Source: Gammaproteobacteria bacterium MedPE
Lineage (GTDB): Bacteria > Pseudomonadota > Gammaproteobacteria > Enterobacterales > Psychrobiaceae
Assembly (NCBI GenBank): GCA_001874365.1
Contig: MPDF01000018.1
Location: 1 to 37,645, forward strand
Length of the DNA: 37,645 bases
Direction: 5' to 3'
Positions 1 to 37,645 of this stretch are shown here, piece by piece. Every line of letters starts with the position of its first letter. Position 1 is the stretch's first letter. A model generated the notes under the pieces. It had not been told where the DNA came from, did not search any database, and saw nothing but the letters and a program-made list of their open reading frames with translations. Made by a program: the position numbers and the translations under genes.

Positions 1-567
<567 letters not shown>

Positions 568-682
568 AAAGTTTAACTGTTTAACGTTCGTTAGAACGAC
601 TCAATGAATTTACTGTCATATCAAGTAATTTCTTACTTGGTGTGAACATCTTCATTAAGTATTTTTGATACTCAACTTCAAA

Positions 683-722
683 TGCCCACACAGTTTATTT
701 GAATACTAATTGTTAAAGAACG
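683..722 (-). promoter_or_regulatory. rrn leader: boxA antitermination site and start of the 16S processing stem
   Basis: On the minus strand CGTTCTTTAACAA (710-722) matches the E. coli rrn boxA (TGCTCTTTAACAA), which loads NusB/S10 for antitermination. About 20 nt further downstream is TGTGTGGGCA (683-692), the conserved leader segment that precedes 16S in enteric rrn operons and takes part in processing of the precursor. The position, between the promoters and the 16S 5' end, fits. The leader stem partner 3' of 16S is outside the window. Confidence 0.85.
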
Positions 723-793
723 TTTCAACTCAACTTACTAAACAGTAAGGAGTTACGCGTCAAACCGTTTGGCCCGTTGCGTTAGGGATGCGT

Positions 794-821
794 ATCTTAC
801 GTCATTCCTTTTTGAAGTCAA
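794..821 (-). promoter_or_regulatory. rrn P2 promoter
   Basis: On the minus strand TTGACT (816-821) and TAAGAT (794-799) are separated by 16 bp and followed by an ACGCATCC segment. This resembles E. coli rrn P2 (TTGACT, GC-rich discriminator after the -10). It sits about 135 bp downstream of the stronger P1-like promoter and upstream of boxA, the standard tandem arrangement. Seen in sequence; activity is inferred. Confidence 0.75.
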
Positions 822-928
822 CAACTAATTTTAAATAATTTTTAAAGTTTATTTAAAACGTTGTTTTCTTCGCTAACCCTTGGTGTCACTTCGTTTAAGA
901 AGCTGTTCCGCCGTGTCAGTGGATGCGC

Positions 929-956
929 ATTATAGAGATCCAATCTAACTTGGCAA
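929..956 (-). promoter_or_regulatory. rrn P1 promoter
   Basis: On the minus strand TTGCCA (951-956), a 16-bp spacer and a consensus TATAAT (929-934) are followed by GCGCATCCACTGACACGG. That is nearly the E. coli rrn P1 discriminator and start region, typical of growth-rate and ppGpp/DksA-controlled promoters. The bases just upstream (957-1020 on the minus strand) are very A/T-rich, with A- and T-runs, as in an UP element; Fis sites may also lie there but none is clear by eye. Confidence 0.9.
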
Positions 957-1029
957 GGGCTTTTTTGATCTTTTATTTTGATCGGTTATTTATGATACAA
1001 AAAGCCATTTTTATGTGATTCAAAGCACG

Positions 1030-1260
1030 CTAATCTTGCATATTATCGGTAGCAAACATTCCCATGCCCTGATTAAAGATGGCAGCTGCGCTATTGATAT
1101 CGATATTTTGTTGTTGAGCAATGTGAATAATCTGCTCACCAATCATTGTGGCTTGAGTTTTATCTTGAATAAATAACGTAACTTGGTGCTCCACTCCTTT
1201 AATCACTAAATCAAAACCACCATAAACTTCTTCAGTCGTTATTTGATAATCACTCATCAT
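1030..1260 (-). CDS. Small conserved-looking protein of unknown function
   Basis: This encodes a 76-residue acidic protein starting MMSDYQ, without signal peptide or membrane segment. I do not recognise a family. The sequence reads as a compact soluble alpha/beta domain (a beta-rich N-terminal half GGFDLVIKG/HQVTLFIQD followed by helices). An AGGGA-like ribosome-binding sequence lies just before the two adjacent ATG codons, and the second ATG (1257) is equally possible as the start. The gene sits between the lysS terminator and the rrn P1 promoter in the same direction as both. No clear terminator separates it from the rRNA promoter region. Confidence 0.6.
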   Translation of the reverse strand: MMSDYQITTEEVYGGFDLVIKGVEHQVTLFIQDKTQATMIGEQIIHIAQQQNIDINSAAAIFNQGMGMFATDNMQD

Positions 1261-1291
1261 TTCCCTTTTTCATTTATCACGCGTTAAAAAC

Positions 1292-1319
1292 AACAAACCC
1301 TGCAATTGCAGGGTTTGTT
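1292..1319 (-). terminator. Intrinsic terminator of lysS
   Basis: A perfect 28-base inverted repeat has AACAAACCCTGCA arms meeting at a central AATT. On the minus strand it is followed by TTTTTAACGC, so it is a GC-containing hairpin with a short U tract immediately after lysS. Confidence 0.85.
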
Positions 1320-1338
1320 TTAATTGATATTACTTCAC

Positions 1339-2859
1339 TTATGCTTCTGGACGCATATGTGGAAATAGTAATACGTCACGGATAGATGGTGAATCTGTGT
1401 ATAGCATAACTAAACGATCGATACCGATACCTTCACCTGCTGTTGGTGGAAGGCCGTATTCTAGTGCGGTAATATAATCAGCGTCATAGAACATTGCTTC
1501 ATCATCACCAGCATCTTTTTGAGCAACTTGCTCAAGGAAACGTTGATCTTGATCTTCCGAGTCATTTAATTCTGAGAAGCCATTAGCAATTTCACGGCCG
1601 CCAACGAAGAATTCAAAACGGTCTGTAATGAACGGATTATCATCATTGCGTCGCGCAAGTGGCGAAACTTCTGCTGGATACTCAGTGATGAATGTAGGCT
1701 GCATTAATTGATGCTCACCTGTTTCTTCAAAGATTTCGATTTGGATCTTACCAAGACCCCAATTGTCTTTAACTTGGATACCTAAGTCTTTAGCAATCTT
1801 AGTGGCTTGTTCCATGTCGTTAACTTGTTCAACAGTGGTGCCTGGTGTGTATTTTAAAATAGCTTCAACAACAGTTAAACGTTCAAACGGTTTGCCAAAG
1901 TCAAAATCATTACCTTGATAATGAATTTGCGATGTACCTTTAACGTCTAATGCTAATTCACGTAGCATATCTTCAGTCAGATCCATCAGCATTTGATAGT
2001 CCGCGTAGCCCCAGTAGAACTCAAGCATAGTGAACTCAGGATTATGACGTGTCGATAAACCTTCATTACGGAAACTGCGATTAATTTCAAATACATTTTC
2101 GAAACCACCAACGACTAGACGTTTTAAATTTAGCTCTGGCGCGATACGTAAATACATATCCATATCTAATGCATTGTGATGTGTCTTGAATGGACGAGCA
2201 GTGGCGCCACCAGGGATCACTTGCATCATCGGTGTTTCAACTTCCATGAAGTTTTTCGCTGATAAGTAATTACGAATGAACGCAACAACTTTAGAGCGTG
2301 TTTTGAATACTTCACGCGACTTTTCATTAGCGATTAGATCTAGGTAGCGTTGACGGTAGCACGTCTCTTGATCTGACAGGCCATGATATTTATCAGGTAA
2401 TGGGCGCAGTGCTTTCGTCATTAAGCGTACTTCAGTACAACGAATAGATAATTCACCAGTCTTGGTTTTGAACAATGTACCTTTAGCCGCAATGATGTCG
2501 CCTAAATCCCACTTTTTAAATTGAGTGTTATAGAAACCTTCAGGCAATAGATCACGTGCAACATACACTTGAATGCGTGAACCCATATCTTGGATAGTGG
2601 CAAATGCTGCTTTACCCATGATGCGACGAGTCATCATTCGACCAGCTACTGCAACTTCAATCGCTTGCTCTTCAAGTTCTTCCTTTTCCTTACCACCATG
2701 AGCAATGTGAATATCGTCTGAAATGTCTTTACGACGAAAATCATTTGGGAAAGCTTGGCCCGCATCGCGCAATGCATTTAGCTTTTCGCGGCGCAGTGCC
2801 ACTAATTCGTTAATGTCTACAACTTCTTCTTCGTTGTTTACGTTATTTTGCTCACTCAT
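1339..2859 (-). CDS. lysS: Lysyl-tRNA synthetase, class II
   Basis: A cytoplasmic enzyme that charges tRNA-Lys with lysine using ATP. The 506 residues match the usual length of bacterial class II LysRS. An N-terminal OB-fold anticodon-binding domain (about 60-170) precedes the catalytic core. Class II motif 2 is visible as [20 protein letters not shown] around 260-280, and motif 3 as [13 protein letters not shown] close to the C terminus, ending with FPHMRPE. The start [12 protein letters not shown] is the usual charged N-terminal extension. It lies 70 bases downstream of prfB in the same direction, the prfB-lysS arrangement known from E. coli, and is followed by a strong terminator. Confidence 0.98.
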
Positions 2860-2929
2860 GGTAAGTGGATTCCTGTTATTAACACATTTAATATTTGGAG
2901 ATTAACGCATGTGCATTAATCAGTTATAT

Positions 2930-4027
2930 TTACAAACCTTGTTTTAGGCTCGCTTCGATAAACTTATCTAGATTACCGTCAAGTACGGATCCAGTATTAG
3001 AGCTTTCAATGCCTGTTCTTAAATCTTTTATACGTGATGCATCTAGTACGTAAGAACGAATTTGGCTGCCCCAACCTATATCGGCTTTTCCGTCTTCTAA
3101 GACTTGCTTGTCTTCGTTCTGCTTATCAATTTCTAATTCGTACAACTTAGCTTTAAGTTGTTTCATCGCTGACGCACGGTTTTTATGTTGCGAACGGTCA
3201 CTTTGACACTGCACGACTGTATTCGTCGGTAAGTGAGTAATACGAATAGCAGAATCAGTTTTATTAACGTGCTGGCCACCAGCACCCGACGCACGGTAGG
3301 TATCGACGCGAAGATCTGCTGGATTAATATCGATTTCGATATCATCATCAATTTCAGGATAAACAAACGCTGAACAAAATGACGTATGGCGACGCGAGCT
3401 TGAATCGAATGGCGATTTACGCACTAAACGATGAACACCGCTTTCAGTGCGAAGCCAACCGTGAGCAAATTCACCAGCAAATTTAATGGTTGCACCTTTA
3501 ATACCGGCAACATCACCGGCGGTGACTTCAACCAGTTCAACTTTAAAGCCTTTCGCTTCGCCCCAACGCAAATACATTCGTAATACCATTTCTGCCCAGT
3601 CTTGAGCTTCGGTACCGCCAGAGCCTGACTGAATATCCATGTAGCAATCATTTTCATCATTCTTACCGCTAAACATACGACGAAATTCTAATTTCTCTAG
3701 CAGCTGTTCTAAATCATCTAATTCTGACTGGGCTTCATCAAATGTTTCCTGATCTTCTGCTTCAACGGCAAGCTCTAATAACCCCTCGACATCTTCTAGT
3801 CCTGACTCCATTGAATCAATGGTATTGACGATAGCTTCAAGACTTGAGCGTTCTTTACCCAGTGCTTGTGCACGTTCAGGCTCGTTCCAAACGGCTGAAT
3901 CTTCCAGCTCTCGTGAGACTTCGACAAGGCGTTCACTGTTGTGATCGTAGTCGAGGTATTCACGTAGAATATTGGAACGTCCACGGAGATCGTCAATTTT
4001 ATTTTTAATCGGGTTTACTTCGAACAT
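2930..4027 (-). CDS. prfB: Peptide chain release factor 2 (RF2), uninterrupted reading frame
   Basis: RF2 recognises UGA and UAA stop codons and triggers peptide release on the ribosome. The 365-residue length equals E. coli RF2. The SPF stop-codon recognition tripeptide is at 205-207 and the catalytic GGQ at 250-252, with Ala at residue 246 as in most RF2 and not the Thr of E. coli K-12. In many bacteria prfB needs a +1 frameshift at codon 26 (CUU UGA C after a Shine-Dalgarno-like stretch). Here codons 25-26 read CTC GAC (3950-3955), the protein is encoded in one frame, and there is no AGGGGG-like element before it, so the autoregulatory frameshift is absent. lysS follows. The gene to the left on the other strand is divergent. 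Confidence 0.97.
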
Positions 4028-4219
4028 TTAGGTAACTTCACCGCTGCAATTGAAAATAATGCTAAAAAAAGCCGCCCATTCTAACTAATATATTTTCAAA
4101 TATATAGCACTAACCCCGCAATTTCGTGCATTGAAAATTCCTTACGCCATTTATCGGTTAAATAACTTTAAATTAAGGCTGGCATTAAATTGAACAACGG
4201 CTTAAAATCACCCGCAATC

Positions 4220-4238
4220 AAAAATCATTATCATTAAC
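4220..4238 (+). promoter_or_regulatory. Candidate Fur box upstream of the PepSY operon
   Basis: The 19-base stretch AAAAATCATTATCATTAAC, read on the minus strand, matches the Fur consensus GATAATGATAATCATTATC at 15 of 19 positions by hand count. It ends 6 bases before the first ATG (4245) of an iron-type membrane operon and lies just downstream of a possible -10 (TAAAAT, 4203-4208), a place where Fur binding would block transcription. The function is inferred from the match and context. Confidence 0.6.
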
Positions 4239-4244
4239 ATTACT

Positions 4245-4568
4245 ATGTTTATTATTGGATCAGCACTCACCTTAATGTGGATAGGTGGGCTATGTAGTTA
4301 TCTCAGCAATGACAAACAGTCTCTGCTAAAAAATAAGTTATCTCCCGTCATTGGATGGGGGGTATTAATTGGCACAATATTCTTTAGCAGCATATTATTT
4401 AGTCAATTTTACGCGCCAGTAACATCAGTCATATTTAGCATTGGCGCACTGTTATTTAATTGGATACTCATTACGTTATTGGCAGGCCATTGGCCACAAA
4501 AACCCGTGAACGTGAGTGCAGTCGGCTTAGTTTTTGTTATTTTATTCGCTCAATTTGGAGGAGCTTAA
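4245..4568 (+). CDS. Small three-helix membrane protein (DUF3325-like), iron operon
   Basis: This is a 107-residue, very hydrophobic protein with about three or four membrane segments (roughly 1-18, 35-55, 58-80 and 88-105). It is the first gene of a three-gene operon with a DUF3649-like protein and a PepSY protein. Such small proteins (DUF3325/DUF3649 families) accompany PepSY ferric-reductase-type proteins in iron-uptake loci. Assignment to DUF3325 is tentative and rests on length, topology and neighbours. The start at 4245 has no good ribosome-binding site, and the candidate Fur box lies directly in front of it. The end of this gene contains the strong GGAGGAG site for the next gene. Confidence 0.7.
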   Translation: MFIIGSALTLMWIGGLCSYLSNDKQSLLKNKLSPVIGWGVLIGTIFFSSILFSQFYAPVTSVIFSIGALLFNWILITLLAGHWPQKPVNVSAVGLVFVILFAQFGGA

Positions 4569-4570
4569 TC

Positions 4571-4822
4571 ATGTGGTCCAAATCAGCAATTGCCATTGTA
4601 GGCGGATGCATACTGTCTATTTCCTTTATGCTCAATCTCAATTTCTTAATGCCATTACAGGTAGATACTCGTTTATTCATTGGCTTATTATTTTCTTTTC
4701 CCATGTGGGTTGGCATTATGGTTTGGTGTTATGCCAGCGACTCATTTAAGCAAGCGGCAAAACGTTGCACAGCGTTATTTATTCCCTCAGCAATGTTTAA
4801 TGCATTCTTCTTATTTAGCTAA
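4571..4822 (+). CDS. Small membrane protein (DUF3649-like), iron operon
   Basis: This encodes 83 residues from MWSKSAIAIVGG. The ATG at 4571 is chosen because GGAGGAG lies at the correct distance before it; a longer in-frame version from 4460 would run through the upstream gene. Three membrane segments are visible. The pattern GG..L (about 11), a central MPL, then SFPMWVGIMVWCYAS, is typical of DUF3649 proteins, which occur beside PepSY proteins and TonB-dependent siderophore receptors. The start is 2 bases after the stop of the previous gene, and the PepSY gene begins 15 bases after it, so translation is probably coupled. Confidence 0.75.
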   Translation: MWSKSAIAIVGGCILSISFMLNLNFLMPLQVDTRLFIGLLFSFPMWVGIMVWCYASDSFKQAAKRCTALFIPSAMFNAFFLFS

Positions 4823-4837
4823 CAGCGAAAACATCAC

Positions 4838-6418
4838 ATGAATAAAGAATTTATCAAACGATTAACCCTAGCCCACGGCTGGCTAGGCCTTATTTTTTCG
4901 GGCTTACTTTTTATTATATTTTTCGCAGGCTCTATCGCGCTATTTCGTCAAGAAATAACTAATTGGGCGATGCAACCTCACTTTCCGGTAACACAGGGGG
5001 AACAAATAAGCGTCGAAAAAGCGCTAGATATCGCTCTTAAAGGACGAGACTATGATGCAAAAGAGCACATAACTCTTGTTTTGCCCTCTGCTGAAAATCG
5101 TTACTTTCAAGCCGTTGTCGATATTAAAAACCGTCCCGTTGAACCGCATTATGATTATGTACATATCGATCCTGTATCCGGGGAAATAGTTAGTGAAGGT
5201 GGTCAATTTGAACTAGCAGAGTTTATTTACCATCTCCATTACGATCTCAATATTCCCCAAGGAAAATACATCTTAGGTTTTGTCACATTATTTTTCTTAT
5301 TCGCTCTAATTTCCGGCATATTTATTCATGCTAGAAAGTTTTTCAGTAATTTTTTCCAATACCGTGCCGGCAACCACAAACGCAGCCAGTTACTAGACAT
5401 GCACAATGTTGTCGGGGTTGTTAGTTTACCTTTTACGCTTATGTACGCCATTAGTGGCCTTATATTCAACTTAGTTATTATCTATCAAGTTGCCTTCGCA
5501 ATTACTGTTTATAAGGGAGATGGTGAAGCGTTATTAAAAGATGCAGGATTTGCGACTATTGCACCTGTTTGGCAAGACAAGCCAGCATCAAGAATTAACC
5601 TTGATGAATTAATCCAAGATGTGACCGATGATTATCAATTAGCCCCGCGCACTGTCAGACTTTATAACTACGGCGACGAGAGCGGATTGGTTCAGCTCTT
5701 TTCTAAGGATAACTCGGAACTAACGGTTAATTATAATAATACTTATGCACTAACTACTGGCGAAATGACTATACAGTCTGACAGTAGAGATCCAAATTCG
5801 CTAGTCATTGGCACAGGCGTTCTTAGAAAACTCCACTACGGAAATTATGCAGCACTTGATTTGCGATTCATTTACTTATTCCTAGGTTTCGCTGTGTGTG
5901 CGTTAATACTCACTGGTAACCTTTTGTGGCTAGAAAAACGTGAAAAACAGCGTAACTTCTCGCCTCGAACGTTAACTATTGCTCGCTACGTAACCTTAGT
6001 CAGTAGCGCAGGTATTATGGTATCGACTGCTATGGCCTTCATTGTCGAACGCTTAATGCCTGCAACATTAGCCGATAGAGGACACTTAATTGGAACTGCA
6101 TTTTGGTCATTCTTGGCATTGTGCGCACTTATTTATGCATTACCAATGATTCGTAGAAACTACCGATTAGCCCTACAACGTTCTTTGTATCTCTGTGGGT
6201 TTGGCTGCATTGTTGCGGTTATTGCTGGCTATGTGCTTTACGGGAAAACAATGGTTGCTCTAATTAGTGCTAACGACTACTCAACACTTGCTGTTGATAT
6301 CGCCTTAATTGTGAGCGCCATTACCTTGTCATTAGTAGCTAAAAAGCTTAACACGACACAAATTCAAGCACAGGATGAACCATCAGAAGAGTCATCAAGC
6401 TTAGCTGCAGTAAAATAG
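4838..6418 (+). CDS. PepSY-associated membrane protein, probable ferric-siderophore reductase type
   Basis: A 526-residue inner-membrane protein of the PepSY_TM family. TM1 follows the typical AHGWLGLIFSGLLF segment (about 12-34). A periplasmic PepSY-like region (55-130) precedes an HLHYDL..GKYILGF helix (about 130-165), and DMHNVVGVVSLPFTLMYAISG (about 187-207) carries the conserved His. The C-terminal third has further helices (about 345-510). Family members in Fur-regulated loci are thought to reduce or help release iron from siderophores at the inner membrane. That role is inferred here from the family, the two small partner proteins and the Fur-like site. No siderophore receptor is adjacent. 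Confidence 0.85.
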   Translation: MNKEFIKRLTLAHGWLGLIFSGLLFIIFFAGSIALFRQEITNWAMQPHFPVTQGEQISVEKALDIALKGRDYDAKEHITLVLPSAENRYFQAVVDIKNRPVEPHYDYVHIDPVSGEIVSEGGQFELAEFIYHLHYDLNIPQGKYILGFVTLFFLFALISGIFIHARKFFSNFFQYRAGNHKRSQLLDMHNVVGVVSLPFTLMYAISGLIFNLVIIYQVAFAITVYKGDGEALLKDAGFATIAPVWQDKPASRINLDELIQDVTDDYQLAPRTVRLYNYGDESGLVQLFSKDNSELTVNYNNTYALTTGEMTIQSDSRDPNSLVIGTGVLRKLHYGNYAALDLRFIYLFLGFAVCALILTGNLLWLEKREKQRNFSPRTLTIARYVTLVSSAGIMVSTAMAFIVERLMPATLADRGHLIGTAFWSFLALCALIYALPMIRRNYRLALQRSLYLCGFGCIVAVIAGYVLYGKTMVALISANDYSTLAVDIALIVSAITLSLVAKKLNTTQIQAQDEPSEESSSLAAVK

Positions 6419-6434
6419 AGTACTCACTAGCCAT

Positions 6435-6472
6435 AATTAAGCCCTTAACAATTTAATGTTAAGGGCTTAATT
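6435..6472. terminator. Bidirectional terminator between PepSY and lipoprotein genes
   Basis: A perfect 16-bp stem (AATTAAGCCCTTAACA and its complement) with a 6-base loop sits between the convergent ends at 6418 and 6484. The plus-strand tail is TTCTTC, so U-richness is modest. A shared terminator is the simplest reading. Confidence 0.75.
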
Positions 6473-6483
6473 CTTCAAAAAGA

Positions 6484-6915
6484 CTAATCTTCGAGCGGTT
6501 TACCAATAGCAAGTATTGCCTTATGTTGTTCATCAGAAACAGGGTAAATGTCTTTGATATAACATTTAAAGTGTGGATATTCAGGCACAGAAAACGCGTC
6601 AAAGTTTTTAGATAATTGATACGTTGTTGATTGATGCGTAATTAGCGTTTGTGCATAATCCAAGTCGTGGCAACGCCCTTTTAATTCAATAACATAGCGT
6701 TTCTTAAACGGGCTCTTAATCGCAATATAGCTGTCGGTTAGTGATTGCCAGTTATTCATTTTAAAATTATTAACGTGTTTTACGGCACTAATGTCGTTTT
6801 CATTAAAATACGCTTGATAAGCGGCATTCTTTTCTTGACGGGACAAGGTGTCCGGATTCGTCGCACAACCAGCGGTTATTAAAACAATAGCGCTTAATGT
6901 CAGAAGTTTTTTCAT
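6484..6915 (-). CDS. Small lipoprotein of unknown function (DUF6491-like)
   Basis: This encodes 143 residues from MKKLLTLSAIVLITAGCATNP, a lipoprotein signal peptide with the lipobox (TAGC) and Cys at 17. The mature domain of about 125 residues holds two Cys (in GRCHDL and FKCYI), possibly a disulfide, as in small periplasmic DUF6491-type lipoproteins; that family name is tentative. An in-frame start 15 codons upstream (6960) is rejected because it overlaps recJ, would bury the signal peptide, and GAGGT lies at the right distance before the 6915 ATG. It follows recJ by 16 bases and may be co-transcribed. Confidence 0.75.
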   Translation of the reverse strand: MKKLLTLSAIVLITAGCATNPDTLSRQEKNAAYQAYFNENDISAVKHVNNFKMNNWQSLTDSYIAIKSPFKKRYVIELKGRCHDLDYAQTLITHQSTTYQLSKNFDAFSVPEYPHFKCYIKDIYPVSDEQHKAILAIGKPLED

Positions 6916-6931
6916 GAGATATACCTCACCG

Positions 6932-8674
6932 TTATGAGTTAATAGGAACAATGTGTTCAACCATTAATTGAACAGACTGTTTATTTCTAAATTCGTTCAC
7001 ATCTAACTTGTATGCAACTTCAACCCATTGAATATTTGGGTTTGGCCATGTTTCAAGATCAACATTAAATGCAATAGCATCGACGACTAGCGCACTATTC
7101 TCAGGCTCAAGAACCAGTTTTAAATGTTTTTCGCCCACCAAACGTTGTTGTACGACTCTAAACTTACCATCAAAACAGGGCTCTATGAAACCTTGTCCCC
7201 ATGGACCAGCGCCCCGTAACAAACTAGCAATGTCTAAATTGATTTCAGAAGACTGTAATTCTCCATCCGTCATAATTTTTCCACTAAGTTGTTCCGTAGA
7301 TAAGGTTGCTTTAGCTTGTGCCTCAAATAACGTCGCAAAACGCGGGTAATCTTCAGCGTTAATTGACAGTCCAGCCGCCATCGCGTGTCCACCAAACTTT
7401 AAAATGATACCAGGCGCTAATGTGTTGATTCTTTCTAATAAATCGCGCAAATGTAAGCCTTCAATCGAACGACCGGAGCCTTTTAACTCACCGTCACCGG
7501 CATCCGCGAATACGATCACCGGACGGTGGAACTTTTCTTTAATACGAGAGGCAACAATACCGCTGACACCTTGGTGCCATTGTGGATGAAACAATGCAAA
7601 AGCATACGGAATTTCGCCTCCCTCTTGAGTAAAAGGCAGTTGTTCAATAATCTTTAACGCTTCTTGCTGCATGCCCGCTTCAATACTGCGACGGTCTTTA
7701 TTGAAACCATCAAGTTCAGAAGCGATTTCTTGCGCTCGATGTTCGCTGTCTGTTAACAAACATTCAATGCCTAATGACATATCATCAAGACGTCCAGCAG
7801 CGTTGAGCCGAGGGCCAATGGCAAAGCCCATATCACTGGCAACAACACGGTTAAGGTTACGTTTTCCTATTTCTAATAAGGCTTTAATGCCTGGGCGAGT
7901 TCTTCCAGCTTTAATACGTGCCAAACCTTGTTCAACTAATATTCGATTATTACTATCTAATATAACAACATCAGCAACGGTACCTAGAGCCACAATATCT
8001 AAAAATTCTGCCATGTTAGGCTCTTCAAGCCCATGATCAGAAAAATAATTTTCTTTTCGCATTTCAGCTCGCAACGCCAACATCACATAAAATGCAACGC
8101 CGACACCAGCAAGATTTTTACTCGCAAATTCACAATCAGGTTGATTTGGATTCACTATCGCATCCGCTTGAGGTAACTCGTCGCCAGCGAGGTGATGATC
8201 GGTAACAATGACAGTCATTCCTAGCGCCTTGGCGCGCTCTATCCCATCGATAGATGAAATACCATTATCTACGGTCATAATCACTTGCGTTCCTTGTTGA
8301 TGAGCAATATCAACAATAGGCACAGATAGCCCATAACCAAAATCGAATCGGTTAGGCACAATATAATCAACTTTTTCGGCACCAAAGCGGCGTAGTGTCA
8401 ACATAGATAAAGCAGTAGACGTTGCTCCATCGGCGTCAAAATCGCCAACGATGGTAATGTGTTGATGATTAACAATGGCGTTAAATAGCAGTTTAGCTGC
8501 CACATCGGCATCTTTTAACGTCGAAGGATTAATAAGGTTTTTAAGCTGATAAGACAAATCCTGACTAGAGTTTATTCCCCTACTAGCATAAATTCGTTGC
8601 AGTAAAGGGTGATTTAAAAAGCTTAAGTGAGAGTGCTCAACTTGCGGACGACGTTGGACAATAGTGCTCATCAT
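6932..8674 (-). CDS. recJ: Single-stranded-DNA-specific exonuclease RecJ
   Basis: RecJ degrades single-stranded DNA 5' to 3' in recombination, mismatch and base-excision repair. The 580 residues compare with 577 in E. coli. The DHH-family motifs are present: DFDADGAT (78-85), VDNGIS (about 135-140) and TDHH (158-161), followed by the DHHA1 part with GRLDDMSLGIE and the C-terminal GGHAMAAGLSI motif (about 424-434) and OB-fold. Two ATG codons are adjacent at the start; AAGGTAA stands just before, and either could be used. In E. coli recJ lies next to dsbC and prfB; here it is apart from both. Confidence 0.97.
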   Translation of the reverse strand: MMSTIVQRRPQVEHSHLSFLNHPLLQRIYASRGINSSQDLSYQLKNLINPSTLKDADVAAKLLFNAIVNHQHITIVGDFDADGATSTALSMLTLRRFGAEKVDYIVPNRFDFGYGLSVPIVDIAHQQGTQVIMTVDNGISSIDGIERAKALGMTVIVTDHHLAGDELPQADAIVNPNQPDCEFASKNLAGVGVAFYVMLALRAEMRKENYFSDHGLEEPNMAEFLDIVALGTVADVVILDSNNRILVEQGLARIKAGRTRPGIKALLEIGKRNLNRVVASDMGFAIGPRLNAAGRLDDMSLGIECLLTDSEHRAQEIASELDGFNKDRRSIEAGMQQEALKIIEQLPFTQEGGEIPYAFALFHPQWHQGVSGIVASRIKEKFHRPVIVFADAGDGELKGSGRSIEGLHLRDLLERINTLAPGIILKFGGHAMAAGLSINAEDYPRFATLFEAQAKATLSTEQLSGKIMTDGELQSSEINLDIASLLRGAGPWGQGFIEPCFDGKFRVVQQRLVGEKHLKLVLEPENSALVVDAIAFNVDLETWPNPNIQWVEVAYKLDVNEFRNKQSVQLMVEHIVPINS

Positions 8675-8697
8675 TTACCTTGTAAAATTGCATAAAA

Positions 8698-8729
8698 AAG
8701 CCAGCACACCATAACATGGCGGCTGGCTT
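8698..8729 (-). terminator. Terminator of the nucleoside hydrolase gene
   Basis: The stem AAGCCAGC/GCTGGCTT encloses a 16-base loop. On the minus strand it is followed by TTTTTTATGC. It lies between the nucleoside hydrolase stop (8771) and the recJ start (8674), so recJ probably has its own promoter. Confidence 0.75.
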
Positions 8730-8770
8730 GTTGACATCAATTGCCTGTTATTTATTGTTAATTAAGGTTA

Positions 8771-9709
8771 TCAACTAAAAACAGATTTAATCAAACTGAG
8801 AACTCGCTGACTATCAACTTCAAGACAAATATTAGTAACAGGTCTATTTTCCCAAAAATCTAGCGCAAATGTTTGGTCGGGTTTTGCTGTAATGGTCTGC
8901 CCAATACCAACGCCCTCAACGGCAACGCGAACAACTCGATTTTCTGTTTTAAAAATGTCAGGCTGTAATGCATAAATAATGGTCGAAGCATCATGGACAA
9001 AACACCCTTTAATACCGAATGTTTTGTAATAAAAATCAAAATAAAATTGTGTCGCTTGATATAAGAAGTCGCCTTCTTTGCCGTTATTATCACGAATATG
9101 TGTTAACAGTTCATTATCCATGATCACCTGATGTGTCACATCAAGCCCAATCATAGTAACCGGCCATGACGCGCCAAAAACAAGTTCAGCGGCATGAGGA
9201 TCATTAATAATATTTGCTTCAGCTACCGGTGTAACATTGCCTTTTTCTTCTGCGGCGCCGCCCATTAAAATGACTTCGTCAACTAAATCAACAATACTTG
9301 GGTCAATCTTTAGCGCCTGTGCGAAATTCCCTAGTGGACCCAATGCTACCAAGGATACCTCATTAGGATACTGATGAACTGTATCTACAATTAGCTGAGC
9401 TGCACTGCGCTTATCAGCTTGTCGTGTTGACGCTGGCCAATTGATATTGCCAAATCCATCACTGCCATGTACAAAATCAGGTGGGGCTAATGCCGGTGCG
9501 GCAATAGGTGTCGCAACGCCTTGCGCGACAGGAATATCGCACTTGGCAAGTTCTAACAAGGTCAGCGCATTTTTAGTTGCTAAATCAACGGCAACATTAC
9601 CAAAGGTCGTTGTTAGCGCTAATACATCCAGCTCTTTTGACTTAAGCGCCAGCATAATTGCCATTGCATCATCAATGCCCGGATCTGTATCGATAATAAT
9701 CTTACGCAT
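8771..9709 (-). CDS. Pyrimidine/purine-specific nucleoside hydrolase (IUNH family)
   Basis: Cytoplasmic hydrolase splitting ribonucleosides into free base and ribose. It has 312 residues, normal for the RihA/B/C family. The calcium and ribose-binding motif DTDPGIDDA is at 7-15. Further family blocks are VALGPLGNFAQAL, ILMGGA, EANIINDPHAA and the C-terminal FVHDA. Substrate preference (RihA-like, RihB-like or RihC-like) cannot be read safely. The start overlaps the last 8 bases of the upstream ribokinase gene, so both are translated together: ribose released here can be phosphorylated at once by its partner. Confidence 0.93.
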   Translation of the reverse strand: MRKIIIDTDPGIDDAMAIMLALKSKELDVLALTTTFGNVAVDLATKNALTLLELAKCDIPVAQGVATPIAAPALAPPDFVHGSDGFGNINWPASTRQADKRSAAQLIVDTVHQYPNEVSLVALGPLGNFAQALKIDPSIVDLVDEVILMGGAAEEKGNVTPVAEANIINDPHAAELVFGASWPVTMIGLDVTHQVIMDNELLTHIRDNNGKEGDFLYQATQFYFDFYYKTFGIKGCFVHDASTIIYALQPDIFKTENRVVRVAVEGVGIGQTITAKPDQTFALDFWENRPVTNICLEVDSQRVLSLIKSVFS

Positions 9710-10598
9710 TGTGTTGCTCCATAAAGTCAGCTACTTGAGGTAGTGTCGGAATGGCACTCGATGCGCCATGTTTCATGACACATAATGCCGATGCCGCACA
9801 GGCTTGACGTAACGTATCTTCAATACTAAGTGATGATTGTAAGCCAGCTAACGCATAGCCAATAAAGGTATCGCCGGCAGCAGTTGTATCGACGGCATCG
9901 ACTTTAAATGCTGGCACTTCAACCATTTCACCTTGGTTTAGATATCTAACGCCTTGGCGACCTAACGTCAGAATAATCTTTAAATTTGGGTAATCTGTTT
10001 GTAATGATGCCTGTGCTAATGCAACAGAATCTACATCGCATAGATCCATCGCTTCGACTTCGTTGACGATTAGTAAATCAATGTCATTCATTAACGGTTT
10101 CACAATTTTTGTGTTCATTGGCGCAGGATTGAAAGCGACAGATAAGCCAAAATGCTTGGCACGCTGAATAATAAGGTCGATGTTGTTGGTTTCATTTTGT
10201 AATAAAACCCAATCTTCTTTATTCGCTTGTGATAACACCTCATCAATTTGCGCTAAGCTAAGTTCATGATTTGCACCGGCAAACAATACTATGGCATTTT
10301 CAGCATCATCATTAACCTGAATAATGGCATGGCCAGTTGGAACATCAGACAGTGCAACGTGTGTTGTACTTACACCGCTATCGATTAATGTGTTTAATAA
10401 AAGTGAATCATTTTTTGAAATAGCACCAACATGTTGCACACTGCATTGCGCGCGCCCAAGCGCGATAGACTGATTTGCCCCTTTACCACCAAGCACTTGT
10501 TGATAGTCATTTGAGGTCATGGTTTCGCCTGGGCGAACAAAATGAGAAACACGATAAACATGGTCTATGTTTATCGAACCGAAATTATAAACAATCAT
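9702..10598 (-). CDS. rbsK: Ribokinase (PfkB family)
   Basis: Phosphorylates D-ribose to ribose-5-phosphate with ATP. Its 298 residues fit the family. The N-terminal PfkB signature GGKGANQ (37-43) and the C-terminal catalytic signature DTTAAGDTF (237-245, Asp243 as catalytic base) are present, with Ala at position 240 where Gly is usual. NPAP (157-160) and VNEVEA (178-183) also match ribokinases. There is no ribose transporter here. The coupled nucleoside hydrolase indicates that the ribose comes from nucleosides. Another sugar kinase of the family is possible but less likely. Confidence 0.9.
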   Translation of the reverse strand: MIVYNFGSINIDHVYRVSHFVRPGETMTSNDYQQVLGGKGANQSIALGRAQCSVQHVGAISKNDSLLLNTLIDSGVSTTHVALSDVPTGHAIIQVNDDAENAIVLFAGANHELSLAQIDEVLSQANKEDWVLLQNETNNIDLIIQRAKHFGLSVAFNPAPMNTKIVKPLMNDIDLLIVNEVEAMDLCDVDSVALAQASLQTDYPNLKIILTLGRQGVRYLNQGEMVEVPAFKVDAVDTTAAGDTFIGYALAGLQSSLSIEDTLRQACAASALCVMKHGASSAIPTLPQVADFMEQHNA

Positions 10599-10709
10599 AA
10601 AAATCCTTAATTCAAGAACTTCCTAAGCGAATGCCACTAAGATAAGTTGTTTGAACATAACATGCTATTTAGATTAGCAAAAAGGATGGGATTAAAACCT
10701 TGAGCAGGC

Positions 10710-10746
10710 TCCCAAAACACCCTTATAAAAAATAAAAGTGTTTGGG
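10710..10746 (-). terminator. Weak candidate terminator after the chemoreceptor gene
   Basis: An imperfect hairpin (TCCCAAAACAC against GTGTTTGGGA, one bulge, A/T-rich inner part) lies about 20 bases after the chemoreceptor stop. The bases following on the minus strand are not a clean U tract, so this is uncertain. Confidence 0.35.
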
Positions 10747-10767
10747 AGACAAGATGGAATGAACAGA

Positions 10768-12642
10768 TTAGATGGTAAAACGACTTAATAAACCGTGTTG
10801 TTTTTGAGTCACTTCGCGTTGTTCGCCCATTGCCGCATTCGTTGTTTGTGCATTATCAACTACTTTCTGAGATAAATCTTTAATGTTGGTGGTGTTGCGA
10901 TTGACTTCTTCTGCCACCAAACTTTGCTCTTGTGCTGCCGACGCAATTTGTAGATTCATTTCGGTAATTTCGTTGATCGCTTTACTAATGCTAGTTAAGG
11001 CTTCATTAGCTGACTGTGCTTTATCAACACATTGTGTTGCCTCTTCTTGCGATTGAGACATCACGTTTGCAACCGACATAGAGCCTTGTTGCAACACATC
11101 AATCATATTTTTAATTTCAGACGTTGATTCCTGAGTACGTTGGGCAAGATTACGCACTTCATCAGCAACAACCGCAAACCCTCGTCCTTGTTCACCAGCA
11201 CGTGCTGCCTCAATCGCTGCATTTAATGCCAATAGATTCGTTTGTTCTGCAATGCCGTTAATCACAGACAGAATAGTTTCTATCGACGCCGTTGAGTCTT
11301 CTAATTGCTTAACTTCACTCACCGCATCTTCGATATGCCGAGACAATGACAAGATAGATTCAGACGTATCACTAACAATGCCAGCCCCTTGTTGTGCCGC
11401 AATATCAGCTTCAGATGCTGAATCCGCCGCTTGTTTAGCGTAACCAGAAACTTCCAGTGCTGTTGATGACATTTCATTCATAGCGGTTGCTAGTTGCTCT
11501 AACTCTGATAATTGCTGATGCATTGCATTAACAGCTTCTTCCGCACCTTGAGTCGTTTGTTCTGCATTATGTGAAATATCTGTTGCCAGTGACTTACAGT
11601 CACCAATGAGCGATTGCAAATTAATTGCGAAAGAGTTGAAACCTCTAGCTAGAGTAGCAAATTCAACATCGCCAGAAGTCGATAAACGTTGAGTTAAATC
11701 CCCGTCACCGCCAGCAATATCTTGCATTGCTGTTGATATTTCATCGAGTGGACGCATTAGGCGTTTAATCAACACTAACATGGCTATCACGCCAAAAATT
11801 AACGCAACCGTTGAATACAGTACAGCCTGACTACGCAGAGATGACGCTAACGCATTCACTTGTTCTTCATCGATAGCTACACCAAGATACCAGTCAACAC
11901 CTTCAACTTTTTTAAATTTGGTCATCCACATCTTGTCATCGCGTTCGATATATTCAAACTCGTTACCGGTTAAATTTAATGAACGCCCAAAGTAATCCTT
12001 CATCATTTTGCCGTTAAAACTAACATCAGGATGGGAGATTATTTGACCATCGCTACTCACTAAAAACGCATAGCCAGATTTTAAGATTGCAACTTTGTTA
12101 AGAATATCACCAAGCCCTGATAAGCTAACATCTAAGAACATAGCGCCATGAAAACGACCATCTTTATCCATTGGGATCCCCATTGACACGACAATCTCTT
12201 TAGTGACAGAGTCCGGGTATGGCGCAGTGTAAATAATCTTATTAGCTCTTTTGGCTTCAATGTACCAAGGACGAGTACGTGAGTCATAATCTGGAGCAGG
12301 ATTCCAATTTGGATCATTATCAACAATACTGCCGTCAGATTCGAAACCAACACCAGCTAAGATAAAGGCTTCTCGAACGGCAGGCTTGGTATAAACGCGC
12401 TCAATATTTTCATTGGAGATATCATCTTCAATTAAGTCCATTACATAGCCACCAACAATCTTCTTACCGTGCATAATGCTAGCGATATTTTCAGATAATC
12501 CATTGCTGATTTCATCAATGCTATCAGCCACCATCTCATCAAGGCTAGATTTAACATTTAGATATTGATTTAACGATAATAAACTTAGCGATAACAACAA
12601 AATAATAGATGTTGCACCGACTAATTTAAATTTAAATTGCAT
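10768..12642 (-). CDS. Methyl-accepting chemotaxis protein with dCache sensor (amino-acid type)
   Basis: An inner-membrane chemoreceptor of 624 residues that signals through CheW/CheA. TM1 is at about 8-28, a double-Cache periplasmic domain at 30-265, TM2 at about 271-291, HAMP at 292-345, and a cytoplasmic signalling coiled coil with its tip at [20 protein letters not shown] (about 465-485). No C-terminal CheR-tethering pentapeptide is seen. In the membrane-distal Cache module Y119, R124, W126, Y127, Y142 and D171 have the spacing of the amino-acid-binding dCache_1 motif as I recall it (Y121, R126, W128, Y129, Y144, D173), so the ligand is probably an amino acid. The gene follows the porin gene by 42 bases and could be co-transcribed with it. 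Confidence 0.95.
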
Positions 12643-12684
12643 AATACTCTCCTGTGCAGATTGAGACCAACCAATCCGCGATGC

Positions 12685-13764
12685 CTATTGCCACTTTATT
12701 GAAAAATTGTATTTAAGGCCAATGCTAATAGCCGTTGAATCTTCATCATAATCAAATGCCTTACGGAGCACTTCACCATGAATTTGGAAATTATCTGATA
12801 AATGATGTTCTAAGGTGATATTAAAGCCATGATGGCTATTATTAACGGCCTCTGGCATATCATTGTCTAGATGAAAGTACCCGAATTTGGCGGTATATTC
12901 CTTTGAAAGAGGATAAGCCATCGAGACATCAACTGTTGTTTGCTCAGAGTCCAATCCAGCAACAACATCAAGATCTCTCTCCTGCCAAGCGGCAGCAATA
13001 TAGAATCCATTATCAAAACGATTAGCCAAAGAAACAGCAACCGTATCAGCCGTGCTACCGACTAAATCAGCGTTATTATCATCTGCAAAATCTTGCGTGA
13101 GATAAGCAGCTGCAATATGTAAATCATTGTGATCATAAGTCAGTCCGACATTAACCATATCGGCATCATCACTTGACTCAAATCCATTAAATTGAGCACT
13201 GGCTAGCAATGATACGTTTTGCCATGACTTTTTATAACTAACCATATTATTGACAAAAAACGGACTGTAATTGTCATATGCAAAAGGAGCATTCGCATGA
13301 TTAAAAATATCAACATATTCAGCAATCAGTAAATATTGAACAGGACGCTGCTTACCGATAGCCACTCTGCCGTAAGGACTGTCAACACCGACATATGCAC
13401 GGCGTGACTTACCAAAATCACCGTTATTAGCGATGTCGATTGACCATTCACCATGACCAATCGCAGTCCAACCGTTGGTTAATTCATGTTCAAAATAAAA
13501 ACCTGCGTGGGACAAAAAGTCGGTCACGTCTGTCTTATTTGAATCGCCCTGATCAAATTGAGTTAAACTTGGTCGCAAAGTCCCATAGAATTTTCCACTT
13601 GATTTATCACTGGCTTGTTTAGAGTGATTCGCCTGCTGACTTTCTAAGGCTGAAAGTCGCTTTTTAAGGCGCTCTATTTCAATATCGTTTGCGAATGAAC
13701 TACTAGAAAGTGCAAAAAGTATACAACCACTAATAAGTAATTGTGCCTTTGTAGGTTTAATCAT
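12685..13764 (-). CDS. Outer-membrane porin (Gram-negative porin family)
   Basis: A 359-residue protein with a signal peptide (cleavage after SSSFA, about residue 25), a short charged coiled-coil segment (EIERLKKRLSALESQ, 28-42), then a beta-barrel made of alternating strands such as GKFYGTLRPSL and GRVAIGKQRP. It resembles trimeric general or anion porins with an N-terminal periplasmic coil. The terminal strand ends ISIGLKYNFSIKWQ, so the usual C-terminal aromatic residue is followed by a few extra residues. A perfect TAAGGAGG ribosome-binding site precedes the ATG, suggesting high expression. Substrate is unknown. Confidence 0.88.
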   Translation of the reverse strand: MIKPTKAQLLISGCILFALSSSSFANDIEIERLKKRLSALESQQANHSKQASDKSSGKFYGTLRPSLTQFDQGDSNKTDVTDFLSHAGFYFEHELTNGWTAIGHGEWSIDIANNGDFGKSRRAYVGVDSPYGRVAIGKQRPVQYLLIAEYVDIFNHANAPFAYDNYSPFFVNNMVSYKKSWQNVSLLASAQFNGFESSDDADMVNVGLTYDHNDLHIAAAYLTQDFADDNNADLVGSTADTVAVSLANRFDNGFYIAAAWQERDLDVVAGLDSEQTTVDVSMAYPLSKEYTAKFGYFHLDNDMPEAVNNSHHGFNITLEHHLSDNFQIHGEVLRKAFDYDEDSTAISIGLKYNFSIKWQ

Positions 13765-13954
13765 AGTTCCTCCTTAATGAGGATTGAGTTAGCTAAGTTA
13801 ATAATCGCGCCTATTTACCACATCATTTAGTGGCAATTTATATAGCGTTCTAACCACGCAATCTTGCTATGTTTCTATATCTGAAATTCATATCGATATT
13901 AAGTTGACTTATTTATCAAGTTCAAACTTTAAGATATGTTTATATATTACAACG

Positions 13955-14035
13955 CAATAATATAAGCAATGCAATGAGCAATACTAAATTAGGACTTATA
14001 AAACTTAATTGAGAATTTATTATTGCTCTTTTTTT
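13955..14035 (+). ncRNA. Candidate small RNA divergent from the porin
   Basis: A plus-strand hairpin with 15-base arms (13976-13990 and 14014-14028, one mismatch) and a 23-base loop is directly followed by seven T residues (14029-14035), the form of an intrinsic terminator. No plus-strand gene precedes it. A possible promoter TTCAAA (13921-13926), 16 bp, TATATT (13943-13948) would give an RNA of about 80 nt. The region is A/T-rich, so a chance hairpin cannot be excluded; both promoter and RNA are inference. Confidence 0.3.
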
Positions 14036-14075
14036 ATTTGATGCTCAACCTACAACTAGCTCATCGGAGGTCAAG

Positions 14076-14096
14076 TTTCCTATAGGAAATATTTCC
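14076..14096. promoter_or_regulatory. Palindromic cluster, possible operator
   Basis: Two overlapping dyads share one half-site: TTTCCTATAGGAAA (14076-14089) and GGAAATATTTCC (14085-14096). Three half-sites at regular spacing look like a protein-binding site. It lies about 100 bases before the zinc-ribbon gene on the plus strand. The regulator is unknown. Confidence 0.3.
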
Positions 14097-14197
14097 ACTA
14101 AAGGCTACACCAAGCCCCTTCTAACTACAATACCCAAATGGTAAGACTTCACGTAACGTAGTAAACTCTCCCTCAAATTAACCGTTCCAATACTTTT

Positions 14198-14404
14198 ATG
14201 ACAAAACTTGATTTTTCTTCTTTCAATAAAGATGCTGCTGCTTCTTTTAACCAACAACGCAATCTCATCAAGCAAGTGCTTAAGGGTCAAAGCGTACTTT
14301 GCAAACAATGCAATCACCCCATAACAATAACTCACTCGGATAACGAACAACTTAGCATTGGATGTACCAAAGGTTGCACCAGCATTACTATGGACAAAGA
14401 CTAA
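14198..14404 (+). CDS. Small zinc-ribbon-like protein
   Basis: A 68-residue soluble protein. The N-terminal half is helical (SFNKDAAASFNQQRNLIKQVLKG). The C-terminal half has CKQC (35-38) and GCTKGC (55-60), the spacing of a four-cysteine zinc ribbon. Similar short conserved hypothetical proteins occur in Shewanella and other Alteromonadales by memory; function is unknown. It precedes the DUF2798 gene by 3 bases, so the two form a small operon. Confidence 0.75.
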   Translation: MTKLDFSSFNKDAAASFNQQRNLIKQVLKGQSVLCKQCNHPITITHSDNEQLSIGCTKGCTSITMDKD

Positions 14405-14407
14405 ATA

Positions 14408-14644
14408 ATGAACTACCAGATCAAATTTCGACTAGTGGTTGCGGCATTGATGTCATTTTTCATGGCATTAATAATGAGTGGGTGCATTATGGCAACCCAA
14501 TTTTCACCGTTAAAACTTCCATTTTACAACGCTTGGTTTGACGCTTTTATTTTTGCGTGGCCAATAGCATTCCCAGTTGCCTTTCTTGTTTCACCGATAG
14601 CCTTAAAAATTGCAACGAAATTATTACCCCCACCAACAACATAA
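14408..14644 (+). CDS. DUF2798 family two-helix membrane protein
   Basis: A 78-residue protein with two membrane segments (about 8-30 and 43-68). The patterns KFRLVVAALMSFFMALIMSG and AFIFAWPIAFPVAFLVSPIA match DUF2798, a family of small inner-membrane proteins of unknown function. It begins 3 bases after the zinc-ribbon gene and is probably co-transcribed with it. Confidence 0.85.
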   Translation: MNYQIKFRLVVAALMSFFMALIMSGCIMATQFSPLKLPFYNAWFDAFIFAWPIAFPVAFLVSPIALKIATKLLPPPTT

Positions 14645-14710
14645 AACTTGCAGCTTGCCGAGTTTTTAGCTGTAATCGCATGAAATGAGTTATAGAGTAA
14701 AGACCGTATT

Positions 14711-16903
14711 TTGAAGAAGACATTAGAATACAGTGCGTGGGTTATAGTAATGATGGTTGCCGCAATCATTGTTTATCAATGGCGCTGGCTTGAACCCCAG
14801 AGTATCGATAGCACAGTAGCTGTTGAATCAACTAACGCGCCAAAAAACGTCTCCACTTCACACATAGTCCCCCCTGCATGGTCAGTCGAATTAGCAACTC
14901 ATCAGCTTGTAATTTCAGAGCACAGTCAATATAGCCTGCCACTCAGATTCAACGGTATCGCAGTCGATGAGATTGAGCTTAGCGCTTCGCGTATTGAAGG
15001 TATAAAATTAGCTCGAGATAATAATAATTTAATCATTGAAGTCGAAAAAATTAATTTTTCAAAAGCTAATTTAACACTCGAATTTCAGTCCAAAAGCATT
15101 CGACAATCAAAACAACTGACATTAATACATACAAAACCAGCCACGAGTCCCAACGATTCAACGGCCTTTCAAATACGCAATTCAAATTATGAAATGGCCT
15201 CGCTCAGCGGTACCCTATCTTTTGACCGACTAACTTTTATCGAATCAGAACAAGACGATATAGTCGCTTATCATTTCAACCCTGATCAACCAAGCCAACA
15301 ACCGCTACGTTTTATTCGTATAAACTTACGTGACAAGAATGACTTAGTGGTTGCAAGCACCTATACCGACGAATTCGGTTATTATGATTTTTCAATTCTT
15401 GCGACAAATGGCAACTATCAATTAGAAGTACTTTCACAGATGATTACACAAGATAATCATGGAAATAGCACCTATAGCCAAGTTATTAATCCTAGTGATG
15501 CTTATTCTGAACGGGTTAATCAACAACGGTTATATTCAGTTCGCTCAAGATCATTACAGTTGCTCTCTGGTAACAATGAATACGATATGCATCTCACCAC
15601 AGGATGGCATTTCACCTTGAGAGAATTTGAGCCTCAATACAGTTATGCACAACCTTTTGCGATTCTCGATACGCTAGCCAAAGGTTTTAACTATCTTTCA
15701 CAACAAGACATCGCCGTTACACCTCATAATACATCCCTAACCGTCCATTGGAGTCAAGATCCGCAAATGACCAAAAATACGACGGGTTCTTATTCCTCAC
15801 ACTACAATCGTATTTATATAAGCGGAACTAACGCACTCGATACACAGCAACGTCCCATTAGCACAATATCGGAATGGAATGAACACACTATTTTGCATGA
15901 GTTTGGACATTATTATATGCAGCAAATAGTAGGTAGAGATGATTCTCAAGCAGGACATCACACTGCCTTTGGTTTTGGCTCATTAACCCTCGCATTTTCA
16001 GAAGGCGTTGCGAGTGCACTTGCTAAAACTGTTCTACAAAACTGGCATGATAAACGTGTCAGTTTTGATGCAGATAAAAAGCGATTTGTTGTCAACACAC
16101 AGGCGATTATTCATCAATCAAGGCTAGAAAAACAACGTCAGCTAAAAAACATTAACGGAGAACTCTATCAGCGCCCCTCATTTGATTATTCTCCTTTTAT
16201 CGAGCAGACCATTAGCTATTTTATTCTATCGATTATTGATCCCAACGCCCCCTACAGCCTGCGTACGAATAAACTTTTTGATGTCATCGGATTCAATGGA
16301 TTTCACCAATCCATGATGAACTTAACTGATGGCAAAGCATTGACGACTATTTACAGCCTCGCCCACCAACTCAAACAAGATCACCCTCATCAGCAATTAA
16401 CCATTGACGACTTAGGCCAACAACTCGATTTACTATTTGATGATCAATGGGGAAATAATCAATTGCCTTTAGATTCCCATATCATAGGCTCCAATCAACA
16501 CTTACTTTCTGAACGTGTTCAATATCCGTTTTACCTGACGTTATCGTTGGATAAACCAAATGACATTTCATTTAATGGCGCCTTACAATCAATATCAACA
16601 ATGCGCCCAGGTACGCTGCGATATTTACGATTCACCGCCCCACATGACGGTATTGTAGAAATTATTATTCCTGACATCGTCGAAGACGGCATTAGGCATC
16701 AGTTTTCATTTAATGTTCTGTCGTCGGGTGAACGAATTGCATCATCACAAAACTATAAAGAACAACAACTGCAAGCATTAGCGTTTAGGGCGTCTCAGGA
16801 TGACATCTATATCATTCGAGTATTTAACGAAGCCTATCAAGATAAAAAGCGGATTGCCGATCACATCATTACGGCGCAAGTGACCGCTTATTATAGGCGA
16901 TAA
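14711..16903 (+). CDS. Membrane-anchored zinc metalloprotease-like protein (HEFGH) with TTG start
   Basis: A 730-residue protein that I do not assign to a named family. TTG at 14711 is taken as the start because it gives MKKTLEYS before the only membrane segment (about 9-24); no ATG would preserve the anchor with its positive flank. The extracytoplasmic part holds beta-rich regions (55-140), a carboxypeptidase-regulatory-like fold (about 165-245, with TYTDEFGYYDFSI), a zincin core with HEFGH at 396-400 and a possible third ligand in FSEG (Glu431), and a C-terminal beta-sandwich (about 600-730) resembling a PPC domain. It probably acts in the periplasm or at the surface. Peptide substrate is unknown. 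The orphan response-regulator gene follows 67 bases later. Confidence 0.8.
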   Translation: MKKTLEYSAWVIVMMVAAIIVYQWRWLEPQSIDSTVAVESTNAPKNVSTSHIVPPAWSVELATHQLVISEHSQYSLPLRFNGIAVDEIELSASRIEGIKLARDNNNLIIEVEKINFSKANLTLEFQSKSIRQSKQLTLIHTKPATSPNDSTAFQIRNSNYEMASLSGTLSFDRLTFIESEQDDIVAYHFNPDQPSQQPLRFIRINLRDKNDLVVASTYTDEFGYYDFSILATNGNYQLEVLSQMITQDNHGNSTYSQVINPSDAYSERVNQQRLYSVRSRSLQLLSGNNEYDMHLTTGWHFTLREFEPQYSYAQPFAILDTLAKGFNYLSQQDIAVTPHNTSLTVHWSQDPQMTKNTTGSYSSHYNRIYISGTNALDTQQRPISTISEWNEHTILHEFGHYYMQQIVGRDDSQAGHHTAFGFGSLTLAFSEGVASALAKTVLQNWHDKRVSFDADKKRFVVNTQAIIHQSRLEKQRQLKNINGELYQRPSFDYSPFIEQTISYFILSIIDPNAPYSLRTNKLFDVIGFNGFHQSMMNLTDGKALTTIYSLAHQLKQDHPHQQLTIDDLGQQLDLLFDDQWGNNQLPLDSHIIGSNQHLLSERVQYPFYLTLSLDKPNDISFNGALQSISTMRPGTLRYLRFTAPHDGIVEIIIPDIVEDGIRHQFSFNVLSSGERIASSQNYKEQQLQALAFRASQDDIYIIRVFNEAYQDKKRIADHIITAQVTAYYRR

Positions 16904-16907
16904 AGTG

Positions 16908-16930
16908 TTGACTTTTTTTTGACTATTGAC
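16908..16930 (+). promoter_or_regulatory. TTGAC repeats before the orphan response regulator
   Basis: TTGAC occurs three times (16908-16912, 16919-16923, 16926-16930). The first two are 11 bases apart, about one helical turn, the spacing that OmpR-family dimers recognise. The second could also serve as a -35 (TTGACT, 17 bp, ATAAAA at 16942-16947). Whether this is an operator, a promoter or both is inference. Confidence 0.35.
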
Positions 16931-16970
16931 GCAGTAGACTCATAAAACTTTTCATCAACCAGAAATTATT

Positions 16971-17645
16971 ATGAGTACTATCAGAGTATTAATTGTTGAT
17001 CGCTGTATTCAATCGACCATCGACATTAGCAATTACCTTAGCGATAGCAACATTGAATTAGACTTTGCCTATCATGGCATTAGCGCGTTAGAGCTCATTA
17101 TCAAGAATGAATACGACATTCTGATCTTAGATGCTTGTATTACCAAGCTAGATGCTTTGTCATTGTCAAAGAAGTTACGTCAGCAACTATTTTCTAGCAT
17201 GCCGATAATTGTATTAAGTAAACAAACAGAGCTTGCCTTTAAAGTGCAATGTTTTGAAGCTGGCGTGGATGATGTCGTTGCCAAACCCTGCGCACCACAA
17301 GAGCTTTACCATCGTATCCTAGCCATGGCTAAGCGCGGTCCACTGCGCGGAATTGGTCAACAGAAAATTGCTGATTTAAGTGTCGATTACAATGCCGCAA
17401 CGATTACTCGCGGCACGCGAAAAATCAAACTGCACCAAATGCAAATGAAGATAATCAAAGTACTAGCCCAACATTATCCGAATACCGTTTCTCGTGAAGT
17501 ATTAGAACAAGAGATCTGGTCAGGCGTCCTGCCCGATAGCTCACCATTGAGAACGCATATTTATCGATTACGCCAAAATATTAAAAACCAATTAGACCGA
17601 GACATCATCAGTACGGTTTACGCTAAAGGTTATAAAATAGCGTGA
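16971..17645 (+). CDS. Orphan OmpR-family response regulator with incomplete receiver site
   Basis: A 224-residue transcription regulator with an N-terminal receiver (1-115) and a C-terminal winged helix (about 128-224, ending HIYRLRQNIKN...VYAKGYKIA). The phosphoacceptor Asp54, Ser83 and Lys105 are present. The acidic pair that binds Mg is VDR (Asp10-Arg11), so one acid is replaced by Arg and phosphorylation may be weak or absent. No kinase gene adjoins. Its sequence resembles the complete regulator at 21610 (for example SNIELDFAYHG against TDIELDYAATG), so the two look like paralogues. It stands alone between the metalloprotease and the convergent galU gene. Confidence 0.88.
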   Translation: MSTIRVLIVDRCIQSTIDISNYLSDSNIELDFAYHGISALELIIKNEYDILILDACITKLDALSLSKKLRQQLFSSMPIIVLSKQTELAFKVQCFEAGVDDVVAKPCAPQELYHRILAMAKRGPLRGIGQQKIADLSVDYNAATITRGTRKIKLHQMQMKIIKVLAQHYPNTVSREVLEQEIWSGVLPDSSPLRTHIYRLRQNIKNQLDRDIISTVYAKGYKIA

Positions 17646-17662
17646 TAACACGCTATTTTATA
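17631..17662. terminator. Bidirectional terminator between response regulator and galU
   Basis: A perfect 14-bp stem (TATAAAATAGCGTG and complement) with an ATAA loop includes the stop codon of the response regulator and ends 9 bases from the galU stop. It serves two convergent genes. Confidence 0.75.
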
Positions 17663-17670
17663 AGTCGCTA

Positions 17671-18597
17671 TTACGCGGTTTCAGGAAAGTGTTTTTGGTT
17701 TAGCATGACCTCGATAGCCGCTTGAAATTGCTTTCCTAGTTGAGGATGAGCAAGGGCATATTCAACATTAGCAGCCAAGTATCCCAATTTACTACCACAA
17801 TCGTGTGACTTCCCTTGTAATTGATATGCAGAGACTGCTTCTTGATGAATAAGCGCAGCAATAGCATCAGTCAACTGTATCTCACCACCCACGCCCGGTA
17901 AAACCTTGCTTAGCAGCGGCCAAATATCTGACGAAAAAACATACCGACCAACAATCGCTAAATTTGAAGGAGCATCTTTAATGTCAGGTTTTTCTACCAC
18001 ATTGTGAATGGGCCAATTTAATCTCGCCATATTATCGATGTACTGCTTTTCAGCGCCCTGACAATCGACGATTCCATATTGATTAAGTAAATGAGAAGGG
18101 ACAGGCTCAACCATCACCTGACTTGCTTGCCAGTGTGCAAAGTTATCAATCATTGCTTTGAGATCATTGCCTATTGGTGCTTGAGATATTAGTACATCAG
18201 GTAATACAACGGCAAAGGGTTCATCTCCCACCAAAGAATATGCCTTAAGTACTGCATCGCCAAGGCCTAGTGCCTCACCTTGTCGCACATGCATAATGGT
18301 CACATCTGCTGGCACTATTGATTTAATTTCATCCAGTAATTGACGTTTAACTCGCTTTTCAAGCGTGCTTTCTAATTCAAATGACGTGTCAAAGTGATTT
18401 TCGATGGCATTCTTAGATGCATGAGTCACTAAAATGATTTCCTTGATCCCAGCAGCAACACACTCGTCGACAATATATTGAATAATTGGCTTATCAACAA
18501 TAGGTAACATTTCTTTGGGAATAGCTTTAGTAGCAGGCAACATCCTTGTCCCCAGCCCAGCAACTGGGATCACTGCTTTTTTAACAACGTTAGACAT
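17671..18597 (-). CDS. galU: UTP-glucose-1-phosphate uridylyltransferase
   Basis: Makes UDP-glucose from glucose-1-phosphate and UTP, the precursor for LPS, capsule and glycolipid sugars. The protein is 308 residues from [16 protein letters not shown]. The nucleotidyltransferase motif [23 protein letters not shown], the LPDVL block and VVEKP are clear. The start at 18597 is preferred over 18606 because AGGAA lies 9 bases before it but directly abuts the earlier ATG. The gene follows a GtrA-like flippase gene and lies beside a divergent glycosyltransferase operon, which suits a role in envelope sugar supply. Confidence 0.95.
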
Positions 18598-18673
18598 TAC
18601 ACACATTTCCTAAATTAAACTAAAACGCTAATTTAATGCCTTCAATGTCTAAAGAATGTCTAGCGTCGAAAAC

Positions 18674-19048
18674 CTATTTATTTACAGGTTTGTAAACGAC
18701 ACGACTTGCTAATAAATAGTTAACAATAAGCCCGGCGCAAACCCCAACAACAAATGCAGCGGCTGTTGGAAGCCAACAAGTTGCAAGATAGAAAACCGAT
18801 AAATTTACCCCACCAGCAACGTGTGCGGCTAACATATGCTTCCCCCATTGCTTTCCTTTCGCCACACTATTACTGTCACGAAAAGTAAGATGTCGATTAC
18901 CAAACCAAGTCACAGTGGCCGCAATCCAAAAAGCGATGACGCGAGACAACATTGCTTGTTCCAACAACGTAAACAAAACCGCAAATATTGCACTATCGGC
19001 AACAAATCCAATACTACCAACTAAGCCAAAAGCACTTATTTTCTTCAT
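18674..19048 (-). CDS. GtrA family membrane protein (probable polyprenyl-phosphate-sugar flippase)
   Basis: A 124-residue protein with four membrane segments (about 5-27, 33-50, 70-90 and 93-113). The N-terminal GLVGSIGFVADSAIF and the FGNRHLTF motif after the second helix are characteristic of GtrA. Family members are thought to flip undecaprenyl-phosphate-linked sugars made by GtrB-type GT2 enzymes across the inner membrane. A GT2 enzyme of that type is transcribed divergently from 19175, and galU lies 76 bases downstream on the same strand. Confidence 0.9.
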   Translation of the reverse strand: MKKISAFGLVGSIGFVADSAIFAVLFTLLEQAMLSRVIAFWIAATVTWFGNRHLTFRDSNSVAKGKQWGKHMLAAHVAGGVNLSVFYLATCWLPTAAAFVVGVCAGLIVNYLLASRVVYKPVNK

Positions 19049-19174
19049 AATATTCCTCCACCTGCGAATATTAACGAAGATAAAGTCAATGAAATGTCAC
19101 TTTCACATTTGAGTGACTTTTTTTAGACCTACTCCGAATTATCCTAATCCTTCTATCATTAGGAAACTATTATC

Positions 19175-20173
19175 ATGAAGCTCATTTCGTCAACCAATGA
19201 AGTTACGCTCAGCATCATTGTCCCCGTTTATAACGAAGTTCAAATGCTGCCAACTTTTCACCATCAGCTTATGTGTACCATAGCGACCTTAGCCCACGAA
19301 ACTATCGAACTAATTTATGTTAATGATGGAAGCAAAGATAGTAGCTGGGCGTGTCTTCAGACACTGCCACACTCGTTAAATCACTGCCAAGTGCGTTGTA
19401 TTAACCTCAGTAGAAATTTTGGCAAAGAAGCGGCTATGACCGCAGGACTGGATTATTCAGTTGGTCAAGCAGTCATATTTTTAGATGCCGATTTACAAGA
19501 TCCGCCAGAGCTTATCCCGCAAATGCTTAATAAATGGCGAGAAGGTTTTGATGTCGTCAACATGAAGCGCAGCGATCGCGTAGGCGAATCAGCATTTAAA
19601 AAATTGAGTGCTTTTTGTTACTACCGACTCCTCACCAAACTCTCTGATGTTGAGTTACAACAAGATGTTGGTGATTTCAGATTACTAAGTCGCCGTGTCG
19701 TTGAAGCAATCAAAAAACTTCCTGAACGCAATAGATACATGAAAGGAATTTTATCGTGGCCAGGATTTATCCAAACAACCTTATCATTTGAACGTCCAGC
19801 GCGTGTTGCAGGCGAAACAAAATGGTCATTCTTACAGTTGGTTGGACTTGGATTGTCAGGCATAACCTCTTTCAGTGTTAAGCCACTTCGACTTGCAACT
19901 TGGGCAGGCGGAATAATCTCAATTGCTGCATTTTTCTATGCGATATTCGTTGTTTTTAAAACATTAATTGTCGGTGAAAGTGTTGCTGGATATCCAACGA
20001 TGATATTGGTGATCTTAACACTAGGTGGATTACAGCTGTTGGCCATTGGCGTTGTAGGTGAATATATTGCACGCATCTTCACTGAATCCAAAGGCCGTCC
20101 AATTTATATCGTCATGGATAACGAAATAAGCGCTGCTCAAGAAAATGACGTAAGAGAGCTCCATCATGGATAA
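19175..20173 (+). CDS. GT2 polyprenyl-phosphate glycosyltransferase (GtrB/DPM-like)
   Basis: A 332-residue inner-membrane enzyme, cytoplasmic catalytic side, that transfers a sugar from a nucleotide donor to polyprenyl phosphate. The GT-A fold begins SIIVPVYNE (13-21), with VNDGS (49-53) and the metal-binding DADLQDPPE (104-112). Two C-terminal membrane helices lie at about 235-257 and 268-292. The type is that of GtrB, ArnC and YfdH. It overlaps the next gene (GT39) by 8 bases. Together with GtrA across the divergent promoter region the three give a synthase, flippase and periplasmic transferase set. The sugar is unknown. Confidence 0.92.
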   Translation: MKLISSTNEVTLSIIVPVYNEVQMLPTFHHQLMCTIATLAHETIELIYVNDGSKDSSWACLQTLPHSLNHCQVRCINLSRNFGKEAAMTAGLDYSVGQAVIFLDADLQDPPELIPQMLNKWREGFDVVNMKRSDRVGESAFKKLSAFCYYRLLTKLSDVELQQDVGDFRLLSRRVVEAIKKLPERNRYMKGILSWPGFIQTTLSFERPARVAGETKWSFLQLVGLGLSGITSFSVKPLRLATWAGGIISIAAFFYAIFVVFKTLIVGESVAGYPTMILVILTLGGLQLLAIGVVGEYIARIFTESKGRPIYIVMDNEISAAQENDVRELHHG

Positions 20174-21593
20174 TAGCATTAACCCGTTACTTCGTTGGTT
20201 ACTAGCCATTGGTGTCTTCGTCCTTAGTATTCGATTAATTTCACTAGGTTTTTACCCACTTTACGACACGACTGAAGCCCGCTATGGTGAGATTGCTCGG
20301 TTAATGCTTGAAACAGGTAATTGGGTAACGCCTTTATTTGATTATGACGTGCCCTTTTGGGGAAAACCACCACTGCAAACTTGGATCAGCGCAGCCAGCT
20401 TAGGCGTGTTTGGTATCAATGAATTTGCAGCACGCCTACCGCATTTTTTGTGCACCTTGGTTACCTTGTTTTTGACTTATAATTTCGCTAATCAATATTT
20501 TGGCACTCGTCGCGCCGTTATCAGCATTATCGTGCTAAGCGCCTGCCTCGGATTTACCGTAACGGCAGGCACAGTCATGACTGATAGTGCCCTGTTGATG
20601 GCAACAACATTAGCTATGATTAGCTTCTGGCGATGTTTTCAAGGGCACAATACTACAAAGAACGGCTTGTTATTTTTTGCTGCACTGAGTTTAGGGATGT
20701 TAATTAAAGGGCCTGTAGCTGTTGTGATTATTGGCATTGCACTAACAGTGTGGAGTATCAGTCAGCGTTGTTTTATGTCTGCCATCACCTCACTTCCGTG
20801 GGGAAAAGGGCTACTACTATTCACTGCATTAACCCTCCCTTGGTATGTATGGGCAGAGCTTCGAACACCAGGTTTCTTAGCGTACTTTATTGTCGGTGAA
20901 CATATTCAGCGTTTTTTAGTCTCAGGATGGCAAGGCGACTTATATGGCACAGCGCATAGAGAGCCCCGTGGCATGATTTGGCTCTTTTGGATTGGCGCTG
21001 CCTTTCCTTGGTCGCTTGTGTTAATAAAACAATTTATATCGTTCATAATTCGCAACGCGAAAGGCTCACCACAAAAACCAATACCTCCTATAACTAGTTA
21101 TCTTTTATGTTGGATGATAGCGCCGTTGTTATTATTTACGCTATCGGGAAATATACTGCCGGCCTATGTGTTACCGGGAATAACAGCCATGGGACTATTA
21201 GTCACGCAATGGATAAATAGCCAACGTTGGTTAGCGACTTTAGCGCTGGTAGCTTATGGATTGTTACTCTTTTTTATCGCGTGGGTATCATTTGGTCAAC
21301 TATCGAAAACATCGGAAAAAGAATTGATTAGTCATCATATGCAACAAATGAATAAAACGCCGCTGCTTTATTGGCAAAAGCGCCCATTCTCAGCGCAATT
21401 TTATTCATATGGCCAGGCTAAACTGCTGACGAGTGAACAAACTCTGGCGAATTTACTACTCAATAACAATGAATTTTATATAGCCATCGCTCATACTGAA
21501 ACAAGTGATCAATTGTTAATGTTAAGCAATCAGTGCAAAAATATTGAACAGACTCGTGATAGAATTTTATTTCGCTGCTCAAAGACAGATTAA
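20166..21593 (+). CDS. GT39 (ArnT/PMT-like) membrane glycosyltransferase
   Basis: A 475-residue protein with about ten to twelve membrane helices. The first periplasmic loop has DTTEARYGEIARLMLETGNW (34-53) followed by FWGKPPLQTW, the signature shared with ArnT and other PMT_2 proteins, where the Asp is catalytic. Such enzymes take a sugar from undecaprenyl phosphate in the periplasm and transfer it to lipid A, another glycolipid or a protein. The upstream GT2 gene overlaps by 8 bases and the two-component genes follow within 20 bases, so the transferase is probably controlled by them. The acceptor is unknown; it is shorter than E. coli ArnT (550). Confidence 0.9.
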   Translation: MDNSINPLLRWLLAIGVFVLSIRLISLGFYPLYDTTEARYGEIARLMLETGNWVTPLFDYDVPFWGKPPLQTWISAASLGVFGINEFAARLPHFLCTLVTLFLTYNFANQYFGTRRAVISIIVLSACLGFTVTAGTVMTDSALLMATTLAMISFWRCFQGHNTTKNGLLFFAALSLGMLIKGPVAVVIIGIALTVWSISQRCFMSAITSLPWGKGLLLFTALTLPWYVWAELRTPGFLAYFIVGEHIQRFLVSGWQGDLYGTAHREPRGMIWLFWIGAAFPWSLVLIKQFISFIIRNAKGSPQKPIPPITSYLLCWMIAPLLLFTLSGNILPAYVLPGITAMGLLVTQWINSQRWLATLALVAYGLLLFFIAWVSFGQLSKTSEKELISHHMQQMNKTPLLYWQKRPFSAQFYSYGQAKLLTSEQTLANLLLNNNEFYIAIAHTETSDQLLMLSNQCKNIEQTRDRILFRCSKTD

Positions 21594-21609
21594 ACGGGAG
21601 TTAAACTTT

Positions 21610-22278
21610 ATGAATGTGCTGTTAATCGAAGATTGTCAGGAAGTCGCCGAAATTATTTTCGATTACTTTGAGCAAACAGACATTGAACTCGACTACGCTG
21701 CCACTGGTACCCTAGGGTTAAAGCTTGCTAGTGAACAGGATTTTGACTGCATAATTTTAGATATTATGTTACCCGGCATCGACGGTTTATCCCTTTGCAA
21801 AGCATTACGCCAGCGGGGCAAAGATACCCCAGTTATCATGCTCACGGCACGGGATACCAATCTTGATATCAAACAAGGGCTTAATATTGGCGCCGACGAT
21901 TATTTAGTTAAACCCTTTGATATCGAAATTCTTGAAGCGCGTATTCATTCCCTCATTCGTCGTAGCAGTGGCAGCGGTTTTAAAACCTATTTACGCTGTG
22001 GAGAACTCAAGCTGGATTTACAAAATTATCATGTTTGGCGTGGTGAAATAGCCATTAAACTCAACCCTAGTTGCTTTAAAATCCTTAAATTATTGATGGA
22101 GAAATCCCCGGCATTAGCCACGAGACAAGAAATAGAACACGTATTATGGGCTGATGATATGCCAGACCAAGACATCCTGCGTAAGCATATTTATCAACTT
22201 CGCAGTAAAGTAGACAAACCTTTTACCCAAGAATTAATACAAACCGTGCCTAAGCTTGGCTACAGAATAAGTGCTTAA
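21610..22278 (+). CDS. OmpR-family response regulator
   Basis: A 222-residue DNA-binding regulator. The receiver is complete: Glu7-Asp8, phosphoacceptor Asp51, Thr79 and Lys101. A winged-helix domain (about 125-222) ends HIYQLRSKVDK...VPKLGYRIS. The start at 21610 is chosen because GGGAG lies 9 bases before it; a longer form from 21544 would overlap the GT39 gene. The stop TAA shares its last A with the ATG of the following kinase gene (TAATG), so the pair is translationally coupled. Being the third gene of the glycosyltransferase operon it may autoregulate that operon. Confidence 0.95.
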   Translation: MNVLLIEDCQEVAEIIFDYFEQTDIELDYAATGTLGLKLASEQDFDCIILDIMLPGIDGLSLCKALRQRGKDTPVIMLTARDTNLDIKQGLNIGADDYLVKPFDIEILEARIHSLIRRSSGSGFKTYLRCGELKLDLQNYHVWRGEIAIKLNPSCFKILKLLMEKSPALATRQEIEHVLWADDMPDQDILRKHIYQLRSKVDKPFTQELIQTVPKLGYRISA

Positions 22279-23537
22279 TGATGAATAAACTCCAACCATT
22301 TAGTCGAAAAATTGCCAAGATATTTGTCACTATCGCTGCTTGCTTATTAGCGTTTTACTCACTCGTTGTTGAGCTTACTGTGCATTATGCCGAAAATCTA
22401 AATAGCCAAACTCGTTTGTCTGTCATTGCGCCGCACCATTTAACGTTGTTCGAAGAGTCCGCTCAAGAGCAACAAATCCAAGTCAGTCCAATCAATAGCA
22501 TATACAGTCATTATCATCTTCTACCTGAGCACGTTAAAGCACTCATTGAACCAGCATGGACAGGCATGACACACCATACCGTTGATGACAGTGAACTAGA
22601 GTTTAGTATCTATGCTACTAAAAACAACCAAGGGCACATCGTATACGCTATAGAAGACACGACTAATATCGAATGGAATGATTATGATTTTTTAATCGTG
22701 GAAATCATGTTGCTGTTTTTTGGCATTATTTTATTCATCATTTCCGCAGGCTTCATCATTAATATGGCTAAGCGTATTGCGGCTCCTTTTAGCGACTTAG
22801 CCAATCAGTTACACAACGAACAAGATGAAAACCTATCGCCAATAAAAGTTGACGGTGAACTATCACTTGAGTTGAACAAAATGCTACAAGGCGTCAATCA
22901 TTTTAGATCACGCATCAAAGAAGCATTAACCCGTGAACAATCTTTCACGCGCTATGTCAGTCACGAACTTAGAACACCGATGACAGTCATCAAAGGCAGT
23001 TTGAGTCTACTGCGCCGACATGATGATAAAGATGTTGCCAAACAGGTCGCGAGAATAGAACACGCCATCGATGACATGGAGCAGCTCACTCAAACCTTCT
23101 TACTTCTTGCCCGCGATGAAGATAACGCCCAAGCTCAATGTGAAGTGTCAGAAAGTTTTATTGATAACATTCATCAAAATCTGAAAAAACGTATCGTCTC
23201 AAACAATGTTGACTATCAAATGCAGCTTCAACAGCCAGTAACATTAAATGCAGAACCAGTATTGGTGCGTTCACTAATCAGTAATTTACTGCTCAATGCC
23301 ATTAATTGCAGTATCAATGGCACCGTGACTCTCATGGTAAGCCAGCGCGGTATTAATGTGATTGACAATGGCGTAGGTCTCAACAAAAAGAGCCGTGGCT
23401 ACGAAGGTTTTGGCATTGGTCTGAACGTGGTGCAAGACATTTGCAAAAAGTATCAATGGCAGTTTTCCCTCGTTAATAATGACACTCAAGGTTGTACTGC
23501 CACTGTTTCATTTGAATCCGCTATTGAAGAATATTAA
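22278..23537 (+). CDS. Sensor histidine kinase, partner of the regulator at 21610
   Basis: A 419-residue inner-membrane kinase. TM1 is at about 12-32, a periplasmic sensor of about 105 residues follows (34-138), TM2 is at about 139-162, then HAMP, a dimerisation domain with H-box SHELRTP (His229), N-box LLLNAINCS, G1 DNGVGL and G2 GFGIGLNVV. All catalytic boxes are present, so it is expected to be active. The sensor domain is not recognised. The start codon overlaps the regulator stop. The last 17 bases overlap the 3' end of dsbC on the other strand, without a terminator between. Confidence 0.95.
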   Translation: MMNKLQPFSRKIAKIFVTIAACLLAFYSLVVELTVHYAENLNSQTRLSVIAPHHLTLFEESAQEQQIQVSPINSIYSHYHLLPEHVKALIEPAWTGMTHHTVDDSELEFSIYATKNNQGHIVYAIEDTTNIEWNDYDFLIVEIMLLFFGIILFIISAGFIINMAKRIAAPFSDLANQLHNEQDENLSPIKVDGELSLELNKMLQGVNHFRSRIKEALTREQSFTRYVSHELRTPMTVIKGSLSLLRRHDDKDVAKQVARIEHAIDDMEQLTQTFLLLARDEDNAQAQCEVSESFIDNIHQNLKKRIVSNNVDYQMQLQQPVTLNAEPVLVRSLISNLLLNAINCSINGTVTLMVSQRGINVIDNGVGLNKKSRGYEGFGIGLNVVQDICKKYQWQFSLVNNDTQGCTATVSFESAIEEY

Positions 23538-24264
23538 GTAACTCTTGTGGCGGACGGTAACCCACCAGCAAACTACCATTATCTAACACAATTGATGGTG
23601 TCGCATTTACGCCAAACTCAACACCCAGTTGATAATGTTGCGGGACTTGATTTTCACAGGAGTTTTGCGCGATTTTAGCGCCGGCTTTTAACTCGTCCAT
23701 CGCTTTGTGTTGATCGTCGCTACACCATAATGATTGCATCGCAGTCCACGCTGGATATCCTTCACCACCTCGTGGAAAGGCCATATAACGCACTGTGATG
23801 CCCAGCGCATTGTATTGTGACATCTCACGGTGCATTTTTCTGCAATAGCCGCAATCGACATCGGTAAATACAGTCACTTGATGCTTTTCATTTTTCGCTT
23901 TATAAACGATCATCGACGGTTCGTAGCCGATCATCTTAGCTAAACGCATTTTGCCCATCGACACTTCAGTTAGGTCTTCAAAGCCATTAGTCGCATCAAA
24001 TAAGCTACCACGAACAATATATTTCGCATCAGCAGTGGTATAAAAAATGCCGCGTTCAGTCATGACTTCAAATAAATCGCTAATCGGGGTCTTTTGAATA
24101 CTATCAATGCGAAGCCCCAATGTTTCAGTTACGGCTAACTTCACACTATTTAAATGTGACGCATCAGCTTCTTTTGACAACTTTTCTTCGGCGGATACTG
24201 CCAAACTAATTGCAATACAAAGGCTTGCAACGATCAAAAACGCCATAGCGTTTAATACTTTCAT
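23521..24264 (-). CDS. dsbC: Thiol:disulfide interchange protein DsbC
   Basis: A periplasmic disulfide isomerase kept reduced by DsbD. The 247-residue precursor has a signal peptide (cleavage after VSA, about residue 25), an N-terminal dimerisation domain (30-90), and a thioredoxin-fold domain with CGYC (138-141) and the cis-Pro loop ATPS. A second Cys pair (WCSDD and SCENQ) matches the structural disulfide of DsbC. It starts 3 bases after the alr stop and is the last gene of a dnaB-alr-dsbC operon. In E. coli dsbC is next to recJ instead. Its 3' end overlaps the kinase gene. Confidence 0.92.
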   Translation of the reverse strand: MKVLNAMAFLIVASLCIAISLAVSAEEKLSKEADASHLNSVKLAVTETLGLRIDSIQKTPISDLFEVMTERGIFYTTADAKYIVRGSLFDATNGFEDLTEVSMGKMRLAKMIGYEPSMIVYKAKNEKHQVTVFTDVDCGYCRKMHREMSQYNALGITVRYMAFPRGGEGYPAWTAMQSLWCSDDQHKAMDELKAGAKIAQNSCENQVPQHYQLGVEFGVNATPSIVLDNGSLLVGYRPPQELLNILQ

Positions 24265-24267
24265 GTA

Positions 24268-25359
24268 TTACTCCACAAACTTAATATCAACTCGCGACGT
24301 GAGTTGAAGTATTAATTCATAACAAATAGTGTCAGACCACTGAGCTATTTCTTCGACTGGTAACTGCGGTCCCCACATAATAACGGGATCGCCACAACTC
24401 ACTTGATGCTCATTTCCTAAATCTACTGTCACCATATCCATAGATACACGGCCAACGATTGGGTAGCGATTACCATTAATTAATACAGGCGTTCCCGCTT
24501 TAGCATGACGTGGATAACCATCACCATAACCTATCGCAATGACCGCCAACTGCGTGTCTCGCTCAGTTTTCCAATGGGCGCCATAACCAACATTTTCGCC
24601 TTTTGCTAGCGGCTTAATGGCAATAACGCTGGTGCTTAATGTCATCGCGGCAATAAAGTCATCTTGTTCACCAATGCGATTTAGCATCGGCGAACACCCA
24701 TATAATAATAAACCTGGTCGTACCCAATCTGCATGGGAGTCAGGCCACGCTATAATACCAGCTGAATTGGCTAATGTTAATTCACCATCATGTGGCTCAA
24801 CCAAGGTGTAAAATTGCGACATTTGTTCGCTTGTAAAACAATTGTCTAGATCATCAGCACAAGAGAAATGGGTCATAAAGTTAATTTTTGAGTCTACAAA
24901 ACCCAGCGTATTAATACGTGCTAATGCTTCATCCAATTGACTTGGCGCTATACCTAACCGATTCATCCCCGTATCAATTTTGAGCCAAACCTTTAAATTC
25001 GCCGTTAGCGTCGAATGCGCTTTCGCAAAAGCTTCAAGTTGACTCACTTGCTCAAGACTGTGGATCACCGTTTGAATGTCATGCTCAATGAGCACTTCAA
25101 TATCAGCGGTATTAAAAAAACCTTCCATCAGTAAAATAGGCGTGGTGAAATCGGCGTTTCTAAGCTCTAGTGCTTCTTCTAAACGTGCCACACCAAATGC
25201 ATCTGAATCAACTAAAATACGTGCCATCTCTAACACGCCATGGCCGTAGGCATTAGCTTTTAATACACTAATAACACGGCTAGTTTTTACAATGGATTTG
25301 ATGCGCTTAAAATTGTGACGCACTGCTTTACGGCTAATAACCGCGTTAACTGCGCTCAT
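24268..25359 (-). CDS. alr: Alanine racemase
   Basis: A PLP enzyme that interconverts L- and D-alanine for peptidoglycan. It has 363 residues, the usual length. The PLP-lysine motif is VLKANAYGHG (about 32-41). Also seen are WLKIDTGMNRLG, the GYGDGYPR block near the second catalytic Tyr, and VSMDMVTVDLG. The first base of its ATG is shared with the dnaB stop codon (TAATG at 25359), so dnaB and alr are translationally coupled, as in many gammaproteobacteria where alr is the dnaB neighbour. Confidence 0.96.
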   Translation of the reverse strand: MSAVNAVISRKAVRHNFKRIKSIVKTSRVISVLKANAYGHGVLEMARILVDSDAFGVARLEEALELRNADFTTPILLMEGFFNTADIEVLIEHDIQTVIHSLEQVSQLEAFAKAHSTLTANLKVWLKIDTGMNRLGIAPSQLDEALARINTLGFVDSKINFMTHFSCADDLDNCFTSEQMSQFYTLVEPHDGELTLANSAGIIAWPDSHADWVRPGLLLYGCSPMLNRIGEQDDFIAAMTLSTSVIAIKPLAKGENVGYGAHWKTERDTQLAVIAIGYGDGYPRHAKAGTPVLINGNRYPIVGRVSMDMVTVDLGNEHQVSCGDPVIMWGPQLPVEEIAQWSDTICYELILQLTSRVDIKFVE

Positions 25360-26774
25360 TAATATTCATCATCAAACGCTGGTCCCGCATAATTATCAAA
25401 GCGAGAAAATTGACCTTGGAAGGTCAGGCGACACTTACCAATGGGGCCGTTACGTTGCTTACCAATAATAATCTCTGCCGTGCCTTTTTCCTGACTATCA
25501 TCGTTATAAACTTCATCACGATAAATAAACATGATTAAATCGGCATCCTGCTCAATCGCGCCTGATTCACGTAAATCGGAGTTAATTGGACGTTTATCGG
25601 CACGTTGCTCTAGACCACGGTTAAGCTGAGACAGCGCAATAACAGGACATTTCAATTCTTTCGCCAGTGCTTTTAAAGAACGAGAAATCTCAGAGATTTC
25701 TAAGGTACGGTTGTCGGCGAGCGCAGGAACCTGCATTAACTGAAGGTAATCAATCATAATCATTGATATCCCGCCATGCTCACGCGCAATACGACGAGAA
25801 CGCGAACGAACCTCTGTCGGTGTTAACCCCGATGAATCATCGATATACATTTTGCCTTGTTCTAACAACAGCCCCATAGTCGATGACACACGAGCCCAAT
25901 CCTCATCTTCAAGATTACCAGTACGAACGCGTGTTTGGTCAACACGACCTAAGGAGGCGAGCATCCTCATCATGATAGATTCTGACGGCATCTCTAACGA
26001 GAAAATAATCACTGGTTTGTCTTCGTTCATTGCCGCATATTCAGCAAGGTTCATCGCAAAGGTGGTTTTACCCATCGATGGACGAGCCGCAACAATGATC
26101 AAATCGGATTCTTGGAAGCCTGATGTCATTTTATCTAAGTCATCATAACCACTTGAGACACCAGTGATACCATCGTTTGGCGAGTTGTATAACTCTTCAA
26201 TTTTATCAATGGTTGCGCCAAGAATTTGTTTGATATCTTGCGGGCCTTCCGATGAGTTGGTTCGGCTTTCAGCAATCTTAAAAACTTTACCTTCGGCAAA
26301 ATCAAGGAGCTGTGCACTGTCTCGACCTTCAGGTTCAAAACCCGCTTCAGCGATTTCATTTGCCACACCAATCATGTCTCGAACAACCGCACGCTCACGC
26401 ACAATAGTCGCATATGCAGCAATATTCGCTGCACTTGGTGTATTTTTAGCCATTTCGCCGATATACGCGAAACCGCCCACGGTATCTAATTCATTTTCCC
26501 GTTCTAATGCTTCTGACAGCGTCACCAAATCAATGGGATTACCATGCTCAATCAAATCTGCCATGTACTTGAAAATAACGCGGTGGTCACGACGATAAAA
26601 ATCGTCCGCCACGACTAACTCAGACACGCGATCCCACGCATCATTGTCAAGCATCAAACCACCAAGCACCGACTGTTCAGCTTCTAATGAATGAGGCGGA
26701 ACCTTCAGCGCTTCAATTTGAGCGTCAGTCTTCGGCGTTTTTTGTTTCTTGGGTTTAAAAGGAGCTTGAGCCAT
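25359..26774 (-). CDS. dnaB: Replicative DNA helicase DnaB
   Basis: The hexameric 5'-3' replication fork helicase. It has 471 residues (E. coli 471). The N-terminal helical domain begins PPHSLEAEQSVLGGLMLDNDAWD, and the RecA-like core has Walker A ARPSMGKTTFA (about 230-240), Walker B MIMIDYLQLM and the C-terminal REIDENTITY block around LRESGAIEQDADLIMFIYRDEVY. No intein is present. It is the first gene of dnaB-alr-dsbC; the upstream 180 bases end at the terminator of the TonB-dependent receptor. Confidence 0.98.
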   Translation of the reverse strand: MAQAPFKPKKQKTPKTDAQIEALKVPPHSLEAEQSVLGGLMLDNDAWDRVSELVVADDFYRRDHRVIFKYMADLIEHGNPIDLVTLSEALERENELDTVGGFAYIGEMAKNTPSAANIAAYATIVRERAVVRDMIGVANEIAEAGFEPEGRDSAQLLDFAEGKVFKIAESRTNSSEGPQDIKQILGATIDKIEELYNSPNDGITGVSSGYDDLDKMTSGFQESDLIIVAARPSMGKTTFAMNLAEYAAMNEDKPVIIFSLEMPSESIMMRMLASLGRVDQTRVRTGNLEDEDWARVSSTMGLLLEQGKMYIDDSSGLTPTEVRSRSRRIAREHGGISMIMIDYLQLMQVPALADNRTLEISEISRSLKALAKELKCPVIALSQLNRGLEQRADKRPINSDLRESGAIEQDADLIMFIYRDEVYNDDSQEKGTAEIIIGKQRNGPIGKCRLTFQGQFSRFDNYAGPAFDDEY

Positions 26775-26909
26775 GATGTCTTACTATCGTCTTTAATTGG
26801 GGTCATTATCTAATATTGGTTGAATTAAGCAATATAGGATTTGCTATCCCATGCATTAATCAGCGATTTATACATTCCTTAGAGTGAATACATAATTAAC
26901 CCACACAAA

Positions 26910-26935
26910 AAAGCCACAATAACGATTGTGGCTTT
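26910..26935 (-). terminator. Terminator of the TonB-dependent receptor gene
   Basis: An 11-bp stem (AAAGCCACAAT and complement) with a 4-base loop is followed on the minus strand by a run of six T (three inside the stem end) and GTGTG. It lies 26 bases after the receptor stop. Confidence 0.88.
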
Positions 26936-26960
26936 GTTCTTTTCAGTGTTAGTTTTTCGC

Positions 26961-29336
26961 TTAGAATTTTCCGCGTAAACTGATACTCATTTGGCGCTCT
27001 TCGCCTAATGTCATACGCTCAACACGGCGACCAGCACCATAAGCTGCGCCGCTGATGTATTCTTTATCTAATAAGTTTTTACCAATTAGATAGATGCCTA
27101 AATCATCCCACTCATAACCAACTTTCATGTTAACCAAAGTCCGACCGTCATTATCGGCATCATAGTTTGGGTGATCTTTTGACAAACCGCGAATATCAGG
27201 ATCAATTTCCGCCTTAGAGCTATTAGCGTAATTAAGGCTAACGTTAGCAAAGACACCACTATCACCACTGTAGGTTGCTGCTAAACTGCTTGTCCATTCA
27301 GGTGAATCAGCAAACGAACGGCCAGACAAGTCGCGAATCACGTCTTCCCCTGCTGTTGGAATAACCACTAAGAACTCTTTAAATTCTGTATTTGCTTGGC
27401 CTATTGACGCTGATAACTCTAAGTTATCATTGACCTGATAATAGGCTTCTAATTCAAACCCTTTAACGACTGAACTACCAGCATTTCGAGTTTCAGCATC
27501 GAACGTACTTTCTGACAACTGAACATTCACTTGTTGATCTTTCCAATCGATGTAGAACGCATTTGCGTTAACCATTAAGTCGCCATCTAGCCAGAACGAA
27601 CGCATCGATAATTCATAGTTAGTGGTAAACTCAGGATCAAATTGATAGGCAGTTGCTTTACCTGAATTAACGCCGACACCTCCTGAACGATAACCTTTTT
27701 GTACGACAAAGCTTGTTGTCATGTCATCGTTCCAATGATAACTCACACCAAGTTTTGGGATAACCTCATTAAAACTTGCATCAACTAACGGAATAGGATT
27801 GTTTGCGCTTTCTACTTGAGCGATTAGCCGGGCATTGATACCAGCAATCAGTTGATCAAGTGGCGCAGGATAATTCGCGACAACTGGCATATCAGCGATG
27901 TTACCAATACTAAATAGCTGTGCATCGTTATTGTCTTGCTGTTCACGATCCCAGCGGATACCAGCGAAGATATCCCATTGATCGTTAATGTGGTAAGTGG
28001 CATCAGCAAATAATGCACGCGTTGCAACATTTTGCTCTGCTGAGCTATTTTGATTTAACTGGACAGGATCCAACTTAGCGTACTGTGAAATAACATAGTT
28101 TGCTGTTGCCTCATCTAAACCAAAGCCAGCTTGTAAAAATGGCGCATTAATACCAGCAGATGCCAAGCTAATGCGTGTTACGCCGCCAAACTGACTAGGG
28201 CGATCTTCATCAAAATAATAAGCGCCGATAATGCCATCGATATTGTCGTAGTTAAACGTAAAACGTAATTCTTGACTCACCGTTTTGGCTTGCTCTTGGA
28301 AGAAACGCGTGCCACCTGCTTCAGGACCATTATCATCATCAAAATCCAACCAACCTGGCTCCGCTTTTGAGTAGGTTGATACAGAGGTTAGCTGCCAGTT
28401 TTCATTGATAGCGTAGTTAACTTCAAGGTTTGCAATATTGGTCTTGTAATTAAGCTCTTGCTTGTCATTATTAGTAATTATTCGTTGATCGAATGGGCTA
28501 CCACTTGCTGGTACATTGACACCATCGGTTCCTTTGTCGGTTATTGCACGCGTCAAACTAAGCTGCGCCGTTAATTCTGGCAGTGATTTTGGCGTATATA
28601 AAAATTTCAAACGATAGAGTTTATCTTCACGAAAATCTGAATGCTCGTTTCTAATCGGGTTATAGTTAAAACCATCAAATTCTTCGCTTTCGGCGCTAAA
28701 GCGCACTGCTAATTCATCTTCAATCAAGCTGCCGCCAATAGCGACTGCAAATTCACGTTCACCGTGTTGTCCTAATTGAACACGATATTGGCCGCCAAAG
28801 TCATGAGTTGGCGCTTGCGTTGTCATAATGACTGCACCAGCTAGAGAATTACGCCCTTGTAATGTTGACTGTGGCCCTTTTAAGACTTCAATTTGGCTTA
28901 CATCCCATGTTGAGAAGCCATTGCTGACCATTCTTCGTGGCATTGCCGCGCCATCAATGTAAATACTTGCTAAACCACTACTACCGGCACCGGACACATT
29001 AAAACCATCAATGCCACGAATACTAAAGCCACCATTGGCATTAGAATGAATGTTCGCTGTTTCGAACATAACTTCGCTAATATCACCAAGATTTTGCTGT
29101 TCCATTTTGTCGCTAGTAAACACGGCGATACTTGCGGGTGTTTCTTGCAGTGTTCTAGAAATTTTTTGACCAGTAACAACGATCTTTTCATATTTCTGTT
29201 TTTCAGCCTCCGGTCCAGGAGTCTGCTGTGCAACAGCATTAAATGTAATAAATGAGCCTAAAGCAATACTGATTGCCGAAGCGACTTTAGAGTGACGAAG
29301 CGAAAGTGCAGATTGACGCTTAGCGAAGGGTTTCAT
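26961..29336 (-). CDS. TonB-dependent outer-membrane receptor
   Basis: A 791-residue receptor for active uptake across the outer membrane. The start at 29336 (MKPFAKRQ) is chosen because AAGGA precedes it and it gives a normal signal peptide ending NAVAQ; the longer frame from 29450 would put a hydrophobic stretch before this. The plug domain begins after KIVVTGQK (TonB-box-like) with ETPASIAVFTSDKMEQQ and contains IEVLKGPQSTLQGRNSLAGAV; a 22-strand barrel follows, ending SISLRGKF with the terminal Phe. The substrate is not readable: no Fur box was found upstream, so it may import something other than iron. It is divergent from the cytochrome b561 gene. Confidence 0.92.
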   Translation of the reverse strand: MKPFAKRQSALSLRHSKVASAISIALGSFITFNAVAQQTPGPEAEKQKYEKIVVTGQKISRTLQETPASIAVFTSDKMEQQNLGDISEVMFETANIHSNANGGFSIRGIDGFNVSGAGSSGLASIYIDGAAMPRRMVSNGFSTWDVSQIEVLKGPQSTLQGRNSLAGAVIMTTQAPTHDFGGQYRVQLGQHGEREFAVAIGGSLIEDELAVRFSAESEEFDGFNYNPIRNEHSDFREDKLYRLKFLYTPKSLPELTAQLSLTRAITDKGTDGVNVPASGSPFDQRIITNNDKQELNYKTNIANLEVNYAINENWQLTSVSTYSKAEPGWLDFDDDNGPEAGGTRFFQEQAKTVSQELRFTFNYDNIDGIIGAYYFDEDRPSQFGGVTRISLASAGINAPFLQAGFGLDEATANYVISQYAKLDPVQLNQNSSAEQNVATRALFADATYHINDQWDIFAGIRWDREQQDNNDAQLFSIGNIADMPVVANYPAPLDQLIAGINARLIAQVESANNPIPLVDASFNEVIPKLGVSYHWNDDMTTSFVVQKGYRSGGVGVNSGKATAYQFDPEFTTNYELSMRSFWLDGDLMVNANAFYIDWKDQQVNVQLSESTFDAETRNAGSSVVKGFELEAYYQVNDNLELSASIGQANTEFKEFLVVIPTAGEDVIRDLSGRSFADSPEWTSSLAATYSGDSGVFANVSLNYANSSKAEIDPDIRGLSKDHPNYDADNDGRTLVNMKVGYEWDDLGIYLIGKNLLDKEYISGAAYGAGRRVERMTLGEERQMSISLRGKF

Positions 29337-29608
29337 TGTTGTTCCTTTTGAATGACTAATTGCTTGTAATCTATACCTAATTAATCGAATCATTAGGTCA
29401 TGACTAACAAATAAGAGCGCAATAGTAATAACAACCACTCTCATTTGCAATACAATTTATTGTTTTATTGTAAAGAAATAAAACACTTACAGTGAGTAGG
29501 TATTTAGTAATCTCAGGTTACAGTTAACCAAAACCACATTCACAACTTTCAGTATACTTTGAAACTTCATTTGTTATGCTAGGTACAAAACTTATCAAGG
29601 AAGAATAA

Positions 29609-30130
29609 ATGACAGATTCAACGCCAAACGAAACCAAGTACATTATCGATCGTATTCTGCATTGGTCAGCCGCTTTGTTGATGCTGGGAATGGTGTCGAC
29701 GATGGGCGCCGAAATCCACTCAACAGACTACACCATTAAGGGTGCTGTACTGCACAAGCAAGACGCCATCAATATACATTTAATGATGGGGTTAGGATTA
29801 TTAACGCTTATTATTGGACGTATATTTTGGTCTGCATTTGTGTTGGAAAAACACAAAAAGCCTCAGTTTAAATCTCCACTGCACAAGACTGTAGTCACTA
29901 TTACTCACCTATTAATGTACGGTTCGCTGTTTAGCATGATCGCCACTGGACTTGTCATGGTTAATAATTACGAACACCCGCTAACCTTGCTCGATTCCTT
30001 ATCTTTCGCCGAAAACGGCGGTAACCTAACAACATTTACCGATGCAAGAACTACCCACATGTGGATGCTTAACGCCTTTTATGTATTTATAGTCGGTCAT
30101 GTTGGCGCAGCGATTTATAGTAAGCGTTAG
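29609..30130 (+). CDS. Cytochrome b561
   Basis: A 173-residue four-helix inner-membrane dihaem cytochrome that exchanges electrons with quinone. Candidate haem-ligand His residues lie in each helix: His18 (RILHWSAALLM), His57 (INIHLMMGLGLL), His100 (THLLMYG) and His150 or His164. Length is like E. coli CybB (176). A good AAGGAAG ribosome-binding site precedes the ATG. The stop overlaps by 3 bases the stop of the convergent Toprim gene. It could serve superoxide or respiratory redox balance; that is family knowledge only. Confidence 0.9.
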   Translation: MTDSTPNETKYIIDRILHWSAALLMLGMVSTMGAEIHSTDYTIKGAVLHKQDAINIHLMMGLGLLTLIIGRIFWSAFVLEKHKKPQFKSPLHKTVVTITHLLMYGSLFSMIATGLVMVNNYEHPLTLLDSLSFAENGGNLTTFTDARTTHMWMLNAFYVFIVGHVGAAIYSKR

Positions 30131-31023
30131 TAGAGTTTTAATTGAGTAACAAACATCCATTGCTGGCGCAGAGCAACGCCTTCTTGATACATGGTATCTA
30201 ATAACGTGCGCCATTGTGACGGGCAGCAGTGCGCTATTTCCCGCTTTGAATAGGCTTTGTCTTCATCAAAATGAGTTGGCAAACAATGTTCTTTAAGCCA
30301 CGTTAATTCTGGAAGTAATAGATATTGATAAGGCGTTGTAGCTTCGATGGCAATCGCCAAGCCGTGAGGATCAAAATCGCCGAAATAGACTTGTCCACTT
30401 GTTCCTTTTTGTTCCAACCAGCGCGCTTTTAGTGCTTGGCAAGCTTTAGAGTGGTGACTTTCATGACCGCGATAAACAACCAGCGCATTGATTAATTCAC
30501 TTGGAATTTGATACTGGTGCCACGCACTAAAACAATCGCGATTCTCTACTACAATCAGATAATCATAAGATGTTAAATCTAGTGTGCGAATATCTAGCTC
30601 AACTTGAACCTGCGCAGGTGTTTCAGTCAATTGAAATAACGATTGATAAGTAAGACATAACGATAAATCACTGCACGCCGCCAGTACTAAATGCTCGGTT
30701 GGTAGCTCTTTGGCGTCTTTTTCATTAGGCGATACGTTAGCACCATCCAATCTATCACCAGCCACACCTTGTTGATAATCCAGCAGCGCCGAGTAACCCA
30801 TACTTTGCAATTTAGCATCGAGTTTTTGTATGCCATCACGCGCGATGTAATAATGTTTACTATCGCCCTCACGTCCGAGATTGATGGCGTGTTCGTCACA
30901 CCACATCAGCGTTTTCTTGAGCCAAGCGGCATTGCGTTTAGCTTTATAGCTTGTTTCAAGTTGAAGCGCCTTAAACGCCTTAGCTAATTCGTTGAGCGCT
31001 TGTTTAGACAAGGTTTCATCCAT
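30127..31023 (-). CDS. Toprim-domain protein, JetD/MksG-like nuclease subunit
   Basis: A 298-residue protein, last gene of the SMC operon. The N-terminal half (1-110) is helical and basic, a likely DNA-binding part. The C-terminal half has Toprim residues: Glu160 in LIVVENRDCF and Asp216/Asp218 in YFGDFDPHGLAIAI. DxDPxG is the Spo11/TopoVIA form, also seen in the DUF2220 domain of Wadjet JetD, the subunit that cuts plasmid DNA. It is shorter than the JetD proteins I know (about 380-400 residues). The gene starts 21 bases after the JetA-like gene behind GAGGGG. Nuclease action is inferred. Confidence 0.8.
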   Translation of the reverse strand: MDETLSKQALNELAKAFKALQLETSYKAKRNAAWLKKTLMWCDEHAINLGREGDSKHYYIARDGIQKLDAKLQSMGYSALLDYQQGVAGDRLDGANVSPNEKDAKELPTEHLVLAACSDLSLCLTYQSLFQLTETPAQVQVELDIRTLDLTSYDYLIVVENRDCFSAWHQYQIPSELINALVVYRGHESHHSKACQALKARWLEQKGTSGQVYFGDFDPHGLAIAIEATTPYQYLLLPELTWLKEHCLPTHFDEDKAYSKREIAHCCPSQWRTLLDTMYQEGVALRQQWMFVTQLKLY

Positions 31024-31044
31024 GAAAATCCCCTCAGTTAATGT

Positions 31045-32292
31045 TTAAACCACACTCAAATGCACGTCTTCAATCACGTGTAGCTGGTTAAAAACACTGG
31101 TTTCGTTAGACTTCTTGTCAAAGGCAAAGCGCTTGCGAATATCTCGCGCTAACCCTTCGTATTCGGCAATCACTTGGAAGAGCCACGTTTCACCATCCCA
31201 ATCTAACTTGCTGTGTTCTAGGTAATCCAACGCACTGACTGCACTATGACTATCGAACAAGCTAATAAAGAAATTTTCAACATCTTCTTTGAGCTGTTGA
31301 TGCTTAGCTTCAACAGCGAGTACTTCTTCGAGATCAAACTCGCCGCCACTGCTTAATGGCTCGACATATTCGTTAGTCGAGAGCTCAAGGCTGCGTACAA
31401 TATCGCCCAGCGGTTGCTGATCGCCCACGCGATCCAGCGCCACACTAGCACTGGCGATAATAGGCGCGGCGTGATTGATATTTTCGGGCACATTAGTGCG
31501 ATTGGGATAATCACCCACTTCAAATTTGGGATGCTGCTTTAAGAACGCCGCCATATTGCTAATCAGCTGTGCGCGCTCTTGTTGCTGCCTAAAGCGCGCC
31601 ATCAGCTCTACTAGACGTTTTTGCACTTCAAGCAATGAACTTGAATGATCGGAAATCACCACCTGTAATTGGCTCACCAACAGCTTACGTAGTGGACCAC
31701 TACTTTGTGCCAGTTCGATCATCTCGTTAAAGTCGATTAACTCAAAACCATCAAGTAAGCGACGCAATTGCTTTTGCGCTAACTCATTTTCGCGAATTTT
31801 GTCACCAAGATTGCTGACAAAACCAAAATCGGAATTGAGACGATTCCACAAACTGACGATGGCATCGCTAAATTGCCCCGTCATATCGTGTACTTTCTCC
31901 GTCAATAGCTGAAAATGATGCTCACTGCCCACGTAATCGCCGCGATATTGCGCATCGGAAAAATGTTTAACTAGGGTGCGAATTTGCTCTAATTGTCCTG
32001 CAACGTCGGCGTTTATCTGACGCTTACGCTCATCTTCGGTGAGACTGGCTATTAACGTATTCATATCTGGACGCAGACTCAGCGGCTGTGACTCATCAGG
32101 GCGATGTAAAATACGCCCCTTTACTAGCTTATCAAGCGCCGAATCATTAATACTGGTCTCGTCAAAATGCCCTTTAATATAGGCATCCATCAGTTGCGAG
32201 CTATATTTGCCAATCAAATTTAAGCGTGCAACACCCAGCGCATGTAAGCGACTTTGCGGGCTTTTATCTTTGTCTTGCTTGCGAGAGGCCAT
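31045..32292 (-). CDS. MukF/JetA-like kleisin subunit of an SMC complex
   Basis: A 415-residue, soluble, helix-rich protein without enzymatic motifs. An N-terminal winged-helix-like part (about 15-80) precedes long helices (about 85-260) and a C-terminal segment. This layout and the position between a KITE-type gene and a Toprim gene fit the kleisin that closes the ring of MukBEF, MksBEF or JetABC complexes. Sequence identity to known kleisins is too low to see by eye, so the call rests mainly on order, size and composition of the operon. The ATG overlaps the stop of the preceding gene by one base (TAATG). Confidence 0.65.
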   Translation of the reverse strand: MASRKQDKDKSPQSRLHALGVARLNLIGKYSSQLMDAYIKGHFDETSINDSALDKLVKGRILHRPDESQPLSLRPDMNTLIASLTEDERKRQINADVAGQLEQIRTLVKHFSDAQYRGDYVGSEHHFQLLTEKVHDMTGQFSDAIVSLWNRLNSDFGFVSNLGDKIRENELAQKQLRRLLDGFELIDFNEMIELAQSSGPLRKLLVSQLQVVISDHSSSLLEVQKRLVELMARFRQQQERAQLISNMAAFLKQHPKFEVGDYPNRTNVPENINHAAPIIASASVALDRVGDQQPLGDIVRSLELSTNEYVEPLSSGGEFDLEEVLAVEAKHQQLKEDVENFFISLFDSHSAVSALDYLEHSKLDWDGETWLFQVIAEYEGLARDIRKRFAFDKKSNETSVFNQLHVIEDVHLSVV

Positions 32293-32912
32293 TAGAACAT
32301 AGACTCTTGTTGCGGCATATCATCGAGTGGCAATGACTCTTCATCTTTTATGAAACGCACCATTTCCACCAGCTGCTCAATTTTACCTGTTACGACATAA
32401 AACTGACGATCTTTATGAGGTTGGTGCAAATAACCAGCTTCTTTTAAACGCTTAAACACTTGCTTAAGTTGGGCGTCAAGATTGTCACTGCTCGATTTAA
32501 AAAAGCGATCACTGGCTAATTGCGTGAAGCGTTGACGTAGTGATTGATTATCTTCTGTACGCAATGCAAATTCTTGAAATTTAATGGTGTCGCCAGCGCT
32601 TAACGCACCATCGCGCCCAAGGCTTTCTTGCACAAGTTGCATCCATTCTAATAACGGTAATAGTGATTGCACCGTTTGCTTAAACTCTTTCGACAAATGT
32701 TCACGGGCATCACCGTTGAGTTCTTGATACGCGAGAAAATAAACGCTGTTATCACTGCTCGACGCTACACGGCGATTAAGCGGTCGTAAAAAGTGATTAA
32801 GCTCTTCACGCACTACTTCATCAGACAATCGTCGATAAGCTTCTTCATCGGTAACCTGACAAATACTCGCACCAGCTAATAGCGATTCTAGTAATGGGCC
32901 ATGTTCAATCAT
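32292..32912 (-). CDS. MukE/JetB-like (KITE) subunit of an SMC complex
   Basis: A 206-residue soluble protein whose C-terminal half looks like tandem winged helices (LDAQLKQVFKRLKEAGYLHQPHKDRQFYVVTGKIEQLVEMVRFI, read in parts). It is the size of MukE, MksE and JetB (about 200 residues). Coupled to both neighbours by TAATG overlaps (32912 with the SMC gene, 32292 with the kleisin-like gene), as expected for fixed subunit ratios. The assignment rests on size, context and fold impression; no signature motif exists for the family. Confidence 0.65.
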   Translation of the reverse strand: MIEHGPLLESLLAGASICQVTDEEAYRRLSDEVVREELNHFLRPLNRRVASSSDNSVYFLAYQELNGDAREHLSKEFKQTVQSLLPLLEWMQLVQESLGRDGALSAGDTIKFQEFALRTEDNQSLRQRFTQLASDRFFKSSSDNLDAQLKQVFKRLKEAGYLHQPHKDRQFYVVTGKIEQLVEMVRFIKDEESLPLDDMPQQESMF

Positions 32913-35900
32913 TAGTTCACTCCTTCACTAGATTTTTGTAACTGTTGTGCGATTTTCGCTTCAATTCTATTTACTTTCGGTTCAATTCGCTGCAAGCGTT
33001 TATATTGTTTATCGATGAGATATCGGTGTTTAAACAACGTTAACACATCAGACTCTGGATTCGGGAAGGCACCAACGATGCAGATGTTATTGCTATCACA
33101 AGCGTTAAATAGCTTTTCAACGTTGTGATAGGCCAGCGTACCAATTTCATCAATCGGCCAGTTGACGCTGATCTGCGCATCGCCGCGCAGTAAACGGGTA
33201 AATGCAAGTAAGAATTTACATAAAATCAGATACGCCATGCCGTGACTCGATGACTCTAATAACTGACGATCGTTTTTGATGACCAAGTCATTACCGCCTT
33301 CGTTGAGGTGCAGTTCAAGGCGCAATAATGATTCTATCGAATAACTAGAATCGGCACGTAGCAAATCAACCACGTCACTTAACGCATTAATATACTCATC
33401 ACTCGGTAATTCTTTACCCGTCTCTTTCCACTGCTCATAAAGATTTGAAAAGCGTTTTAACGGCTGCCAGAAATTAAGTTCGTCAACGGTAGAGATAATC
33501 TTCACTTCAGAACGATTAATACCATCGAGCGTTAAGTCATCACTCACCGCTGCGGTTAGGCGTTTAGATTGCCCTGAAATACGGCGATTAATGTCACTAA
33601 ATACGGTAAAGAATTTGTGTAAATCACCGCCGATGGTTTCTCCTTGCTCTAAAATCTGACGCTGTTGATCGGATAAAATACGCAATAAGTCACTAAAGAT
33701 CGGTAAACGATCGCGTAAATCACCTTCTTCACCTAAACGAGATAGCTCGCTAGTCATTAAATCAAGGAACTGTTTTTGGGCATCTTGTGATAACTCAGCT
33801 TCAAGCGTATACACTTTATCTTTCAAGGTATTTTCTGTCTTGCTACGCTGCTCTAAACCGTGGGCTGTTCGAGTAATGCGCTCGTCTTGATCTCCTTGCA
33901 CTGGCGGCAGGCCAACAACGAGCTTACCATCAATAGTTAACTGACTCAGCTTGCTATTGAGGGGCATTATTTGCTCAATGAGTTTAGACAGACGGCTAAT
34001 GTCTAATTGTAACTGTTCTCGCTCGCTTTCTAGTTTCTGACGTGCTTGTTTAAATTCAGTTTTCTGCTGATTTAGCTTGCCCGTGAAACTTTGAATGGAA
34101 GCCTTTAAATTCGCTTCTTGTTCCAGATATTGCGGTCGAGATTTCTGCCACAACACATTGATAAAGTTGCGATACTCTCGTAAGTCATCTTGACGTGAAC
34201 GCACGCGAGCAATATCTTCTTCCAGCTGTTTAATTCGCTCTTTTAGTGCTTGAATGGTTTTAGGATCGATGTCTTTATTGGCCAGTTCAAGTTTGAAGGC
34301 TTCTTCTAATTGCTTAATTTGTGCCTTGTTCGTTTGACGCTTGTGGTCAACTTGCGCCTCAAGTTCGCCAATTTGGCTACTGATAGCATCAATCTCTTGC
34401 TGCCAATCAGCTTTAAATTCTAATAACTGCGCTTGATGATCATCTTTTAAGGTCGCTAGCGCGTCACGCTTTTGCTCACTCAACTGCTTGATTTGTACTT
34501 TTGCTTCGTCCAAACCACTGCTCGCCGCCTTACGACGCGTGGCTAAACTGTCTTTATTGGCCTGCAGTAAACGCTGTTTCGATTCTTTAGCGAAGTTAAC
34601 TTCGTTAGCCTGCTCAGATTGTGTTTGCTTGAGCTTAGCCACATCATCGGCTAATGTTTTCACTGTGTTATGTGCTTGCGTTAATGCTGTTTCACACTCG
34701 CTTTGCTTATCTAGCGCTGCAGCGACTTTACGCTCTAACTCTTCTTTGTTGATACGAAGCGCTGCTTCATCTTGAGCATAGCTCGGTGCATCAATTTCAC
34801 TTAGCTTCAAGGCAACGCCATAAAGTTCACTATGACTATCACCAGTTTGTGGATGAAGATCTAAGCGTTCTAGTAGCTCTTGATTAATCACCTTGCCAAT
34901 AGAGTTTTCCCAGCCATCAACATTGGCACGTAAGAAATGACGCAGTGAGCCCTGCTCTGGTGAAATTTGCTGCTCTAGCAATCTCAGTTGCTTTTGCAGC
35001 TGATGGACGCTCGTTCGCGCATTTTCAAGTTTAGTTTGTACTTGATGCTGATGATTACGGGCATTTTGATGTTCGCGCTCTTTCTTCGTCAACTGCTCGC
35101 TCGTTTGGCGCCAGTTATCTTGAGCAATCTCTAAACGCTTATCGCTAAGGGATAAATCTTCCTGTTCTTGCGTCGTCGGCCCCATGTTGTCTATTTGCGC
35201 TTGACGTTCGATTTGTTGATGCCTAAAGACGCCTAATTGGCTATCAAAATCTTCAGTAAGTTGCTCTTTTCGAACGAGGTATTGCTCAGATAATTGATCT
35301 TTCTTATCACTATGTTGCTGACGTGTTTGTTCACGATTCTCTTCGTGTTCACGAATTTGTTTACGATTTTTTACCGTCAGACGTTCTAGTGACTCGTTTA
35401 AAGTAAGTTTTTGCTGATTTAGCTGTTGCTCTAATTCGCCAAATTGCTCTAGTAAAATGCGGTAATGGCTTTGCTGCTCTACTAACTCTTCGTTCCAAAG
35501 CGGTAGTGCATCAGTATCAATGGCCAATTGCTCATAATCACCGTCTTGGTAATTGTCATACGTATTTTGCAATTCATCGAGCTGTTGCTCGGTGGTTTTT
35601 AACTCGGCGTTGGCCTTACTCAGCTCACTATTTATAGTAGATTCGCACTCATGGAAGTTCGCTTTTAGTGTAGCCACCTTCTCACGCAGCTCTTTGTCAT
35701 TGGCTTGTAAATCAGCACGCTCAGTTTTACTGCGCTCTAAATCGTCACTCAATAATGGGGTTAATTGCAGCAACTGCGCTTCAATGGCATTTAAACTCGT
35801 CGCTATCTGCTGTACTTTTTCGTGCTGTAATTCAAGTGAACTAAGGCGCATCGATTGACGCATTTGCTTAATCCACTCACGCGCCTTGGTGTTTTTCACT

Positions 35901-36577
35901 CGCGTCGTTGGCTGCACTAAACCGTCTTCTTCGAAAATAGCTGCTAGCATGGTTTTTAGCGTGTCCATCTTGCCTTCTTTGGCATGAACAGCACTAACGA
36001 GCTTTTCTAAATGACGTACTTTGTGACGTGGTGCCACTAACGAATAACGTGCCGCTAATTGGCGAAGCCTGATACCATCTTGCGTATTACCGCGCAAAGA
36101 TGACACATCATTTTGAACAATGGCGCGATATTCACTAGTAGCGCTGATTTTTCGTGAATACTTAAGTTCAAGGGACGCTAACTGCGTTAACCATTGATCT
36201 GGTTCAAAGGCTTTGACCTTGCCATTACTTTCTTGAAATAACAGCTGATTCTTATCGTAAGCCGCATCAACAAACCGATAGCTAATGCCATCTTTTGCAG
36301 TATGGGTTAACACTGCCTGGCATAAATCACCTTCTTCGCGTTGATATTCGTATACTAAATAGCTATTTGATTTCGGCAGGTAAAAGTCACCAAATTTACT
36401 GCGTGTTTTAGGTACAACGCGACTGGGTAATTCGCCGTAAAATACTGGTACTAAGCGCTGTAGAGTCGTTTTACCCGACGCATTGGTGCCACAAATATTA
36501 GTGTGACCATCAAGGGATAATTCGACAACACCCGGCAAGTGGGTATTGATTAAAATAATGCGGCGTAAACTAGCCAT
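32912..36577 (-). CDS. SMC-like ATPase, MksB/JetC type, of a condensin-like defence complex
   Basis: A 1221-residue protein with SMC layout: an N-terminal ATPase half with Walker A GTNASGKTT (30-38), a first long coiled coil (about 235-540), a hinge-like globular part (about 540-600, with NVDGWENSIGKVINQELL), a second coiled coil (about 600-880), and a C-terminal ATPase half with an ABC-type signature SSSHGMAYLI (about 1109-1118) and Walker B ISVNWPIDE (about 1136-1144). This is the P-loop/Walker-B type of JetC and MukB. Such complexes extrude DNA loops; with a Toprim subunit they cleave small circular DNA. It is the first gene of the operon, preceded by a GAGG ribosome-binding site, and divergent from the gene at 36754. 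Confidence 0.85.
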   Translation of the reverse strand: MASLRRIILINTHLPGVVELSLDGHTNICGTNASGKTTLQRLVPVFYGELPSRVVPKTRSKFGDFYLPKSNSYLVYEYQREEGDLCQAVLTHTAKDGISYRFVDAAYDKNQLLFQESNGKVKAFEPDQWLTQLASLELKYSRKISATSEYRAIVQNDVSSLRGNTQDGIRLRQLAARYSLVAPRHKVRHLEKLVSAVHAKEGKMDTLKTMLAAIFEEDGLVQPTTRVKNTKAREWIKQMRQSMRLSSLELQHEKVQQIATSLNAIEAQLLQLTPLLSDDLERSKTERADLQANDKELREKVATLKANFHECESTINSELSKANAELKTTEQQLDELQNTYDNYQDGDYEQLAIDTDALPLWNEELVEQQSHYRILLEQFGELEQQLNQQKLTLNESLERLTVKNRKQIREHEENREQTRQQHSDKKDQLSEQYLVRKEQLTEDFDSQLGVFRHQQIERQAQIDNMGPTTQEQEDLSLSDKRLEIAQDNWRQTSEQLTKKEREHQNARNHQHQVQTKLENARTSVHQLQKQLRLLEQQISPEQGSLRHFLRANVDGWENSIGKVINQELLERLDLHPQTGDSHSELYGVALKLSEIDAPSYAQDEAALRINKEELERKVAAALDKQSECETALTQAHNTVKTLADDVAKLKQTQSEQANEVNFAKESKQRLLQANKDSLATRRKAASSGLDEAKVQIKQLSEQKRDALATLKDDHQAQLLEFKADWQQEIDAISSQIGELEAQVDHKRQTNKAQIKQLEEAFKLELANKDIDPKTIQALKERIKQLEEDIARVRSRQDDLREYRNFINVLWQKSRPQYLEQEANLKASIQSFTGKLNQQKTEFKQARQKLESEREQLQLDISRLSKLIEQIMPLNSKLSQLTIDGKLVVGLPPVQGDQDERITRTAHGLEQRSKTENTLKDKVYTLEAELSQDAQKQFLDLMTSELSRLGEEGDLRDRLPIFSDLLRILSDQQRQILEQGETIGGDLHKFFTVFSDINRRISGQSKRLTAAVSDDLTLDGINRSEVKIISTVDELNFWQPLKRFSNLYEQWKETGKELPSDEYINALSDVVDLLRADSSYSIESLLRLELHLNEGGNDLVIKNDRQLLESSSHGMAYLILCKFLLAFTRLLRGDAQISVNWPIDEIGTLAYHNVEKLFNACDSNNICIVGAFPNPESDVLTLFKHRYLIDKQYKRLQRIEPKVNRIEAKIAQQLQKSSEGVN

Positions 36578-36753
36578 TGAAACCTCAAAACACGTGAAAG
36601 AAATCCATTAGCTGACCATCATATAGGGATTTTTACCCGATTCAAGGAGCACGCGGTTAGTCACTCAGTTTTTAACCCTTTTACATTGCTAAGCGATGCC
36701 AGTGCGATTAAGATATATCAACCGCTATAAGACATAAGGACAACAACTCACTA

Positions 36754-37645
36754 GTGAAGGTTACTAAATTAAGTCAAGACGAAGCACTTTCTATCACCCT
36801 GCGTCATCAACTGTTGCCGCAAACTCAACAACGCATCGATTTATATTTTTCCCTGCCTAATGAAATGGGAATCAGTCCACAAACATTAGACGAATCGAAT
36901 TATTTTCACAGCAGTATTAAAACGCGCTCAGCCTACTATTCAGATAAACTGCATTTGCCGTTGGTTCGCAGTCGATTCATTAGTGCTAAAAAAGGCGAGC
37001 AAGACGATTATCGCGTCAACTTAAACCTGTTTTCTTATCAAATAAAAACAGCGCTTGATATCGACATCAAACAAACGTTGCAACACAAAGACAGCGACGG
37101 ATTTTATCCAATGGCTCATGAGCTTGCAGAGCAGAGTATTGGGCTTTTGAAAAAACTCAGACGTAATGCGCCCAGTGACAAAAAATTTAAGTCGTACCAT
37201 GAGAACGCTGACAATTACCTAAGTTGGCATGTGGAGCAATCGTTTCTCAAATTATTGGCCAAAGGGCCTAAAACCAGTGAAAACACTGAAATCAGAGAAC
37301 AATTGATTAATTTATGTCGCACAGAGAATAATTATCGCGATAGCAATCAATTCAACTCTCAAATCACCTTGGATGATCCTAATCGTATTACCAACAAAAT
37401 GCGCTTGTTACAGCGATTGATGGAATATGGCGTAGTATTCACCAAAGACATGCGTCACTTAAACCGGAATTTAAAGCGTTTTGTGCGCGGTAGTGTTACC
37501 GCCATCATTATGGCGTTTGTGATGACGCTTGTGCTTAACGCCCGTTCATCGTTTACCGAAGTCACCTTAGTACTGGTTGCTCTGCTTGGCGTGATTTACG
37601 GTTTACGAGAAACGTTTAAAGATGATATTACCCAAATCATTTGGC
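36754..37645 (+). CDS. Unknown membrane protein, 5' part (GTG start, runs off the right edge)
   Basis: An uninterrupted frame of 297 codons reaches the window end. The only suitable start is GTG at 36754 (an in-frame stop lies at 36709 and no ATG between), with AAGGA about 13 bases before it. The protein begins MKVTKLSQDEALSI. The first 240 residues are soluble and mixed-charge; two hydrophobic helices follow (VTAIIMAFVMTLVLNA and LVLVALLGVIYGL) at about 245-285, so it is probably a membrane-anchored protein with a large cytoplasmic domain. I do not recognise a family. It is divergent from the SMC operon and shares its upstream region. Confidence 0.75.
   Translation, partial: MKVTKLSQDEALSITLRHQLLPQTQQRIDLYFSLPNEMGISPQTLDESNYFHSSIKTRSAYYSDKLHLPLVRSRFISAKKGEQDDYRVNLNLFSYQIKTALDIDIKQTLQHKDSDGFYPMAHELAEQSIGLLKKLRRNAPSDKKFKSYHENADNYLSWHVEQSFLKLLAKGPKTSENTEIREQLINLCRTENNYRDSNQFNSQITLDDPNRITNKMRLLQRLMEYGVVFTKDMRHLNRNLKRFVRGSVTAIIMAFVMTLVLNARSSFTEVTLVLVALLGVIYGLRETFKDDITQIIW

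What the first reader, a model, noticed from the sequence alone, without database searches (positions are those of the whole stretch)
30127..36577. Wadjet/MksBEFG-like condensin operon with non-standard gene order (SMC first: C-B-A-D)
Seen: four coupled genes in the order 1221-residue SMC-like ATPase, 206-residue and 415-residue helper proteins (TAATG overlaps), then a Toprim protein 21 bases on. Known: Wadjet operons run jetA-B-C-D and MukFEB/MksFEB run kleisin, KITE, SMC, that is, SMC after its helpers. Here the SMC gene leads. Inference: a divergent plasmid- or phage-defence condensin, possibly a subtype apart from the described Wadjet types I-III.
Basis: partly seen in the sequence, partly recalled or inferred. 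Interest (0 to 1): 0.78.

Follow-up and report, generated by a model that had tools for sequence, protein, structure and literature searches.

The report
Chromosome-folding machine with optional DNA cutter
This four-gene operon encodes a widespread but undescribed relative of the bacterial DNA-loop motors MukBEF and Wadjet; across marine bacteria the motor part is kept as a standard chromosomal gene set while its DNA-cutting subunit comes and goes, so one machine may both fold chromosomes and destroy plasmids.

Summary
In detail: SMC (1221 aa), KITE (206 aa), kleisin (415 aa) and a Toprim nuclease (298 aa) lie in that order at 36577..30127 (-). The homology guess is supported. The SMC is a full-length Pfam DUF3584 protein. 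The KITE is MksE/JetB-like. The AlphaFold2 kleisin model matches MukF best. The nuclease model matches MksG, topoisomerase VI-A, JetD and Spo11, with E160, D216 and D218 invariant in 64 of 64 relatives. The gene order is not an oddity: SMC-KITE-kleisin is the rule in more than 100 loci. The family lies outside PADLOC's JetC types I-III by profile, and the SMC head does not group with type I JetC.

"A defence operon" is too narrow. The SMC-KITE-kleisin core was found in all sampled genomes of five families. Its nuclease is missing in 40 of 106 scorable loci (at least 20 gain/loss changes), while the core stays under strong purifying selection. All eight sampled Psychromonas genomes have no other recognisable condensin. 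Six copies found on large plasmids and one phage all keep the nuclease.

Best reading: an MksBEF-like chromosomal condensin with a detachable Wadjet-type nuclease. Function is inferred, not tested. New variant of a known kind.

The parts
32912..36577 (-). SMC-family ATPase, 1221 aa, Pfam DUF3584 (PF12128); Walker A GTNASGKT, unusual signature SSHG, Walker B WPIDE
   Evidence: PF12128 801 bits over 8-1190; Walker A, signature and Walker B residues invariant in A1; motifs printed
32292..32912 (-). KITE subunit, 206 aa, MksE/JetB-like
   Evidence: MksE PF21980 24.8 bits, below its cut-off of 27; 14 of 17 family members match MksE (best 3e-9) and 5 match DUF4194; TAATG overlap with SMC
31045..32292 (-). 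Kleisin subunit, 415 aa, MukF-like: N-terminal domain, helical bundle, linker, C-terminal winged helix
   Evidence: AlphaFold2 model pLDDT 80.5, pTM 0.40; Foldseek top hits MukF, E 2.6e-3; VIA-align top seven rows MukF, Z about 13, 312 residues aligned to full-length MukF; TAATG overlap with KITE
30127..31023 (-). Toprim nuclease, 298 aa, DUF7281 (PF23947), MksG/JetD/TopoVIA-like; catalytic E160, D216, D218
   Evidence: PF23947 100.9 bits; E160, D216, D218 invariant in 64 of 64; model pLDDT 87.4, matches MksG Z 11.4, TopoVIA 10.9, JetD 10.8, Spo11 9.1, next unrelated 5.7
36578..36753 (-). Intergenic region upstream of SMC, divergent from the gene at 36754; one weak sigma-70-like match at 36645-36618
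   Evidence: number of matches is no more than in shuffles, so only a candidate promoter
36754..37644 (+). Conserved upstream flanking gene (partial), marks the fixed chromosomal site in the genus
   Evidence: Homologues flank the operon in L031-L038 and L119
23521..26774 (-). dnaB-alr-dsb flank downstream, core chromosomal genes that mark the same site in the genus
   Evidence: All three next to the operon in L035, L037 and L119; dnaB and alr in L031

Best explanation
The operon encodes a KITE/kleisin SMC complex of a distinct family (Pfam DUF3584 SMC, SMC-first gene order), built like MukBEF/MksBEF/Wadjet, with a TopoVIA/JetD-type Toprim nuclease as a fourth, detachable subunit. Shown here by sequence and model: the subunit homologies, the conserved gene order, invariant ATPase and Toprim catalytic residues, core-gene distribution in several marine gammaproteobacterial families, repeated absence of the nuclease with an intact and constrained core, and the lack of any other recognisable condensin in Psychromonas. 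Inferred: the SMC-KITE-kleisin core is a loop-extruding motor that works on the chromosome. Where the nuclease is present, as in this window, a complex that fully extrudes a small circular DNA triggers the nuclease and cuts it, while the chromosome is spared by its size. Where the nuclease is absent, the same core acts as a chromosomal condensin only.
For: Subunit identity. Invariant SMC-KITE-kleisin order. Core distribution: own genus 10/10; f2 (Moritella) 9/9, f6 (includes Shewanella) 9/9, f10 8/8, f12 (Psychromonas) 8/8. Nuclease optional: 66 with, 40 without, at least 20 changes on the SMC tree. Strong nuclease-family hits (over 60 bits) occurred only in DUF3584 genomes in the order sample. 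Core dN/dS about 0.01-0.05 in nuclease-less pairs, about the same as in most nuclease-bearing pairs, against 0.08-0.19 for the nuclease. Psychromonas 8/8 without SMC, ScpB, MukB or another MksE-type KITE. Copies on five large plasmids (110-397 kb) and a 209-kb phage all carry the nuclease. Fixed locus beside dnaB-alr in the genus. [quoted passage not shown]
Against: No functional test exists. Kleisin homology rests on a model with pTM 0.40 and on helical-bundle matches whose background is Z 11-12. Some genomes of family f3 show neither SMC, MukB nor DUF3584, so absence of a known condensin does not prove that this one does the job. The nuclease diverges fast and whole operon alleles were swapped at the fixed site (26% identity between SMC alleles, DnaB 88-89%), which looks like an arms race rather than housekeeping. 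Most relatives with the operon (f1, f2, f6, f10) also have canonical SMC.
Confidence: 0.6

Rival explanations
1. A dedicated plasmid- and phage-defence system of Wadjet type (a further Wadjet type) with no chromosomal role; nuclease-less copies are decaying or use another effector.
For: Four-gene layout and JetD-like nuclease; fast nuclease evolution; swapped alleles at one site; complete copies on plasmids and a phage.
Against: Nuclease-less cores are intact and as constrained as the others; a whole Alteromonas-type clade of 15 loci lacks the nuclease; present in all sampled genomes of five families; only condensin found in Psychromonas.
Confidence: 0.25
2. A purely chromosomal condensin; the Toprim protein helps with decatenation, repair or unloading and does not destroy foreign DNA.
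For: Core distribution and constraint; TopoVIA is among the best fold matches of the nuclease.
Against: The nuclease is repeatedly absent and fast-evolving, and every copy inspected on mobile elements has it; MksG and JetD match as well as TopoVIA.
Confidence: 0.12
3. A Lamassu/DdmABC-like Rad50-type defence system.
For: Weak LmuB matches of some SMCs.
Against: Window SMC LmuB match only 7.6 bits; partners are KITE, kleisin and TopoVIA-like nuclease, not LmuA/LmuC.
Confidence: 0.03

Closest known systems
Wadjet / MksBEFG (JetABCD, type I)
   Same: Kleisin, KITE, SMC and a TopoVIA-like Toprim nuclease in one operon; intact ATPase motifs; nuclease model matches MksG 8b7f and JetD 7til
   Different: SMC-first gene order; described JetC1-3 models barely match; nuclease shorter (298 aa); ABC signature SSHG/SSTG instead of SGGE; nuclease facultative; operon core in several genera
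MksBEF (Pseudomonas aeruginosa) and MukBEF (E. coli)
   Same: MksE-like KITE, MukF-like kleisin, chromosomal core distribution
   Different: No MukB domain PF04310; gene order reversed; many copies, including this one, carry a nuclease; no MatP in the Psychromonas genomes that have DUF3584 only
Pfam DUF3584 (PF12128) and DUF7281 (PF23947)
   Same: Full-length membership of the SMC, 801 bits, and of the Toprim, 100.9 bits
   Different: Pfam gives no function; here the two are tied to one operon together with KITE and kleisin
Smc-ScpAB
   Same: Condensin architecture: SMC, kleisin, KITE
   Different: Head groups apart from canonical SMC; the own genome has both

Membership tests
Wadjet (JetABCD types I-III) | SMC ATPase with Walker A, signature and Walker B motifs | tested here: met
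   Motif residues invariant in A1; sequences; signature is SSHG/SSTG, not SGGE
Wadjet (JetABCD types I-III) | KITE subunit (JetB) | tested here: met
   MksE in 14/17 and DUF4194 in 5/17 members; the window member itself is below the MksE cut-off
Wadjet (JetABCD types I-III) | Kleisin subunit (JetA) | tested here: met
   Fold match to MukF, moderate strength; no JetA family match by sequence
Wadjet (JetABCD types I-III) | TopoVIA-like Toprim nuclease (JetD/MksG) with catalytic Glu and DxD | tested here: met
   Z 11.4 MksG, 10.8 JetD; E160, D216, D218 in 64/64; absent in 40 of 106 relatives
Wadjet (JetABCD types I-III) | SMC belongs to a described JetC type | tested here: not met
   PADLOC JetC best 20 bits over the first 42 aa, against 1505 bits for L201; grouping with JetC1 rejected, p-AU 0.007. 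Types II and III were tested by profile only
Wadjet (JetABCD types I-III) | Kleisin-KITE-SMC-nuclease gene order | tested here: not met
   SMC-KITE-kleisin(-nuclease) throughout the family; mksFEBG order in described systems from PMC10123090
Wadjet (JetABCD types I-III) | ATP-dependent cleavage of small circular DNA; plasmid restriction | not testable with these tools
   Needs biochemistry
MukBEF | MukB N-terminal domain PF04310 | tested here: not met
   No match in the window SMC or the own genome
MksBEF | MksE-type KITE with SMC and MukF-like kleisin | tested here: met
MksBEF | Three subunits without nuclease | tested here: not met
   The window has the nuclease; 40 relatives lack it
MksBEF | Role in chromosome organisation | not testable with these tools
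   Only indirect: core distribution, constraint, sole condensin in Psychromonas
Pfam DUF3584 (PF12128) | Full-length match above the curated cut-off | tested here: met
   801 bits, model 1-1191 of 1191
Lamassu | LmuB-type SMC with LmuA/LmuC partners | tested here: not met
   LmuB 7.6 bits; no PADLOC match for the two middle proteins, only JetD and mREase_II matches for the fourth

The most novel reading that the evidence does not exclude
In Psychromonas, and probably in Psychrobiaceae and Shewanella strains with the nuclease, a single SMC complex is at once a chromosome-folding condensin and a plasmid-destroying Wadjet-type nuclease, sparing the chromosome by size alone; the family as a whole shows repeated switching between the two states by gain or loss of one gene.
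Probability: 0.35. Interest if true: 0.82.

Novelty: new variant of a known kind. Interest (0 to 1): 0.62.

Why it matters
A 2023 review (PMC10586767) notes that the total-extrusion model implies Wadjet motors act on chromosomes too, that this has not been documented for any JetABCD system, and that MksBEF probably arose by loss of JetD. This family offers many related strains with and without the nuclease (at least 20 changes on the tree), and one genus where the complex is the only recognisable condensin, so both questions become directly testable by simple gene removals. It is also nearly invisible to PADLOC's models.

Tried and rejected
PF13558 as a probe for the own genome found nothing. 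PDB searches by sequence profile were weak for all subunits: only MksG at E 0.034 for the nuclease, and coiled-coil noise for the SMC, so folds were used instead. Chance or artefact was rejected by the conserved order in more than 100 loci. A Lamassu reading was rejected. The first head trees had mis-cut C-terminal heads and are superseded. rpoB of G078 was mistranslated and is ignored. A first profile comparison of the plasmid and phage genes printed nothing because of a parsing slip and was repeated. Promoter and terminator scans gave no more hits than shuffles. A viral-contig scan gave only one fragment. The paper that defined MksBEF (Petrushenko 2011, PMC3179180) is not held, so whether it already counts these as a subfamily could not be checked; the paper searches brought up none that describes the family in title or abstract.

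Full report
OBSERVATION. On the - strand the SMC gene runs 36577..32912 (1221 aa), the second 32912..32292 (206 aa), the third 32292..31045 (415 aa) and the Toprim gene 31023..30127 (298 aa). The first two junctions read TAATG and the last gap is 21 bases. Neighbours include lysS-like, prfB-like and dnaB-alr genes (my reading of the ORFs), so the contig is chromosomal. The genome is a Psychrobiaceae relative: one genome of the same genus matches a public contig titled DT-Psychrobiaceae-3 by length.

SUBUNITS. SMC: full-length Pfam DUF3584, 801 bits, with invariant Walker A, signature and Walker B residues. The signature is SSHG or SSTG rather than the SGGE of JetC1 and SMC. KITE: MksE below cut-off in the window (24.8 bits), but 14 of 17 family members match MksE and 5 match DUF4194, the JetB family of type I Wadjet (that DUF4194 is JetB is from general knowledge). 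Kleisin: no sequence match. The AlphaFold2 model has an N-terminal domain, a helical bundle, a linker and a C-terminal winged helix. The six best Foldseek matches are MukF, and MukF fills the top seven places of the second look at Z about 13, although unrelated helical bundles reach Z 12. Toprim: DUF7281 100.9 bits. The model matches MksG, TopoVIA, JetD and Spo11 at Z 9-11.4, with the next unrelated match at 5.7. The catalytic Glu and DxD are invariant in 64 of 64 homologues.

GENE ORDER. In about 40 loci from the same order and in the 76 named loci, wherever the genes could be read, the order is SMC, KITE, kleisin and, if present, Toprim. The SMC-first arrangement is therefore a family trait. 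The family includes Psychromonas, Colwellia, Ferrimonas, Moritella, Shewanella, Alteromonas, Paraglaciecola, Rheinheimera, Idiomarina, Halomonas/Vreelandella, Ectothiorhodospira and some Pseudomonas. In a phylum-wide sample of 398 genomes all matches above the cut-off fell in the class Gammaproteobacteria.

DISTRIBUTION. In a sample of 149 genomes of the order, one DUF3584 operon is present in every genome of five families: own genus 10/10, f2 (Moritella) 9/9, f6 (includes Shewanella) 9/9, f10 8/8 and f12 (Psychromonas) 8/8. It is patchy elsewhere (f7 4/9, f16 2/5, f20 3/7). The denominators follow from the round-robin order in which the sample was drawn. The names f2, f7 and f12 come from contig-length matches; f6 comes from nesting with named Shewanella. 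Most of these genomes also have canonical SMC. All eight Psychromonas genomes lack SMC, MukB (one weak 24-bit match), ScpB, MatP and any other MksE-type KITE, so the DUF3584 complex is their only recognisable condensin. Caution: some family f3 genomes show none of SMC, MukB or DUF3584, so absence is not proof of function.

OPTIONAL NUCLEASE. Of 106 loci that could be scored, 66 have the Toprim gene and 40 do not; at least 20 changes are needed on the SMC tree, and one Alteromonas-type clade of 15 loci lacks it entirely. In the own genus G016 lacks it: the kleisin is followed after 177 bases by dnaB, and no DUF7281 match exists elsewhere in that genome. In the order sample every DUF7281 match above 60 bits was in a genome with DUF3584. 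Selection on the core is about equally strong with and without the nuclease (dN/dS about 0.01-0.05 for most pairs), while the nuclease evolves faster (0.08-0.19). Several synonymous distances are saturated, so only the contrast, not the exact ratios, should be used. A dead defence system would not be kept this way.

SIGNS OF CONFLICT. In the own genus the operon sits between the same flanks (an upstream divergent gene, and dnaB-alr-dsb) in all loci long enough to tell, yet three genomes carry an allele only 23-26% identical to the window's, although their DnaB is 88-89% identical (L031, L119; L032 by tree). Their rpoB falls inside the genus, so the operon was replaced in place. Complete four-gene sets, some with broken genes, also occur on plasmids of Aromatoleum, Azospira, Marinobacter, Vibrio campbellii and an IncC plasmid of Enterobacter (110-397 kb), and on the 209-kb Dolichospermum phage Dfl-JY45; all six keep the nuclease. 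Carriers above about 100 kb would escape a Wadjet-type size limit (limit from PMC10586767), but large operons also favour large elements.

MECHANISM. Shown: parts, order, catalytic residues, distribution, constraint. Inferred: the core extrudes DNA loops and organises the chromosome; with the nuclease, complete extrusion of a small circle brings the nuclease into action, as in the total-extrusion model for Wadjet (PMC10586767). This explains both the core-gene behaviour of the motor and the arms-race behaviour of the nuclease. I put 0.6 on this reading.

RELATION TO KNOWN SYSTEMS. By mode of action it is closest to Wadjet/MksBEFG where the nuclease is present, and to MksBEF where it is absent. 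By membership it is not a described Wadjet type: PADLOC JetC models give 20 bits, against 1505 for a type I JetC from a Shewanella-family genome, and the head tree rejects grouping with JetC1. Types II and III were tested by profile only. Whether the 2011 description of MksBEF already included these sequences could not be checked. I therefore rate it a new variant of a known kind.

Noticed in passing
L215:7971-14326 (Dolichospermum phage Dfl-JY45): A 209-kb cyanophage carries the complete SMC-KITE-kleisin-Toprim operon in the same order, all annotated as hypothetical proteins.
   Followed up: partly
L213, L214, L216, L217, L218 (plasmids): Complete or damaged copies on large plasmids; in pVIM-Exn692 (L214) the SMC gene is interrupted by an IS256-type element, in V. 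campbellii pLA16-1 (L217) SMC and kleisin are each annotated in two pieces.
   Followed up: partly
L197:771-6260, L202:1255-7005, L203:2479-8349: Relatives with other gene orders: L197 has about 419 aa, MksE-like, SMC-like, DUF7281-like Toprim; L202 and L203 have the Toprim first, then the SMC-like protein, a protein of about 475 aa and a small KITE-like protein. PADLOC gave only weak or no matches to the proteins tested.
   Followed up: partly
L036:6406-10074 (same genus, G096): The SMC gene is split by an in-frame TAA into 1050 and 171 residues, in a fragmented assembly; pseudogene or assembly error.
   Followed up: no
L131, L135, L144 against L186, L188, L189, L196: Some Shewanella carry the Psychromonas/Colwellia-type operon instead of the usual Shewanella type, a second case of replacement between deep branches.
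   Followed up: no
window 26961-29450: A TonB-receptor gene lies between dnaB and the cytochrome b561 gene here and in L033 but not in L035.
   Followed up: no
family f3 genomes G002, G028: No SMC, MukB or DUF3584 match at the thresholds used, so these appear to lack the common condensins or have very divergent ones.
   Followed up: no
L056 and L132 (Psychromonas): The Toprim gene lies about 5 kb downstream of the kleisin, separated by other genes.
   Followed up: no
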